A DNA stretch of 64,000 bases from Novosphingobium sp. BW1 (GTDB lineage Bacteria; Pseudomonadota; Alphaproteobacteria; Sphingomonadales; Sphingomonadaceae), in assembly GCF_008107685.1 (NCBI RefSeq), contig NZ_VIRF01000078.1:248001-312000 (forward strand), in the 5' to 3' direction. Below are positions 1 to 64,000 of this stretch, in pieces. Below the pieces are notes generated by a model. The model did not search any database. It saw only the letters and a program-made list of their open reading frames with translations, and had not been told where the DNA came from. The translations under genes were made by a program, and so were the position numbers. The number at the start of each line of letters is the position of its first letter. Positions within the stretch are counted from its first letter, which is position 1.

Positions 1-244
1 TCGCCGTCTTCCAGTAGACCCGCTTGGTGGTGAGAAGGGGCATTGCCCCGTCTGCGAGATCAAAGCGGATGGTCGCCCCGAAAACCGAGCGCGTGCCCAC
101 CCCGGTACGGTCGCGCCGCTCGTCCCCATGCTCCCAGACGTGGCGCATGAGATCGAGGTACTGCCACTCCCAGTGGCGCGGGCGGGCATCAGCATGAAGG
201 GAGGCAGGAGCGGTCGGCTTGGCGGGGGACAGAGTCTCGGTCAT
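1..244 (-). CDS. thyA: Thymidylate synthase ThyA, N-terminal part (runs off the left edge)
   Basis: The reverse strand reads from an ATG at 244 to the window edge, giving 81 codons. After a short variable leader comes the ThyA N-terminal region: a YLDLMRHV segment, the [12 protein letters not shown] phosphate-binding loop with its conserved arginine, then [11 protein letters not shown]. ThyA methylates dUMP to dTMP using methylene-tetrahydrofolate. The catalytic cysteine and C-terminus lie outside the window, so intactness cannot be judged. The gene faces away from the small gene at 369. Confidence 0.9.
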
Positions 245-368
245 CCGCTTGGCTCTATAGCAACAGCCCAGCCCCGCCAATTGCCGAAAGTGATCTGGCC
301 AAGCCTCCGCATCTCTACGTACGCAAGCCTTTGCGCGACCGAAAAGTGCCTGCGTGCATGAAACGCAC

Positions 369-713
369 ATGCAAGTCCGCCTGCCCGATCCCCTGTGCAA
401 GATCCTGCCCGGCCCCATGGCCGTGCAAGCCATACTTGCGCTGGGAGTTCTGCTCATCGCGCTCTCTCCGGCCTCGCACGGGACGGCGCTCTATCTGCCC
501 CTGACCGCCACGAGCCCGGCGCGCACCGTTGCCTGGTCGCGCGCGCACGGCGCCGCGCTCGTTGCGCCCGGCCCCTATCGCGGCTCCTTCTTCATCAGGG
601 TGCCCACGGGCAACCTCACGGGCGAGGCCCTGCAAAGCGGCGCGCTGCTCTTCGTCGTTCCGGAATTCCTTTGTGGCAGACCTGCCCAAACCAAACTGGC
701 TTTAGAACCATGA
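369..713 (+). CDS. Small secreted or membrane-anchored hypothetical protein
   Basis: About 114 residues with a hydrophobic N-terminal segment (from [10 protein letters not shown]) and a short Ala/Pro/Gly-rich tail; no domain recognised. The stop overlaps the start of the following chemoreceptor in an ATGA, suggesting translational coupling and supporting it as a real gene. The start is uncertain: GTG 354, ATG 369 and ATG 417 are all in frame and none has a strong ribosome-binding site. Small proteins of this general look are common in sphingomonads, but no function is known to me. Confidence 0.5.
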
Positions 714-2245
714 ACGAACTCAACGAACTGCGCCGCAAGGGCGCGCTGTCCCTCGTCGCCCTGGGCTGGGTCTATGTCCTGATCACGATCGGATGCGCCT
801 TCTTTGCGGAAACCGGCTTCCTTCCCCCGGTGCTCGCCATCGTGGTTTCCATCGTCCCCACCATGCTCGCCCTGCAACACCCCGAGGGGCAGCAGATGCG
901 CATGGTCCTGGGCTTTACCTCGCCGATCTATCCCGCGATCCTGTTGTGGCAGTGGACCGGCAGCCACTGGATGATCGACCTGCACATGACGATCTTCGCC
1001 TCGCTCGCGACTCTCATGCTGATCGCGGACTGGCGTCCGGTCCTGCTTGGGGCGGGTGTCGCGGCGGTGCACCACCTGCTTGCGAACTTCCTGGCCCCCG
1101 CACTCGTCTTCCCGGACGGGCCGGACGTTGCCCGCGTCCTGCTGCACGCGGTGATCGTGATTGCCGAAACTACAGTCCTCGTCATCATCGCGCGCGACTT
1201 CGAGCGGCTGGTCGTCGAACAGGCCTCGGCCGAAAGCGCCCGCATCCGCGCCGAGGAAATCGCGGAAGAGGAACGCGCCCGCGCGGCGCGCGAACAGCAG
1301 CTGGTGATCGACGAGATCGGGAAGGGTCTGCGGGCCTTCGCCAGCGGCGACCTGTCGCGCCGGATCGCCAACGCCTTTCCCAAAAGCTACGAGGCCCTGC
1401 GCAGCGACTTCAACGGCGCAGCGGGCGATCTCGACCGCATCGTTCGCGACGTCACGCGCTCGACCGGACAGATCGAGACCGGCTCGCGTGAGATCCGTTC
1501 GGCGACCGACGATCTGGCCCTGCGCACCGAACAGCAGGCCTCCACGCTGGAGGACATCGCCAACACGCTGCGCCAGCTCAATACCACTGTGTCCGACAAC
1601 GCCACCTCCGCGCACGACCTTCAGGCCAATGTGGCCAAGGCGCGCAGCGATGCACTGAGCGGCAGCGAAGTGGTCGAGAGCGCGGTCCTCGCCATGAGCG
1701 AGATCGAGCGCTCGGCCGACGAGATCGGTAAGATCATAACGCTCATCGACGGCATAGCCTTCCAGACCAATCTTCTCGCGCTCAACGCAGGCGTCGAAGC
1801 GGCGCGCGCGGGCGAGGCGGGCAAGGGCTTCGCTGTCGTAGCCACGGAAGTTCGGGCGCTTGCCCAACGCTCAGCCGATGCCGCAAACGACATCAAGGCG
1901 CTGATCGACACCTCGGGTGAGCAGGTCGCGCGCGGGGTCAAACTCGTCGGCCAGTCCGGCGAATCGCTGATGACGATCGTGTCCGGGATCGCCGAGATCA
2001 ACGAGGCCATTGAACGCATCGCCTCGGTTTCGCAGGCTCAGGCGGGCGAAATCGGCCGCATCAATGAACGTGTTGCCCGCCTTGATTCCGCAACACAGCA
2101 GAACGCCGCCATGGTCGAGGAAGGTACGGCAGCGGCCCGCCACCTCTCCAGCGAAGCCGAAGCCATGGCGCGGCTGGTTCAGCATTTTCAGGTTTCCGCA
2201 GAAGGACATGGCGGAAATCTGGGCGGAATGCGCGAGGCCGCGTAA
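710..2245 (+). CDS. Methyl-accepting chemotaxis protein with multi-pass membrane sensor
   Basis: 511 residues. Residues 11-165 hold about six hydrophobic segments without a large periplasmic loop, including a His-rich stretch (DLHM near 90, HHLLAN near 121). A HAMP-like linker follows (about 200-250), then a cytoplasmic coiled-coil signalling domain with the hairpin tip at about 345-390 ([37 protein letters not shown]). This tip contacts CheA/CheW in chemoreceptors. The start is the ATG in the ATGA overlap with the upstream small gene. The sensor part may respond to a membrane or intracellular cue; the ligand is unknown. Confidence 0.9.
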
Positions 2246-2272
2246 AAAGCGGAACGAAAATTGAATTTTCCC

Positions 2273-2299
2273 TTGCCAGCTCAGAATACCCCCTATATA
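2273..2299 (+). promoter_or_regulatory. Candidate sigma-70 promoter for tRNA-Pro
   Basis: TTGCCA at 2273-2278 and TATATA at 2294-2299, separated by 15 bases, about 44 bases before the tRNA. The spacer is short, so the exact -10 frame is uncertain. A similar TTGCCA box precedes tRNA-Asn in this window. Confidence 0.4.
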
Positions 2300-2342
2300 G
2301 GCGCCCACCTGCCCGGGGCGCTTCGGCGCTCCAGACATCGGT

Positions 2343-2419
2343 CGGGGAGTAGCTCAGCCTGGTAGAGCACTGTCTTCGGGAGGCAGGGGCCGGAGGTTCG
2401 AATCCTCTCTCCCCGACCA
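2343..2419 (+). tRNA. tRNA-Pro (anticodon CGG)
   Basis: 77 bases folding as a full cloverleaf: acceptor CGGGGAG pairs with CTCCCCG, anticodon loop TTCGGGA gives anticodon CGG, the T-loop is TTCGAAT, and the CCA end is encoded. Confidence 0.97.
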
Positions 2420-2421
2420 TT

Positions 2422-2453
2422 AAAAAAGCCCAGCGGAAACGTTGGGCTTTTTT
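2422..2453. terminator. Bidirectional rho-independent terminator
   Basis: A-tract, GCCCAGCG, GAAA loop, CGTTGGGC, T-tract. It lies between tRNA-Pro and the convergent dctD end and can serve both strands. Confidence 0.85.
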
Positions 2454-2486
2454 AATGTCTGACGTACGCACAGGCGCCATTTCCCT

Positions 2487-3803
2487 TCAGCTCCCCCCTT
2501 TCTTGAGGCTGGGCAGATCGATGCCGTGCTTGGCAACCTTGTAATAGAAGGTCTTGCGCGGCAGGCCGAGCGCGCGGATGGCTGCGCCGATCTCGCCGCC
2601 TGTGGCGCGCACCGCCTGGACGATCTCCCCCCGCTCGAAAGCATCGACCCGTTCGGCAAGGCTCGTCGGCTCACCGCCCGGCGCAAGACCATCCGCTCCC
2701 GCCGGGTCACCGATGAGATCCATGACGAAAAGCTCGGCAAAGTTACGCAGCTCGCGCACGTTGCCGGGCCAGTCATGCGTGGCCAGGCGCGTGCGCACGG
2801 CGTCGGACAAGGGCGGCACATTACGCCCGAGACGCTGCGCGCTGGCGGCGGCAAAGCGCGCGAACAGAAGCGAGACATCTTCACGCCGCTCGCGCAGGGG
2901 TGGCAAGACCAGCCGCATTGCCGCGAGACGATAGAACAATGCCGGCTGGACGGTCATTGCTTCGCCCTCCTCAAGCGGCAGGCTTGTCGCGATGATCCGG
3001 AAATCCAGCGGGATCTCGTTCGGCCCGGACTCGACACTACGCTTCTCCACGAAGGAAATCAGCCGATCCTGGAGCCGCGGGGGGGCACGGTCGACATCGT
3101 CGAGATAAAGCGTGCCCCGATCCACCGACAGAATTGCCGGATCACTGGCCGGACCAAAGGTCCGCGTTACCAGCGCCTCGTCCATGCCCGCACAGGGCAG
3201 CGGCAGGAACCGTCGCCGCGAACGCTTGCCCGAGCGGTGAATTAGGCGCGCAAGCAGATCCTTCCCCGTGCCGGTTTCCCCTTCGATGAGAATGTCGATA
3301 TCCGCATTGGCGAGCATCGGGATCATTTCGCGCAGGCGCCGGATGGAAGAGCTTTGCCCCAGCAGGACAGGAGCAGCCTCATCCCCTGCAAGCGCGCGCA
3401 GCTGCCGGTTCTCCAGCGCCAGTTCCCGCGCCCGGATCGCCCGCCCGCACACCGTCACCAGCCCATCGGGATCGAAGGGTTTGGTCAGGAAGTCCCAGGC
3501 GCCGGACTTGAGCATGTCGACCGCCATGTCGACATCGCCGTGTCCGGTGATGAGCACGACCGGAAGCTCGGCATCAAGTTCACGCACGGCACGAAACAGG
3601 TCGATCCCGGATAGCCCTGGCATGCGCACATCGGTCACGACCACCCCCGGCCAATCGGCATCAAGCACGTCGAGTGCGGATTGCGCGCGGTCAAACAGCG
3701 TCACTTCAAAGCCGGCGAGCTTCAGGAGCTGAGCTGTCGAACGTGCAAGGTCCTCATCATCCTCGACAAGTGCGATGCGGTTGATGGAGGCAGCTTCGCT
3801 CAT
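2487..3803 (-). CDS. dctD: DctD-like response regulator of the NtrC family, lacking the GAFTGA motif
   Basis: 438 residues: receiver domain (phospho-acceptor D58 in VVVTDVRMPG, K108), AAA+ domain with Walker A GETGTGKD (175-182) and a Walker B-like GTLYLDDVD (230-238), and a C-terminal Fis-type helix-turn-helix. The partner is the membrane kinase encoded just upstream, whose stop overlaps this start by four bases. The sigma-54-contacting GAFTGA loop expected near residue 216 is absent; the sequence there is FGPASD and the segment is shortened. The protein may therefore act through DNA binding rather than classical sigma-54 activation. The dctD name rests on family and on the adjacent dctA. 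Confidence 0.85.
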   Translation of the reverse strand: MSEAASINRIALVEDDEDLARSTAQLLKLAGFEVTLFDRAQSALDVLDADWPGVVVTDVRMPGLSGIDLFRAVRELDAELPVVLITGHGDVDMAVDMLKSGAWDFLTKPFDPDGLVTVCGRAIRARELALENRQLRALAGDEAAPVLLGQSSSIRRLREMIPMLANADIDILIEGETGTGKDLLARLIHRSGKRSRRRFLPLPCAGMDEALVTRTFGPASDPAILSVDRGTLYLDDVDRAPPRLQDRLISFVEKRSVESGPNEIPLDFRIIATSLPLEEGEAMTVQPALFYRLAAMRLVLPPLRERREDVSLLFARFAAASAQRLGRNVPPLSDAVRTRLATHDWPGNVRELRNFAELFVMDLIGDPAGADGLAPGGEPTSLAERVDAFERGEIVQAVRATGGEIGAAIRALGLPRKTFYYKVAKHGIDLPSLKKGGS

Positions 3804-5548
3804 CGGGCAATCCTCAAGATCAGTTCAAAGGCCGCGCCGCCCTGCCCCTGCGCTGTGGGCAAGGCGCCGCGCGCCATCAGGCAGCGCAGCGAGCCACCGA
3901 ATTCGGCGGCGATGTCCTGTGCAATGACAAGCCCGAGTCCCAGTCCCTCCTCGCGGCTGGTCGCGAACGGCGTGAAGAGCTTCTCAGCTACCTCGTCCGC
4001 AATCCCGGGCCCGTTGTCGCGGACAACCACGGCAACCTGCTCACGCGGGCGATCCACCTCGACCTCGATAACGATCCTCGGGTCCGAATGCCCGCCAAGA
4101 GCATCAAGTGCGTTTTGGAGGAGATTCACGAGAATCTGCTCGACCCGAACCTTGTCCCCAGTCACCATCAGGTCTGCGCACAGATCGGGGAACACCGCAT
4201 CGATGCGGTCGAGCCGGTCGCGCAGAAGAAGTTCGGCCCCTTCGAGGACCTCGGCCAGCAGGCACTGTGTGCCCCCGACGGTCTTCTTGCGAGCAAATCC
4301 GCGAAGCTGGGCGGTCACGACGCCGATACGCTCGGCCAATCGGTCAATCGCCCCCAAGTTCTCGGCCACTTGTTCGCTGTCTCCGCGCTCCAGGAACACC
4401 TTCGCATTCGCGGCGTAATTGCGGATCGCCGAAACAGGCTGCGCGGTCTCATGCGCGACGCTGGCACTGACCTGCCCCAATGTGGCCAGTCGATTGGCGA
4501 GCCGCAATTCCTCGCGCAGTTGGGCCGCCCGGCTCTCGACCTGGGCGCGCTGTTCCATCTCCTCACGCAACTGCGCCGTGCGCGCGACAACCGCACTTTC
4601 CAGTTCCAGCGTACGGGCACGCCGACGCCGACTGCGAAGCAGAAGCCAGAGAACGAAGAGGCTCACAACCAGAGCCCCGCCCCCTGCGGTCATGCCCACC
4701 AACCGGGCCTGGCCCGCGACCGCCCCCTTTGTGGGCAGGAGCAGGAACAGCTGCCACCCCTCGTTTCCTCCAGGCGTATCGATACGGACGAAAGGCCCCT
4801 CGCGCCCCGACACCTCGAGCAAGCCATCGCGGCGCTGGGCCCAGGGGCGCGGATGGATCGCGTTTGCGCCGCTGTCGCGCTGGGTCTGCGCCCGCGCCTG
4901 CGCATCCAGTTCGCGCGTCGCCGCGAAACGCCAGGCCGAACGGCTGGTCACGAAGATGACCCCCATGGGGTTGGTCACGAAGGTGATCCCTCCGGCCTGG
5001 CGCCACTGGTCCTCGATCCAGTCGAACTCGAGCTTGACCACGACGGCACCGCCGCCGCGCGTGCGCTGGGCAAGGTAGAGCCCCGGCTTACGACTGACTG
5101 TTCCCAACGCAAATTGCCGCCCTGCCCCCGAATTCTGCGCCTCGCGGATGTACCGGCGGAAGCTGTAGTTCGAGCCCACGAAGCTATAAGGCTTGTCCCA
5201 GTTGCTGGCCGCGATCGCGCGTCCGTCCCGGTTCACCACATAGATGGCCGATGCGCCCGTCGTCTGGGCGAGCTCCTTCAGCTTCCCATTGAGAACCGCC
5301 ACGGCCGCATCGCTCTCACCGCGCTCGGCCGCGATCACGTCGCGGTCATCGGCAAGCGCGAGCGGCAAAAGCCGATAACGCGCCACTTCACTTTCGATCA
5401 GGGCCTGGCGTATGCGAGCGTCCGCCTCCCCCGAAACCAGAAGGGCGTCGAGAGCACGCTCACGGGCGAGATAGCCAGCCCCCAGCCCCACCAGCAGGGC
5501 CAGCACGAAGCAGCCCAGAACGGGCAGGAGGGAGGTAAAGCGAATCAT
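3800..5548 (-). CDS. dctB: DctB-like sensor histidine kinase for C4-dicarboxylates
   Basis: About 582 residues from ATG 5548, chosen because GAGG sits six bases upstream and the protein then begins directly with a transmembrane helix (LLPVLGCFVLALLVGL). A periplasmic double-PAS sensor region (SNYSFRRYIREA is typical of DctB), a second TM helix and a coiled coil follow. The DHp helix has its phospho-acceptor His in SVAHETAQPVSAI; the ATPase has N-box NLLQNALDAL and glycine boxes DNGPGI and GLGLGL. It senses C4-dicarboxylates or works with DctA, and phosphorylates the downstream regulator. An in-frame upstream extension to 5836 exists but is unlikely to be translated. Confidence 0.88.
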   Translation of the reverse strand: MIRFTSLLPVLGCFVLALLVGLGAGYLARERALDALLVSGEADARIRQALIESEVARYRLLPLALADDRDVIAAERGESDAAVAVLNGKLKELAQTTGASAIYVVNRDGRAIAASNWDKPYSFVGSNYSFRRYIREAQNSGAGRQFALGTVSRKPGLYLAQRTRGGGAVVVKLEFDWIEDQWRQAGGITFVTNPMGVIFVTSRSAWRFAATRELDAQARAQTQRDSGANAIHPRPWAQRRDGLLEVSGREGPFVRIDTPGGNEGWQLFLLLPTKGAVAGQARLVGMTAGGGALVVSLFVLWLLLRSRRRRARTLELESAVVARTAQLREEMEQRAQVESRAAQLREELRLANRLATLGQVSASVAHETAQPVSAIRNYAANAKVFLERGDSEQVAENLGAIDRLAERIGVVTAQLRGFARKKTVGGTQCLLAEVLEGAELLLRDRLDRIDAVFPDLCADLMVTGDKVRVEQILVNLLQNALDALGGHSDPRIVIEVEVDRPREQVAVVVRDNGPGIADEVAEKLFTPFATSREEGLGLGLVIAQDIAAEFGGSLRCLMARGALPTAQGQGGAAFELILRIAR

Positions 5549-5604
5549 TTCTACCTCAATACGCAGCGCGCGCACCATGTGCAATTTCCGACACATTTGC
5601 AGGC

Positions 5605-5616
5605 ATTGCATGCAAT
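5605..5616. promoter_or_regulatory. Perfect 12-bp palindrome in the dctB/dctA divergent region
   Basis: ATTGCATGCAAT lies 57 bases upstream of the dctB start within the divergent intergenic region. It is a possible operator for the adjacent regulator; no experimental motif match is claimed. Confidence 0.3.
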
Positions 5617-5780
5617 TTTCGTCACAGAAACATTCTGAAAACGATCGCAAATCCCTGTGAAAGCGTCCTTTTAACCCAAGCACGATTGCGCTGGCCCCGC
5701 ATTCCCCGAGCGGGCAGTTCTTTGCATCAAGTTGCGAGGAGGCGAAGTCTCCCGCTTGCGAGAGGACGAAAAGGTACACC

Positions 5781-7124
5781 ATGCATAGCCCCTCCCCCAC
5801 CATGCCACAGGCCGGGTCGCGCCGCCGCTGGTACACGCATCTCTATGTTCAGGTTATCGTCGCCATCGCTGCGGGCGTGGCACTTGGGCACTTCGCCCCG
5901 CAAACTGGCGAAGCCTTCAAGCCGCTTGGCGATGCCTTCATCAAGCTGGTAAAGATGGTCATCGCCCCGGTCATCTTCCTGACCATCGTGACCGGCATCG
6001 CCTCGATGCGCGACTTGCGCGCGGTGGGCCGTGTCGCGGCCAAGGCCTTCGCCTACTTCCTGACCTTTTCGACGCTCGCGCTCATCATCGGCATGATCAT
6101 CGCCAACGTGATGCGTCCGGGTGACGGGCTCAACATCGACCCGTCCTCGCTCGACGCTACCGCCGTCGCCTCCTATTCCGAGAAGGCGCACGAGACATCG
6201 CTCGTCGGCTTCCTCACCTCGATGATCCCGGACACATTCCTATCCTCGATGACCCAGGGCAACATCCTGCAGGTTCTTGTCATCGCCATCCTGTTCGGCG
6301 TTTCGCTTGCAGGCATGGGCGAGCGCGGCGACAAGCTGCTCTCGATCCTCGAAGACGTGTCGGGCGTATTCTTCCGCCTTGTCTCGATTGTGATGAAGAC
6401 CGCGCCCATCGGTGCGTTCGGCGCGATGGCCTTCACCATCGGCAAGTACGGCGTGGGCAGCCTTGCCAACCTCGCCGAGCTGGTCGCGCTGTTCTACATC
6501 ACCTCGCTGCTGTTCGTGATCGTCGTGCTCGGCACGGTCGCACGCTTTGCCGGATTCTCGATCTTCGCGCTCATCCGCTACCTCAAGGAAGAGCTGCTGC
6601 TGGTCCTGGGCACCTCTTCCTCGGAAAGCGCCCTGCCCTCGCTGATCGCAAAGATGGAAGCGGCCGGTTGCCCGAAGACCATCGTCGGCCTTGTCGTTCC
6701 CACCGGCTACTCGTTCAATCTGGATGGCACCAACATCTACATGACGCTGGCGGCGCTGTTCATCGCCCAGGCCTGCGGCGTGGACCTGACCCTTGGCCAG
6801 CAGATCCTGCTGCTCGCGGTTGCCATGCTGTCCTCCAAGGGCGCAGCGGGCGTCACCGGCGCCGGGTTCATCACACTTGCCGCCACGCTCTCGATCGTGC
6901 CTTCCGTGCCGGTCGCCGGCATGGCGCTGATCCTGGGTATCGACCGCTTCATGTCCGAGTGCCGCAGCCTCACCAACTTCGTGGGCAACGCGGTGGCCAC
7001 CGTCGTCGTCTCGCGCTGGGAGAAGTCGCTTGATCCCGCGGCCTTCCGCGCCGCCATCGCCAAGAGCGGCCGCGCCCCTGCCGATCCCGACGCCGCCGCG
7101 GCCGCCGTCACTGAGGCCGAATAA
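5781..7124 (+). CDS. dctA: C4-dicarboxylate:cation symporter DctA
   Basis: 447 residues, typical length for DctA. It has multiple membrane helices and hallmark DAACS/glutamate-transporter motifs: the serine-rich loop [28 protein letters not shown], and [18 protein letters not shown]. It imports succinate, fumarate and malate across the inner membrane. It is divergent from dctB-dctD, the classical arrangement, and is followed by an outer-membrane barrel gene 135 bases downstream. Confidence 0.95.
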
Positions 7125-7259
7125 AACCACGACCAAGACCGCATTCCAAAGCTGACATAGCGGGAGGGTCAGCAAGGCGACCGGCAAAGCCAACGCACGA
7201 AGCGCCCCTCCCTTCCCCTCAACAGCCCTTCGGGTCGCACCACACAAGAGCTGAAAACC

Positions 7260-8726
7260 ATGATCATCGACAACCGGCCGCTTATGGCCGTTGCCCTCGG
7301 CTGCGCACTATACGCGAGCCCGGCCCTTGCCCAGAGCACCACTGAGCACACGCCCTATCCACCTGCAGCCAATGGAGAGGGACGCGTCACCAACGCCTAC
7401 GCGACCGCGCGCTGGTCTGAGAACTGGAGCGCTCCAGGCGAGGCACGCGAAATCGACGATCCGCTCGACCGCCTCAAGCACATCCGCCTCGACAGCGACG
7501 ATGACATCTACCTGACGCTTGCTGGCGAGATGCGCCTGCGCACGAACTTCACCAGCAACCCCGGCCTCGTGAAAAACGAGCACCAGCGCCACGACATCCT
7601 GCGCGTGACCGGCGGCGCCGATCTGCACCTGGGTGAGCATGTGCGCCTCTACGGCGAGCTCTCGCACGCCGACAGCAGCGGGCACAACATCGGCACGCCC
7701 TCGGTTTACCAGGAAAACGATCTCGTCGTGGAGCAGAGCTTCGTCGAGGTCACCGGCACGCTGGGCGGGCTTGATCTCGGTGCACGTTACGGGCGTCAGA
7801 TGTTCTACGATGGCTCGAAAATGCTTGTCAGCCAGCGCGACAACAACGCCATCCACTACACCCAGAACGGCCTGCGCCTGTGGGCACGGGGCCGGGACGT
7901 TCGGGTAGACCTGTTCGACTTCAAGCCGACGGCCTACGGTCGCCAGGGCACCGGCGATGATCGGATCAACGACGCGATCCGCTTCAGCGGCGTGACCGTG
8001 GGCACCCAGCTTCCGCGCGATCTGCTGGGCGGATCGACGCTCTCCTTCGACCCCTTCGTGTGGCGCCTGCGCCGCCGCGAAGCCACGTGGGTCGCCACAA
8101 GCGGGCGCGAAGAGCGCGTCTATGTCGGCGCGCATGCCTGGGGCGATGTCGGCCCGGTCAACATCGACTGGACCGTCAATCACCAGTCCGGCAGCTTCGA
8201 GGATCGCGCGATTGACGCCTGGCAGGTCTTCCTGAGCCAGACGGTCGCCTTGGGCGCGCAGAAGGGCGCGCCGCGCATCGGCTTCAACTTCGATTACGCC
8301 AGCGGCGGTGGCGGCAACGAGGATGGCCCCGGTGCGGGAAAGATGCGCAACGCGATCTCTCCGCACGGCGCCAACACGCCTTTCAGCCACCACCTGTTCC
8401 TGACCGCCAGCAACCTGGTCGAGGTCGCCCCAACCCTGTCGCTGAGCCCGTTTAAATCGGTAAAGATCCTCGCCGATTACAGCTTCGCCTGGCGCGCGAC
8501 GACCAACGATGCGATTTACCGCGCCAACACCCGCCCGCTGGCAGGAACGCAGCTCTCGACGTCCCATAAGACCGCCGAGATGCCACGCCTGCAGGTGCAG
8601 TGGAACATCTCGCCGCGTGTGGGCATCACCGCGCGCTACGAACACGTCTTTGCAGGGCCCGCCTTGCGCGAAGCCGGCTACGGCGATTCCGACTTCTTCG
8701 GGACCTGGATCAGCCTGCGCTTCTGA
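7260..8726 (+). CDS. Alginate-export-family outer-membrane barrel protein
   Basis: 488 residues with a signal peptide ending near ALAQ (residue 25), then a series of amphipathic beta strands and a C-terminal aromatic residue (WISLRF), as in outer-membrane porins. The pattern (LTLAGEMRLRTNF, LGARYGRQMFYDG, SQRDNNAIHYTQNGLR) resembles the AlgE-like 'alginate export' family (PF13372). No alginate genes are nearby; its place behind dctA suggests a role in letting organic acids through the outer membrane, which is inference. Confidence 0.8.
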   Translation: MIIDNRPLMAVALGCALYASPALAQSTTEHTPYPPAANGEGRVTNAYATARWSENWSAPGEAREIDDPLDRLKHIRLDSDDDIYLTLAGEMRLRTNFTSNPGLVKNEHQRHDILRVTGGADLHLGEHVRLYGELSHADSSGHNIGTPSVYQENDLVVEQSFVEVTGTLGGLDLGARYGRQMFYDGSKMLVSQRDNNAIHYTQNGLRLWARGRDVRVDLFDFKPTAYGRQGTGDDRINDAIRFSGVTVGTQLPRDLLGGSTLSFDPFVWRLRRREATWVATSGREERVYVGAHAWGDVGPVNIDWTVNHQSGSFEDRAIDAWQVFLSQTVALGAQKGAPRIGFNFDYASGGGGNEDGPGAGKMRNAISPHGANTPFSHHLFLTASNLVEVAPTLSLSPFKSVKILADYSFAWRATTNDAIYRANTRPLAGTQLSTSHKTAEMPRLQVQWNISPRVGITARYEHVFAGPALREAGYGDSDFFGTWISLRF

Positions 8727-8916
8727 TCTCCACGTCGCAAATTCTTCCCGCAATCGCGTCAACTATTCTGGCCAAAGCGCATGCGGGAGAATATCGATGC
8801 TCCGGATCCATAAGCCCCCATCTATGACGCGATTGCGACGTCCCTGGACGAGATTATGTCGGAAATATTTACAACCCGAAACAAGCGTTAACTAATGGAC
8901 GCAACAAATCCGCAGG

Positions 8917-8932
8917 TGGCACGATCTTTGCT
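8917..8932 (+). promoter_or_regulatory. Consensus sigma-54 (-24/-12) promoter
   Basis: TGGCACG, four bases, TTGCT: an exact match to the RpoN consensus TGGCACGNNNNTTGCW with correct spacing. It lies 48 bases before the PEP-CTERM gene start. PEP-CTERM genes are known to be controlled by PrsK/PrsR, a sigma-54 two-component pair, so this fits the family biology. Confidence 0.85.
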
Positions 8933-8980
8933 CATCCTCTTTCGGTTGTTCTGCGGGGGAACGGGAGAAAGGGGAAAGTC

Positions 8981-9694
8981 ATGAATAAGAGCATATGCGG
9001 CCTTGCCGCGCTCGTAACCGGATTGGCGGTGCAACCCGCCCTTGCCGACGAGATAACTCTCTCGGATGCCGATGTCGGCTCGGAATACACCCTCATGTAC
9101 GACGGGTTTTCCGATGGCTCGACAATCGATGGCCTGACCGCCAAAATCCGGCTGACGCTGACGGGCATTTCGGGCAACGACTACATGTTCGCCTACAATG
9201 TCTCGAACACCACCTCGGCGCCGGTCACCGGATCGCGCATCTCCGGTTTTGCTTTCAACACCGACCCCACGATCTCCGCTGCCTCGAGCACGGGCGCCTT
9301 CAGCTACACGACGCTGAATTCGACCTACCCGAACGGCATCGGCACAGTCGACGTCTGCTTCAAGGATGCCTCGACGGGCAGCTGCGCGGGCGGCGGCGGC
9401 GGCGGCATCGAACTTGGAGGCAGCGGTGACGGCGCGCTGACCCTTTCGTTCGCGAGCCCAACCGAAACACTCTCGCTCAGCGACTTCTACGTGCGCTACC
9501 AGTCGATCACCGGCGTATCGGGCGTCACCTCCGCGAGCGGCGCGGGTACCGTCTCCTCGACAAGTGGCGGCTCGGACATTCCCGAACCGGGCATGCTCGC
9601 GCTCTTCGGCGTTGCCCTGATCGGCCTCGCCATCAACCGCCGCCGTGCGGTCGTAGCCCGCGGCAGCCTTCGTCCGACCTACGCAATAGCCTGA
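8981..9694 (+). CDS. Cistern-family PEP-CTERM protein
   Basis: 237 residues. A signal peptide (cleavage near ALADE, 22-24) is followed by an extracellular domain with repeated Ser/Thr/Gly residues, the segments LTLTGISGNDYMFAYNVSN and SRISGFAFNT, a cysteine pair (C126, C135) before a Gly run, and LSLSDFYVRYQSITGV. The C-terminal sorting signal is at about 200-222: PEP (201-203), a hydrophobic segment and an Arg cluster (RRR). Such proteins are exported, processed by exosortase/archaeosortase-type enzymes and linked to exopolysaccharide. The domain pattern matches the 'cistern' subfamily as I recall it. Ribosome-binding site AAAGGGGAAAG precedes the ATG. Confidence 0.85.
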   Translation: MNKSICGLAALVTGLAVQPALADEITLSDADVGSEYTLMYDGFSDGSTIDGLTAKIRLTLTGISGNDYMFAYNVSNTTSAPVTGSRISGFAFNTDPTISAASSTGAFSYTTLNSTYPNGIGTVDVCFKDASTGSCAGGGGGGIELGGSGDGALTLSFASPTETLSLSDFYVRYQSITGVSGVTSASGAGTVSSTSGGSDIPEPGMLALFGVALIGLAINRRRAVVARGSLRPTYAIA

Positions 9695-9715
9695 CGGTCA
9701 GATTCGGACCAGACA

Positions 9716-9747
9716 AGAAGGGCTCGTCGCAAGACGGGCCCTCTTTT
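9716..9747 (+). terminator. Rho-independent terminator after the cistern gene
   Basis: GGGCTCGTC, GCAA loop, GACGGGCCC, then CTCTTTT; the stem includes G-U pairing. Confidence 0.65.
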
Positions 9748-9770
9748 CATATCCGGCACATGTCGCGTGA

Positions 9771-11297
9771 TCAGGTTCCCTTGCGGGCGGCAGCCAGGTG
9801 GCCCGCAATCGTGGCGTTCCCGGGGGACTTCTTCGCGGCCACTTCCAGCAAGCGCAATCCGCGCGCGCGATCGGTGTCAGTCTCCACCAGTAGCCAGCCC
9901 GCCGTATCCATCACCGAGGCATTTTCCGGCGCGGACTCCAGCGCACGCAGCGCATAGGAGAGCCCCTCTTGCCCACGCCCGAGACGGCTTTCCGCGAGCG
10001 CCAGATTGTTGAGAACAAGCGGATTGGTACCAACGGTGACGGCAAGCAGGCTCTTGTAAAGCGCGCTCGCGTTGGCCCAGTTACCGGCCTTCATCGCCGT
10101 GTCAGCCTCGGCCAGCTGGGCCGCGAGAGCCTGGGGCGAGGGTGTACGCGCCCGCTGTGCGGCCTGCGCGGCATCGGGTCGCCCGGCGCCTTTCGCGGCC
10201 GCCGCATACAGCCGCCGGTCGCGGCCCGACGCGGTCGATTTGGCCACCAGCGGCTTCAGGGTTGCAAGCGCGGCGCCAAAGTCCTTCTGCGCGATCTGGA
10301 TGCGGGCGAGTTCGCGCCGTGCCGCGACATTGGATGGGGCGCGGGTCAGCACGGGCTGCAAGGCCGCGCGCGCCTGCTCGTCCTGACCGAGCTCCACCAG
10401 CGCGCGGGCATAAAGGATTGCCGCCTCATCGCGCGTGCGCACGACCTCGGAACTGGACTGGAAGATCCCGCGCACCTTCGCCCAATCGCCCTGAGCCCCG
10501 GCCAAGCGAGCGCGCAGGTAGACAAGCTCCGGGCTCGCGCCTGTATCTTCCGGAACCGCGGCCAGTACGGTTTCCATCTCCCTGGTTCGGCCAAGATCTC
10601 CCAGGATCGCAGCCTTGCCGGTCAGCGCGGCCAGGTTCCCGGGATAGGCTTCGAGCGCGGCGGAATAAGCCTCGAGCGCATCCAGCAGATCCCCTTGTGC
10701 CGTGGCCACCTGGCCATCGGCGAGCAGCGCCTCGCGCGCGTCAGGATTGACCTTGAGCGCCCGGTCGACAAAGCCACGCGCTTCAGGAACATGTCCTTCC
10801 TTCAATTCGAGCCGCGCAAGATCGGCAAGGAGGCGCGCATCCTCGGGATCCTGCTCCAGTCCCTGAGCGAAGGCACTGCGCGCCCTTGCGGGATCGCCCT
10901 TGACCAGATGAGCCATGCCCCGCACCCACTGCGCCCCACTGCCGCGCGCACCGTCCACCAGAGCCAACGCCTCATCTGGCCGTTTTCGTAAGAGAGCTGC
11001 CTCGCCAAGCAGCACGGCGTGATCGGCGCTGCGCTGGCCAGGCGCGAGCCGTTCGAGCGCCTGACGCGCGCCCTCCCCATCCCCCATGGCCAGAAGCGTT
11101 CGGGCGAGAAGCTTTCGGGCCGCCTCGTTTTGCGGGTCCTCTTTAAGCAGACTGACCAGGTCGAGCCGGGCACGAGTGAAGTCGTGCCCGGCATAGGAAG
11201 CGCGCGCGCGCTCCATCTGCTGGGCAGGATCGAGACCGCACCCGGCCAGAGCCAAGGCAAGAGCCTGTACCAGCGCCAACGGCAATATGCGTTTCAT
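9771..11297 (-). CDS. PrsT-like TPR-repeat lipoprotein of the PEP-CTERM/exosortase system
   Basis: 508 residues from ATG 11297, which has GGAGGGG six bases upstream. The N-terminus is a lipoprotein signal with lipobox LAGC (C20), followed by many tetratricopeptide-type helices (A-L-x-x-G-x-x-x-x-A patterns such as LLARTLLAMGDGEGARQALE, LARLELKEGHVPEARGFVDR). Its length, architecture and convergent position beside a PEP-CTERM gene match the PrsT component of XrtA/PEP-CTERM systems. It probably sits in the periplasm, tethered to a membrane, assisting polysaccharide or PEP-CTERM export. A generic TPR lipoprotein is the alternative. Confidence 0.75.
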   Translation of the reverse strand: MKRILPLALVQALALALAGCGLDPAQQMERARASYAGHDFTRARLDLVSLLKEDPQNEAARKLLARTLLAMGDGEGARQALERLAPGQRSADHAVLLGEAALLRKRPDEALALVDGARGSGAQWVRGMAHLVKGDPARARSAFAQGLEQDPEDARLLADLARLELKEGHVPEARGFVDRALKVNPDAREALLADGQVATAQGDLLDALEAYSAALEAYPGNLAALTGKAAILGDLGRTREMETVLAAVPEDTGASPELVYLRARLAGAQGDWAKVRGIFQSSSEVVRTRDEAAILYARALVELGQDEQARAALQPVLTRAPSNVAARRELARIQIAQKDFGAALATLKPLVAKSTASGRDRRLYAAAAKGAGRPDAAQAAQRARTPSPQALAAQLAEADTAMKAGNWANASALYKSLLAVTVGTNPLVLNNLALAESRLGRGQEGLSYALRALESAPENASVMDTAGWLLVETDTDRARGLRLLEVAAKKSPGNATIAGHLAAARKGT

Positions 11298-11633
11298 TGA
11301 GCCCCTCCACAGGCGCGGACTCGCCCGACGGCGCTCCGCTCTCACGCCTTGTTCTTCCGGACTTTTACGGAATTGAGCAAGCAAAACGGGCATCATGTCC
11401 CACGCTGACACTCGGCGCGGCACCGCAGCCTTGCAAAAACAACTTTCCTACACCCACACGCACGATGTAATCCTACGGGACAGTCGCCCTGCCAAGGCAG
11501 CGCGCCATCTCCCCAAAGAAATGATCCCGGACATCCGTTTGGCCTTGCGGCGCTCCTCGCGCCGCCGCGCCATGTCGGTGCCGGTCGTCCCCCTTCCCAT
11601 ACCGCACGCGCCCAAAGGGCGCACAGGAGGCTT
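11298..11633. other. Divergent intergenic region prsT-like / amidase
   Basis: 336 bases containing the two divergent 5' leaders. No gene, repeat, LexA-type box or TTAA-N7-TTAA (CtrA) site was seen. AGGAGG lies three bases before the amidase ATG, a short spacing. Confidence 0.6.
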
Positions 11634-12404
11634 ATGCCATTCTCGGTCCGCAAGGGCGTGCTCCACACCCAGGACGCCGCCGTCACGCAGCTTCCCAGCC
11701 CCAACCATTCGGGCGCCTTCCGCCGTCCGCCGCGTCTGATTGTGATGCACTACACAGCAGGTGGCAGTGCAGCCTCCTCCGCCAGCTGGCTCGCCAACCC
11801 CGCGGCGGGCGCCTCGGCGCACCTTGTGATCGGGCGTGACGGTACGGTGATCCAGTGCGTCAACCTGGCAAGGCGCGCCTGGCATGCCGGGCGCTCGGCC
11901 TGGCACGGTCTATCCGGCCTCAACAGCCACGCTATCGGCATCGAACTTGCCAACCGCGGTCCTCTGACCTGGTCACCTCAGGGATGGTGCGATGCGAACG
12001 GCACGACCATTCCTGCCATCGAGGCCGCCCACCGCCATGGCGGGCCTGTCCGCGGCTGGGAAGTTTTTCCCGAAGTCCAGATCAGAGCCGCCGTCGCCGT
12101 TGCCCGGGCCCTGACCGAAACTTATCCGATCCACGAAATCGTCGGACATGATGACATCGCGCCTGGCCGCAAGCTCGACCCCGGCCCCGCCTTCGATATG
12201 CCGGCGTTCCGCACGCAGGTGCTGGGCGCGTGCTTGGGCGCTCGGGTCACGGCCTCCTCGCTTCGGGTGCGTAGCGGCCCCGGCCTCGACCATCCGGTCT
12301 TGCGCGCGCTGCCCCGGGGAACACCAGTCGAGGTGACCGCCCGCCACCGCGACTGGATCGCCATTGCACCGGGCCAATGGGTCTTTGCGGAGCACGTGGC
12401 GTGA
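11634..12404 (+). CDS. N-acetylmuramoyl-L-alanine amidase (endolysin-like) with SH3-type tail
   Basis: 256 residues, no signal peptide. An Amidase_2 (T7-lysozyme/PGRP-like) fold covers about 30-190: zinc ligands H39 (MHYTAG), H172 (VGHDDI) and D182 (KLDPG), with E104 in IGIELANRG. A C-terminal SH3-like domain (about 205-256, SSLRVRSGPGLDHP) would bind cell wall. It cleaves the muramic acid-alanine bond of peptidoglycan. Absence of a signal peptide plus the overlapping holin-like and spanin-like genes point to a phage-style endolysin needing a holin to reach the wall. Confidence 0.85.
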   Translation: MPFSVRKGVLHTQDAAVTQLPSPNHSGAFRRPPRLIVMHYTAGGSAASSASWLANPAAGASAHLVIGRDGTVIQCVNLARRAWHAGRSAWHGLSGLNSHAIGIELANRGPLTWSPQGWCDANGTTIPAIEAAHRHGGPVRGWEVFPEVQIRAAVAVARALTETYPIHEIVGHDDIAPGRKLDPGPAFDMPAFRTQVLGACLGARVTASSLRVRSGPGLDHPVLRALPRGTPVEVTARHRDWIAIAPGQWVFAEHVA

Positions 12405-12676
12405 GCGGCCTCTCGGCGATCCTGCGCGCGGCGAGCGGCGAGTTCGAGACGACCCGCGTGCTCGGCACTTTTGGCGTGCTCCTCTATGCCCTGGGTGCCC
12501 ACGGCCTTCTCCTGTTCGAGACGATCTGGCGCGGTCGCCCCTTCGACCTTGCCTCCTACTGCACGGCCTTTCCCGGCGGCCTTGTCCTTCTGATCGGCAC
12601 CGCAGGCGGCGTCGCAGCTCTCAAAGACCGGCAGGTCGCCCGCTCGCGCGCAATCGAAAAGGAGACCCTGCGATGA
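12401..12676 (+). CDS. Holin-like two-helix membrane protein
   Basis: 91 residues starting at GTG 12401, whose GTGA overlaps the amidase stop; an in-frame ATG at 12377 would overlap more. Two hydrophobic helices (about TFGVLLYALGAHGLLLF and FPGGLVLLIGTAGGVAAL) are separated by a short polar loop, and the tail is charged (KDRQVARSRAIEKE). The pattern 'FDLASYC-AFPGGL-GTAGG-KDRQVA' resembles small holin-like proteins in proteobacterial phage lysis cassettes. It would permeabilise the inner membrane to release the amidase. The call rests on topology and context. Confidence 0.6.
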   Translation: MSGLSAILRAASGEFETTRVLGTFGVLLYALGAHGLLLFETIWRGRPFDLASYCTAFPGGLVLLIGTAGGVAALKDRQVARSRAIEKETLR

Positions 12677-13242
12677 CCCCGCTCCCGGTCGGCCTGCTGC
12701 CCGCCCTGACCTGGCCCTGGCGACTGCTTCGCACGCACCCGTGGCCCACGCTCGCGCTGGCCCTTGCTGCCTTCGCCTGGCTTCAACACGGCCGAGCGCG
12801 CGACTGGCGCGAACGCGCCCGCCACGAAGCCGCCAGCCATGCCGCGACCAGGGCGAATTACGAGAGCGCGCAGGCCAAGGCTGCGCAACGTGCGCAAGAA
12901 CAACGCCTCGCAACCGAGCGCACCCATTCCCGTCTTGCAAAGGAAGCCGACGATGCCCTTCACGAAGCCGATCTATGGCGTACTCGCGCTCGCCGTTTTG
13001 CCGATGACGGCGGCATGCGCATCGCGTGTACAGGCACCTCTGGAAGTCCGGCCAGCTACGCCGCTGCCCCCGGCGCGGATCACCCTGCCCCGCGCACTGA
13101 CGGACCCGATAGCCCTGCCATCACTCTCTCCCGCGCCGACTTCGATACCCTGAGCGCGAATACCGAACGGCTGCTGCGCGTCCACGCCTGGGGCCAGAGG
13201 CTTGTCGAGGAAGGCCTCGCCTTCCCGCCCAAAACACCCTGA
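12673..13242 (+). CDS. Rz-like i-spanin (membrane-anchored coiled-coil protein)
   Basis: 189 residues; its ATG overlaps the holin-like stop in an ATGA. One N-terminal transmembrane helix (about 24-38, PTLALALAAFAWL) is followed by an Ala/Arg/Glu-rich coiled coil (about 41-110) and a Pro/Ala-rich region. This is the topology of phage Rz inner-membrane spanins. The gene carries the embedded lipoprotein gene at 12953-13153 in another frame, the signature arrangement of Rz/Rz1. The C-terminal part is less Rz-like. Confidence 0.6.
   Translation: MTPLPVGLLPALTWPWRLLRTHPWPTLALALAAFAWLQHGRARDWRERARHEAASHAATRANYESAQAKAAQRAQEQRLATERTHSRLAKEADDALHEADLWRTRARRFADDGGMRIACTGTSGSPASYAAAPGADHPAPRTDGPDSPAITLSRADFDTLSANTERLLRVHAWGQRLVEEGLAFPPKTP
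12953..13153 (+). CDS. Rz1-like o-spanin lipoprotein, embedded in the Rz-like gene
   Basis: 66 residues in the +1 frame inside the Rz-like gene. ATG 12953 is preceded by AAGGAAG at seven bases. A short signal sequence (YGVLALAVLPMTAAC) ends in a lipobox-like TAAC with C22. The remaining 44 residues contain 11 prolines and no other domain, which matches the short, proline-rich outer-membrane Rz1 lipoproteins. Residue -3 is Thr rather than Leu, an allowed but weaker lipobox. Confidence 0.55.
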   Translation: MPFTKPIYGVLALAVLPMTAACASRVQAPLEVRPATPLPPARITLPRALTDPIALPSLSPAPTSIP

Positions 13243-13253
13243 ATGCAGCGCGC

Positions 13254-15311
13254 TCAGCCCCCGCGCAGTAGCTGCACGCCATAGTCACGCTCGAAGAGAT
13301 AGAGGAGAATGCGCGCCGCCTCGCCCCGCGCGCCTTCAAGGCCACCATCGCGCTCCATCAACAGGCGCGCATCGTCGTGAGCAAGCGGGAGCAGCTTGGT
13401 GATCTGCTCGAGACTGGCGATGCGAAACGGCGTGTCACCCGACTGGCGCGTGCCAAGAAGCTCGCCGCCCCCGCGCAGTTGCAGATCCTCCTCGGCCAGA
13501 CGAAAGCCGTCCTGCGTCTCGCGCATCAGAGCGAGGCGCTGGCGGCCGGTCTGGCTGAGCGCCTTTCCGCGTAACAACAGACAGGTCGATTTTTCCGAAC
13601 CACGCCCGACACGCCCGCGCAACTGGTGGAGCTGGGCCAGGCCGAAGCGCTCGGCCTGTTCGATCACCATGAGTGTGGCGTTGGGCACATCGACGCCGAC
13701 CTCAATCACGGTCGTGGCGACCAGCAGGCTCGCCTCGCCCGAGGCGAAGCGATTCATCCCGGCGTCCTTTTCCTCGCCCTTGAGCTGGCCGTGCACCATA
13801 ACGACGCGGTTGCCGAAGCGCTCCTTGAGCGCTTCGTAGCGCGCCTCGGCGGCGGCAATGTCGTCGGTCTCGCTCTCGGTCACCATCGGGCAGACCCAGT
13901 AGGCTTGCTGGCCGGACTGGATGTGGCGCGAAAGCGCACCGACCACGTCGTCTATACGATCGGTCGAGACGACGCGGGTGTCGATGGCCTGGCGTCCGGG
14001 CGGGAGTTCGTCGAGACGCGAGACTTCCATCTCTCCGTACTGCGCCAGCGTCAGCGTGCGCGGGATCGGGGTTGCCGTCATCGCCAGCGTGTGCGGCGTG
14101 CGCCGACCTTTGCGCGCCAGCATAAGGCGCTGTCCGACACCGAAGCGGTGCTGCTCGTCAATCACGACGAGGGCCAGGTTGTGATAGGCGACCGCGTCCT
14201 GGAAGATCGCATGAGTGCCCACCACGATCTGGATCGAGCCGTCGAGCAGCCCCATCAGGATCGCTTCACGCGCCTTGCCCTTGTCGCGCCCGGTCAGGAG
14301 CGCGATCTCGACGCCGGTCCCTTCCAGCATCTTGCGCAGCGTGGTGTAGTGCTGGCGCGCGAGGATTTCGGTTGGAGCAAGCATCGCCCCTTGCGCGCCC
14401 GCCTCCACCGCGATCAGCAGCGCGGAAAGCGCCACCACCGTCTTTCCCGCACCGACATCGCCCTGCAGCAGACGCAGCATCGGCGCGGTCTGAGCCAGGT
14501 CTCCCTCGATCTCGCGGATCGAACGGGCCTGTGCGCCCGTCAGCGCGAACGGCAGGCTAAGCTTGGCGCGCAAACGGCCGTCGCCCTGCAGTGGCGTGCC
14601 GCGCTGCGAACGGTTGCTTGCGCGCACCAGCATGAGCGCCAGCGCATTGGCGAAGAGTTCATCGTAGGCGAGACGGTCGCGCGCGGGCTCATTGGGGCCG
14701 CGGTGCGCGTCGCGCAGAGCCTCGTGCCAGGCGGGCCAGTCGCTCTTGGCCATCTGGCTGCTCTCGATCCACTCGGGCAGTTCGGGCAAGTGCTCCAGCG
14801 CCTGCTTCACGAGCGATCCCATGCGCCCCTGCGTCATGCCTTCGGAGAGACCGTAGACCGCTTCGCGCTGCTGGCCGATGGGCGCGGTGTCGCTTTCCGA
14901 GACGTGTTCGGGGTGCACCATCTGGCGCGTCTGCCCGTACTCGTCGATGCGCCCCGCCACCCAGCGCGTCTCGCCCACGGGAAGCTGCTTCTTGCCGGTG
15001 TAGGAGGCGCGCCCGAAGTAGGCGATCGTGCAGATATCGCCCGCATCATCCTCGGCGATGATGCGGTAGGGCCCCCGCCCCGAAGAGGCGCGGTGCTCCC
15101 GCACGGTCAGACGCACGATCACGTTCTCGCCAATCCCCGCCTCGTCGAGGCGCGTGACCATGCGCCGTTCCACGAAACGGTCGGGCAGATGGTAGGCAAG
15201 ATCCTTGATCCGGGTCAGGCCCAGCTTTTCCAGCGGACGGCGGATTCGGGGGCCGACCCCGTCAAGGGACTCGGAATCGACAAACAGGGAGTTGAGCGCT
15301 TGGGGCCGCAT
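13254..15311 (-). CDS. recG: ATP-dependent DNA helicase RecG
   Basis: 685 residues, normal for RecG. An N-terminal wedge/OB domain is followed by helicase motifs: Walker A GDVGAGKT (near 285), DEQH box VVIDEQHRFG (near 384), motif III MTATPIPRTL, and the RecG/Mfd-type TRG region LHQLRGRVGRGS. RecG remodels stalled replication forks and branch-migrates Holliday junctions. It ends 11 bases from the convergent lysis-type cassette and is divergent from the host-attachment-family gene. Confidence 0.97.
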   Translation of the reverse strand: MRPQALNSLFVDSESLDGVGPRIRRPLEKLGLTRIKDLAYHLPDRFVERRMVTRLDEAGIGENVIVRLTVREHRASSGRGPYRIIAEDDAGDICTIAYFGRASYTGKKQLPVGETRWVAGRIDEYGQTRQMVHPEHVSESDTAPIGQQREAVYGLSEGMTQGRMGSLVKQALEHLPELPEWIESSQMAKSDWPAWHEALRDAHRGPNEPARDRLAYDELFANALALMLVRASNRSQRGTPLQGDGRLRAKLSLPFALTGAQARSIREIEGDLAQTAPMLRLLQGDVGAGKTVVALSALLIAVEAGAQGAMLAPTEILARQHYTTLRKMLEGTGVEIALLTGRDKGKAREAILMGLLDGSIQIVVGTHAIFQDAVAYHNLALVVIDEQHRFGVGQRLMLARKGRRTPHTLAMTATPIPRTLTLAQYGEMEVSRLDELPPGRQAIDTRVVSTDRIDDVVGALSRHIQSGQQAYWVCPMVTESETDDIAAAEARYEALKERFGNRVVMVHGQLKGEEKDAGMNRFASGEASLLVATTVIEVGVDVPNATLMVIEQAERFGLAQLHQLRGRVGRGSEKSTCLLLRGKALSQTGRQRLALMRETQDGFRLAEEDLQLRGGGELLGTRQSGDTPFRIASLEQITKLLPLAHDDARLLMERDGGLEGARGEAARILLYLFERDYGVQLLRGG

Positions 15312-15418
15312 GGCTGCCTCTTAGCGCGCCTCTCGGGCATTTCACCAGAGCCCGTGGAACATACCGACAACTTTCCCCGTTGATGGGAGCAAACGGCAAC
15401 GAAAAAAGGAGAGAGAGC

Positions 15419-15838
15419 ATGCTCTTGCCCCATGGAACGATGTTTGCGCTGGTCGACGGTGAGAACTTCGAACTGTACCGAAACGCCGGCAAGGAAGCCG
15501 CGCCCGAACTGACAGCAGTCGACGTGCCCGATCTCGCGCCCACCAACTACAGCGCCGGAATCAAGGATCACGACGCGGGCTCGCGCCACCCCGCCAACCC
15601 CGAGAACCGCACCTCCCGCCTCGATGAAGCCGCGCATGTCGCGGCGGTGACGGACTGGCTCAACAAGCAGGCCATGGAAAACCACATGGACAAGCTGGTG
15701 GTCATCGCCGATCCGAAATCCTTGGGCGAGATGCGCCGCCATTACCACAAGAGGCTGGAGGCTACGATCCTGGAGGAAGTGCCCAAGACCCTCACCGGCC
15801 GCTCGGGTCCCGAGATCGTGGCGGCCCTGCGCGCCTGA
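15419..15838 (+). CDS. Host-attachment-family protein
   Basis: 139 residues from ATG 15419, chosen over an in-frame 15380 start because AGGAGAG lies just upstream. Recognisable segments are an N-terminal LVDGENFELYRN strand, RLDEAAHVAAVTDWLN, LVVIADPKSLGEMRRHYHKRL and a C-terminal EVPKTLTGRSGPEIVAAL. These are typical of the family annotated 'host attachment protein' (baeRF/eRF1-like fold) in alphaproteobacteria. The biochemical role is not established; despite the name, attachment has been little tested. Confidence 0.75.
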   Translation: MLLPHGTMFALVDGENFELYRNAGKEAAPELTAVDVPDLAPTNYSAGIKDHDAGSRHPANPENRTSRLDEAAHVAAVTDWLNKQAMENHMDKLVVIADPKSLGEMRRHYHKRLEATILEEVPKTLTGRSGPEIVAALRA

Positions 15839-15918
15839 GGCCTTTGCGCCCCCTGGTGCTCCTTTCGCACCATTGAAAACCTTGCCCCGGCCCGCGCTGC
15901 ATTGTAACGGCGCGGGTC

Positions 15919-16188
15919 ATGACTGATACCTCGTCCCGTCTCGCCCGACTTCGTTTTCGTGCCTGGCACCGTGGCACGCGCGAGGCCGACTACATGATCG
16001 GCTGTTTCTTCGACCGTTTCCACGAAAGCTGGTCGGAGGCCGAGATGGACTGGTTCGAAACCCTGATCGATGAAGAGGACGTCGAGATCATGGCTTGGGC
16101 GCTCAAGACCGAGCCGGTCCCCGAGAAGTTCCAGGGTCCGCTCATGGACCGCATGATGAAGCTCGACTACGTCGAAATTCCGTACTGA
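15919..16188 (+). CDS. sdhE: FAD assembly factor SdhE (succinate dehydrogenase assembly factor 2)
   Basis: 89 residues, usual size. It contains the conserved RGTRE motif (RGxxE) that contacts the flavoprotein, then helices with FETLIDEEDVEIMAWAL. SdhE promotes covalent attachment of FAD to SdhA. It sits 67 bases before mfd, a common alphaproteobacterial arrangement with recG nearby. Confidence 0.92.
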   Translation: MTDTSSRLARLRFRAWHRGTREADYMIGCFFDRFHESWSEAEMDWFETLIDEEDVEIMAWALKTEPVPEKFQGPLMDRMMKLDYVEIPY

Positions 16189-16255
16189 GTTTTCCCGCTC
16201 CCACCCGTATTCCTGGCCTGAGCGTGGCGACGGCCGCTCGCCACACGCAGATGCC

Positions 16256-19200
16256 ATGACCGACTTTTCTCGTATTCTTTCCGCCACTTCGTCCCTCACG
16301 CTGACCTCCGTTACGCGCGGAAGCCAGCCGCTGGTGATGGCCGACCTCGCGCGGGCCAGCAAGGGCCGCGCGATCTTCGTCGCCGACAATGAGGCGAGCA
16401 TGAGCGCGCTGGCCGAGGCCGCGCGCTTCTTCGCGCCCGAATTGCAGGTGATCGAGTTCCCGTCCTGGGACTGCCTGCCCTACGACCGTGCCAGCCCCGC
16501 GCTTTCGGTCAGCGCCCGGCGTCTGGCTGCACTGCACCAGCTTCAGGCCAAGCGCACCGGACCGCAGCTTCTTGTCACCACGACCAACGCGCTGACCCAG
16601 CGCGTGCTTACCCCGTTCCGCATCCGCGAATCGGTGAAGCTTCTGAAGCCGGGCCTCGAAATCGGCCACGAAAGCCTGATCGCGCTCCTGCGCCGCCAGG
16701 GCTACCAGCGAACCGACACCGCCATCGACGCGGGCGAATTCGCAGTGCGCGGCTCGATCTTCGACGTCGTGCCCTCGGGCCTCGATGCAGGCCTGCGCCT
16801 CGACTTCTTCGGCGATGAGTTGGAAACGCTGCGCCTTTTCGACACCAACACCCAGCGTTCGACTGGCACGGTCAAGGAACACCTCCTCGTACCTGCGAGC
16901 GAGGCGCTGATCGACGAAGCCAGCGTCAAGCGCTTCCGCACCCGCTACCGCGAGCTCTTCGGCGCGAACGCCACCGCCGATCCACTCTACCAGGCGGTGA
17001 GCGATGGGCGGCGTCTGGCGGGTATGGAGCACTGGCTCCCGCTTTTCGAGGATCGCCTCGTTACCCTCTTCGACCATCTTGCGCCTGAGGATGTGATGGT
17101 CCTCGACAGCACGGTTGCGGGCGCTGCCGAGGAGCGGTTTGGCGACATCGCGGACTACTTTAGAAACCGCAAGGAAACCTCTGGGCAGAAAGCAGGATCC
17201 TACCGCCCGCTGGCCACCGATGCGCTCTATCTGGCACCAGATGAATTCGCCGAACTGGCCGAGGCCCAGCCCGCGCACAAGGCCGATCCCTTTGCCCAGC
17301 CCGAGAGCGCCAAGGTCCTCGATTTCGGCTTCTCCAACGCCCGTGATTTCGCGCCCGAACGCGCGCGCGGCGACAACGCCTACGAGGCCGCGGCCAAGCA
17401 CTTCGCCGCGCTGGGCAAGCAGGGCCGTAAACCCATCCTCGCCGCTTATTCGACGGGCAGCCGCGCGCGTCTCGTCTCGATCCTGGGAGAGGCTTCGGGC
17501 ACCGAACCGCGCCTGGCCGAGACTTGGCAGGAAGCTCTGGGCATGGCGGTCCAGAGCCGCGCCGCGGCGCTGGTCCTGCCACTTGAAACCGGCTTTGCCA
17601 ACGAGGCACTCGAGGTCGTCACCGAGCAGGATATCCTGGGTGACCGCCTGGTCCGGCGCAAGAAGCGCAAGAAGGACGCCGACGCCTTCATGGCCGAGCT
17701 CGCCGCGCTAACCCCGGGCGATCTTATCGTACACATGGACCACGGGATCGGGCGCTACGAGGGCCTCCAGTCGATCCCGGTCGGCCAATCCCCGCACGAC
17801 TGCGTGATGCTGACCTACCATGGTGGTGACAAGCTCTACATCCCGGTCGAAAATCTCGACGTCCTCTCGCGCTACGGCAGCGAATCCGAGGGCGTGCAAC
17901 TCGACAAGCTGGGCGGCGAGGCCTGGCAGAAGCGCCGTGCACGCCTCAAGGAACGCATCCGCGAGATCGCGGGCGAGCTGATGAAGACCGCCGCCGAGCG
18001 CGCGCTGCGCAAGGCCCCCGCGCTGCTCCCAGACGAGTCGAGCTTCAACCAGTTCGTCGACCGCTTCCCCTGGCAGGAAACCGACGACCAGGACCACGCC
18101 ATTGACGACGTTCTGGAGGACCTGGGTAGCGGCAAGCCGATGGACCGCCTGGTCTGCGGCGATGTCGGCTTCGGCAAGACCGAGGTGGCACTTCGCGCCG
18201 CCTTCGTCTCGGCCATGGCCGGCCAGCAGGTCGCGGTAGTGGCACCCACCACCCTCCTCGCACGTCAGCACTATTCTGGCTTTGCCGAGCGCTTCAACGG
18301 CTTCCCCCTCAACGTGGGACGCCTCTCGCGCCTCGTCCCCGAGAAGGAAGCGCGCACCACCCGCGAGGGGCTGGCGAGCGGCACCGTCGATGTCGTGTGC
18401 GGCACCCACGCGATCCTCTCCAAGAATATCGAGTTCAAGAACCTGGGACTTGTCATCGTCGACGAGGAGCAGCGCTTTGGCGTCACCCACAAGGAAAAGC
18501 TCAAGCAGCTACGCGCCGACGTCCATGTTCTAACCCTCACAGCGACACCGATCCCGCGCACGCTGCAGATGGCGATGTCGGGCCTGCGCGAGCTTTCCAC
18601 CATCCAGACCCCGCCGGTCGATCGCCTCGCGGTGCGCACCTACGTGATGGAATGGGACGACATGGTGATGCGCGAGGCGCTGCTGCGCGAACACCACCGT
18701 GGCGGCCAGAGCTTCATCGTCGTGCCGCGCATCTCGGACATGCCCGAGGTCGAGCAATGGCTGGCCAGGTACGTGCCCGAGGTGAAAGTCATTGCCGCGC
18801 ACGGACAAATGTCGGCGGGTGAAGTGGAAGAGCGCATGAGCGCCTTCTACGACGGCAAGTACGAGGTCCTGCTTTCGACCACGATCGTCGAGAGCGGCAT
18901 CGACATTCCCCGCGCCAATACGATCATCATCCATCGCGCCGACCGCTTCGGCCTTGCTCAGCTTTACCAGCTGCGCGGGCGCGTGGGACGCTCCAAGCTG
19001 CGCGCCTACGCCTACCTGACAACGCCTGCGAACCAGGCGCTCACCGAGGTTTCGGAAAAGCGCCTCAAGGTGCTGGGCGATCTCGACAGCCTGGGCGCGG
19101 GTTTCCAGCTCGCCAGCCACGACCTCGACATTCGCGGCGCGGGCAACCTGCTGGGAGATGAACAGTCCGGGCACATCCGCGAGGTCGGCTTCGAGCTCTA

Positions 19201-19729
19201 CCAGTCGATGCTGGAGGATGCGATCATGGCCGCGCGCGCAGGCGGCGTGGGGCTGGAGAAGGACACCACGGGCCTCTCGCCCCAGATCACTGTCGATGCG
19301 CCGATCATGATCCCGGACGACTACGTCCCCGATCTCGCCGTACGCATGGCGCTCTACCGCCGCCTCAACGACGCAGAGAACCAGGACGAGGTGGAATCGC
19401 TCTCGGCCGAGATGATCGACCGCTTCGGCCCCCTCCCCGATCCGACCGCGAACCTCATCCAGCTCATCCAGATTAAGCGCCAGGCGATTGCCGCCCACAT
19501 CGCCAAGATCGACGTGGGGCCGCGCGGCACGCTGGTCAGCTTCCACAACGACAGCTTCCCCAACCCCACCGGCCTCATCGCCTATGCCGAGCGCCTGAAA
19601 GGGGCAATCAAGCTGCGTCCGGACCACAAGCTGGTGCTCCAGCGTGCCTGGGGCGATCCAAAGTCACGCCTCAACGGCTTGTTCCAGCTGACCAAGGGTC
19701 TTTCCGGGGTGGCGCGCAAGGCCAAGTGA
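16256..19729 (+). CDS. mfd: Transcription-repair coupling factor Mfd
   Basis: 1157 residues, full length. An N-terminal UvrB-like region (PSWDCLPYDRASP) is followed by the RNA-polymerase-interacting domain (PGDLIVHMDHGIGRYEGL near 480-500), then a RecG-like translocase with Walker A GDVGFGKTEV (near 638), DEEQ box VDEEQRFGV (near 735) and YQLRGRVGRS. A C-terminal autoinhibitory domain completes it. Mfd displaces stalled RNA polymerase and recruits UvrA. Confidence 0.97.
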   Translation: MTDFSRILSATSSLTLTSVTRGSQPLVMADLARASKGRAIFVADNEASMSALAEAARFFAPELQVIEFPSWDCLPYDRASPALSVSARRLAALHQLQAKRTGPQLLVTTTNALTQRVLTPFRIRESVKLLKPGLEIGHESLIALLRRQGYQRTDTAIDAGEFAVRGSIFDVVPSGLDAGLRLDFFGDELETLRLFDTNTQRSTGTVKEHLLVPASEALIDEASVKRFRTRYRELFGANATADPLYQAVSDGRRLAGMEHWLPLFEDRLVTLFDHLAPEDVMVLDSTVAGAAEERFGDIADYFRNRKETSGQKAGSYRPLATDALYLAPDEFAELAEAQPAHKADPFAQPESAKVLDFGFSNARDFAPERARGDNAYEAAAKHFAALGKQGRKPILAAYSTGSRARLVSILGEASGTEPRLAETWQEALGMAVQSRAAALVLPLETGFANEALEVVTEQDILGDRLVRRKKRKKDADAFMAELAALTPGDLIVHMDHGIGRYEGLQSIPVGQSPHDCVMLTYHGGDKLYIPVENLDVLSRYGSESEGVQLDKLGGEAWQKRRARLKERIREIAGELMKTAAERALRKAPALLPDESSFNQFVDRFPWQETDDQDHAIDDVLEDLGSGKPMDRLVCGDVGFGKTEVALRAAFVSAMAGQQVAVVAPTTLLARQHYSGFAERFNGFPLNVGRLSRLVPEKEARTTREGLASGTVDVVCGTHAILSKNIEFKNLGLVIVDEEQRFGVTHKEKLKQLRADVHVLTLTATPIPRTLQMAMSGLRELSTIQTPPVDRLAVRTYVMEWDDMVMREALLREHHRGGQSFIVVPRISDMPEVEQWLARYVPEVKVIAAHGQMSAGEVEERMSAFYDGKYEVLLSTTIVESGIDIPRANTIIIHRADRFGLAQLYQLRGRVGRSKLRAYAYLTTPANQALTEVSEKRLKVLGDLDSLGAGFQLASHDLDIRGAGNLLGDEQSGHIREVGFELYQSMLEDAIMAARAGGVGLEKDTTGLSPQITVDAPIMIPDDYVPDLAVRMALYRRLNDAENQDEVESLSAEMIDRFGPLPDPTANLIQLIQIKRQAIAAHIAKIDVGPRGTLVSFHNDSFPNPTGLIAYAERLKGAIKLRPDHKLVLQRAWGDPKSRLNGLFQLTKGLSGVARKAK

Positions 19730-19754
19730 GGCTGCGACAAACAGTTTTAGAAAT

Positions 19755-19769
19755 GATATACAATATATC
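19755..19769. promoter_or_regulatory. 15-bp palindrome upstream of the S10 peptidase
   Basis: GATATA-CAA-TATATC, perfect six-base arms, 70 bases before the peptidase start. It may be an operator or an AT-rich promoter element. Confidence 0.3.
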
Positions 19770-19839
19770 CTTGCCTTGAAACCGGCGGACGACCAGTCTG
19801 AGCCTCGAGGTCACACTCGAAAGACAGTCAGGGACACCC

Positions 19840-21396
19840 ATGAAACGAATTACGTCGCTCGCCGCCGCCTCCCTCCTCGTGCTCGCGCATCCCGCGATAG
19901 CGCAGAAAAGCGAAGGGCCGGATGCCGCGCGCGAGCACGACCAGGCCGTGGCCGAGGAAGTTGCGGCTGGCTGGGCCAGCGCTCCGGTCGAGGAAATTGC
20001 CAAGACCGCGAAGGGCTCGGTCAATGTCGATGGCCGCTCAATCGCCTACACCGCGACGGCGGGCACGCTCACCATCCGAGACGCGAAGGGCAAGCCGACC
20101 CAGAGCATTTTCTACACCGCCTACACCGCGCCCGGTAAGAACCGCCCGGTCACCTTCTTCTACAACGGCGGCCCCGGCTCGGCGAGCCTGTGGCTGCGCA
20201 TGGGCAGCTTCGCGCCGACCCACGTGCGCACCAACGATCCCATCGCGGTGGCCCCTGCCCCCTATGATGTCGGCCCCAATCCCGACAGCCTGATCGGCTC
20301 GACCGACATGGTGTTCCTCGACGCGCCGGGCTCGGGCTATTCGCGCGCGCTCGGCGATACCGACCCGGCCGCGTTCTACGGCGTCGACCAGGACGTGGGC
20401 GCCTTTGCCGACGCAATCCAGCGCTACATCTCCAAGAACGGGCGCTGGGGCGATCCCAAGTACATCTTCGGCGAAAGCTACGGCACGACCCGCTCGGGCG
20501 CGCTGGCTGAGGAGATGGAAGGGCGCGGCATGGCGCTTAACGGCGTGGTCCTGCTCTCCTCGATCATGAATTACGGCGTGCGCCAGTCGGGCTTCGATAA
20601 CATCCACATCGGCTATCTGCCCAGTTACGCCGCGACCGCCTGGTACCATAACCGCGTGGCCGACCGCCCCGCCTCGCTCGCCCAGTTCGTCGAGGAAGCG
20701 CGCCAATTCGCCAATGGCCCCTACGCCACCGCGCTGGGCAAGGGTTCGGACATCACGCCTGAAGAGGAAGACGCTATTGCACGCCAGATGAGCCGCTACA
20801 CCGGCCTCTCGGTCGACTTCCTGAAGGACGCGAACCTGCGCGTCGATCTCAGCCGCTTCCGCAAGGAACTGCTGCGCACCGAGCGTGAGACGCTGGGCCG
20901 CTTCGATTCGCGCTACACCGGCACGGACGCGGATGCCGCGGGCGAAGGTCCGGAATACGATCCCTCCAGCACGGGCATCACCGGCCTCTACATCTCCAGC
21001 TTCATGGACCAGCTGCACACGACTTTCGGGTATGACACCGATCTCACGTACCGCCGCAGCGCGCGCGAGGCGGGCAACTTCGAGTGGGACTGGTCGCACA
21101 AGGCACCGGGTTACGGCTACTCAAGCTTCCAGAACCAGGTCGACGTGACGCAGGACCTCAGCCGCGCCATGCGCACCAACCCGTACATGCGCGTGCTCTC
21201 GCTGAACGGCTACTACGACATGGCCACGCCGTTCCACTCGACCGAGCGGGACCTCAAGCACATGATGCTGGAGCCCAAACTGCGCGGGAACCTCCAGTTC
21301 AAGTACTATGAGGCCGGGCACATGATCTATCTGAACCCCGAAGCGCTGCACCAGATGCGCCTCGACCTCGAAGCCTTCTACGCACAGGGCAGGTAA
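19840..21396 (+). CDS. Secreted S10-family serine carboxypeptidase
   Basis: 518 residues with a signal peptide ending near AIAQ (residue 22). Catalytic triad visible: S213 in GESYGT, D460 in NGYYDMATPF, H494 in EAGHMIY; the oxyanion-hole segment FYNGGPGSAS is at 107-115. It should remove C-terminal amino acids from peptides in the periplasm or outside. It stands alone between mfd and a convergent EAL gene. Confidence 0.93.
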   Translation: MKRITSLAAASLLVLAHPAIAQKSEGPDAAREHDQAVAEEVAAGWASAPVEEIAKTAKGSVNVDGRSIAYTATAGTLTIRDAKGKPTQSIFYTAYTAPGKNRPVTFFYNGGPGSASLWLRMGSFAPTHVRTNDPIAVAPAPYDVGPNPDSLIGSTDMVFLDAPGSGYSRALGDTDPAAFYGVDQDVGAFADAIQRYISKNGRWGDPKYIFGESYGTTRSGALAEEMEGRGMALNGVVLLSSIMNYGVRQSGFDNIHIGYLPSYAATAWYHNRVADRPASLAQFVEEARQFANGPYATALGKGSDITPEEEDAIARQMSRYTGLSVDFLKDANLRVDLSRFRKELLRTERETLGRFDSRYTGTDADAAGEGPEYDPSSTGITGLYISSFMDQLHTTFGYDTDLTYRRSAREAGNFEWDWSHKAPGYGYSSFQNQVDVTQDLSRAMRTNPYMRVLSLNGYYDMATPFHSTERDLKHMMLEPKLRGNLQFKYYEAGHMIYLNPEALHQMRLDLEAFYAQGR

Positions 21397-21434
21397 GCAC
21401 AGCCCGCAGGCGCGCGCGGATCGGGATCAGGCCC

Positions 21435-22772
21435 TCAGGCCCTTGCCATCTCGGTCCGCGCCAGCTTATCGAACAGGGCCACGCTCATCGGCTGGGCGCG
21501 CAGGAAACCCTGATAATACCCACAATGCTCGCGCGCGACGGCCTCCCGCTGGTCCGCGCGCTCGATCCCCTCGGCAATCACCTCCAGGTCGAGCGCCGTG
21601 GCCATCGCCACGATTGCGCGCAGGATCGCGACATCGCGCGGGTCGGTGGTGATCCCCTCGATCATCGCACGGTCGAGCTTGATATAGTGGATCGGCAGCA
21701 CCTTCAGGTACCGGAAATTGCAGAAGCCCGCGCCGAAGTCATCGAGCGCGATGCGAATCCCCTGCGCCGAGAACTCGGCCATGATCTGCGCAGCGGCGGT
21801 GACATCGGCAATCAGCGACTGCTCGGTGATCTCAAGGGTCAGCTGGCGCAGAGGAAATCCGCTCTCGCCCACAAGGTCGAGCATCTGGGAGGTATAGCTC
21901 TCAAATGCCAGATCCTCGGGCGTCACATTGATCGAAAGCCGCAGGTTCTCGGGCCAGTCGCGCGCCGCCCACAGCGCCTTGCGCGCAATATGCTGCGAGA
22001 GTGGGCCGACATGATCGGTCCGCTCGGCGAGGTTAAACAGCGCCCCTGCTCCGATCCGGCCCAGTTCGGGATGATCCCAGCGCGCCAGCGCCTCGGCCCC
22101 GGTCAGCCGGTCATCCTCCAGGCTGAACTGGGGCTGGAAGAGGACCTCGATCTCATCGCGGTCAATCGCGCCCAGGAGGTCGGCCTCGAGCTGCGGGGTC
22201 GAGATCCCGGGCGGGATCGCCTCACCATCGGCCCAGACCAGCCGCGCGCCCTGCTGCTCGTTCACCGCCTGAAGCGCAACGCCGAGCCGTTCGAGCATCG
22301 ATTCGACCGCTTCCTCGGCCAGCGTCCGAATCAGGGCGAAGCGCGGCGAGAGGCGGATCACCCCCGAGGGCACGGCAATGGGCCGCGAGAGCAGGTGTGA
22401 AAGCTGGTCGGCCAGCAGCTGCCAGCGCTCACGACTGCACGAGATGTTCGCGACCAGCAGGAAGTTGCCGCCGCCTGCACGGGTCAGCACCCAGGGCGCG
22501 TCGAGCTCTTCCGAAGCGTAGTGGCTGACGCGCGCGGCAATCTCCTCGAGCGCGCCGTCCCCGGCAGCCGCACCGTAGGCCATGTTGATCGCATCGAGGC
22601 GGCGCAGGCTGATGAGCATTGCGTGGACGTGCACCGGGGCCAGGTTCTCCTGCGCCTCGGCCTGCCACGCGGCCATGCGTTCATGGACGAGCTCCACGCC
22701 GGGAAGGCCGCTCAGGCGATCTTCCAGTCTCAGCGCGAGGCGTTCGGCCTGGCCAGGGTGCGACGACGTCAT
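21435..22772 (-). CDS. EAL-domain cyclic-di-GMP phosphodiesterase with degenerate GGDEF
   Basis: 445 residues, no membrane segment. The N-terminal half is a GGDEF-like domain whose signature is GGGNF (100-104), so cyclase activity is unlikely. The EAL domain keeps the catalytic set: E227-A-L, N282, E314, D344-D345 (DDFGAG), K365, E401 and the YYQGF loop. It most likely degrades c-di-GMP, with the degenerate GGDEF possibly regulatory. Confidence 0.9.
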   Translation of the reverse strand: MTSSHPGQAERLALRLEDRLSGLPGVELVHERMAAWQAEAQENLAPVHVHAMLISLRRLDAINMAYGAAAGDGALEEIAARVSHYASEELDAPWVLTRAGGGNFLLVANISCSRERWQLLADQLSHLLSRPIAVPSGVIRLSPRFALIRTLAEEAVESMLERLGVALQAVNEQQGARLVWADGEAIPPGISTPQLEADLLGAIDRDEIEVLFQPQFSLEDDRLTGAEALARWDHPELGRIGAGALFNLAERTDHVGPLSQHIARKALWAARDWPENLRLSINVTPEDLAFESYTSQMLDLVGESGFPLRQLTLEITEQSLIADVTAAAQIMAEFSAQGIRIALDDFGAGFCNFRYLKVLPIHYIKLDRAMIEGITTDPRDVAILRAIVAMATALDLEVIAEGIERADQREAVAREHCGYYQGFLRAQPMSVALFDKLARTEMARA

Positions 22773-22882
22773 CTTTTCTCCTTTATGCCAAAGGCCTTGC
22801 CAAACCGTTCAAAATTTACCAGCCCCATGGGCCGGGCCGGGAACAGCTGTCCCGTTCGGGAACACATTGCTGCGGAGTTTCC

Positions 22883-23692
22883 ATGAGTCAGATTTCCCCC
22901 TCGGATGAAGCGGTTAGCCCGCCCTTGCGGCTCGCTCTCATCCTCTCTGACAGTGCGCAGGCCCAGACCCGCGCGGAGGAGCTGCGCGAGGCCCACCCCT
23001 GGGTCGCGCCCGAGGACGCCGAAATCCTGGTCGTCGTGGGCGGCGATGGCTTCATGCTGCATGTGCTTCACGAAATGCTCGACAAGGGGATTTCCAAGCC
23101 CTGCTATGGCATCAACCTGGGCACCGTGGGCTTTCTCATGAACAGCCTCCACGGCGATGCGACGGTCCTGGAACGCATCCACGCAGCGCGGCGCATTCCG
23201 GTCAGCCCGCTGCGCATGCACGCCACGACCCAGTCGGGTGAGGAATTCAGCTACTACGCGATCAACGAGGTCTCGCTCCTGCGCGAGACGCGCCAGACCG
23301 CCAAGCTGGAGATCCGTATCAACGGACGCGTGCGCATGGGTGAGATGGCAGGCGATGGCATTCTCGTGGCGACGCCGGTCGGTTCGACCGCCTACAACCT
23401 CTCCGCCAACGGGCCGATCCTGCCGCTGGGATGCCGCATGCTCGCCCTCACCCCGATCAGCCCCTTCCGCCCGCGCCGCTGGAAGGGCGCGATCCTGCCC
23501 GAGAGCGCTGAAGTGGAGTTCCGCATCCGCGAGCCGGGCAAGCGCCCGGTCGCCGCCGTCGCCGACCAGAAGGAGGTGCGCGATGTCCGCACCGTCCGGA
23601 TAAGCACCTCGACCGAAAGAGAAATGACCCTACTCTTCGACCCCGGCTTCACCCTCGAGGAACGCATCTTCGCCGAACAGTTCCAGGTCTGA
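22883..23692 (+). CDS. nadK: NAD kinase
   Basis: 269 residues from ATG 22883, which has GGAG upstream; longer in-frame extensions lack support. Motifs: GGDGF with D55, INLGTVGFLMN, INEVSLLR, and the nucleotide-binding ATPVGSTAYNLS. It phosphorylates NAD to NADP in the cytosol. It is divergent from the EAL gene and followed by tRNA-Asn. Confidence 0.96.
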   Translation: MSQISPSDEAVSPPLRLALILSDSAQAQTRAEELREAHPWVAPEDAEILVVVGGDGFMLHVLHEMLDKGISKPCYGINLGTVGFLMNSLHGDATVLERIHAARRIPVSPLRMHATTQSGEEFSYYAINEVSLLRETRQTAKLEIRINGRVRMGEMAGDGILVATPVGSTAYNLSANGPILPLGCRMLALTPISPFRPRRWKGAILPESAEVEFRIREPGKRPVAAVADQKEVRDVRTVRISTSTEREMTLLFDPGFTLEERIFAEQFQV

Positions 23693-23745
23693 GGAAGTTT
23701 TCTGCGAGCCCCTCAAAAAAAATCAAATTTTTGCCAAGATCAGGG

Positions 23746-23773
23746 TTGCCAACCCAAAACACCCTGCGTATAG
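23746..23773 (+). promoter_or_regulatory. Candidate sigma-70 promoter for tRNA-Asn
   Basis: TTGCCA at 23746-23751 and GTATAG at 23768-23773 with a 16-base spacer, 40 bases before the tRNA. The TTGCCA box matches that before tRNA-Pro. Confidence 0.4.
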
Positions 23774-23813
23774 GGCCAGTCCTGCCGCGGCGGTGGAAAC
23801 ACTGACTGGCTGC

Positions 23814-23888
23814 TCCCCGATAGCTCAGCGGTAGAGCCCTCGACTGTTAATCGAGTTGTCGTAGGTTCGAATCCTACTCGGGGAGCCA
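23814..23888 (+). tRNA. tRNA-Asn (anticodon GTT)
   Basis: 75 bases: acceptor TCCCCGA pairs with TCGGGGA, anticodon loop CTGTTAA gives GTT, T-loop TTCGAAT, CCA encoded. Its 3' end is probably the attachment site used by the integrase whose remnant follows. Confidence 0.97.
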
Positions 23889-24024
23889 CTTTCTTGTTTC
23901 AGCGGGTTTCATCCCGCTGCAAACAGGATGGCAACACCTTGAAATCTCTGGCAATGCCGGTTCAAGCTGTTTCACCCAAGCCCATCGAAGATAGGGGCCC
24001 TTTCAGGGGCTGCCGCGAAGCTTC

Positions 24025-24516
24025 ATGCTGACCGACATCAACTGTCGCAAGGCGAAGTCCGGCGAGAAGGATCGCAAGCTCTTCGATGCAGGCTGGCTTT
24101 TCCTGCTCATTCGTCCGACTGGCTCGAAGCTGTGGCGAATGCGTTGCCGATTTACGGACAAGGAAAAAGACGTTCTCGATCGGGCCTTGCCCTGCATTCT
24201 CACTGACAGCAGCGAGAGCCAAACGCGGTGCCGCATTGCTGATGCTGCGCGAGGAGGGGATCCTGGCTTTGCAGGCGAGCATGTTTCCCATGGCTGGCGT
24301 GCAAACTTCTCGACGATCATGAACGAGCGCGCAGCACTGGAAAACCAGGAACGCGATTCCGGCATTATCGACCTCACGCTGGCGCACACACAGCCGGGGA
24401 CCGAACCTATCTATACAATCGCGCGCCCTACCTCTCACGCCGTCGCACGCTCGCGCAGATATGGATCGACCTGCTCCTGCAAGACATCAGGACTCCTCAT
24501 GTGCGGCTGCCGGAAC
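24025..24516 (+). pseudogene. Decayed P4-type tyrosine recombinase (integrase)
   Basis: The first 35 or so codons match the DUF4102 start of P4-family integrases (MLTDINCRKAKSGEKDRKLF, then LIRPTGSKLWRMR). After a large internal deletion the frame resumes with pieces of the catalytic domain: HGWRANFSTIMNERA and IIDLTLAH. Near 24408 the frame shifts, because the expected YNRAPYLSRRRTLAQIW is read in another frame. The gene lacks most of the catalytic core and cannot be active. Lying 136 bases from tRNA-Asn, it marks a former island. Confidence 0.85.
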
Positions 24517-24885
24517 ACAGGAGTTGGCATTGCACGTCCATAAACGCTGCGCATGAACGCGGTCTCGATGGGCGCGCCGATGTCGAGCGGCAGCTGAGAA
24601 CAGCGTCCGCCTCCCCGGCGCCGTCCAAATGCCCATGGGCCATATCCTGACCCGATGTGGCATCAAACTGGCCTCGCACTCAGAGCGCCAGGGTTCGGGC
24701 TGCGTCCCGAGCCGCATCCAACGCCTCACCTCGAAGCCACGTAAAACAGCGCCGAGAACTTCCCCCAGCGCAAGACGCGGCAGATCGCCCGCCTCGCGAC
24801 CTGCCGGAATCAAATGCTTCTGCTTGCCAGGCACCATTCACGGGCCGATTGGTAAAGGCGATGCCGCGCAAACCGATGGCTGATT
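24517..24885. other. Degraded spacer between integrase remnant and EF-hand gene
   Basis: 369 bases with only short overlapping frames that do not resemble known proteins. It is probably leftover island DNA. No second copy of the tRNA-Asn 3' end was seen here. Confidence 0.5.
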
Positions 24886-25374
24886 TCAATAGTGGTCCGA
24901 AGTGTCCCTCTCGTCGATCACGCCATCGCCGTTCGTATCCAGGCGCTTGAACATGCGGCTTCCGGATTCGTGGAATTCTGCAAGGCTCATGTTCTGGTCG
25001 TGGTCGGTGTCCAGCACGCCGTAGCGCACGTATGTCTGCCGGATCTGGAGGCTACGCCGGCGCGCCAGCTCGGCATCGAGACGCGCGCGATACTCTTCGA
25101 CGTACTCGGTCTGGGAGACCTGCCCGTCGCCATCCAGATCGAAGGATTTGTACTTGGCAGCGCGCCCGGCGGTGAACTCGGCTACTGAGACTTTGCCATC
25201 GCCGTTCGTGTCATAGGTCTCCAGAAAGCTGGTCTTGCTGTGGCCGCTGGCGTTCGCGCGCGTACCGATGGCGGCGCTCTCGCCGTCCTGGGCCAGGGCA
25301 GGACCGCTGAGGGCCGCGAGGGCAAGGAGGGGCGTGAGGGCTACCAGCGCCGCGCCGGTCGTCTTCGTCGTCAT
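24886..25374 (-). CDS. Secreted EF-hand calcium-binding protein
   Basis: 162 residues from ATG 25374 (AAGGAAA at eight bases). A signal peptide ends near ALAQ. Four EF-hand-like loops are present: DTNGDGKVSVAE, DLDGDGQVSQTE, DTDHDQNMSLAE (partly degenerate) and DTNGDGVIDERD. It likely binds Ca2+ in the periplasm. It is the last gene of the minus-strand metal-uptake group, 47 bases after DUF4198. Confidence 0.85.
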   Translation of the reverse strand: MTTKTTGAALVALTPLLALAALSGPALAQDGESAAIGTRANASGHSKTSFLETYDTNGDGKVSVAEFTAGRAAKYKSFDLDGDGQVSQTEYVEEYRARLDAELARRRSLQIRQTYVRYGVLDTDHDQNMSLAEFHESGSRMFKRLDTNGDGVIDERDTSDHY

Positions 25375-25421
25375 GGGATATTTCCTTCGTGTGTGTGGGG
25401 ACGCATAGCGCCGCAAAAGGA

Positions 25422-26231
25422 TCAGGACTGGACCTCGAAGGTGAGGCTGGTGGTGTAGCTGCGGATATCCGTCTCGGCTCCCGCCGGAGCATCGGCGCGA
25501 TGGCGGGTCATCAGGATGTAGACACCGGGGGAGTCGAAGCTGAGGTCAACCCTCCCGTCCGCGCGGGTTGTCACGGCCCTGTGCGGCTTGACCTGTTCGT
25601 AGCGCGCGTTGCCCCGATCCAGACTTAACACCTGGCCTGCGAGCGGCTTGCCATCGAACAGCACCTCGAAGACGAAGCGCCCGTCAGCGTAGACGTCGCT
25701 GGGATGCGTGATCGGGTGGATTTCAAGGCGCCCGACATGCACATCGACCGGCGCCCGGGTCGGCCCTTTCTTCGAGACATAGACCTCCGAGACGGTTTCG
25801 GTCTGGCTGGTCTTTACGTATTCGGTACCTTCGGGAAGTTCGTCTCCGCGCACCGGAACCCATTTGTCCTTGGCCATGGCCATCTTGCCCGTCCGGCCGC
25901 GCCGCACACCGCTGGTAAAGCGATAGGTGCCATCGGCCTCCATCCCGGCCTCGAGGATCGTGACCTGCTTGTGCGGCGAGACCCGGTCGAAGGCGCTGCG
26001 TTCGCCATCGGGGCCGATGACGTGGAAGTCCTCCGATTCCAGGGCGATCTCGGGCTGAAAGAAGTCCTCCGAGAAGGCGCTTTCCAGCGTCACCATGCGC
26101 TCGGTGTTGGCAACGAAGACATTGGGCAGCATGAAACCGGTATGTGCGGCGACCGGAAGAGGAAGAAGGGCGGCCGACGCGGCCAGCGCCAGGGGCGCAA
26201 GGGCGGAGCGGATGCCTGTCGGGTCTATCAT
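25422..26231 (-). CDS. DUF4198-family periplasmic protein
   Basis: 269 residues from ATG 26231, with AGGAGG seven bases upstream. The signal peptide ends near VAAHTGF, and the mature protein starts with the conserved H-x-x-F-MLP pattern. An Ig-like C-terminal half includes DGKPLAGQVL and TRADGRVDLSFDSPGVYIL. The family (PF10670) is linked to metal uptake, often beside TonB-dependent receptors or nickel/cobalt transporters. Here it follows the TonB-like gene and the receptor, so it is probably a periplasmic accessory of that uptake system. Confidence 0.8.
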   Translation of the reverse strand: MIDPTGIRSALAPLALAASAALLPLPVAAHTGFMLPNVFVANTERMVTLESAFSEDFFQPEIALESEDFHVIGPDGERSAFDRVSPHKQVTILEAGMEADGTYRFTSGVRRGRTGKMAMAKDKWVPVRGDELPEGTEYVKTSQTETVSEVYVSKKGPTRAPVDVHVGRLEIHPITHPSDVYADGRFVFEVLFDGKPLAGQVLSLDRGNARYEQVKPHRAVTTRADGRVDLSFDSPGVYILMTRHRADAPAGAETDIRSYTTSLTFEVQS

Positions 26232-26259
26232 CGGGAACCTCCTGGTGTTCGGAAACGGC

Positions 26260-27036
26260 TCATGAGCCGGTGATCTCGAAATTGAAGCTGCGGGGCTGGC
26301 CATGCGGGGGCTGCGGGAAGGGTGCGGCGCGGCGTACCAGTTGCATCGCAGCGTGATCGAAGCGCGAGGAGCCTGAACTACGCGCCACGCCGATGTCCCG
26401 GCAGCGCCCGTCCTCGATCACGGTGAAATGAATGTAGGCCGCCCCCGCCCCGACCGTATTCTGCCTGCGGTAACGCATGAGGTGGCGCATGACGGAGGCC
26501 GCGTATTTCGCCGCGCCGCCCCCGGAATTCGCCCGGCTCTCGCTTGGATTCTTCTTGGCCTGTGCGCCCGCCTCGGCAGACATGCCCCCTACCTCGTGCG
26601 GGCTGGAGGCACTTGGCGAAAGCGCCTGGGGCGCGATCATCACGGCGGGGGCTACCAGAGCGAGGTCCGGGCGCACAATTGGCTGTTCGCGCTGCAGGAC
26701 AGCGTGCGCCGGGGCCGTCAGGGCATGGGCCTGGGCGTTCTGGGCGATAGCGGCCTGTGCAGTTTCGGATCGCGCCGCATGCGGCGGGCGTGGGGTGCGC
26801 GGCGCGGGGGCCTCGGCCGGCTCGGCGGCAGAGGCCTTAGCGCTCTGGCCCTCGTCCTGCGTCAACCCGGCCTGGCTGAAGGCGATCACGGTAAGCGAAT
26901 TCCCGGCTCCGGTTTCGTGCACGGCCCCGCTGGCGAGGCCGACGAAGATCGCGAGCACCCCGCCATTGACCAGCGCCGAGCCGGCAAGGCCGACCAGTCG
27001 CTGCCGATCCCACTTCGAAGCATGTGCCAGATACAT
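26260..27036 (-). CDS. TonB-family energy transducer
   Basis: 258 residues from ATG 27036 (GAGGAGG at eight bases; an in-frame ATG at 27057 is less likely). One N-terminal transmembrane helix (VGLAGSALVNGGVLAIFVGL) is followed by an Ala/Pro/Gln-rich periplasmic linker of about 130 residues. The C-terminal TonB domain contains YIHFTVIEDGRCRDIGVARSSG. It would couple proton motive force to the receptor encoded immediately upstream, whose stop is 21 bases away. ExbB/ExbD are not in the window. Confidence 0.85.
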   Translation of the reverse strand: MYLAHASKWDRQRLVGLAGSALVNGGVLAIFVGLASGAVHETGAGNSLTVIAFSQAGLTQDEGQSAKASAAEPAEAPAPRTPRPPHAARSETAQAAIAQNAQAHALTAPAHAVLQREQPIVRPDLALVAPAVMIAPQALSPSASSPHEVGGMSAEAGAQAKKNPSESRANSGGGAAKYAASVMRHLMRYRRQNTVGAGAAYIHFTVIEDGRCRDIGVARSSGSSRFDHAAMQLVRRAAPFPQPPHGQPRSFNFEITGS

Positions 27037-27057
27037 CGCCTGCGCCTCCTCTCGCAC

Positions 27058-29094
27058 TCAGAACTGGACGGAAACCGCGCCCTTGAAATTGCGCCCCAGA
27101 GCCGGTCGCGTAGCGAGCGCGGGCACGTAGTAGGTGTCAAAGATGTTCTCGACGCTAACCCGGAAAGTGAGAAACTTGAGGAAGCCGGCCTCGGGCGAGA
27201 ACGAGGCGCGCAGATTGTGCACGTTGTAGCCCTCCTCGACTGTCCCATCGGTATCGAGATCCTCGGCCAGGACGCCTTCCCAGCGCACGTCGAAGTGGTC
27301 GCCGAACCGCTTGCCAAGGGCGAGCTGGTAGGTGTTCTGGGGCAGGTTGCCCCAATCGCTCAGCGCCCCTCCGGTCGAAAGCTGGGTGCCGCTCACGATA
27401 TTGCCATTGAAATCGAGATAGAAGCCGCTCGGCGTTGCATAGGAGGCCTCGATCTCAACGCCTTCGAGATAGACTTCGGCCACCCCCGAGTACGATGTGT
27501 TGTCGGTCAGGTCGGTGTCGTAATAATTGGCCTTGATGGCGAAGCGGTCATTCTGCGTGAAGATGCCCGTGCGGTCGAAGGCCGCCCCCGCTTCCCAGCT
27601 GCGGCTCTTTTCCGGCTGGTTCATGTAGGTGACGTTTTCGAGGTCATCGATGATCGGCATCGCGCGGGTCTTGGCCCAGGACCCAAACACCGAGAATCCG
27701 AAGGGCAGTTCGTAACGCGCCGAGACGCCACCCATCAGGCCCTCATTGGTATAGCTGGCGTTCGAGCCGTCATCGAGTTCGCCCTTCACGGTCGAGGTTT
27801 CCCAGCGGACCGCAGGCGTCACCGTGAAGCCTCGCATCAGGTTGATCTCATCCACGGCGAAGGCCGCCATGCGCCGGTCGGTGCCCCCCGGCGCGGAGTT
27901 CGCGTCTAGGCGGTCCTTGTCGATGTATTCCAGCCCCATGCGCAGGTTGTGACGGACGCTGCCGGTCACAAAGAGCGCGGCGTTCTTGAGCGTGACCTTA
28001 GAGGTGACATAGCGCTGGTCGGCATCGGTCACCGGCGTGCCCACCTCACCGAAGATGGGCGAGGAGTAAGGAATGTAGGACTGCTCGATGTCCTGCTGAG
28101 CGCGGGTGTAGACCAGGCTGAGGTTGATCGCGTCGGTATCGAGGGGCTCGTAGTAGTAGCCCAGGACAAGGTTCTTCGACTTGGTGTCGCGATCGACGTT
28201 ACCGAAGATACCCCCTGTCGTGCCGAAGCTGTCGTAGGGCTTGTCGCGTTCCGCCGTCGTGGTCTGGCTGAAGCTGGCCTTGAGGGTATGCGCGTTGTCC
28301 GCGCCGAAGTGGACCGCGCCCTTTACGAGGAAGCTGGGAAGCGAGAAGGAGCTGTTTTCGATCCGTTCGCCGTGGCCGTCTTCCTGAGTGCCGCTCTTGC
28401 GATAGCTGTAATTGGCCAGGAATTCGACATTTTCGCTAGGCATCGCGGCCAGCGTGGTCGAGGTCGCAAAGCCGCCGCCGTTGCTGCTGCCCGAAAGGTT
28501 TTGGTTGACTGTAAAGCCGGTCTTGCCGCCCAGGTAATCGTAGGCGTCGCTGGTTTCGAGGATCACGGTGCCCCCGATCACGCCGGAGCCGTATTCGAAG
28601 CTGCCCACCGTCCCACGCAGCACCGAGGCGCTCTTGTACAGGAGCGGGTCGGTGAACAGCTGAGTGCCGATGCGATAGAGCTCTTCCGAGCCGTTTGTCG
28701 CGCCATCCACCAGAACGAGAACCTTCTGGTCGGTGCCGTAGGTGCCGGTCGCGCCGAACCCGCGGATATTGATGCCCGATCCGATCGGCGTCGAACCGTT
28801 GACGATCGTGACACCGGGGATCGAATCGATCAGTTCCGCGATCGTATTGGCCTGGCGATCCTCGATCTCCTCGCGGTTGATCGAGGTGATGGGCGTGGCG
28901 GTGTCGGTGCGGATAGCCCGCGTGCTCTCGCCGATGTCGATCGTGCCCAGAAATTCGCCATCCGTTTCATCCCTTTCCTGTTCGGCGGAACGCACGACCC
29001 TGTCTTGGGCGCGGGCCAGCGAGGGCGCCGCGATGGACGCGAGAACGAGAACCGAAACGCCAAGAGTGGCTGCGGAACGAAAGTCAGGTCGCAA
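27058..29094 (-). CDS. TonB-dependent receptor, probably for iron or haem
   Basis: 678 residues. The start appears to be TTG 29094 after a GGGGG site, because no ATG lies before or inside the signal peptide (cleavage near ARAQ). The plug domain spans about 60-190 (ITSINREEIEDRQANTIAEL, IPGVTIVNG, INIRGFGATG). The 22-strand barrel ends in GRNFKGAVSVQF, with FRVSVENIFDTYYVP near the end, a pattern seen in haemoglobin/transferrin-type and catecholate receptors. The upstream region holds Fur-box-like sites. Substrate not determined. Confidence 0.85.
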   Translation of the reverse strand: MRPDFRSAATLGVSVLVLASIAAPSLARAQDRVVRSAEQERDETDGEFLGTIDIGESTRAIRTDTATPITSINREEIEDRQANTIAELIDSIPGVTIVNGSTPIGSGINIRGFGATGTYGTDQKVLVLVDGATNGSEELYRIGTQLFTDPLLYKSASVLRGTVGSFEYGSGVIGGTVILETSDAYDYLGGKTGFTVNQNLSGSSNGGGFATSTTLAAMPSENVEFLANYSYRKSGTQEDGHGERIENSSFSLPSFLVKGAVHFGADNAHTLKASFSQTTTAERDKPYDSFGTTGGIFGNVDRDTKSKNLVLGYYYEPLDTDAINLSLVYTRAQQDIEQSYIPYSSPIFGEVGTPVTDADQRYVTSKVTLKNAALFVTGSVRHNLRMGLEYIDKDRLDANSAPGGTDRRMAAFAVDEINLMRGFTVTPAVRWETSTVKGELDDGSNASYTNEGLMGGVSARYELPFGFSVFGSWAKTRAMPIIDDLENVTYMNQPEKSRSWEAGAAFDRTGIFTQNDRFAIKANYYDTDLTDNTSYSGVAEVYLEGVEIEASYATPSGFYLDFNGNIVSGTQLSTGGALSDWGNLPQNTYQLALGKRFGDHFDVRWEGVLAEDLDTDGTVEEGYNVHNLRASFSPEAGFLKFLTFRVSVENIFDTYYVPALATRPALGRNFKGAVSVQF

Positions 29095-29138
29095 TGTGTT
29101 TCCCCCTCAGCCCGAATGCTAGCGGGCCGCGATAAAGA

Positions 29139-29158
29139 TGCAAGTGATTCGCATTAGC
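29139..29158. promoter_or_regulatory. Fur-box-like site 1
   Basis: TGCAAGTGATTCGCATTAGC, an imperfect inverted repeat sharing the core GCAARTGATTNGCA with sites 2 and 3. It is 45 bases upstream of the receptor start. Confidence 0.6.
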
Positions 29159-29177
29159 TGCGCGACCTACACATAGG

Positions 29178-29197
29178 TGCAAATGATTCGCAAGAGC
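29178..29197. promoter_or_regulatory. Fur-box-like site 2
   Basis: TGCAAATGATTCGCAAGAGC, same core as site 1, 39 bases further upstream. Confidence 0.6.
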
Positions 29198-29458
29198 AAT
29201 TATAACGTGAAGTCAATCGTCTGGAGGAGGCAGGGGCATCCGCAATCTTTGCCCCCTTCTCACCTGATGTGTGAATGTCAGTTGGCGCGGGCGCGTGTGA
29301 CGCGAGTGGGAACCTTCAAAAGCCCCTCTGGAGGTGCGGGCGCAGAGTTGCGCGATGGCGCCGCACGGATATTCCAACATCGCGCGACCGTTGGGGCGTT
29401 ACGTGGTGGAACGCCTGAATATTGACTTCAAATCCCGCTTTGGATAGCCAGCGCAATA

Positions 29459-29481
29459 TTGCAAGTGATTAGCATTTGCAT
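29459..29481. promoter_or_regulatory. Fur-box-like site 3
   Basis: The most symmetric of the three (GCAAGTGATTAGCATTTGC inside it). It is 131 bases before the DUF2271 gene and would serve the rightward transcript. Confidence 0.65.
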
Positions 29482-29612
29482 AAAAGACGGGCCCAGCCGG
29501 GCAGGTGAGCCTCGCGGCGCATCGCTCATGCGTTTCCGCATCAGGTCCGGCCAGCGCGTTCCTCGCCTGCCAAACGGTTAGGCCCCACCACCCTTTGAAG
29601 GAAAGCACTTCA

Positions 29613-30119
29613 ATGCGTTCGACTACCCTGGCCACCACGACCTTGACGGCCGTCGCCTTTACACTTCCTGCTGGTGCTCAGGCTCAAAGCGGTGCGGTCA
29701 CGATCGAACTTCCGCGCGTCTCGGACCCCAATTACCGCAAGCCCTATGTCGCGGCCTGGCTGGAGGATGCCAACGGCAAGGCCCTGGCGGTTTCAGCGGT
29801 GCTTCACGATCAGAGCCGGATCGGCGCGCGCTGGCTTTCGGAACTGCGCACGTGGTGGCGCAAGAGCGGGCGCAGCATGACCATGCCGGCGGACGGAATC
29901 TCCGCGCCGACCCGCACGACGGGCCGGCATACCATCGCGATCAAGGGCCTCGGCGAGCTGGGTGATGGCACCTACAGTCTCGTAGTCGAAGCCGCGCGGG
30001 AGAAAGCGGGCCGCGAAGTCGTGAAGGTGCCTGTGGTTATCCGGGGCGGCCAGGTCCGTGGCGCATCGGCGCAGGGCCACCGGGAACTGGGCCTTGTACG
30101 CGTTTCCCCGCAGCACTGA
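29613..30119 (+). CDS. DUF2271-family periplasmic protein
   Basis: 168 residues from ATG 29613 (GAAGGAAAG upstream). The signal peptide ends near AQAQS. The mature part shows the DUF2271 pattern: IELPRVSDPNYRKPYVAAWL, WLSELRTWWRKSGR, DGISAPTRTTGRHTI, YSLVVEAAREKAGREVVK. The family (PF10029) commonly neighbours PepSY/flavoprotein reductases and TonB-dependent receptors for iron. Function unproven. It heads the rightward arm of the divergent module. Confidence 0.8.
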   Translation: MRSTTLATTTLTAVAFTLPAGAQAQSGAVTIELPRVSDPNYRKPYVAAWLEDANGKALAVSAVLHDQSRIGARWLSELRTWWRKSGRSMTMPADGISAPTRTTGRHTIAIKGLGELGDGTYSLVVEAAREKAGREVVKVPVVIRGGQVRGASAQGHRELGLVRVSPQH

Positions 30120-30254
30120 TCGCCGGTCCTGTTTCGCGCGCCTTTCAGATGCGAGGCACGGGGGGCCGTACCCCGGCGATGCGAAACGCCCTTCCGCAGC
30201 CCCGGCGCGCGCGATTGCCGGGAAATGCCCCCCTCTTGAGGAAATACCCTGTCC

Positions 30255-31577
30255 ATGCGCGCCACGCTCACTGACTGGCTCATTCTCGCCGCCCTGATTG
30301 CGGCTTGGCTGGGCCTTACCTGGCTCTGCCTGCGCAAGCGCCCGCGCGCGGCCTTCGACGGCGCGTCCAGCCTCGTTGTCTATGCCTCCCAGACAGGTCA
30401 CGCGCAGGAGATCGCCGAAGCCACGCACGCGGCCCTGCTCCGCTCGGCCCGGGATGCCCGGCTCTTGTGTGCCAACCATCTCGAATCGGGCGATCTTGCC
30501 GGAGCAGACCGGATTTTCTTCGCGGTCTCGACGACCGGCGAAGGCGATGCGCCCGACGATGCCGGAGGTCTTGACCGGGCTCTTGCCGATAGCGACGTCG
30601 ATCTGACCGGAGTGCAGGTGTCCATCCTGGCCTTGGGGGATCGACGCTATGCGCATTTCTGCGCCTTCGGGGAGCGCCTCAAGGCCTGGTGCGAGGCCAT
30701 GGCCGCAGAGGTGACCGCCTATATCACGGTGGATGATCTTGCTCCCGATGCACTTTCCCAATGGGACGCGGTGCTCGTGCAAGAAGGTGTCGGCCCGATG
30801 GCCAGCGACCGTCTCGATAACGCTCCACGCGAGTGGCGGATCGTAACGCGCACGCGTGTAGCTGGCCCCGTTGGCCAAGATGCACAGACTGCGGCAAGTG
30901 AAGGTTTGTTCCGCCTGGCTTTGCGCCCCGTCGATGGCTACCTTCCCGACTGGGATGTCGGCGACCTCTTCGAGCTTCATACGTCCGATGGGCACCAACG
31001 TGATTACTCGATCGCCAACCGGTGCGGGGGAGAGGAACTCATCCTCTTCGTGCGCCGCGTAATCGACAAGGGCGTGCCCGGACGCGGTTCGGGTCTGCTC
31101 ACGTCGCTGCCTGCGGAGGCTGGTCGTGTCCGCGCGCGGATACGCGAACATGCCGGCTTTCGGCCTCCGCGCGGGACCGGTCCGCTCCTTGCTATCGGCG
31201 CAGGCTCGGGCTGGGCGGGGCTGCGCCCGCACCTCCTTGAGGCCATGGCGACCGGCCGCCCATGCTGGCTCATCTTCGGCGAGCGTGGCGAGGCCGATGC
31301 CGCTGGCCTCCTTGAGGAAATGCGCGCGTGGCACAAGGAAAACAGCTTACATCGTTTTGATCTGGCCCTCTCACGCCAGGACGGTCTGCGCGTACCCGAC
31401 ATTCTCCAGGCTCATAGCACCGATCTTTCTGAATTCCTGGCACCAGAGGCGGCCGTGGTGCTGTGCGGACGGCTCGCCATGGGCGAGGCCGCACTTGCCG
31501 CCCTCCGAGAGACCATGGGGGAAGATTGGCTTGACGAGGCTCGCATTTCAGGCCGGCTCAGAAGTGATTTGTACTAA
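30255..31577 (+). CDS. Membrane-anchored flavodoxin/ferredoxin-reductase (sulfite-reductase-alpha-like)
   Basis: 440 residues. One N-terminal transmembrane helix (10-25), a flavodoxin domain (about 38-180; FMN loops YASQTGHAQEIAE, STTGEGDAPDD, LGDRRYAHFCAFG), and an FAD/NAD(P)H reductase domain (RDYSIAN, PLLAIGAGSGWAGLRPHL, VVLCGRLAMGEAAL). It would pass electrons from NAD(P)H through FAD and FMN. Related proteins sit beside or are fused to PepSY membrane domains and are thought to reduce ferric siderophores; no PepSY domain is encoded here. It is 135 bases after DUF2271. Confidence 0.82.
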   Translation: MRATLTDWLILAALIAAWLGLTWLCLRKRPRAAFDGASSLVVYASQTGHAQEIAEATHAALLRSARDARLLCANHLESGDLAGADRIFFAVSTTGEGDAPDDAGGLDRALADSDVDLTGVQVSILALGDRRYAHFCAFGERLKAWCEAMAAEVTAYITVDDLAPDALSQWDAVLVQEGVGPMASDRLDNAPREWRIVTRTRVAGPVGQDAQTAASEGLFRLALRPVDGYLPDWDVGDLFELHTSDGHQRDYSIANRCGGEELILFVRRVIDKGVPGRGSGLLTSLPAEAGRVRARIREHAGFRPPRGTGPLLAIGAGSGWAGLRPHLLEAMATGRPCWLIFGERGEADAAGLLEEMRAWHKENSLHRFDLALSRQDGLRVPDILQAHSTDLSEFLAPEAAVVLCGRLAMGEAALAALRETMGEDWLDEARISGRLRSDLY

Positions 31578-31645
31578 CGTCCTTGTGAAACCGCCTCTCA
31601 GGTTGACCTTCTGGCGGCCGAAAGAGGCCGCTGCGCGGGCAGCCA

Positions 31646-32300
31646 ATGGCCAGTAGATCACATAGTCCGTATCAGTGCACCGCGCAGCCTGTAACCGCCG
31701 AGTCCGCCGTCGAAGCGCTGCTGGGCCTAAGCCGCGCCGAGGACGGACGCGACCTTGCCGCGCGCATCCTGGCCCACCATCCCCAAGATCAGGGCGTGCG
31801 CGCCCTATTGCGACACTGGACTGGTGCGACAGATGGAGGTGCCCACCCCTTACGGCTGGCCTTCGCGCGACGCCTGGCTGAGTGCGCTTGGCGAAACGCT
31901 GCGCGCACGCCATGGATAAACCATGCACCCGCTCGGCCAATCGCTGCGCGGGGGTAGTCAAATCCAGGAAGACCTCGCCCGCAGCCCCGACCCCGTCCTC
32001 ACAGGATTCTTTGCCAGCGCGCGCGGTGATCACCCGCTACATTCGCGAGCTTGGCCCCGGCATCGACCCGACCCGCGCGCGTATTCAGGGCCTGGCCGCC
32101 CCCGATAGGCCGGGCTGCACGACCTCGCCCACGCTGGAACCACTTGCCCACATACGCCCGAAGCCTGGGAACCTCGTACTCTTCCCCAGCTCCCTGTGGC
32201 ACAGCACCGAGCCCTTCTACGGCGAGGCCGATCGCCTCACCGTTGCCTTCGATATCGTGCCGGAAACCCGCGCCTGGATTCGCCCCTGCGAAAAAAGTTT
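31646..32300 (+). pseudogene. Broken putative 2OG-Fe(II) oxygenase gene
   Basis: Pieces of the PF13759-type family appear in different frames: MEVPTPYGWPSRDAWLSALG, then a stop, HPLGQSLRGGSQIQEDLARS, then after frame changes KPGNLVLFPSSLWHSTEPF and DRLTVAFDIVP. The central segment with the first iron-binding histidine is missing. At least one in-frame stop (near 31916) and two frame changes make it non-functional. It lies just after the flavoprotein gene. Confidence 0.75.
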
Positions 32301-32393
32301 CCCCTTTTTCGTATTTTTGCCTGAGGGTTCGCGCCGAACCTGCGTCCTACCCTAGGACGCAGGGCACACGATGCGCGAAGAGGAGATACGGAT

Positions 32394-35174
32394 ATGCGAA
32401 TTGGGCTTAGGGCGGCGAGCTTCACAGCGATGGCGCTCCTGCTGACCTCACCGGGCCTGGCCCAGATCTCACAGCCCAACACGATGGGCATCGCGACACC
32501 CGCCGAAAGCTTCCCGCAGGAACCGGGCAGCGATTATTTCCTTGCCAACTACGACCAGTACGAGGCCTATCTGAAGACGCTGGCCAGCCAGTCGGACCGC
32601 ATGAAGCTGGTCGATATCGGCAAGAGCGCGGAAGGCCGCACGATGTGGGTGGCGATCGTCTCCTCGCCCGAGAACCTTGCCAAGCTCGATCACTACAAGA
32701 AGATCAACGCCCGGCTGGCCAAGGCGAAGGGTCTCGATGATGCCGAGGCGCAGGCGCTGGCCGCGGAAGGCAAAGCGGTGGTCTGGATCGATGCTGGCAT
32801 GCACGCGACCGAGACGGTGACCACCCAGTCGCAGATCCACGTTCTCTACCGGATGCTGACCCGGAGCGATGCCGAGACGAAGCGCATTCTTGATAACGTC
32901 ATCATCCTCTTTGGCCATGACAACCCGGACGGCCTCCAACTCGTCGCGGACTGGTACATGCGCAACGAAGACCCGGAGAAGCGCGAATTCCGAACGATCC
33001 CGCGCCTCTACCAGAAGTACGTCGGGCATGATAACAACCGCGACAGCTTCATGGCGCAGATGCCCGAAACCGAGAACGTCAACCGCGTGCTTTTCCGCGA
33101 GTGGTTCCCGCAGATCATCTTCAACCAGCACCAGACCGGGCCTGAGGGCATGGTCGTGTTCGTGCCCCCGTTCCGCGATCCGTTCAACTACAACTACGAC
33201 CCGCTGCTGATGACCGAATTGCAGGAAGTGGGCTCGACCATGCACAGCCGCCTCATCGCGGAAAACAAGCCGGGCTCGGGCATGCGCAGTTCCGCATCGT
33301 ACTCCACCTGGCACAACGGCATGGAGCGCTCGGTTTCCTACTTCCACAACTCGATCGGGCTTCTCACCGAGATCATCGGCGGCCCGGCGCCCATGAATAT
33401 CCCGCTCGTCCCCGAAGTGCAGCTGCCCGACAACGACAAGCCCATGCCCATCGCCCCGCGCGAATGGCATCTGGCGGACAGCCTAGAATACCAGTGGAGC
33501 CTCGACCGCGCCGTTCTGGACTATGCTTCGCGCAACCGCGACCGCCTGCTGTTCAACTACTACCGCATGGGCAAGAATTCTGTCGAGAAGGGCCTGACCG
33601 ACAGCTGGACGACGACGCCCACCGATATCGAGGAACTCAAGGAAGCGGGTAGGGACCGCCCTGTCCCCAAAGCCGAGAATAGCTATTTCCGCGCCAACCG
33701 GGTCGATCCTGCCCTCTATGGCGAAGTCCTCCAGGCAAGCGAGAAGCGCGACCCGCGCGCCTATGTCATCTCGCGCAGCCAGCGCGACCTTCCGACTACC
33801 GTCGCCTTCCTCAACGCGCTTCTCAAGAACGGCGTCGAAGTGCTCGAAGCCGATGCGCCATTCTCGGCTGCGGGCGCCAGCTATCCGGCGGGCTCGTGGA
33901 TCGTGAAGACCTCGCAGGCCTATCGCCCCCACGTCCTCGACATGTTCGAGCCGCAGGATCACCCGCACGACGTCGAATACCCCGGCGGTCCGCCCAAGAG
34001 ACCCTACGACATCACCGGCTACACGCTCTCCGACCAGATGGGCGTGGGCTATGACCGCGTGTTTGAGACCATCGATCCGACTGCGACTCCCATCACCGGC
34101 CTGATCGACGTGCCCGCGGGCCAAATCGTGGGTTCGGGCAATGCCGGCTGGCTGGTGCGCCACGAGACGAACAACAGCTTCATCCTCACCAACCGTCTGC
34201 TCAAGGCCGGGCTGCCGGTTTCGTGGATCAAGAGCGAAACACGCGCCGGGAACGTGGAATTTGCCCCCGGTGCTGTCTGGGTCCCCGCCTCGGGTGAAGC
34301 CCGGAGCATCGTCGAGGCCTCGGTCAAGAACCTGGGCATCAACGCCTATGCTCAAGGCGCGGCACCTTCGCAGGACGCCATGGCCATTGCCCCTGTGCGC
34401 GTGGGGCTCGTCGACCAGTATGGCGGGGTCATATCTTCGGGCTGGGCGCGCTGGCTTTTCGAGCAGTACGAGTTCCCCTTTGAGGTCGTCTTCCCAAGCG
34501 AGCTCGACCAGGGCAACCTTGCCGACAAGTTCGACGTCCTCGTCTTTGCCAATGGCACCGTCCCGCCGGTGAAGGACGGCCCGTGGAGCGGACGCCCCTC
34601 CTCGATGCCGGATCCCGAGACGATCCCGGCCCAGTATCGCTCGCAGCTAGGTCTTGTCAGCGAGGAGAAAACCGCTCCCGCATTGGCCGAGTTCGCCAAG
34701 GAGGGCGGCACGATCATCGCCATCGGCAATGCAGCCCAGTTGGCGACGATGCTCGAGGCCCCGCTCGTTCCCGCGCTTGCCAAGGAGGAAGATGGCGAAC
34801 TCAAGGGTCTGACGACGAGCGAGTTCTTCATTCCTGGCGCCCTTGTGGAAGCGCGCGTCGATCCCTCCGAGCCACTGGCCTACGGCATCACGCCAACAGT
34901 GGACATGTTCTTCGATCGCAGCCAGTCCTTCACGTTCACGGGAGCAGGCACACAGGCGCGGAAGGTCTCCTGGTACGAAAGCCCGACCCCGCTCAAGAGC
35001 GGCTGGGCGATGGGCCAGGAGAAACTTCAGGGAACCACCGCAATTGCCGACGTGGACCTGGGCAAGGGCAAGCTCTTCGTGATGGGGCCCGAAGTCACGC
35101 AGCGCGCACAGCCCTATCCGACCTTCAAATTTCTCTTCAACGGCATCCTCTACGGCCCCTCCAGCAAGAAATAA
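32394..35174 (+). CDS. Secreted M14-family zinc carboxypeptidase
   Basis: 926 residues with a signal peptide ending near GLAQ. The M14 catalytic domain is about 45-400: zinc ligands H137 and E140 (GMHATE) and H246 (FNQHQTG), catalytic E326 (LLTEIIGG). The large C-terminal part, with a glutamine-amidotransferase-like segment (VGLVDQYGGVISSGWARWLFE), is typical of long sphingomonad/xanthomonad members. It would trim peptides outside the cytoplasm. The gene looks intact although it is flanked by pseudogenes and an IS. Confidence 0.9.
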   Translation: MRIGLRAASFTAMALLLTSPGLAQISQPNTMGIATPAESFPQEPGSDYFLANYDQYEAYLKTLASQSDRMKLVDIGKSAEGRTMWVAIVSSPENLAKLDHYKKINARLAKAKGLDDAEAQALAAEGKAVVWIDAGMHATETVTTQSQIHVLYRMLTRSDAETKRILDNVIILFGHDNPDGLQLVADWYMRNEDPEKREFRTIPRLYQKYVGHDNNRDSFMAQMPETENVNRVLFREWFPQIIFNQHQTGPEGMVVFVPPFRDPFNYNYDPLLMTELQEVGSTMHSRLIAENKPGSGMRSSASYSTWHNGMERSVSYFHNSIGLLTEIIGGPAPMNIPLVPEVQLPDNDKPMPIAPREWHLADSLEYQWSLDRAVLDYASRNRDRLLFNYYRMGKNSVEKGLTDSWTTTPTDIEELKEAGRDRPVPKAENSYFRANRVDPALYGEVLQASEKRDPRAYVISRSQRDLPTTVAFLNALLKNGVEVLEADAPFSAAGASYPAGSWIVKTSQAYRPHVLDMFEPQDHPHDVEYPGGPPKRPYDITGYTLSDQMGVGYDRVFETIDPTATPITGLIDVPAGQIVGSGNAGWLVRHETNNSFILTNRLLKAGLPVSWIKSETRAGNVEFAPGAVWVPASGEARSIVEASVKNLGINAYAQGAAPSQDAMAIAPVRVGLVDQYGGVISSGWARWLFEQYEFPFEVVFPSELDQGNLADKFDVLVFANGTVPPVKDGPWSGRPSSMPDPETIPAQYRSQLGLVSEEKTAPALAEFAKEGGTIIAIGNAAQLATMLEAPLVPALAKEEDGELKGLTTSEFFIPGALVEARVDPSEPLAYGITPTVDMFFDRSQSFTFTGAGTQARKVSWYESPTPLKSGWAMGQEKLQGTTAIADVDLGKGKLFVMGPEVTQRAQPYPTFKFLFNGILYGPSSKK

Positions 35175-35177
35175 CCA

Positions 35178-36205
35178 GGGAATTCCGTTGGTGAATCCAG
35201 TTGGTTATTGGGCGGGGATGAGCAAACCGCCCCGGGCCCGCTACCGCACGACGAACGGGAAGTCCGACAATGCAGCGCTGGCGCTGAGAGGTTCGCTTCC
35301 GGTCTGGTTTGATCCCGAGATGCAATGGCTGTCCGCGCCCATCGGCAAGCGCGGGCGTCAGCCGGTGGTTTCGGATGCCGCGATCCAGGTTTGCCTGACC
35401 CTGAAGGGCGTGTTCAGGCTGCCCTTGCGCCAGCCCACCGGCATGGTCGCCAGCCTTCTCGAGATGGCAGGGCTCGATTGGCCGGTGCCGGATTTCAGCA
35501 CGCTGAGACAGAGGCAGAAGACCCTGCTGGTCGAGATCCCCTGTCAACCCAGTTCCGAGCCGCTGCACCTGCTGATCGACAGCACGGGCATCAACGCGGT
35601 GGGTGACGGGGAATGGTGCAGGCGCAAGCATGGCCCGTCCAAACGCCACCAGTGGCGCAAGGTCCACCTGGGCGTGGACCTCGGATCGTCGGATATCCGC
35701 GTTATCGAAGTGACTGGAAGCCGGGTTGGCGATGCTCCCATACTACCCGAACTGCGGGACCAGATCCCACCCGATCACGCCATCGCGAGCGTCAGCGCCG
35801 ATGGCGCTTTCGACACAAGAACCTGTCACGAAGCCATTGCCCCGCGCGATGCCTGCGCCATCACCCCCACTCGCAGCAATGCGCAGGCCTGGCCCGAGAG
35901 TACGCCGGGCGTTGCGGCACGCAATGAAATCGTGCGCTCAAGCCAATGGTTTGGCAGGGCGATCTGGAAGCGATGGAGCGGCTGTCACCAGCGCAGCCAG
36001 GTCGAAACGAAAATGCATCGCTTCAAGCTGCTGGGCCAGCGCATCATGGCACGAGACTTCGATCGCCAGGTCGCCGAAATGCAAGTCCGCGCCGCCATCC
36101 TCAACCGTTTCTCCGCGCTCGCAAGGCCTCAAACGCAGCGCGTCGCCTAACCAACTGCCACAAAGGCCCACTGCTGATCGGCGACTGATTTGCGCAACAA
36201 AGCCC
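35178..36205 (+). mobile_element. IS5-family insertion sequence, left end not recognisable
   Basis: The right end reads GATTTGCGCAACAAAGCCC just before receptor-coding sequence resumes at 36206. The matching left inverted repeat (GGGCTTTGTTGCGC) is not found before the transposase; the M14 gene ends only 43 bases upstream. The left boundary is therefore approximate. The likely history is insertion into a receptor gene followed by deletion from the left end. Confidence 0.75.
35218..36150 (+). CDS. IS5-family transposase
   Basis: 310 residues from ATG 35218 (GGCGGGG just before). DDE catalytic residues are visible: first D in LLIDSTGIN, second D in SADGAFDTR, E in SQVETKMHRFKLLGQR. N-terminal segments RYRTTNGKSDNAAL and SDAAIQVCLTLKGVF and the C-terminal FDRQVAEMQVRAAILN are typical of the IS5/IS1031-like group. 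The frame is intact, so it may still be active in trans. Confidence 0.93.
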   Translation: MSKPPRARYRTTNGKSDNAALALRGSLPVWFDPEMQWLSAPIGKRGRQPVVSDAAIQVCLTLKGVFRLPLRQPTGMVASLLEMAGLDWPVPDFSTLRQRQKTLLVEIPCQPSSEPLHLLIDSTGINAVGDGEWCRRKHGPSKRHQWRKVHLGVDLGSSDIRVIEVTGSRVGDAPILPELRDQIPPDHAIASVSADGAFDTRTCHEAIAPRDACAITPTRSNAQAWPESTPGVAARNEIVRSSQWFGRAIWKRWSGCHQRSQVETKMHRFKLLGQRIMARDFDRQVAEMQVRAAILNRFSALARPQTQRVA

Positions 36206-36331
36206 ATTGGCATCACCAACCTGTTTGATCGCCACCCCCCGCAGGTGGGTGACAGCGAGGGCACCTACAACGCACAGAACTACGACGTCATCGCGCGCTA
36301 CTTTAACGCCTCGATCACGAAGCGCTTCTGA
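36206..36331 (+). pseudogene. C-terminal remnant of a TonB-dependent receptor, cut by the IS
   Basis: The reading frame from the IS end gives IGITNLFDRHPPQVGDSEG, then YNAQNYDVIARYF and the terminal ASITKRF, a typical receptor C-terminus with aromatic last residue. The other roughly 95% of the gene is missing. Confidence 0.8.
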
Positions 36332-36433
36332 TACCCGCCCTGGCCTTCAGGACCGGCGCTGCGACCTTACACGGAACGCGGCGTCGGCCCCGAAGATCCT
36401 TTTGCTATCTTCGTTGTGACCAAGGACAGCACA

Positions 36434-37516
36434 TGACCGCACTACGGGTGGCTATATCGACCACCCACGCTTCGCTCCTGCCAATCAGGGCGGAACCGAG
36501 CGCCAGGGCGCGCGCCTGACCCTGGCCTGGACGCCCAGGTCCGATCTCGGCCTCAAGCTCTCGTTCTTCGACCAGGAGACGCCAGCGATGGCGCGCGGTT
36601 CTTCGGTGACCGCGACGGCGCGCGAAAGAACGACCTTGCCGTGCGAACCCCCAATGCCAACACGCTCAATCTCGCCAACGCCACTCTCGACTGGCGTAGC
36701 GACTAGGGCACGCTGACCGCGCTCGCGACGTTCTACCGCTGGAAGGTCATGCGCCAGAGCGACTTCAGCGATATCCTTGCAGGGCTTGTCGACAACCCCG
36801 CCAGTTGCCTGCGCCATGCCGGGCTTGGCGAGGGCGCCAGCTGTACGCAGACGCAATGGGAGGCCTATCGCGCCTTCGTTTCGATGCGTCTTCCCGCGAT
36901 TCTCTATCAGCCGATGTGGGTCACCAGCGCGAACGGCGAAGTGCGGTTCCACACTGAAGCCCTCGCCCACACGTCCCTGACCTCGGGCTTTTTGCCGAAA
37001 CCCGGCGCGACCGCGTCGATAGCATCACCGCCCGCGCCAATGCAGCCTCGAGCCTGCTGGTACGCCCGCTCAACATCACCCCCTCTCTGAGCGAGGAGAA
37101 CCGCAGCTACGCCGCCGAATCGCTGCGCAGCTACGAAGTGGGCCTGCGCCTTGGCCTCGCCCGCTGCGGGATCGAGTTGCAAGGCTCGCTCGGTCTTGCC
37201 TACGAGCGCCGCCTCGCCTCGGGAACGACGCTGTGGGGACGCCTCGATGCCGTGGCCTCGAGCGGCTTCGCTTCGCAGTTCAATACCCTCCAATCGAGCT
37301 ATGCCCGAACCCCTTGCACGGGCGAGCCTCGATGTGGCGGTGGGAGTGAAGCGGGGCGGCTGGGACCTGTCACTGAGCCTGCGCAACGCCCTCGACACGC
37401 ACCACCCCGAGCAGGTGCTGGCCACCTCGCTGGACGCACGCCAAGTCTTCGCACCGCGCCCGCGCACACTTGGCCTAGAAGTGGGCGTCGCGTTCCAAGG
37501 GTTTTGTTGCCGGTAG
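36434..37516 (+). pseudogene. Heavily decayed TonB-dependent receptor
   Basis: Barrel-strand segments occur in successive frames: TGGYIDHPRFAPANQGG, ARLTLAWTPRSDLGLKLSFF, then NLANATLDWRSD followed by an in-frame TAG (36704), then EVRFHTEALAHTSLTSGF, a frame change, NRSYAAESLRSYEVGLRLG, another change, and LARASLDVAVGVKRGGWDLS to the end. The plug and start are absent. It is a second, independent receptor remnant beside the IS. Confidence 0.8.
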
Positions 37517-37583
37517 GCAGGCCGGAGCATCGCTGTTAGCCTTGCCGCCAAACGACAAGAACCGAAATGGAAGAGGACAAGGG

Positions 37584-38030
37584 ATGCTGAAAACGAACCG
37601 TGAATACGGCGGGGGATGCCTGTGCGGCGCGATCCGGTACCGCGTGACGGGCCCCAGTCTGTTCGAAACCCAGTGCTGTTGCCGGGACTGCCAGAAGGCG
37701 ACCGGCACCGGGCACACGACCATCGTCGGGATCCCACGCGACCAGCTCCAGATCGAGGGCGAGCCGGCCGTCTACATTAGTTTCGGCGAGAGCGGCGGCG
37801 CGGTTTCACGCCACTTTTGCGGCACCTGCGGGGGGCGTATCTTCACCTCGGGCGCACTGCCCGGCGAAAATGTGATGGTCCAGGCCGGATCGCTCGACGA
37901 GCCCGGCGAAGTCACTCCGGAAAACGTGATCTACGGCAAGGACGCCCTGCCCTGGGATCATTTCGACCCGGACCTTGAAGTCTACGCTCTCTATCCCCCG
38001 TTTGACCCGGTCACCCACGAGCTCACCTGA
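37584..38030 (+). CDS. GFA-family protein (glutathione-dependent formaldehyde-activating-like)
   Basis: 148 residues from ATG 37584. The cysteine-rich zinc-binding core is visible: GGCLCGAIRY, QCCCRDCQKATG and HFCGTCGGRIF. The family binds zinc and sometimes glutathione adducts, but most members have no proven activity. The C-terminal region, PWDHFDPDLEVYALYPPF, is ordinary for the family. Confidence 0.88.
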   Translation: MLKTNREYGGGCLCGAIRYRVTGPSLFETQCCCRDCQKATGTGHTTIVGIPRDQLQIEGEPAVYISFGESGGAVSRHFCGTCGGRIFTSGALPGENVMVQAGSLDEPGEVTPENVIYGKDALPWDHFDPDLEVYALYPPFDPVTHELT

Positions 38031-38125
38031 GCGTCCCCCGGAACTCTGCGGAATGCCGCGCTTGCACCTTTGCAATCTTTTTGCGGTGCCATCATGCGAA
38101 CGACGGGAAACGCGAGGTGAGGGAC

Positions 38126-38533
38126 ATGAGCATAAGTGCTGTCGTATCCGGGGCCGAAGTTACCAACCTGCTGCGCGGAAGCGGACTTGCCGCGCAAAGG
38201 GTGGCCTATGTCGAAAACGAGATACGCGATCTGACCCAGGAAGCGGCCGCCATCGCCACCCGCACACTCGATGCCGATGCCTTTCGCACCGCGCTCGCCC
38301 GCCGCATCGACAGCGACGTGGCGACCGGCAAGCTGAGCGCCGAGGATGCCCGCGCGATCCGGCAGGCGCTGGTGCGCACTTTCGCGCCATCACAGGAGCC
38401 GCCAAAGACCACGCTCGATGACAGCGCCAGCGCGCGTGCCATCCCCCTGGTGGCAAGCGCCTATGGGCAGGAAGACGCCGACAGCTACCTCCACACCATC
38501 GCGCACGGCACCTTCATCGATATGCCGGTCTGA
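38126..38533 (+). CDS. Hypothetical protein
   Basis: 135 residues from ATG 38126, preceded by GAGGTGAGGG. Mostly helical by composition, no signal peptide or transmembrane segment; SAEDARAIRQALVRTF and YLHTIAHGTFIDMPV near the end are distinctive but not recognised. Confidence 0.6.
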   Translation: MSISAVVSGAEVTNLLRGSGLAAQRVAYVENEIRDLTQEAAAIATRTLDADAFRTALARRIDSDVATGKLSAEDARAIRQALVRTFAPSQEPPKTTLDDSASARAIPLVASAYGQEDADSYLHTIAHGTFIDMPV

Positions 38534-38638
38534 GACGCGCCGACTGCCCGATCTAGCCCCTGCAAATACACGAAGGCCCGCCCCCCCACGATTTGCGGAA
38601 GCCGAGCCTTCGTCCTATCCAGCCAGTCAGTCGTGCCC

Positions 38639-41386
38639 TCAGACGAGCGCGCCGTGGCAGTGCTTGTACTTGTTGCCCGAACCGCAAGGGCATGGCGCGT
38701 TGCGGCTTAGGTCCATGTCCGCATAGGGATTCTCGGCCGTACCGCCCGGGCTAGCCGTTGCCTGCGGACTGCCCGCAAGCGAGCCGAACAGCGCCGGGTT
38801 GAGCGCCGAACCGTCGCCGTCGTTCGAATTGTCGAGGCCCGTCAGCGGATCGATATGGCCGGTCAGGAAGTCGGGAAGTTCGGGCAGGCTCGGCTCCTGG
38901 ATCGGCTCGGGCATGCGCAGTTCGCTGATCGCCAGGATGCGGGTCACGTCCTCACGGATGGCCGAGAGCATGGAGTCGAACAGGCCGAAGGCCTCCTGCT
39001 TGTACTCGTTGATCGGGGTCTTCTGCGCGTAGGCGCGCAGGAACACGACCTGGCGCAGCGCGTCGAGCGTCGCGAGGTGGTCCTTCCAGTGGTGGTCCAG
39101 ACGATCGAGCAGGATCGACTTCTCGACCTGGCGCCAGATCGCGGGGTCGTCCTTCTCCATCTTGGCGGTCATGTGCGCGTCGGCCAGTTCCGCAAGGCGC
39201 TCCTCGATACCTTCGGGATCGATGCCGTCTTCCTCGACCCACGCATCGATGGGGGCCTCGACGCCCAGGATTTCCTTCGCGCGTTCCTTGAGACCCTCGA
39301 GGTTCCAGTGCTCGGGGTAAGAACCTTGCGGGCAGGCCTCGGCCACGAGCGTGTTGACCGTGTCGTGGCGCATGTCGAGCACGACGTCGTCAAGCGCCTC
39401 TGCGTCCATGATGTCCGAGCGCTGCTCATAGATGACCTTGCGCTGATCGTTCATCACATCGTCGTATTCGACGACCTGCTTGCGCACTTCGTAGTTGCGC
39501 GCCTCAACCTTCTTCTGCGCGGTCTCGATTGCCTTGGAGAGCCACTTGGAACCGATCGCCTCACCATCGGCGAGGTTGCTGTTCATCATCTTGGAGAACA
39601 GCGTGTCGGGGCCGAAGATGCGCAGGAGATCGTCTTCAAGGCACAAGTAGAACTTGGAAAGGCCGGGGTCGCCCTGACGGCCCGAACGGCCGCGCAGCTG
39701 GTTGTCGATACGGCGGCTTTCATGGCGCTCGGTGCCGATCACGCACAGGCCGCCAGCTTCCAGCACCTGCGCCTTCTCAGCCGCGATTTCCTCCTTGATG
39801 CGGGCAACTCCGGCTTCGCGATCGGGGCCTTCGGGCATGTCGGCGAGCTCGGCCTCGATACGGAACTCAAGGTTGCCGCCCAGCTGGATATCAGTGCCGC
39901 GACCGGCCATGTTGGTGGCGATGGTCACCGCGCCAAGACGGCCCGCCTGCGCCACGATGTGCGCTTCCATTTCGTGGAAGCGGGCGTTGAGGACCGAGTG
40001 CTTCACGCCTTCCTTGTTAAGGAAGTCCGAGAGCAGTTCCGACTTCTCAATCGAGACCGTGCCCACCAGCACCGGCTGCCCGATCTCGTGCTTGTCTCGG
40101 ATCAGCTTCGCGATGGCCGCGAACTTGTCCATCGTGTTCTTGTAGAACTCGTCTTCCTCGTCGATGCGCGCAATCGGCTTGTTCGTCGGGATGGTAACGA
40201 CGTTCATCTTGTAGATGTCGAAGAACTCGGCCGCTTCGGTCGCCGCGGTTCCGGTCATGCCCGAAAGCTTGGGGTACATGCGGAAGTAATTCTGGAAAGT
40301 GATCGAGGCGAGCGTCTGGTTCTCCGGCTCGATCTTGACGCCTTCCTTGGCCTCAACGGCCTGGTGCAGGCCGTTCGACCAGCGACGTCCGTCCATCATA
40401 CGGCCCGTGAACTCGTCGATGATGACGACCTTGTCGTCCTTCACGATGTAGTCGGTGTCGCGCTTGAACATGACCACGGCCTTCAGGGCCTGGTCGAGGT
40501 GATGGACGACCTGCGTGTTCTCTACGTCGTAGAGGTTGGAACCTACCAGCAGCCCTTCGGCCTCGAGAATGCGCTCAACCTTTTCCACGCCGTCCTCGGT
40601 CAGCGTGATGTTCTTGGTCTTCTCGTCCTTCTCGTAGTCCTCATCCGAGAGCTGCTTCACCACCGCGTCGACCGCGATGTAGAGCTCGGACTTGTCGTCG
40701 GTGGGCCCCGAGATGATGAGCGGGGTGCGCGCCTCGTCGATCAGGATCGAATCGACCTCATCGACGATGGCGAAGTTGAAGTCGCGCTGCACCATCTGAC
40801 TGCGCTCGTGCTTCATGTTGTCGCGCAGGTAGTCGAACCCGAATTCATTGTTTGTGCCGTAGGTGATGTCCGCGGCGTAGGCCTCGCGGCGCTGGAACTC
40901 GTCGAGGTTGGGAACGATGACGCCGATGGTGAGGCCCAGGAAATTGTGCAGGCGGCCCATTTCCTCCGCGTCGCGGCGGGCAAGGTAATCGTTCACGGTG
41001 ATGACGTGGACGCCCTTGCCTTCCAGCGCGTTAAGGTAGGTGGCGGTCGTTGCCACAAGAGTCTTGCCCTCACCCGTGCGCATTTCCGCGATCTCGCTGC
41101 GGTGGAGGACAATGCCGCCGATCATCTGCACATCGAAGTGGCGCATGCCGAACACGCGGCGCGAGGCTTCGCGCACGGTGGCGAAGGCTTCCGGAAGCAG
41201 GTCATCGAGCGTCGAACCGTTCGCGAGCATCTCGCGGAACTTGGGGGTCTGCGCGGCGAGTTCCTCGTCGCTCATCGCCTCGATGGCGGGTTCGAACGCG
41301 GTAATCTGGTCAACGACCTTGCGCAAAGACTTGACGTAGCGCTCGTTGGACGAGCCGAAGATGTTCTTGACGAGTGCGCCGAGCAT
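38639..41386 (-). CDS. secA: Preprotein translocase ATPase SecA
   Basis: 915 residues. Walker [12 protein letters not shown] (near 105), [40 protein letters not shown], and [13 protein letters not shown]. The C-terminus carries the zinc-binding [14 protein letters not shown] motif that contacts SecB. It drives protein export through SecYEG. Confidence 0.98.
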
Positions 41387-41522
41387 GGCGGGAATCCCTG
41401 TTTTTAGGAGAATTTGGAATATGCGGTGATCACGCGGCGCGAAAATCCCTCACACAGGACGGCAAGCGCACGCGGAAAAGGCCGCTCCGGTGGGGCGGCG
41501 AAATTCATGTCGGCTGGGCGCG

Positions 41523-41807
41523 TTATTCGCGCGCGCGGTCAATCCCGGTCTGCGCGGCCACCACGCGCGGCGCAGCGGGCTGTCCCGGCTGGGCCGAAAG
41601 CGCGACAAGGCGCGTGTTGCGAAGCCCCGGTTCGGGAAGGCGGGCCAGCGCCACGGGCGCACGAGGCGCCCTTGCCTGTCCGGTCTCGACCAGAAGCGCC
41701 ACCTGCTGCGCCGAGGGCACCTGACCGGCACGCGCCTGCGGCGCCTCGGCATGGGCGGCAAGGCCCGTCAGGAGGGCGAGCAGGGTCAATAGCAGGCGAT
41801 TGGCCAT
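41523..41807 (-). CDS. Small secreted hypothetical protein
   Basis: 94 residues if it starts at ATG 41807, the start that places a signal peptide (LLLTLLALLTGLAAHAEA) at the N-terminus. The mature part is Ala/Gln/Arg-rich with no recognised domain (PSAQQVALLVETGQARAP). An ATG at 41855 is also possible. No strong ribosome-binding site, so moderate confidence. Confidence 0.45.
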   Translation of the reverse strand: MANRLLLTLLALLTGLAAHAEAPQARAGQVPSAQQVALLVETGQARAPRAPVALARLPEPGLRNTRLVALSAQPGQPAAPRVVAAQTGIDRARE

Positions 41808-41926
41808 GCCGGGGAGATAGTAACCCTCATCACTACTGTCCACCACCAAGCGCAATTGGTCCCAAATTTCGGCCGCTTCCTCGCCGATACTTGACCTTGC
41901 GGGGCCATGCGCTAGGCGCTTTTTCC

Positions 41927-43153
41927 ATGAGTCATCCCGTCAGCCCGCTCGCCCAGCCCTTCCCCGAAATGCCTGCCATTGCAGGCGTAACACCGCATGT
42001 CGTGCGCGCGGGGTACAAGGACTGGGGCCGCTGCGACCTCACCTACGTGACCTTTATCGAAGGGACCACAGTCGCAGGCGTCTTCACCAAGAACCTATGC
42101 TGTTCGCCAGAGGTCGAGATCGGCCGTGAGAACGTGAAGCGGGGCACCGCCCGCGCTCTGGTGGTGAATGCGGGCAATTCCAATGCCTTTACCGGCTATC
42201 GTGGACGCGCGGCGGTCGAGCAGATCATGGACCAGGTGGCCGGCAACCTCGGCTGTCCGCGCGAGGAAGTGTTCGTCTCCTCGACCGGCGTAATCGGCGT
42301 ACCGCTTCCCAAGGACAAGGCGCGCGAGGGTGTCGAAAAGGCCTTCTCCGCCGCGCCCTGCACCTGGGAAGAGGCCGCGAACACCATCGGGACGACCGAC
42401 ACCTTCGCCAAGGGCGCCACCGCAACCGCCATGATCGGCGACACCGAGGTGACGCTGGGCGCCATCATCAAGGGGTCGGGCATGATCGCGCCCGATATGG
42501 CAACGATGCTGGGCTACATCTTCACCGATGCCGCCGCGGAGCCGGCGTTCCTTCAGGAGTGCCTGTCGGCGGCAAACCTGCGCAGCTTCTCGTGCATCAC
42601 GGTCGATTCCGACACATCGACCAGCGACACCGTGCTCGCCTTTGCGACCGGTGCGGCGGGCAATGCGCCGCTCGTCACCGCGCAGAGCCCGGGCGCCGAT
42701 GCCTTTGCCGCTGCCATACAGGACGTGTGCCGCCAGCTTGCCCACCTCGTCGTGCGCGATGGCGAGGGCGCCAACAAGTTCATCGAAGTTTCGGTCACGG
42801 GCGCGGTCTCGGACGAGAGCGCGCGCAAGGTCGGCATGGCGATTGCCAATTCGCCGCTGGTCAAGACCGCCATCGCAGGCGAAGACGCGAACTGGGGCCG
42901 CGTCGTCATGGCGGTGGGCAAGGCTGGCGAACCGGCCAACCGCGACACGCTATCGATCGGTTTCGGGGGCACCTGGGCCGCTAAGGAAGGCCTGCCGCTC
43001 GCCGACTATGATGAGGCCCCCGTGGCCGCGCACCTCAAGGGCCAGGACGTCACCATCGAGGTAGACCTGGGCCTTGGCGACGGGCAGGCGACGGTGTGGA
43101 CCTGCGACCTCACGCATGGCTACATCTCGATCAACGCCGACTACCGAAGTTAA
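41927..43153 (+). CDS. argJ: Bifunctional ornithine acetyltransferase / N-acetylglutamate synthase ArgJ
   Basis: 408 residues from ATG 41927. The self-cleavage nucleophile T193 lies in IAPDMATMLGYIFTDA; KGSGMIAP, NAGNSNAFTG and EDANWGRVVMAVGK are also conserved. ArgJ recycles the acetyl group in arginine biosynthesis. It heads a run with the GST-like and IMPase-like genes, 13-23 bases apart. Confidence 0.97.
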   Translation: MSHPVSPLAQPFPEMPAIAGVTPHVVRAGYKDWGRCDLTYVTFIEGTTVAGVFTKNLCCSPEVEIGRENVKRGTARALVVNAGNSNAFTGYRGRAAVEQIMDQVAGNLGCPREEVFVSSTGVIGVPLPKDKAREGVEKAFSAAPCTWEEAANTIGTTDTFAKGATATAMIGDTEVTLGAIIKGSGMIAPDMATMLGYIFTDAAAEPAFLQECLSAANLRSFSCITVDSDTSTSDTVLAFATGAAGNAPLVTAQSPGADAFAAAIQDVCRQLAHLVVRDGEGANKFIEVSVTGAVSDESARKVGMAIANSPLVKTAIAGEDANWGRVVMAVGKAGEPANRDTLSIGFGGTWAAKEGLPLADYDEAPVAAHLKGQDVTIEVDLGLGDGQATVWTCDLTHGYISINADYRS

Positions 43154-43166
43154 GGCTCTGCACCCC

Positions 43167-43790
43167 ATGACCGAGCCTTTCTTCCGCATCTGGGGGCGCC
43201 CCGATTCGCACAACGTGAAGAAGGTAGTCTGGTTCGCCGCCGAACTGGGACTTGCTTTCACGCGCATCGATATGGGCGGGTCCTTCGGCTTCTCCGAGGA
43301 ATACCTGGCGCACAACCCCAACGGGCTGATCCCGACCATCGCGGACGGCAAGCTGACCTTGTGGGAATCGAACACCATCGTGCGCTACATGGCGGCCGAA
43401 TACGGCGGCCCGCGCTGGTACCTGGCCGATCCCATCGACCGCGCGTTGGCCGAACGTTGGTTGGACTGGCAGACGGGCTATGGCGCGGCGCAAAAGGACA
43501 TGTACCTCGGCCTCGTGCGCACGCCCGAAGATCAGCGCGAGGCCGCCGCCATTGCAGCTTCCAAGGCCGCCTGCGCGCGCCTGCTGGCGGTGCTGGACAC
43601 GCAGCTTGCGACAACGCCGTGGCTCTCGGGCCACCAGATCGGCGTCGGTGACATCGCGATGGGCCCGTTCATCCACTCGTGGTTCACGCTCGCGCCGGAA
43701 ACCGCCAAACTCCCGCACGTTCATGCCTGGTACCAGCGTCTGCTGGAACGCCCGGCCTACCTAGAGCACGTCGCCCTCCCCCTCTCCTGA
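43167..43790 (+). CDS. Glutathione S-transferase family protein
   Basis: 207 residues. Thioredoxin-like N-terminal domain with SHNVKKVVWFAAELGL and the conserved cis-Pro/ES pair NGLIPTIADGKLTLWESNTIVRY (shown here only to mark the glutathione site, about 52-74); helical C-terminal domain with VGDIAMGPF. Substrate unknown. Located between argJ and the phosphatase gene. Confidence 0.9.
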   Translation: MTEPFFRIWGRPDSHNVKKVVWFAAELGLAFTRIDMGGSFGFSEEYLAHNPNGLIPTIADGKLTLWESNTIVRYMAAEYGGPRWYLADPIDRALAERWLDWQTGYGAAQKDMYLGLVRTPEDQREAAAIAASKAACARLLAVLDTQLATTPWLSGHQIGVGDIAMGPFIHSWFTLAPETAKLPHVHAWYQRLLERPAYLEHVALPLS

Positions 43791-43813
43791 GCCAGACCCG
43801 AAAGGTCCCTCCC

Positions 43814-44623
43814 ATGATCACCCCTGCCCTGACCCGCGCCGTCGAAACCGTCATGCGCGAAGCCTCGGACCGGGCCATCAAGGCGCGCTACCGCAAGCTC
43901 GAACTCGACCAGATCATGGACAAGGGGGTGAACGATGTCGTCACTATCGCCGACCAGGAAAGCGAGGCGATCCTGACCGCGCGCCTCTCACAAATCCTGC
44001 CCGAAGCCTGCGTCGTGGGCGAAGAGGCCGTCGCCGCCGATCCCACGGTCATGGAGAAGCTCAAGGACAACCTGTGCTGGATTGTGGACCCGCTCGACGG
44101 GACGATGAACTTCTCGCAAGGGAAAGCCCCCTTCGGCGTGCTTGTTGCGCTCGCCGACAAGGGCGAAACCATTGGCGGCTGGATCCTCGACACGCTAACC
44201 GGACGCTTCTGCCACGCAGGCCTCGGCAAGGGCGCGCATATTGGCGATTACCGCATCAAAGCGCGCACCAGCGGTGAGACCCCGCCCGTCGCGGCAATTT
44301 CCACGCTGTTCATGAACGATGGCATGCGCGAGAAATTCATGGCGCTGGCCGCCCCGCACTACACGCTCGTCGACATCCCGCGCTGTGCGGCCGAGCAATA
44401 CCCGCGCCTGGTGCTGGGCACCAACGATGTCTCGATGTTCAACCGCACGCTTCCCTGGGACCACGCCGCGGGCGTCCTGTTCCTCAACGAAGCGGGCGGC
44501 ATGGCCGCACGTCCCGATGGCACGCCCTACCGGGTGAACGAATACGAACGGCGCGATCTTGTCGGCGCCGCCTCGCCCGAGCTGTGGGCAGACTTTGCCA
44601 AGTTTGCCCTCCAGATGCACTGA
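43814..44623 (+). CDS. Inositol-monophosphatase-family phosphatase
   Basis: 269 residues from ATG 43814. Metal-binding motifs: GEE (69-71), WIVDPLDGTMNF with D92 and D95, and PWDHAAG near the C-terminus. Family substrates include inositol phosphate, histidinol phosphate and PAPS; the position in the argJ run would fit a HisN-like role but sequence alone does not decide. Confidence 0.9.
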   Translation: MITPALTRAVETVMREASDRAIKARYRKLELDQIMDKGVNDVVTIADQESEAILTARLSQILPEACVVGEEAVAADPTVMEKLKDNLCWIVDPLDGTMNFSQGKAPFGVLVALADKGETIGGWILDTLTGRFCHAGLGKGAHIGDYRIKARTSGETPPVAAISTLFMNDGMREKFMALAAPHYTLVDIPRCAAEQYPRLVLGTNDVSMFNRTLPWDHAAGVLFLNEAGGMAARPDGTPYRVNEYERRDLVGAASPELWADFAKFALQMH

Positions 44624-44654
44624 ACCCCTCCCGTGCCGAAGCGCGGAAGGGGTT
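44622..44654. terminator. Convergent hairpin between IMPase-like gene and trxA
   Basis: AACCCCT ... AGGGGTT stem with GC-rich inner pairs and no long T-tract, so only a weak intrinsic terminator candidate. Confidence 0.35.
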
Positions 44655-44689
44655 CCCTAAAACCCTGAAGGGCGCTCGGATCGACGCGA

Positions 44690-45010
44690 TCAGATCTCGC
44701 TTTCAATCCAGCCCTTGAGCGCGTTCTTGGGCGCGGCACCGAGCTTCTGGGCAACGGCTTCGCCGTTCTTGAACAGCACCATCAGCGGGATCGACTTGAC
44801 GCCGATCTGGCCGGGCACTTCGGTGTTGGCCATGATGTCCATCTTGGCGATCTTGACCTTGCCGTCGAGCTCGTCCGAGATCTCTTCGAGAGCCGGGCCG
44901 ATCATCTTGCACGGACCGCACCAGTCGGCCCAGAAATCGACGAGAACGGGCGTCTCGGACTTGAGGACGTCATCTTCGAAGCTGGAATCGGTTACGGCAA
45001 TCGTGGGCAT
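44690..45010 (-). CDS. trxA: Thioredoxin
   Basis: 106 residues with active site WCGPC (C31, C34) and cis-Pro loop SIPLMVLFKNGE. General protein disulfide reductase. It lies 79 bases downstream of addA on the same strand. Confidence 0.97.
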   Translation of the reverse strand: MPTIAVTDSSFEDDVLKSETPVLVDFWADWCGPCKMIGPALEEISDELDGKVKIAKMDIMANTEVPGQIGVKSIPLMVLFKNGEAVAQKLGAAPKNALKGWIESEI

Positions 45011-45089
45011 TGGGAGAACTCCTCGAAACGGTGTTTGATCGTCAATCTAGGGATGAAACCGCCGCTGGCAACGGCTGGGACCGAAAGCT

Positions 45090-48000
45090 TTACTGCGTCG
45101 CCGCCAAGGCGGGCTTGTGCGCATCGAGCACACCGGCGGGAACTTCGATGAGCCGGGGACTCGAGGTATAGAGAATGCCGACCTCGACATCGCGGCCCGG
45201 GAAGGTCTGTTCAAGCGCGGCGGCATAGGCCGCCATCTGGCGCAAAACCCCGCGCGGGACCTCGGCCAACGACGCGGGCGGACGGCGCGACGTCTTGTAG
45301 TCGACCAGCCGCACCCTGTCAGGGCCAATCACCAGCCGGTCAATCGTGCCCGCCACCACCTGTCCGCCGACGATGGCGGCCACCGGCACTTCGGCGAGGC
45401 TGTCCGGCCCGAAGATCTCGGCCCATTGCGGGTTGGCCACCACGCCCAGGGCATCAGCCAGGATCGTACTGCGCATCTCTGTCGGCAGGTCTTTCGCATT
45501 GCGCTTGAGCCAGCGTTCGGCCTCGGCCTCGCGCAGTTCGGGCGCAAGCGCGGGAAGCCGCTCCAGAAGCGCGTGCAGCACGGTGCCCCGCCGCGCGGCC
45601 TGCTGCCCCGCGCCCGGTGGGAACGGCGGATCGGGCGCATCTTCCTCACCCAGCGCCGAGGGCGCGAGCGGGCGCGGCGGACGCGGTTCGGCCGCCGGTG
45701 CACGGCCGGTCCACTCGGGCAGAGGCGCGCGCAAGGGAAGTTCGGCAGGTGCCGCGCGCATCGGCACGAAGGGGCCAAGCAAACCTTGCGTGAAGGCTCC
45801 ACCCCAGATCGCGTCGGCCTCTTCCTCCTGCCCTTCGAACAGCGTGCGCAGCTGCGCATACCAGCTCTTGGGCGCAGGCTGGCCCTTGTCGCGCGGCCCC
45901 AGCGCTCCGCCTACGAAAAGCGCTTCCTCGGCGCGGGTCATGGCGACGTAGAGGAGGCGCCAATGCTCTTGCTCATCCGCCTCGCGCGCCTGCGCGATTT
46001 CCTCGGCCACCGGCCCGACCTTCTCCGCCTTGGAGAGCGGGGGGAACGGGATGCGCCGGTTCTTGTCGCGCGGATCGGGCAGCGAAATCCCGCTTTCGCG
46101 CGCGCTTTCGGGATTGCCGGTGGCATCGGCCAGAATCACGATAGGCGCCTGCAGGCCCTTGGAGCCATGCACGGTCATGACGCGCACCTGCCCGCCTGCG
46201 TTGTCCGCCTCGCGCTTCAGCTCGCCATCGCCCGCCTCGAACCAGGCAAGGAAACCCGCAAGACTGGGCGTGTCGGTCACCGCATACGCGCGCGCGGCGT
46301 TCACCAGTTCGTCGATGGGATCGCCCGCCTCGCTGCCCAGCCGGGCGATCAACTTGCGCCGCGCCCTCCAGGGACCGACGAGCAGCCACTGGAGCAGCGC
46401 ATGGGGCGCCTCGTAATCGGCCAGCGCAAGCAATTCGCCCAACTGGAGCAACGTGCGCCCAACCTCGCCATCCGAAGAGGCGCGCAGGTGGTCCCACAAG
46501 CGCACGTGCTTGTCGCGATAGCCATGCGCCAGAAGTTGCTCCTGGCTCCAGCCGACAAGTGGAGAGACGAGCAGGCTGGCGAGATTTAGGTCGTCGAGCG
46601 GCTGGGCGGCAAAGCGCAGCGCCGCGACCAGGTCCTTGACCGCGAGCGGCGCGCCCAGGCGCAGGCGGTCAACGCCCGCGACATCCACGCCCGCGGCATG
46701 GAGGCGCGCGACAATGAGCCCGGCCAGCTCCTTGCGCTGGCGCACCAGAACCATAATGTCGCCGGCGGTCGCGCGGCGGACCTTGCCCTTGGAGAGTGTG
46801 AACCCATCGCCATGCGGATCGAGCCACTCGCGCACCTGCTGCGCGATACGGTCGGCCATCTGGCGATTGGGGCCGGAGAGCCAGGTCTCCTCGCCTTCGT
46901 CCCCCTCGCCGGGGTCCTCCGGTGCCCCCTCGTTCTCGCCCGTGTCAAAGCCGACCGGACGCCACAGTGCAACGTAGCCCGGGCGCTCCTCGCCCTGATG
47001 GCGCTGCGCGGCCCGGTCGAGGCCGAAACGTTCGTGGCCAATTCCGGCAATCGCCTGGTCGACGAAATCGAGGACCGGCTGGGCTGTCCGGAAACTGCGT
47101 TCCAGACCCAGTTCCTGCATCTCACGCGGTTCGTATTCGGCGCGAAGTTGCGCGGCGTTGCGCGCGGCGGCGCGCATCAGGTTGCGCACGCGCCCCGCGG
47201 CCTTGCGGAAGTTTTCCGGGCTGGTGCCCTGGAAGCGGAAGATCGCCTGCTTGTAGTCCCCCACGACGAAGAGCGTGCGCAGCCGGTCCTCGTGCTGGCC
47301 CGCGCCCGCCCAGAACTCCTCGGCCATCGCGAAGATGATGTCCCACTGCTGCTCGTTCGTGTCCTGTGCCTCGTCGACGAGGATGTGGTCGAACTGCCGG
47401 TCAAGCTTATAGCGGATCCAGTCGGCCTGGGCCTTGTCCTTGAGGAGCGAGGCGGCACGGCGGATCTGATCGTCGAAGTCGATCAGGCCCTCGCGGCTCT
47501 TCGCCTCGTCCCAGGCAATCGCAAAGGCCCGGCCAAGCCGCAGCGAGGGCACGAGGTGATCGACGAGGTCAAGCATGGCGCGCATAGTGCGCACGCCTTC
47601 GATCCCCGCCACCACGCGCGCGGCGTAATCGGGATAGGACGGCTCGATCTTGTCCTGCGATTTGCTGGCCTTGGGCTCACCCTTCTGGGTGAGGAAGGCC
47701 TTGGCCATCTCGTCGATGGAGGCCGCGCGCTGGGTCGGGTTGCCCAGCAGCCACTCGCTGATCCGGTCGACCGCTTCCAGGCCGGTCTTGGTGCCCCACT
47801 CGTGGTTCACCTCCATGCAGCGGCGCAGCGAAGCCACGTCAAAACGGGTGTCCGAGCACAGCTCGGCCAGCATGTCAGCATCGGCCTGCGGGGGAAGGTC
47901 CAGCAGGCGCAGGACATGCGCGCGCATGTCTCCCGCCTGCCAGCTTCCGGGCCCAAACCAGACCTCGCGCGCGCCTGCGCAGCGCAACAGGAAGCCGACC

Positions 48001-48590
48001 ACTGCGTCGGGACCATGGCGCAGCGACAGCGCCGAGATCGCATCGAGCAGCTGCGGATCGCCGAGCGGGTCCTCCTCGGCTTCCACCAGAAGATCGGCGA
48101 GGACCTGTTTGGCCAGCAGAGTGCGTTCGCGGTCCTCCATCGGCCGGCTGCCGGGAATGAGGTCGGCTTCCAACGGGAAGGTTGCGAGCAGCCACTGTGA
48201 GAAGGCGTGGATGGTGTCGATACGAAGTCCGCCGCCCGGACAATCGAGCACGGCGGCAAAGAGCGTGCGCGCCCGCGCCATGGTGGCGGCATCGGTAGGC
48301 GCGCCGATGGCTTCAAGGCGCGGGAAAAGCTCGATGTCCTCCATGCGAACCCATTCGGCGAGCGTGCCGTTGATGCGCGCAGCCATCTCGGTCGCGCCCG
48401 CCTTGGTAAAGGTCAGGCACAGTATCTGCGAAGGTGAGATCCCCGGCTGGAGCAGCAGGCGCAGCACGCGCGAAGAAAGCACCTGCGTCTTGCCCGTCCC
48501 CGCCGAGGCAGAAAGCCACACAGTGTCGAGCGGGTTCACCGCAGGCATCTGGTTGCCGTGCAGCGGGTAGACCTTGGCCGGACCGCTCAT
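45090..48590 (-). CDS. addA: Double-strand break repair helicase-nuclease subunit AddA
   Basis: 1166 residues from ATG 48590, which overlaps the addB stop in ATGA. UvrD-like helicase: Walker A SASAGTGKTQ (K34), DEAQDTN, VHGSKGLQAPIVIL. C-terminal RecB-type nuclease with VDYKTSRRPP (near 1097). AddAB resects DNA ends for RecA, replacing RecBCD in alphaproteobacteria. Confidence 0.96.
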   Translation of the reverse strand: MSGPAKVYPLHGNQMPAVNPLDTVWLSASAGTGKTQVLSSRVLRLLLQPGISPSQILCLTFTKAGATEMAARINGTLAEWVRMEDIELFPRLEAIGAPTDAATMARARTLFAAVLDCPGGGLRIDTIHAFSQWLLATFPLEADLIPGSRPMEDRERTLLAKQVLADLLVEAEEDPLGDPQLLDAISALSLRHGPDAVVGFLLRCAGAREVWFGPGSWQAGDMRAHVLRLLDLPPQADADMLAELCSDTRFDVASLRRCMEVNHEWGTKTGLEAVDRISEWLLGNPTQRAASIDEMAKAFLTQKGEPKASKSQDKIEPSYPDYAARVVAGIEGVRTMRAMLDLVDHLVPSLRLGRAFAIAWDEAKSREGLIDFDDQIRRAASLLKDKAQADWIRYKLDRQFDHILVDEAQDTNEQQWDIIFAMAEEFWAGAGQHEDRLRTLFVVGDYKQAIFRFQGTSPENFRKAAGRVRNLMRAAARNAAQLRAEYEPREMQELGLERSFRTAQPVLDFVDQAIAGIGHERFGLDRAAQRHQGEERPGYVALWRPVGFDTGENEGAPEDPGEGDEGEETWLSGPNRQMADRIAQQVREWLDPHGDGFTLSKGKVRRATAGDIMVLVRQRKELAGLIVARLHAAGVDVAGVDRLRLGAPLAVKDLVAALRFAAQPLDDLNLASLLVSPLVGWSQEQLLAHGYRDKHVRLWDHLRASSDGEVGRTLLQLGELLALADYEAPHALLQWLLVGPWRARRKLIARLGSEAGDPIDELVNAARAYAVTDTPSLAGFLAWFEAGDGELKREADNAGGQVRVMTVHGSKGLQAPIVILADATGNPESARESGISLPDPRDKNRRIPFPPLSKAEKVGPVAEEIAQAREADEQEHWRLLYVAMTRAEEALFVGGALGPRDKGQPAPKSWYAQLRTLFEGQEEEADAIWGGAFTQGLLGPFVPMRAAPAELPLRAPLPEWTGRAPAAEPRPPRPLAPSALGEEDAPDPPFPPGAGQQAARRGTVLHALLERLPALAPELREAEAERWLKRNAKDLPTEMRSTILADALGVVANPQWAEIFGPDSLAEVPVAAIVGGQVVAGTIDRLVIGPDRVRLVDYKTSRRPPASLAEVPRGVLRQMAAYAAALEQTFPGRDVEVGILYTSSPRLIEVPAGVLDAHKPALAATQ

Positions 48591-51500
48591 GGGGTGTCCT
48601 CCTTGCGGGCGGGCTTGCCCAGCCCGGTAATCCATTCATCGAGGCGCATCAGCTGGTCGTAATCGGAATAGAGATCAAGGTCGGGGTTGAGGCGCGCGGT
48701 AAACGGCTCATTGCCCAGAATCCAGCGGTTCAGCGCATCATCCAGATACTCGCGCGTGCGGTCGAGGAACTCTTCACGCAGGAGGCCCGACTTCTTGCGC
48801 CCTTCGCGCACCGGCTCGTTCATGTAGCCGATCGAACCATCCTTGGCCTTGGCCATCGACCAGTACTCAAAGCCCGTAACATCGCCCGCGACACCCTCGA
48901 AGCCGCCTGCCTCAACGATAAGGCCAGTCACGCCAAGCTGGAGTGCGAAGCCTTCCTCGACGCGCGTGCCCGAAGGCGGCTGGCCGGTTTTGTAGTCGAC
49001 CACCGCAATAGTGCCGTCAGCCTTGCGATCGAGACGGTCGGTCCGCCCCAGGATCGTGACGTCGCGGTAGTCCATCCGGCCCCATTTTTCCACACCCAGG
49101 ACTTCACGGCCCTCCTCCTGGCCCGCAAGGACAAGACCCTCGAACGTCTCCAGAGCGGCGGACAGGCGCGGCCACCACAAGGCGCGCATCAGCGGGTGGG
49201 CGCTCTCATCATCGAGCACCTTTTGCGCAATGGCGTGGAGGCCCTCCTTGGGTTCGCCCGCCTCATGCCACTTCTGCATGATCAGGTGCGCGATCTCGCC
49301 GCGCCAGGCCGCGCTGGGTTCGGCGTCGAGACTGTCGAGGCTGCGCAGCTTGAGGACCGCGCTGGCGTAAAACTGGTAGGGGTCCCCCCTCAGGCGGTCG
49401 AGCCCGGTGACCGAGACGGCAACCCGCCGTTGCTCGGCGCTGGGCATGGGCTGCGGGCGCGGGTGAGGCGCGGCGCGAGGCGCATCGTCGATCAGGCGGG
49501 CCAGACGCGGGATCTCGCGCTCCAGATGACGCCCCACCTGATCGCCCAGCATCGCCTTCACGCGCAGGACAAAACGCGAGGGGATGACAGGACCGCCCTC
49601 GTCGCGCTGCGCCCAGCTCAACACCACCTCGGGCGCGCCCAGCGCGGCGGCAAGGTCATGCGCGGCAAGGCCGATGCGAAAGTCCGCGCCCGGCACGCCC
49701 AATGCACGCAGAACAGCTGGCGGCAGCAACGAATCCTGCGAAGGGCTGGCGGGCCAGACACCTTCGGTGAGGCCGCCGCAGATGACCAGATCCGCACGGC
49801 TCATGCGCGCTTCGAGAAGGCCGTAGATGGACACGCGCGGATGACCGCCCCAGGGCGGACGGACCGAGGTGCGGTCCATCGCATCGCGCAGCACCGCGTG
49901 GATATCGCGCGCGTCGACAAGCGTGCCCGCCGCCGAGGCTCCGGCGCGCAGTTCCTCGATGAAAGCACTGAGCGCGCGGCCATCCGCCCCGGTCCAAAGG
50001 TTCTCGCCGCACAGCGCCTCGGTCGCTTCGGTCAGGACACCCAGCGCCTTTTCAAGCGGCTCAGCAGCGTAGAGTGCGAACAGGGGCGCAAGGCAGACCT
50101 CGACCTGCTCCCACCATGTGCCCAGCCGGTTCTCCTTGGCGAGCGCAGCCAGCGGGGCGAGCCCTGCAGCCGGACGTGGCCCCCGCAGCGCCAGGTCGAG
50201 ACGGCGTGCGGATTCGAGCCAGCGCGCACGGCCCTCGCCGCTACCAGCCAAAGGATGGGTAAGAAGTGCGATGAGCGGAACTGGGGCCCCCTGCTCGGCC
50301 AGCACTTCGGCCAGCAGCAGGAACAGGCGCCCGGCGGCCGTCTGCGGCAGGGGCTGGCCTGCCGTATCGTCTGCGGTGATCCCCCAGCGTTGGAGGTGCG
50401 ACACCACGCGCGCGGCAAGCCCGCGGTCCGGCGTCACCAGCGCGACACGGCGCTCGGGGGTTTCCAGCGCCTCTCGGATGAGGAGCGCGATGGCCTGCGC
50501 CTCCTCGCCGGGATGGACGCTCTCCATGAGCCGCACGTCGGACAGGCGGCGCTTGTCGGCGGGCAGGCTCACCCAGGCCGCCGAGGCGCGCGGGGGTAGG
50601 AAGAGGTTGGAAATCGCAGCCTTGCGCTCGGGCGGGGAGGCCGTCATCCCTGAGCGGTGCCAGGGCCGTACGTCCGAGCGCGACAGGCCCATGCGGTTGA
50701 GCAGGAGCTTCAGGTGATACTGGGGGTGCGTGACCGCGTCGTGACGACCGAGCGGCGGATCCTCGGGCTCGGCCGGCTTGCCGGCGCTGCCCAGTTCATC
50801 CCAGACCTCCGGATCAAGGCCTAGGTCAAGATCGGGCAGGATCACCGCGCCATCGCGCAGTTCGCTCACCACCCGCAGCAGGCGGGCAAGCGCGGGCGAA
50901 GCGCTGGTGACACCGGCCGCAACGATCGGAAATTCGGGCGGGTTCGTCGCCCAGCTTTCGGCGGCGTGGGCGAAGAGACGGTTGCGCCGCTCAGGCGCAT
51001 CGATCTCGCCGCGCCCCGCCAGTTCGGCGATCCAGAACTGCTGGACCTTGAGGAAGCTGCGGGTATTGTCCTCCCAGTGCTTCGAAAGGTCACCAACGAT
51101 AGCGACCACCTCGTCGGAGAGGAGATCGATTGGCGCGATGCCCTCGACCAGAAGGCGATCCATCGTGCTGCCAAGTTCGAACGCACGGCGCAGGAGCGCA
51201 GGTCCCTTCCCCGCCGCATCGCCTTCAACATGGCGCAGGTAGTGGGCAAGGCGCAGCCAGCGCCGCGTCGGATCGCACGCAGGCGGAATGTCCGCCGCAC
51301 CCAGCGGATCAAGCAAGGGCCCGAGCGCCTCGTCGAGATCAAGATCGCCCACCACCGCCATGCGCGGCAACAGCATGCCCGCAGGTGCGCGCGCGTCGTC
51401 GGCCACCTCGGCTCCCAGCCCCTGCTCGCCCGCATAGCGCACGAAGGCCTCGGTCACCGTGCGCACGGTGCGGCGGCTGGGGAGCAGCAGGGTCAGCCGC

Positions 51501-51631
51501 GCAAGGCCCATATCCGCAACCGCGTAGCGTGGCACGAGACCTGCCACGAGCGCATCGGCAAACCCGCGGTGGGCGGCAATCGAATAGACACTGGGCGAAG
51601 TCTCGTCCCCCGCCGCAAACAGATCAGGCAC
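48587..51631 (-). CDS. addB: Double-strand break repair nuclease subunit AddB
   Basis: About 1014 residues from GTG 51631; TTG 51634 is equally possible, and GAAGAG lies upstream of both. No ATG is available before the conserved start PSVYSIAAHRGFADAL. A helicase-like but degenerate N-terminal half is followed by a PD-(D/E)XK nuclease with VVDYKTGQPPSGTRVEEGF (near 880). Partner of AddA; the gene overlaps murU upstream by eight bases. Confidence 0.93.
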   Translation of the reverse strand: MPDLFAAGDETSPSVYSIAAHRGFADALVAGLVPRYAVADMGLARLTLLLPSRRTVRTVTEAFVRYAGEQGLGAEVADDARAPAGMLLPRMAVVGDLDLDEALGPLLDPLGAADIPPACDPTRRWLRLAHYLRHVEGDAAGKGPALLRRAFELGSTMDRLLVEGIAPIDLLSDEVVAIVGDLSKHWEDNTRSFLKVQQFWIAELAGRGEIDAPERRNRLFAHAAESWATNPPEFPIVAAGVTSASPALARLLRVVSELRDGAVILPDLDLGLDPEVWDELGSAGKPAEPEDPPLGRHDAVTHPQYHLKLLLNRMGLSRSDVRPWHRSGMTASPPERKAAISNLFLPPRASAAWVSLPADKRRLSDVRLMESVHPGEEAQAIALLIREALETPERRVALVTPDRGLAARVVSHLQRWGITADDTAGQPLPQTAAGRLFLLLAEVLAEQGAPVPLIALLTHPLAGSGEGRARWLESARRLDLALRGPRPAAGLAPLAALAKENRLGTWWEQVEVCLAPLFALYAAEPLEKALGVLTEATEALCGENLWTGADGRALSAFIEELRAGASAAGTLVDARDIHAVLRDAMDRTSVRPPWGGHPRVSIYGLLEARMSRADLVICGGLTEGVWPASPSQDSLLPPAVLRALGVPGADFRIGLAAHDLAAALGAPEVVLSWAQRDEGGPVIPSRFVLRVKAMLGDQVGRHLEREIPRLARLIDDAPRAAPHPRPQPMPSAEQRRVAVSVTGLDRLRGDPYQFYASAVLKLRSLDSLDAEPSAAWRGEIAHLIMQKWHEAGEPKEGLHAIAQKVLDDESAHPLMRALWWPRLSAALETFEGLVLAGQEEGREVLGVEKWGRMDYRDVTILGRTDRLDRKADGTIAVVDYKTGQPPSGTRVEEGFALQLGVTGLIVEAGGFEGVAGDVTGFEYWSMAKAKDGSIGYMNEPVREGRKKSGLLREEFLDRTREYLDDALNRWILGNEPFTARLNPDLDLYSDYDQLMRLDEWITGLGKPARKEDTP

Positions 51632-52349
51632 CAATGAGATACTCTTCGGTCGGCTTGATCGCGCTGGGCTCGCCCACCTCGAACCACTCGCCCTGATGCG
51701 AGATGCCGAAGAGACGACCTTCCTCGATGGCCCGGCTCCACAGAATATTGGTCGAGAACGGGCCTTGCGGCGCATCGCGCAAGAGGCGCTTCGAAACGAT
51801 CTGGATGCCGGTGTAGATGAACGGCGCAACACGGCCCGGCTTGCGGCGCGAAACCCGGCCCTCGGCGTCGAGGTGGAAGTCTCCCTCTCCCCTATAGTTG
51901 CGGGCCCGCGCGTGGGGCACCATCAGCAAGAGCGCGTCCATGCGCTCCGGGTCCCAGCCGTTCGAGAGTTCGGCAAAGACGTTCTCGGGTCCATCGAGCC
52001 AGATATTGTCGCTGTTGAGGCAGAAGAAGGGATCGGGCAGCTTGTCGGCGGCATGGACCATGCCGCCACCCGTTTCCAGAAGCTGCGCCCGTTCGTCGGA
52101 AATGACCGTCTTCGGGCCCGCCTTGCGCACGGCAAGGTGCCCCTCCAGCGCGTCGGCCATGTAGTGGACATTGACTAGGGCCTGCGCGATTCCGGCCCCC
52201 TCGAGCTTGTCGAGCGCGTGGTCGATCAGCGCCTTGTGGGCCACGCGCACGAGCGGCTTGGGCTGGGTCGCGGTGAGCGGACGCATCCGCTTGCCCATAC
52301 CTGCCGCGAGGATCATCGCGGTGTCGCTGGCAAGATGCGCGCAACTCAC
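51624..52349 (-). CDS. murU: MurU-like nucleotidyltransferase (N-acetylmuramate-1-phosphate uridylyltransferase)
   Basis: 241 residues starting at GTG 52349, whose GTGA overlaps the preceding stop; the conserved N-terminus ASDTAMILAAGMGKRMRPLT is then included. Nucleotide-binding MILAAGMGKRMRPLT, ETGGGMVHA, and CLNSDNIW metal site. With the adjacent AmgK-like kinase it would recycle N-acetylmuramic acid to UDP-MurNAc, bypassing MurA. A general sugar-1-phosphate nucleotidyltransferase is the alternative. Confidence 0.82.
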   Translation of the reverse strand: MSCAHLASDTAMILAAGMGKRMRPLTATQPKPLVRVAHKALIDHALDKLEGAGIAQALVNVHYMADALEGHLAVRKAGPKTVISDERAQLLETGGGMVHAADKLPDPFFCLNSDNIWLDGPENVFAELSNGWDPERMDALLLMVPHARARNYRGEGDFHLDAEGRVSRRKPGRVAPFIYTGIQIVSKRLLRDAPQGPFSTNILWSRAIEEGRLFGISHQGEWFEVGEPSAIKPTEEYLIGA

Positions 52350-53344
52350 AGCGCGAAGCTCCCGCCCTTTGCCTGGCGCAATTCGGCCGGAATGTTGGAT
52401 GCAAACCAGTCCGCAACGGGGGCCAGCGCGGGGTGCGCGAGATCGCGTTCGAGATGTGCCCAAACACGCGGGATCATGTCGAGGTAACGCGGTTTGCCGT
52501 CGCGTTTCCAAAGACGCACGAAAATACCCACGATCTTGGCGTTACGCTGGGCGCCAAGGCGGGCATAGTCGGCCAGGAGCACCTCGGCATCGCACCCGGT
52601 CGCCCGCACGTAATGCGAGATCATGGCCTGCTCAACTTCGGGCGAGACGTCGCGGCGCGCGTCCTGCAAGAGCGAGACGAGATCGTAGGCGCGGTGCCCG
52701 ACCAGCGCGTCCTGGAAATCCAGCAGGCCCTGCTTTTCCAGCGAGCCCAGAAGCATGATGTTTTCCGCGTGGTAATCGCGCAGGACCGCTACGCCCGGGC
52801 GCTGACGCGGCAGGAGATCGGCAAGCACCGTCTCCCAGGCCTTGGCGTAGCCTTCAACATCGACGTAGAGCTTCTGCGCAGGCACGTACCACTCGGTAAA
52901 GAGCCTCGTCTCGCGCAGGTACTCGCTCAGCGTGTAGTCGTTGAACGGGCCGCCCGGAAGCGCATGAAGCTGCACCAGCGCGTCGACCGCGCCGGTGTAG
53001 ATCGCCATTTCATCACCAGGCCATTCATCAAGGTAGTCACGCACGCGCGCATCGCCGAAATCCTCCAGCAGCACGAACCCCTGTTCAGCGTCCTCGGCGA
53101 GGACATGCGGAGGGCGCAGGCCATTGCCGTCAAGCCAGCGCGCAGCACGCAGGAACGGCACCGGGTCCTCGTTGGGCGGCGGCGCGTGCATCAGCATGGC
53201 CGAGGCGCCCTCACCCCGGCGCAAGCGGAAATAGCGGCGGAATGAGGCATCGCCGGGCAGCGGCTCCACGCGCGCGTCACCCCAGCCAGCCTTGGCCACA
53301 AACGAATCGAGCCCTTCAGGGCCTGTCACACCAGCGTCTGTCAT
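52346..53344 (-). CDS. amgK: AmgK-like N-acetylmuramate/N-acetylglucosamine kinase
   Basis: 332 residues from ATG 53344, overlapping the tsaE stop in ATGA. Aminoglycoside-phosphotransferase fold with VLLEDFGD, the catalytic loop VLRDYHAENIML, and metal-binding LLDFQDALVGHRAYDLVSLL. AmgK phosphorylates the anomeric carbon of MurNAc, giving the substrate of MurU next door; this pairing supports the call. Confidence 0.82.
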   Translation of the reverse strand: MTDAGVTGPEGLDSFVAKAGWGDARVEPLPGDASFRRYFRLRRGEGASAMLMHAPPPNEDPVPFLRAARWLDGNGLRPPHVLAEDAEQGFVLLEDFGDARVRDYLDEWPGDEMAIYTGAVDALVQLHALPGGPFNDYTLSEYLRETRLFTEWYVPAQKLYVDVEGYAKAWETVLADLLPRQRPGVAVLRDYHAENIMLLGSLEKQGLLDFQDALVGHRAYDLVSLLQDARRDVSPEVEQAMISHYVRATGCDAEVLLADYARLGAQRNAKIVGIFVRLWKRDGKPRYLDMIPRVWAHLERDLAHPALAPVADWFASNIPAELRQAKGGSFAL

Positions 53345-53805
53345 TTCGGCATCCGCCCTAGCCAATCCGAACCACCCCGGGCAATGGCCAAGCGCCCCGC
53401 ATCCGCAACTTCCAGCGCAATCGTGAGGCAACCGGGCTCATGCCCGAAACCACCCGCATGATCGGGCCATTCTGCGATGAGGGCCGCGCCCTCGCGGTAT
53501 TCATCGAGACCGATCTCGTAGGCTTCGTCGGGATGTTCGAGCCGGTAGAAATCGGCGTGGACCAGTGGCAGACGTACACCCGTCCCGTCCGGCCCCGGCT
53601 CGTAGAGCTCGATGATCGCAAAGCTGGGCGATGGAACTTCGCCGTCATGGCCAAGCCCCGCAACGATAGCGCGCGCCAGCGTAGTCTTTCCCGCGCCAAG
53701 TCCGCCTTCGAGCGCGACCACGTCGCCCGGTCGCAGGGCCTTGGCGATTGCGATGCCCAGGCGCTCCATCGCGGCAATGTCGGGAAGGTCGATGGTCGTC
53801 GTCAT
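53341..53805 (-). CDS. tsaE: tRNA t6A biosynthesis ATPase TsaE
   Basis: 154 residues. Walker A GGLGAGKTT (34-42), PSPSFAIIELYE, and HADFYRLEHPDEAYEIGLDEY. TsaE is the ATPase of the TsaBDE complex that makes t6A37 on ANN-decoding tRNAs. Overlaps divL upstream and amgK downstream by four bases each. Confidence 0.95.
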   Translation of the reverse strand: MTTTIDLPDIAAMERLGIAIAKALRPGDVVALEGGLGAGKTTLARAIVAGLGHDGEVPSPSFAIIELYEPGPDGTGVRLPLVHADFYRLEHPDEAYEIGLDEYREGAALIAEWPDHAGGFGHEPGCLTIALEVADAGRLAIARGGSDWLGRMPK

Positions 53806-56162
53806 GGCAGCTCCACAAGGGCCTGGGTGCCCTGGCCAGGTTCGGATTGCAGGGTCAGGGTCCCGCCATGCGCTTCGATCAGCTGGCGGGCGAGCGGCAG
53901 GCCAAGACCCTGACGTCGCTCGACGCTCTTGCCATCTGCGCTCACTTTCATCCCGTCGAGCGCGCGGGCCAGCGTGCGGCCATCCATGCCCTCGCCCTTG
54001 TCTTCGACTTGGATGCGCACGACATCACCGCCGGCTGCACTTCTCTTGCGCGTGGCTTGTAATAGAATGCGCGCGCCTTTGGGCGAGGCGCCGATGGCGT
54101 TGTCGAGCAACGCGCCAACGGCCCGGGCGAGGCGCTTGCGGTCCGCCTCGATCGGGCGCAGCAGGCCATCGCCGCGAAGATCGAGCGTCAACTCCATCGC
54201 ATCGAGCCGGGCCGCGCGCTCTTCGGCGATCTTGCGCAGGAAGGGCATGAGGTCGACCGGCTCCTTACGCAGCGGCAGCATACCGGCCTCGCTTTGCGAA
54301 AGATCGAGCAGGCTCTCGATATGCTCACCCAGTTGGCCGACCGAGGCCAGGATTGCGGCCAGATATTCCTTGCCACTGTCGTTCAATTCGCCCCCGATTC
54401 CCGCATCCAGCATCTCGGCAAAGCCGCCGATGGTGGTCAGCGGCGTGCGCAATTCATAGCTCATGCTCGCCAGAAAGCGCGTCTTGATCGCGTCGGCCTC
54501 GACGAGCGCGGCGTTACTCTCGCGCAGGGCGTCCTCGGCCTTTTGCGAATCGGTGATGTCGAGCACGGCCAGAAGCCCGTTCCCGTCAGGCAGCGGAACG
54601 CCCGCGAATTCAAGAATACGCCCATCGGAGAGGGCGATGCGCCCGCCTTTCTGGGTGCGGTCGAGCGTGGAGGCACGCACTACGTTGCCTACCTTCTCAG
54701 CCTCGACACCGCGGCGAAGGCGCGGCGCGATCTTCTTGAGCAGGGTCTCGACGTGTGGGTGGGTGTCGAGAAAATCGCTCTCCAACCCCCAGTCGTTGGC
54801 AAAGCGCCGGTTCCAGATCTGCATCCGGCCATCGGGTGCAAAGACGGCGATCGATTCGAACAGGCTGTCGACAATGGCCGTGCGCGTGCGCAACAGCGTG
54901 TCGCGCATCGCCGAAAGGCGCAACTGCTCCGTACGATCCTCGGCAATGACAAGCAGCCCGCCGTCCGGAAGCGGCTGCGCGACAATGCGCATGTAGGTGC
55001 CATCGGGCAGGGTCCAGGCCTCTTCCCGAGTGACATCCGAAAGGAACCAGGCCGTCTTCTCACGCCGCCAGGCCGGGAAATCGCGCACTTCGGGCACGCG
55101 TCCGGCATCACGCGCGGCATCGAGCAGACGCTCGAAAGCGGGCGGGTCGTGCTCGGCGCTGGCAGGCAGGTTGAAGATGCGCTGGAAGGGCTGGTTGGCA
55201 AAGGACAGGCGCCGCTGGCGGTCGAACTGGGCGACACCGGCCGAAAGCTGATCAAGGAGTGCGCGTTGGGCATCGCGGAAGGCCCGGAACGAGCGCGAGA
55301 GATCTTCCATGTCCTCGATGTCGACGGCATACCCGGCGACGCCCTCGCCGCCGAGCGGCAGATCGGAGACGCGCAGCGCCCGGCGCGCGCCGTCGATGGT
55401 AGTGGAGACCACACGCTCGACCGGCACATTGCGCTCGGCGGCCTGCAAAGCGACATCGCCGGGCGTGAAGCCTTCCACCGTCTCGATCAGTTCGATGCCC
55501 GAGTTGACGACCTGTTCCGCACTCTGCCCACCCACGGCGTCGACATAGGCCCGGTTCACCAGTTGCAGCGCCCCATCGGGGCGGCGGAACCACATCGGCA
55601 TCGGCGCGGCCTCGATCAACGAGACGAGCGCGCTGAAATCGCCACGCGCACGGGCCGCCTCTTCCCGCAGACGGCTGAGCTCGCTTTCGCTTTCGGAAAA
55701 GTCGAAAACCCAGACAAGCGCCGCGCCGCCGGGCGAAACCTGGGGATCGGCAAGGTGCCCGCGCAGGGCCAGGCTGCGCGAGGAATTGCGCGGCGTCGCG
55801 GCCAGCCGGAACGGTGAGGCCGTCTTCTGGGTGCGGCGCACGGCCTCGGCCAGTTCGGTCAGCTTGTCGGCGGGCAGGCCGCGCTCGCCGGTATCGAGTT
55901 CGGTCAGGTACTGCGGCACGGAATCGAGTCCCAGCCACTGCGCCAGCCGGGGCGAAGCTTCGATCCTGCCGTCCGAGCGGACAAGCAGCGGCAGCGCGGG
56001 GCTTTCCTCGATCATGCGGGCAAGGCGCCGGGCCGAACGCAGCTGCATTTCCGCACGCTTCTGGCGGCGGCGCGCGACAAGGATCGCCCAAGCCGCCGCC
56101 AGCGTCCAGGCCGCAAGCAGAATGCCGACTACGAGGGGCAGAAAACGATCAGTCTCCATCAC
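53802..56162 (-). CDS. divL: DivL-type PAS-sensor kinase with tyrosine in the phospho-acceptor position
   Basis: 786 residues. N-terminal transmembrane helix (8-30), at least three PAS-like domains (about 45-150, 175-285, 300-410) and a fourth near 425-540, then a DHp helix reading FLASMSYELRTPLTTIGG. Y569 replaces the usual histidine. The ATPase domain retains LLDNAIGASPKG, DKGEGMDG and QGLGLPLARQ. Caulobacter DivL has the same Tyr substitution (Y550) and controls CckA-CtrA, so a cell-cycle role is likely. First gene of the overlapping run. Confidence 0.9.
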   Translation of the reverse strand: MMETDRFLPLVVGILLAAWTLAAAWAILVARRRQKRAEMQLRSARRLARMIEESPALPLLVRSDGRIEASPRLAQWLGLDSVPQYLTELDTGERGLPADKLTELAEAVRRTQKTASPFRLAATPRNSSRSLALRGHLADPQVSPGGAALVWVFDFSESESELSRLREEAARARGDFSALVSLIEAAPMPMWFRRPDGALQLVNRAYVDAVGGQSAEQVVNSGIELIETVEGFTPGDVALQAAERNVPVERVVSTTIDGARRALRVSDLPLGGEGVAGYAVDIEDMEDLSRSFRAFRDAQRALLDQLSAGVAQFDRQRRLSFANQPFQRIFNLPASAEHDPPAFERLLDAARDAGRVPEVRDFPAWRREKTAWFLSDVTREEAWTLPDGTYMRIVAQPLPDGGLLVIAEDRTEQLRLSAMRDTLLRTRTAIVDSLFESIAVFAPDGRMQIWNRRFANDWGLESDFLDTHPHVETLLKKIAPRLRRGVEAEKVGNVVRASTLDRTQKGGRIALSDGRILEFAGVPLPDGNGLLAVLDITDSQKAEDALRESNAALVEADAIKTRFLASMSYELRTPLTTIGGFAEMLDAGIGGELNDSGKEYLAAILASVGQLGEHIESLLDLSQSEAGMLPLRKEPVDLMPFLRKIAEERAARLDAMELTLDLRGDGLLRPIEADRKRLARAVGALLDNAIGASPKGARILLQATRKRSAAGGDVVRIQVEDKGEGMDGRTLARALDGMKVSADGKSVERRQGLGLPLARQLIEAHGGTLTLQSEPGQGTQALVELP

Positions 56163-56237
56163 CCTCGGCTATGGTGCGCACGGCCCGCAAAGACAATGCC
56201 CTCTCCGCAAGACCACCCCAAAACTGTGCCGGATAAC

Positions 56238-56269
56238 AAAAAAGGGGCCGCGCCTTCGCGCAGCCCCTT
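56238..56269 (-). terminator. Rho-independent terminator downstream of ahcY
   Basis: On the minus strand GGGGC-TGCGCG-AAGG-CGCG-GCCCC is followed by a seven-T tract. It separates ahcY from the divL transcript. Confidence 0.85.
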
Positions 56270-56311
56270 CGTCCCGCAAAACGGTTGGGCAGCCCGGCTG
56301 CCCGCCTGAAA

Positions 56312-57733
56312 TCAGTAGCGGTAGTGATCGGGCTTGAACGGGCCTTCCACCGGCACGCCGATGTAGTCGGCCTGGCGCTGCGAAAGCTCGGTCAGCTTGA
56401 CGCCCAGCTTCTTGAGGTGAAGCGCAGCAACCTTCTCGTCCAGGAACTTGGGAAGGACGTAAACGTCGTTCTTGTAGTTTTCCGACTTGGTGAAGAGTTC
56501 GATCTGCGCCAGCGTCTGGTTGGTGAAGCTGGCCGACATCACGAAACTGGGGTGGCCGGTGGCGCAGCCCAAGTTCACCAGGCGGCCCTGCGCGAGGATA
56601 AGCAGCTGCTTGCCGTCGGGCAGCGTGACAAGGTCGGTGCCCGGCTTGATTTCCTGCCACTCGTAGTTGTCGAGCGCGGAGATCTGGATCTCGCTGTCGA
56701 AGTGGCCGATGTTGCAGACAATGGCCTTGTCCTTCATGCCCTTCATGTGCTCGCCAGTGATGACGCCTTCGTTGCCGGTCGCGGTCACGAAGATGTCGGC
56801 GCGGGTGACCGCCTCTTCCATGGTGACGACCTCGAACCCTTCCATCGCGGCCTGCAGGGCGCAGATCGGATCGACTTCGGTGACGAGGACGCGGGCGCCG
56901 CCGTTGCGCAGCGACTGGGCCGAGCCCTTGCCAACGTCGCCGAAGCCAGCCACGCAGGCAACCTTGCCTGAGAGCATGACGTCGGTGGCGCGGCGGATCG
57001 CGTCGACCAGCGATTCACGGCAGCCGTAGAGGTTGTCGAACTTCGACTTGGTGACCGAGTCATTCACGTTGATCGCCGGGAACGGCAGCTTGCCCTGCTT
57101 GGCGATGTGGTAGAGGCGGTGGACGCCGGTGGTAGTCTCTTCCGAAACGCCCTTGATGGCCTGGACCGACTTCGTCAGGTAGCCCGGCTTTTCCTTGAGG
57201 AACTTCTTTAGCGAGCGGACGAATTCGATTTCTTCGGCGTTGCTCGGCTCGAACAGGTCTTCACCCGCTTCGACACGCGCGCCCCACAGCGCGAACATGG
57301 TGGCATCGCCGCCATCGTCAAGGATCATGTTGGCGGTCTGCTCGCCGTCGGCCTCGGTGCCCCATTCGAAGATCTTGCCGACGTAGTCCCAGTAATCGGC
57401 CAGGCTCTCGCCCTTGATGGCGTAGACCGGAATGCCCTGCGCGGCGATCGCGGCTGCGGCGTGGTCCTGGGTCGAGAAGATGTTGCAGGTCGCCCAGCGC
57501 ACTTCGGCGCCCAGCGCGACTAGCGTCTCGATGAGCACGGCGGTCTGGATCGTCATATGGAGCGAGCCGGTGATGCGCGCGCCCTTGAGCGGCTGCTGTG
57601 CGCCATATTCCTCGCGCAGGGCCATCAGGCCCGGCATTTCGGTCTCGGCGATCGCGATTTCGGCGCGGCCGTAATCGGCGAGCGACATGTCGGCGATGGC
57701 GTAGTCGTGAACGGCGGTATCAGCTGTGGCCAC
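56312..57733 (-). CDS. ahcY: S-adenosylhomocysteine hydrolase
   Basis: 473 residues. NAD-binding Rossmann motif [27 protein letters not shown], and the conserved C-terminal KPDHYRY. Splits S-adenosylhomocysteine into adenosine and homocysteine, keeping methylation running. Its leader holds a perfect palindrome. Confidence 0.98.
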
Positions 57734-57833
57734 GAGGGAACTCCTGGGGAATGATCGTGTGAATGATGTCGACGCCCGAAAGCGTCGGCGGTTGGTGAGG
57801 GATTAAAGGACCCCCGGCCAAAACGCAAACCGA

Positions 57834-57853
57834 ATATAAAGGCATCTTTATAT
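57834..57853. promoter_or_regulatory. Perfect inverted repeat upstream of ahcY
   Basis: ATATAAAG-GCAT-CTTTATAT, eight-base arms with a four-base spacer, about 100 bases before the ahcY start. AT-rich palindromes of this look occur before S-adenosylmethionine-cycle genes in alphaproteobacteria and are proposed operators for ArsR-family SahR/SamR regulators; the match is from memory, not a search. Confidence 0.55.
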
Positions 57854-58061
57854 CCACCCTGAACGCACCACCAGTCGGCGCAGTCATGACCGCGCCGGAC
57901 CACTGCGCAGAGACGTATCATCCTGGACCTCGCGCGTGGCTCAGGACTATCCCGCAAACATGCACGGCCGCTTTCGCGCGCCATCCGCACGGGTCCGGAG
58001 TTTTCCGATTTCAGAAACACATGTGACCTTCGCCCACCCCTCAGTATTGCGCGCAAGGGCA

Positions 58062-58089
58062 TTGCAGGGCGCACTGCCCGGCCTATATC
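58062..58089 (+). promoter_or_regulatory. Candidate sigma-70 promoter of the peroxiredoxin gene
   Basis: TTGCAG (58062-58067) and TATATC (58084-58089), 16-base spacer, about 43 bases before the start. Confidence 0.4.
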
Positions 58090-58131
58090 GGGAACGCGAA
58101 ACCGCACACCCATGCCAAGAAGGATGAACGC

Positions 58132-58611
58132 ATGACCATCGCCGTAGGTGACAAACTTCCCGACGTGAAGCTGATGAAGGCTGGCGAGAGCGGCCCCGAG
58201 CCGGTCCAGACCGCAGACTACTTCGCGGGCAAGAAGGTCGCGCTCTTCTCGGTTCCGGGCGCCTTCACTCCGACCTGTTCAGCGAAGCACCTTCCTGGCT
58301 TCGTCGACAAGGCGGCTGACCTCACGGCCAAGGGCATCGACGAGATCGCCTGTACCGCCGTTAACGACGCCTTCGTGATGGGTGCCTGGGGCAAGGCCGC
58401 CGGCTCGTCCGACGTCACGATGCTGGCCGACGGCAACGGTGACCTCGTCAAGGCGATGGGCCTCACCATGGACGGCTCGGGCTTCGGCATGGGTACACGC
58501 GGACAGCGCTTCTCGATGGTAGTGAACGACGGCGTGGTCGAGCAGGTCTTCGTCGAAGCCCCTGGCACCTTCGAGGTGAGCGCGGCGGAATACATGCTCG
58601 GCAAGCTCTGA
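58132..58611 (+). CDS. Peroxiredoxin (Prx5/thiol peroxidase type)
   Basis: 159 residues. Peroxidatic C49 in VPGAFTPTCSAKHLPGF; AVNDAFVMGAWGKA and GMGTRGQRFSMVV are typical of the Prx5 subfamily. C74 in EIACTAVND might be a resolving cysteine. Reduces hydrogen peroxide and organic peroxides in the cytosol. Confidence 0.93.
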   Translation: MTIAVGDKLPDVKLMKAGESGPEPVQTADYFAGKKVALFSVPGAFTPTCSAKHLPGFVDKAADLTAKGIDEIACTAVNDAFVMGAWGKAAGSSDVTMLADGNGDLVKAMGLTMDGSGFGMGTRGQRFSMVVNDGVVEQVFVEAPGTFEVSAAEYMLGKL

Positions 58612-58631
58612 GCGCGGACCAGATCCGATAC

Positions 58632-58670
58632 AAAAAGGGGCGGCGTACCTGTGGTGCGCCGCCCCTTTTT
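58632..58670. terminator. Bidirectional rho-independent terminator
   Basis: AAAAAGGGGCGGCG ... CGCCGCCCCTTTTT between the peroxiredoxin and convergent folE ends. Confidence 0.88.
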
Positions 58671-58699
58671 CGTGTTCGTTCAGGACCTGCGGTGACGGA

Positions 58700-59308
58700 T
58701 CAGTAGCCCATCAGGCTCAGCACTTCCTTACGACTGCGCTCGTCTTCCAGGAACGTGCCCATCATGCGGCTGGTGATCATGCCCACGCCCGGGGTGCGCA
58801 CGCCTCGCCCGGTCATGCAGCCGTGCTGCGCCTCGATCACCACGGCCACGCCGTGCGGCTTCAAGTGATCCCAGATGCACTGGGCAACCTCGGCGGTCAG
58901 ACGCTCCTGAATCTGCAACCGACGCGCATAGCCGTGCAGCACGCGCGCAAGCTTCGAAATGCCAACCACGTGATCGCGCGGCAGATAGGCAATCGCCGCC
59001 TTTCCCTGGATCGGCGCCATGTGGTGCTCACAGTGCGACTGGAAGGGGATGTCCTTGAGCAGCACGACCTCGTCGTAGCCGCCCACTTCCTCGAAGACGC
59101 GGCGCAGGTGGATCGAGGGATCTTCCTGGTACCCCTGGCAATATTCCAGCCAAGCGCGTGCGACGCGCTTGGGCGTATCGAGCAGCCCCTCGCGGCTCGG
59201 GTCATCGCCCGCCCAGCCGATCAGAGTGCGAATGGCCTCCTGGACATGCTCCGGCACATCGGGCTTGCCGAGCGGATTGTCCGTGTCCGGCTCGTCCAGA
59301 CAGCTCAT
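58700..59308 (-). CDS. folE: GTP cyclohydrolase I FolE
   Basis: 202 residues from ATG 59308, which forms an ATGA with the upstream stop and has AAGGAG upstream; ATG 59329 is less likely. Zinc ligands C93, H96 (HCEHHMAP) and C164 (AQHGCMTGRGV). First step of folate biosynthesis, making dihydroneopterin triphosphate. Confidence 0.96.
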   Translation of the reverse strand: MSCLDEPDTDNPLGKPDVPEHVQEAIRTLIGWAGDDPSREGLLDTPKRVARAWLEYCQGYQEDPSIHLRRVFEEVGGYDEVVLLKDIPFQSHCEHHMAPIQGKAAIAYLPRDHVVGISKLARVLHGYARRLQIQERLTAEVAQCIWDHLKPHGVAVVIEAQHGCMTGRGVRTPGVGMITSRMMGTFLEDERSRKEVLSLMGY

Positions 59309-60879
59309 CTGCGCCTTCTCCTTTTCCATCTTTCCTTCAGGCGCACCCGCATTAGTGCCCCTTTCCGGCGAAACAACCCGCGACGTTCGATCGGCTCGAA
59401 CATTTCGTCGGGACGTTCAGGATCGAGAAGCGCGCTGTCGCCCAGCTTCTTCTCGGCATCGGAGAGTTCCTTCAAGGGCAGCGGGACCAGCCGGCGGCCC
59501 TGATTTCCGCGCGCTTCGTTGAGCGTGTCGATCATCTCCCGCATCGACCCCAGTTCCTCGACACGCCGCGCAGCTTCGTCGAATTCCAGCGCGCAGTGCT
59601 CGCCAAGCAGGCGGTAACGCACCTTGCGGATGGTCTCGGGAAGTTCGGGACGGTCGGCGTTGGCAGGCCGCTCGATGTCAAGGAACACGTCGCATTCGCT
59701 GTCGAGCCCCATCGACCGGTTGTTCATATTGGCCGAACCGATGCGCAGGATACGGTCATCGATGATCGTCAGCTTGGCGTGAACGTAGATCGGCGTACCG
59801 TCGCTCGCGACAGGATAGTAGAGCTGGAAGCGCCCGGCGTGATCGGCCTCGCGCACGATCTCCAGCAGGCGCGTGCGCGCGGAATCCATCGCCACCTGCT
59901 CCAGCCATCCATCGGCGGTGAAGGGATTGACGATGATGATCTCGGGCGGATCGTCTTCCATAAGCCGCTCGCAGATGGCCTCGGCAATGACGCGTGAGGC
60001 GAAATACTGCGTTTCAGCGTAGATGAAGCGCCGGGCGGAGCGGATCTGCGCGACGAAGAGCGCCTCGATCTCGCTGACCTGCGGGCAATCACCATACTTC
60101 GCGCGCGTGCGCGCGATGCCCAGTTCAACGTCCCGAAATTCGCCGTGCAGGCTTTCCGGCCAGGGGCTTTCCTGCTGCAACTTGCAGGGCTCCAGCGGCC
60201 TGCCGCCGGCCACCTCCCAGCGGTCGCGCCCCAATTCGCCAAGCGCGCCGGCGACCTCGCCCTCCATCATCATCGTGATGTCGTGCCAGGGGCTGTAGAG
60301 GCGCCCGGTCGGACGGCGGCGGCGCGTGTCGCGGGGCAGATGCTCGCTCGTGTCCCAACGGTCGGTAGTCATGTCGATACCGCCGCACACTGCGAAGACA
60401 TCGTCAAGCACGACGATCTTCTGATGGTGGCTGCAGCCCAGCGGATGGGCGGCGTCAAACTTGAAGTCGATCTGGTCACGCCGCGCCCAGCGCAGCAGGT
60501 CAACCAGCATGGTTCCCCGGAACAGTGACTTGAAAAGCGCGAAATTCCATTTCAGTATTCGCACCTCCAGGTCTGGATTGTGCTCCACCAGCCACAGGAT
60601 GAACGAGCCGAGGCGCGCCGGAAAACGGCGCTTGCGCCCCTTCTGCCACCACCGGCGTCCATCGGAGAGCAAAATGCGCGAATCAAAGTCCCAGCCGATC
60701 AGGAAAACCCGCTGCCGCGCCGCTTCCATGGCCTCACGCACCAGTTTGAAATAGTCGTCTGCATCAATGACCACATGCGCCTTGCGCGCCATCGCATAGC
60801 GCCAGACCGAGGGAGCGGAGATGTCCTCCAGGTCCGTTCCAAGGCCGGTGCGATCCACCTCGTTCATTCCGATGTCCAT
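59305..60879 (-). CDS. Phospholipase-D-family protein (cardiolipin-synthase-like)
   Basis: 524 residues. Two HKD motifs: HHQKIVVLDD (near 148) and VHAKLTIIDDR (near 370), each followed by the usual GGIDM/GSANMNNRS. No N-terminal membrane helix of a classical cardiolipin synthase, and an Arg-rich C-terminus (RLKERWKRRRRR). It could be a cytosolic phospholipase D or phosphatidyltransferase. Translationally coupled to folE, an unexpected pairing. Confidence 0.85.
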   Translation of the reverse strand: MDIGMNEVDRTGLGTDLEDISAPSVWRYAMARKAHVVIDADDYFKLVREAMEAARQRVFLIGWDFDSRILLSDGRRWWQKGRKRRFPARLGSFILWLVEHNPDLEVRILKWNFALFKSLFRGTMLVDLLRWARRDQIDFKFDAAHPLGCSHHQKIVVLDDVFAVCGGIDMTTDRWDTSEHLPRDTRRRRPTGRLYSPWHDITMMMEGEVAGALGELGRDRWEVAGGRPLEPCKLQQESPWPESLHGEFRDVELGIARTRAKYGDCPQVSEIEALFVAQIRSARRFIYAETQYFASRVIAEAICERLMEDDPPEIIIVNPFTADGWLEQVAMDSARTRLLEIVREADHAGRFQLYYPVASDGTPIYVHAKLTIIDDRILRIGSANMNNRSMGLDSECDVFLDIERPANADRPELPETIRKVRYRLLGEHCALEFDEAARRVEELGSMREMIDTLNEARGNQGRRLVPLPLKELSDAEKKLGDSALLDPERPDEMFEPIERRGLFRRKGALMRVRLKERWKRRRRR

Positions 60880-61357
60880 GTACTGCTACGGCCGAATACT
60901 GCTGCCTAAAGTGCCGCGATACCGGAATGTTCCCCCAAAGCTTGAGTGCACGCCCCCCTTTGGCACCATCTTTTGTGCAATGCAGTACAGTGCAGCCCAC
61001 CCTGCCCGACGCACAAGTCCCAAGCCCACCTCACCCCCGCGCGCCCTTTCAAGGACATGACGCTCAAACCCTGAAGAGCGCGAACAACAGGCCGTGAAAA
61101 AGTGTCATTTTAGCGGTTGATCTGGAGCCGTTCAGCGGTCATCCATTAGGCGTGTGCAACACATGCACCACCTCTGGTCGCCCATTTGCAGTGCAGCACG
61201 CTATTGCCCGGGGCGGCCTCGCGCGGTTCGTTTTCGGACGGCGTTCGTTGTCCGGACAACTTGAGCCGGACCCAAATTCACTGCCCTGCGTTATCCCGGG
61301 GCAACTCTCCGTGAAGTCGAGCCCAACCGGCCTCGTGGAGCAAACAAGGAGTACACC
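60880..61357. other. Intergenic region with no supported gene
   Basis: 478 bases between divergent genes. No convincing frame, tRNA or long repeat was seen. AAGGAG just before 61358 is the ribosome-binding site of the next gene. Confidence 0.55.
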
Positions 61358-61936
61358 ATGAAGAATTCGCTCATCGCCGCCGCGATCCTCGCTGCGGGCC
61401 TGGCTCCCGCCGCCGCCGTGGCGCAGGACGCTGCGGCTCCCGCAGCCGAGACGGTCGCCCCGACGGTGGGCGCCAAGGTCTTCGACCCTGAGGGGAACGA
61501 AGTCGGCGCCGTTGAAGCCGTCGCGGGTGAGGTGGTTACCGTGAACACGGGCGTGGCCCGTGCCGGTCTTCCCACCAAGGCCTTTGCCATGCGCGAAAAG
61601 GGTCTGACCATCGGTATGACCAAGGCGCAGCTTGAATCCGCTGTCATGGGCGCCAAGGCCGAAACCGGCCAGGCCAAGGAAGCGGCCATGGTCGTCGACG
61701 CCCCGATCAAGAGCAGCGACGGCCAAGTTCTCGGCACCATTGCCAAGCTCGAGGGTGAGGACGTGACCATGGAGCTCGCCAACGGCGATGGCGCGACCGC
61801 CCTGTTCAAGAAGGCCAACATCGGCCTCATGCCCGACGGCTCGCTCGCCATCGGCATGACTGCGGCCGCCTTTGCGCAGGCCATCGGCGGCTCGGCTCCG
61901 GCCGCACCCGTCGAGGAAAGCCCCGCAGCGGAATAA
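61358..61936 (+). CDS. Secreted protein with a duplicated PRC-barrel-like domain
   Basis: 192 residues with a signal peptide ending near AVAQ (23). Two similar units follow: about 36-96 (KVFDPEGNEVGAVEAVAGE ... GLTIGMTKAQLESAV) and 114-176 (PIKSSDGQVLGTIAKLEGE ... GSLAIGMTAAAFAQAI). Each has a 'D-G-x-x-x-G-x-V/I' strand pair resembling PRC-barrel proteins and ends in an IGMT-A segment. Ala/Pro-rich tail. Function unknown. Confidence 0.7.
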   Translation: MKNSLIAAAILAAGLAPAAAVAQDAAAPAAETVAPTVGAKVFDPEGNEVGAVEAVAGEVVTVNTGVARAGLPTKAFAMREKGLTIGMTKAQLESAVMGAKAETGQAKEAAMVVDAPIKSSDGQVLGTIAKLEGEDVTMELANGDGATALFKKANIGLMPDGSLAIGMTAAAFAQAIGGSAPAAPVEESPAAE

Positions 61937-61980
61937 GACGTGCGCTTCCAGCCCCGGGCTGGAGACATTCAGACGAAACG

Positions 61981-62015
61981 GGGCCGGGATGGACAGACCA
62001 TCCCGGCCCTTTTTC
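61981..62015 (+). terminator. Rho-independent terminator
   Basis: GGGCCGGGATGG-ACAGA-CCATCCCGGCCC followed by TTTTT, 45 bases after the secreted protein gene. Confidence 0.9.
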
Positions 62016-62218
62016 ATAGGTGGGCTCCGCAAAGCGCCCTTCGCGGCATTGCATATTTTGCAACTTAAGCCCCTGCGCGCAGAAATCTGGGGAAATACCT
62101 TGCGATTCATCGTGGGTTTGGAGCAAGAGGGCGCAGAAATTGTCCCGGCAACAACCTGCACGAGACCTGCAAGCCCCTTATAACCACGATTGGACCCGCG
62201 TTGACCTTCCCTGCGCGC

Positions 62219-63523
62219 ATGAGACGCATTCTACAGGCTCTTCACAGCTTCGACTCATCGCTCGACCTTGCCCGCCGCCGCATCGCCACTGCCATCGGCG
62301 CGATCATCCTGGGGCTCATCGCCATTGCCTTTGCCTGGATGGGCGACAAGGCGCAGGAACTGTTCACCCGCTTCCAGTCCGACAATATCTACCTGACGCT
62401 TGTGCTTACGCCTTGCGGCTTTGCCGCGATCGTGTGGTTCACCAACCGTGTCAGCCCCGCCGCGCGTGGCTCGGGCATTCCGCAGGTCATGGCCGCGACC
62501 AAGAACCTCGACCTCGCCTACACCCGCCTCCTCACGATCCCCACCGCGGTCGTGAAGCTGCTGCTGACCGTGGGCGTTCTGCTCGTGGGCGGCTCGGTGG
62601 GGCGTGAAGGCCCCACCGTCCAGATCGCCGCAGCCATCATGGTGGCCTGCCACAAGGTGATGCGTGTCCCCATGACAGCGGGCGTGCTCATCGCAGGCGG
62701 CGCGGCCGGTGTCGCTGCCGCCTTCAACACGCCGCTGGCCGGCGTCGCCTTTGCCATCGAGGAACTTGCCTCCGCATTCGAGCAGCGCGTTGCCGTCCTC
62801 GTCATGGGCGCTGTCGTCATCGCCGGTCTCGTCTCGCTCGGAATTGCAGGCGACTATGTCTATTTCGGCGTCATGCACGAGACGCTGGAGCTGACCTCGG
62901 TGCTCGTCATCACGCCCGTGGCCGGGATCCTGGGCGGTATCGCAGGCGGCCTCTTTGCCCGCATCATGCTGTCCTTCGCGCGCAGCGGGCATCCGGCCTT
63001 CCAGGCCATCCGCAAGCGCCCGGTCCTCTCGGCCTTTGCCTGCGGCCTCGTCGTAGCCATCGTGGGCATCGCCACCGGCGGCGCGACCTGGGGGACAGGC
63101 TATGAAACGACCAAGATGATGATCGAGGGCGAAGCCACCCCTTCCGGCTGGTTCGGCCCCGCCAAATTCCTGGCGACTGCCGCGACGGCGGTCTCGGGAG
63201 CTCCGGGCGGCATTTTTGCCCCTTCTCTCTCCGTGGGCGCGGGCTTCGGTGAACTGCTCACGTTCGCTTTCCCCGATGACGCCATGCCCGCCGTCGTCCT
63301 CTTGGGTATGACCGGCTACTTCGTGGGCGTCGTACGCGCGCCGCTGACGGCCGTCATCATCCTCATGGAGACCACCGCCAACCGGGGCATGATCCTGCCG
63401 CTCTTCCTCACCGCCATCATCGCCGATGCGGCCAGCAAGCTGGTGTGCCAGACCAAGCTCTACCACGGGCTCTCGCAGGGCTTCCTGCGCCAGCGGGAGG
63501 ACAACCGCGAGCGGCAGGCCTGA
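62219..63523 (+). CDS. ClC-family chloride channel or H+/Cl- antiporter
   Basis: 434 residues from ATG 62219 (TTG 62201 is an in-frame alternative; neither has a good ribosome-binding site). Ten or more membrane helices and the ClC signatures GSGIPQV, GREGPTVQ with the gating glutamate, GGIFAPSLSVGAG, and AFAIEEL, whose second glutamate corresponds to the internal proton glutamate of antiporters. This suggests antiporter rather than channel activity. Confidence 0.9.
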   Translation: MRRILQALHSFDSSLDLARRRIATAIGAIILGLIAIAFAWMGDKAQELFTRFQSDNIYLTLVLTPCGFAAIVWFTNRVSPAARGSGIPQVMAATKNLDLAYTRLLTIPTAVVKLLLTVGVLLVGGSVGREGPTVQIAAAIMVACHKVMRVPMTAGVLIAGGAAGVAAAFNTPLAGVAFAIEELASAFEQRVAVLVMGAVVIAGLVSLGIAGDYVYFGVMHETLELTSVLVITPVAGILGGIAGGLFARIMLSFARSGHPAFQAIRKRPVLSAFACGLVVAIVGIATGGATWGTGYETTKMMIEGEATPSGWFGPAKFLATAATAVSGAPGGIFAPSLSVGAGFGELLTFAFPDDAMPAVVLLGMTGYFVGVVRAPLTAVIILMETTANRGMILPLFLTAIIADAASKLVCQTKLYHGLSQGFLRQREDNRERQA

Positions 63524-63573
63524 GCGTCGCCCCTCGCCCTCCCCGCCTCGTCGAGCCCTTCCTACCGCAAACA

Positions 63574-63609
63574 CAAAAAAGCCGCATTCCCGAAGGATGC
63601 GGCGTTTTT
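63574..63609. terminator. Bidirectional rho-independent terminator
   Basis: AAAAAAGCCGCATTCC ... GGATGCGGCGTTTTT between the ClC gene and the minus-strand tRNA-Arg cluster; works for both. Confidence 0.85.
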
Positions 63610-63634
63610 GATGCGGTGAACGCTTTGGAAGCCA

Positions 63635-63711
63635 TGGTGCGCCCGGAACGATTCGAACGTCCGACCCTCAGATTCGTAGTCTGATGCTCTATCCAGCTGA
63701 GCTACGGGCGC
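63635..63711 (-). tRNA. tRNA-Arg (anticodon ACG), copy 1
   Basis: 77 bases on the minus strand: acceptor GCGCCCG/CGGGCGC, anticodon stem TCAGA/TCTGA with loop CTACGAA giving ACG, CCA encoded. Confidence 0.97.
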
Positions 63712-63760
63712 ATATTCGCTTGGCTCTCTCCTAATGCGCAGACAAGTCATTCGAAGAGAA

Positions 63761-63837
63761 TGGTGCGCCCGGAACGATTCGAACGTCCGACCCTCAGATT
63801 CGTAGTCTGATGCTCTATCCAGCTGAGCTACGGGCGC
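63761..63837 (-). tRNA. tRNA-Arg (anticodon ACG), copy 2
   Basis: Identical to copy 1; 49-base spacer between them. Confidence 0.97.
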
Positions 63838-63882
63838 GCATATATTTGTTCTCCTGAACTCCAACAAACCATTCGGAGAAAA

Positions 63883-63959
63883 TGGTGCGCCCGGAACGAT
63901 TCGAACGTCCGACCCTCAGATTCGTAGTCTGATGCTCTATCCAGCTGAGCTACGGGCGC
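63883..63959 (-). tRNA. tRNA-Arg (anticodon ACG), copy 3
   Basis: Identical to copies 1 and 2; 45-base spacer. The promoter, and perhaps more copies, would lie past the right edge. Confidence 0.97.
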
Positions 63960-64000
63960 GTTGGAGAGGCGCCTCTAGAAAAGGAATCGGGGTCGGTCAA

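Follow-up and report, generated by a model that had tools for sequence, protein, structure and literature searches.

Several single activators are already known to have left sigma-54, namely NtrC, TyrR, HupR, and VpsR. The sites of Rhodobacter capsulatus NtrC lie more than 100 bp upstream. This NtrC is reported to lack the GAFTGA loop and to act via sigma-70, with ATP binding needed rather than hydrolysis (PMC10274813). The Caulobacter NtrC, also without GAFTGA, reportedly needs both Walker A and Walker B residues, and the loop deletions of the two proteins differ in size (PMC10274813). Like the DctD described here, both are response-regulator enhancer-binding proteins that lack GAFTGA, and they are described at sigma-70 promoters (PMC10274813). 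They belong to another orthologous group and control another regulon.

Departures from GAFTGA have been counted in a survey by Francke and colleagues. It reports about 110 homologues with minor deviations, often Thr to Pro, and names TyrR, DhaR, HupR, and VpsR among the defective ones (PMC3162934). These four resemble the present DctD in being GAFTGA-defective and reported or judged to be sigma-70-dependent (PMC3162934, PMC10274813), but they have other targets and were compared with it by family and fold matches only. Rhizobial dctA is listed among the promoters characterised or predicted to be RpoN-dependent (PMC3616915). A DctD without GAFTGA is described in no paper among the literature matches listed.

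This analysis concerns a 64,000-nucleotide stretch of DNA from Novosphingobium sp. BW1 (the window), whose DctD shares its domain order, divergent dctA-dctBD locus, and tandem operators of the TGTGCGGAAATCCGCACA type with the DctD systems of Sinorhizobium meliloti and other rhizobia. The rhizobial proteins differ in having a 25-residue GAFTGA loop and a Walker B DE, and their dctA has a -24/-12 promoter.

The DctD protein and its locus

2487..3803, minus strand: dctD, 438 aa from ATG; a receiver-AAA+-Fis response regulator without a GAFTGA loop
3114..3158, minus strand: L1 loop shortened to 15 aa from the canonical 25 (residues 216-230, FGPASDPAILSVDRG)
3096..3110, minus strand: Walker B LYLDD, residues 232-236; the catalytic Glu is Asp (D236)
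3800..5548, minus strand: dctB sensor kinase, 582 aa, ATG at 5546-5548; 4-base overlap with dctD
5781..7124, plus strand: dctA C4-dicarboxylate symporter, presumed target of DctD (NF002461, 665 bits, cutoff 513); upstream region without -24/-12
7260..8726, plus strand: Alginate_exp-family outer-membrane protein, downstream of dctA in several relatives too

Pfam finds Response_reg, Sigma54_activat, AAA_lid_14, and HTH_8 in the window DctD, in agreement with the receiver, AAA+, and Fis domains named in an initial annotation of this DNA. The receiver, AAA+, and Fis helix-turn-helix (HTH) domains, together with linked dctB and dctA, place the protein in the DctD orthologous group. The same annotation had described the sigma-54-contacting loop as replaced and shortened and Walker B as altered, and both descriptions hold: the segment between LFG and GT is FGPASDPAILSVDRG, 15 residues compared with 25 in 17/17 GAFTGA DctDs, and Walker B reads LYLDD where canonical DctDs have LFLDE. 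GAFTGA is found at no other position of the protein.

Two features of a functional sigma-54 activator, the GAFTGA loop and the Walker B DE, are thus both missing. The R-finger segment normally has two arginines; the first is Q286 in the window DctD and the second, R292, is retained. Walker A (GETGTGK) and D58 are unchanged. Absence of the GAFTGA loop with retention of the receiver is also the combination that marks an R. capsulatus NtrC-like protein. NCBIfam assigns no name, because the best curated regulator model, PgtA, reaches 280 bits against a cutoff of 650. An AlphaFold model (28 aligned sequences) has a mean pLDDT of 89.6. Its best structural match is Brucella NtrX, with a Z of 27.2 and an rmsd of 14.7 across 405 residues from several domains, followed by NtrC4 (Z 27.0, rmsd 12.6, 348 residues); the AAA+ part alone best matches FleQ (Z 24.1, rmsd 2.3, 224 residues).

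The dctA and dctBD genes stand back to back in the window, and dctB adjoins dctD in relatives too. HATPase_c passes its Pfam cutoff in DctB, and Cache and HisKA fall under theirs, in a query with three extra N-terminal residues. Homologues of the Alginate_exp-family gene lie 3' of dctA in L040-L043, L045, and L046, as does a gene annotated as alginate-export family in Novosphingobium capsulatum and Sphingomonas parapaucimobilis. This recurrence after dctA suggests an outer-membrane channel for dicarboxylates as part of the operon.

Loop loss among relatives

Among 199 genomes of the window's own family, a search gave 28 DctD matches of at least 250 bits, the threshold, in 27 genomes, with the next score at 190 bits. 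A contig-edge fragment below this score gap (G141:C45, 48% identity over residues 9-203) was left out. GAFTGA is absent from 28/28 of these full-length orthologues, and 22 of them have divergent dctA/dctBD within the fetched stretch. One rpoN is present in the window's own genome and one in each of the 26/26 other genomes of the set with DctD. In the window's own genome, GAFTGA is kept in 5/8 strong enhancer-binding proteins (NifA-like, NtrC-like, FlbD-like, and PspF-like proteins and a PEP-CTERM-box regulator) and is missing from NtrX, a GAFPGA protein, and DctD.

For the broader comparison, 150 loci with a DctD-like gene were collected; the 47 with close divergent dctA and dctB were used and 103 were set aside. 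Seventeen of the 47 have GAFTGA, three of them near copies (L189-L191), and 30 lack it. One gene appears twice (L032 = L062) in profile alignment A2, which served as a search query only, and profile-search matches above 361.5 bits that were left out are G513:C4 (contig edge), G497:C37 (one internal stop), and the window's own gene. Nine further records came later, seven of them with dctA, for 54 dctA-linked loci in all. Six of the seven lack GAFTGA (three Paracoccus, Thioclava, S. parapaucimobilis, and Novosphingobium humi) and one, Pseudoroseomonas, has it. The loci of named relatives are on plasmids, as drawn from a collection of plasmids only.

Loop length is 25 residues in 17/17 dctA-linked GAFTGA DctDs and ranges from 13 to 26 in the 30 without. 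These 30 proteins retain D58 (30), the Walker A lysine K181 (29), R292 (30), and most HTH residues, whereas the Walker B Glu is kept in just 14/30. Mean pairwise identity without and with GAFTGA is 0.41 versus 0.70 in the AAA+ domain, 0.52 versus 0.58 in the receiver, and 0.44 versus 0.57 in the HTH.

Altered loops also occur in other settings. GAFTGA is missing, and the loop is short or altered, in DctD-like regulators without adjacent dctA (L237-L243, L245-L248). A short DctD-like group of 408-416 aa (L249-L252), beside a DctB-like kinase, is almost loop-free and has a Walker A without the lysine. In L119 (Photobacterium lutimaris), a DctD-like protein, the loop, Walker B, and R-finger segment are all altered. 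An NtrC-like response regulator in the window's own genome (L007, C46:166288) has GAFPGA, and the same Thr-to-Pro change is present in L051, L058, L061, L114, L207, L214, L219, L222, L226, and L260.

Loss of the sigma-54 promoter at dctA

Promoters were scored against TGGCACG-N4-TTGCW (GG-N10-GC spacing), with a cut-off of 10 of 12. Upstream of the window dctA, the best correctly spaced -24/-12 match scores 8/12, a value equalled by 28/100 shuffles, and the promoter previously said to be missing here is indeed not recognisable. Among the 47 loci, matches of at least 10/12 occur in 17/17 with GAFTGA versus 1/30 without (shuffle rate 2.2%), and in the later set in 1/1 versus 0/6, the single positive being Pseudoroseomonas with TGGCACCGCGCTTGCC at +93. 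The combined counts are 18/18 and 1/36. Fisher's test on the loop/promoter association gives 7e-12 on the assumption of independent loci, which the tree denies (see below).

The promoter of GAFTGA loci has a regular place, its TTGC starting at +92 to +104 from the center of operator 2; in five loci of the Azospirillum type, it starts at +60 to +62 instead. Between +40 and +115 of operator 2, the 30 loci without GAFTGA yield one match at 10/12 and one more at 9/12. Altered spacers in these loci give 2/30 when one base shorter and 0/30 when one base longer, and the other strand gives 0/30.

An extension to 101 loci without close divergent dctA was scored upstream of dctB, a gene that is not necessarily the target, and proved uninformative. 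Three rows had no sequence there; matches of at least 10/12 occur in 2/66 with GAFTGA and 4/35 without. L097 (GSFTSA, 11/12) counts as lacking GAFTGA only under the strict motif pattern. L051, with a full-length GAFPGA loop and a 10/12 match, was considered as an evolutionary intermediate and rejected: compared with the usual position, its match is shifted about 9 bp toward the operator, and 2/100 shuffles equal it.

A perfect sigma-54 promoter, TGGCACGATCTTTGCT, does occur in the window at 8917-8932 (+), 3.1 kb from the dctA start and 48 bases 5' of a cistern-family PEP-CTERM gene (8981-9694; NF033947, 222 bits, cutoff 60). The genome has six perfect matches, this one included, against 2 in a backward-read control.

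Retention of the tandem operators

5578..5595, no strand assigned: DctD operator 1 (predicted), TGTGCAATTTCCGACACA; the pair beats 60/60 shuffles
5609..5626, no strand assigned: DctD operator 2 (predicted, weak), CATGCAATTTTCGTCACA; 31 bp from operator 1

The dctA-dctB gaps contain two TGTGCGGAAATCCGCACA-type palindromes 31-34 bp apart, in a search that permitted spacings of 30-36, and such pairs are present upstream of dctA both with and without the GAFTGA loop. The exact TGTGCGGAAATCCGCACA word is found in S. meliloti (L072), and relatives, among them L044 and L062, share it. At each of the 47 loci, the pair outscores 60/60 two-base-block shuffles, a test that is partly circular because the matrix was seeded from the same loci; pairs in the seven later dctA-linked loci score 13.7 to 36.7. 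The window pair scores 22.3 against a shuffle maximum of 6.7. The weaker operator falls below 5 bits in 6/30 loci without GAFTGA (L043, L045, L046, L050, L069, and L211; lowest -2.3) and in 0/17 with it. TGTGC-N8-GCACA occurs three times in the window's own genome, always away from dctA. IHF-like sites occur in 3/30 loci without GAFTGA and 3/17 with it.

A -10-like hexamer at the usual -12 position in some loci

In 11/29 loci without GAFTGA, TANNNT is found at +95 to +97 from operator 2, compared with 0/17 loci with GAFTGA. The offset was picked after inspecting the data, and L046, a near copy of L045, was dropped; no other of the 177 three-offset windows is as rich (11 versus 0.7 expected, with 5 in the next separate window). 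The later set without GAFTGA has TANNNT at +97 in 4/6 loci and at +99 in one more. Combined, a -10-like TANNNT stands 95-97 bp beyond operator 2, the usual place of the -12 element, in 15/35 loci without GAFTGA, and this position suggests that a change of promoter class may have left the start site where it was.

The hexamer is absent at +95 to +97 in 18/29 loci, including the window, L040, and L042, and upstream of the window dctA no recognisable -35/-10 was found on the dctA strand. The -35 hexamers are poor in loci without GAFTGA, except in Paracoccus, where three loci (L070, L256, L261) share TTGGGC-N17-TATCAT. A general -35/-10 scan of the 29 regions exceeds the 95% shuffle level in just 4 (L044, L049, L056, L060); unlike that scan, only the position-specific TANNNT test is informative. 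Motif discovery in the sequence downstream of operator 2 was set aside: it did better than shuffled controls but yielded AT-rich tracts rather than a recognisable promoter. The sole sigma-70-like match in the window gap is TTCACA-N18-CAGAAT at 5632-5661 (-), which scores 9/12 (shuffle mean 0.1) and is directed to dctB, with both operators between it and that gene.

A single origin

A tree of the 47 DctDs, rooted with three gamma/beta DctDs and built with the loop columns removed, places all 30 proteins without GAFTGA on one side of one branch (99/99), with Paracoccus L070 inside. This clade is nested among alphaproteobacterial GAFTGA DctDs, a grouping that includes the rhizobial proteins. The tree requires one change for the loop and two for the promoter, the second being the L051 match, and an independent-pair test finds 1 pair. 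The locus counts are therefore not independent trials, and one co-loss accounts for nearly all of the loop/promoter pattern: on this tree, GAFTGA loss has one origin, with one preserved co-loss rather than dozens. Among Sphingobium strains compared elsewhere, DctBD is reported in only three, and transfer is suggested (PMC6783567).

How DctD may act without sigma-54

Protein and promoter both support the loss of sigma-54 coupling across the 54 dctA-linked loci: judged by sequence, the loop is gone, the operators are retained, the -24/-12 promoter is gone, and the loss is of common origin. The proposed switch away from sigma-54 activation thus finds agreement between loop and promoter over these loci, as one event on the tree. 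Since the contact loop and the matching promoter were both lost, regulator and target were apparently rewired together. DctD probably continues to bind its tandem distal operators but acts on a sigma-70-type polymerase, with sigma-54 left behind.

The analogy to Rhodobacter NtrC offered by the initial annotation would rest on the kept operators, the often-lost hydrolysis residue, and the -10-like hexamer of many relatives. Retention of Walker A, R292, and D58 with frequent loss of the Walker B Glu is consistent with ATP binding and oligomers, and the need for hydrolysis would not be strong. In the mechanism that we propose, DctB presumably phosphorylates DctD at D58, and DctD would then occupy the pair of palindromic operators, whose spacing is about 32 bp. 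These lie immediately 5' of dctB and, measured from a dctA start placed by comparison with relatives, at roughly -140 and -108. The ATP-bound oligomer, with the nucleotide little hydrolyzed, may help a sigma-70-type polymerase instead of remodeling a sigma-54 polymerase.

Direct activation, rather than repression, is what we infer, and repression forms part of the main rival view, in which DctD is a repressor or autoregulator, mainly of dctBD, and another factor drives dctA. We consider this unlikely, although several details favor it. The dctB start codon is 30 bp from the beginning of operator 1 (2 to 41 bp in five annotated records), and the gap's only sigma-70-like match points to dctB, so operator 2 would sit at the start site of this match. 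A repressor could tolerate the missing ATPase residues, and TyrR and HupR are reported as sigma-70-dependent relatives with a defective GAFTGA (PMC3162934). However, rhizobial loci with the same operator place and spacing are reported to have DctD activation of dctA (PMC9827912), and the phospho-acceptor and tandem spacing are both retained.

It is quite improbable that dctA still depends on sigma-54 through a diverged promoter, with DctD working via a different surface or with the help of a second enhancer-binding protein. The genome does encode RpoN and five GAFTGA proteins, and L051 combines a full-length GAFPGA loop with a 10/12 promoter match, but that match is the only one at this level in the searched interval of the 30 loci, altered spacers add little (2/30, 0/30), and most single GAFTGA changes reportedly leave the protein inactive (PMC3162934). 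That DctD is decaying and functionless is hardly credible: the lowered AAA+ identity (0.41 versus 0.70) would fit, yet the window dctD is an intact ORF, receiver identity is nearly that of GAFTGA proteins (0.52 versus 0.58), the phospho-acceptor, K181 (29/30), R292, and most HTH residues are kept, and the operator pairs beat all shuffles in 30/30 loci.

Returning to activation through sigma-70, it is possible, at close to an even chance, that a whole DctD clade, with members in sphingomonads, Paracoccaceae, and some further alphaproteobacteria, underwent an in-place conversion of its target promoter. The distal tandem enhancer and start-site position would have stayed, the -12 TTGC would have become a -10 TANNNT, and DctD would have turned into an activator that works from a distance on the housekeeping polymerase, binding ATP with little hydrolysis.

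Significance

The new element is what sequence comparison presents as a clear change in cis and in trans at DctD and dctA. Unlike the NtrC cases, the DctD promoter change is readable at one orthologous locus: the same operon occurs with and without the loop in many genomes, and the operators serve as fixed marks, so the change can be followed base by base. The record name "sigma-54 dependent transcriptional regulator" is also given to proteins without GAFTGA and can mislead. If the proposed mechanism is true, these loci would form a natural series for how a distal enhancer works on the housekeeping polymerase.
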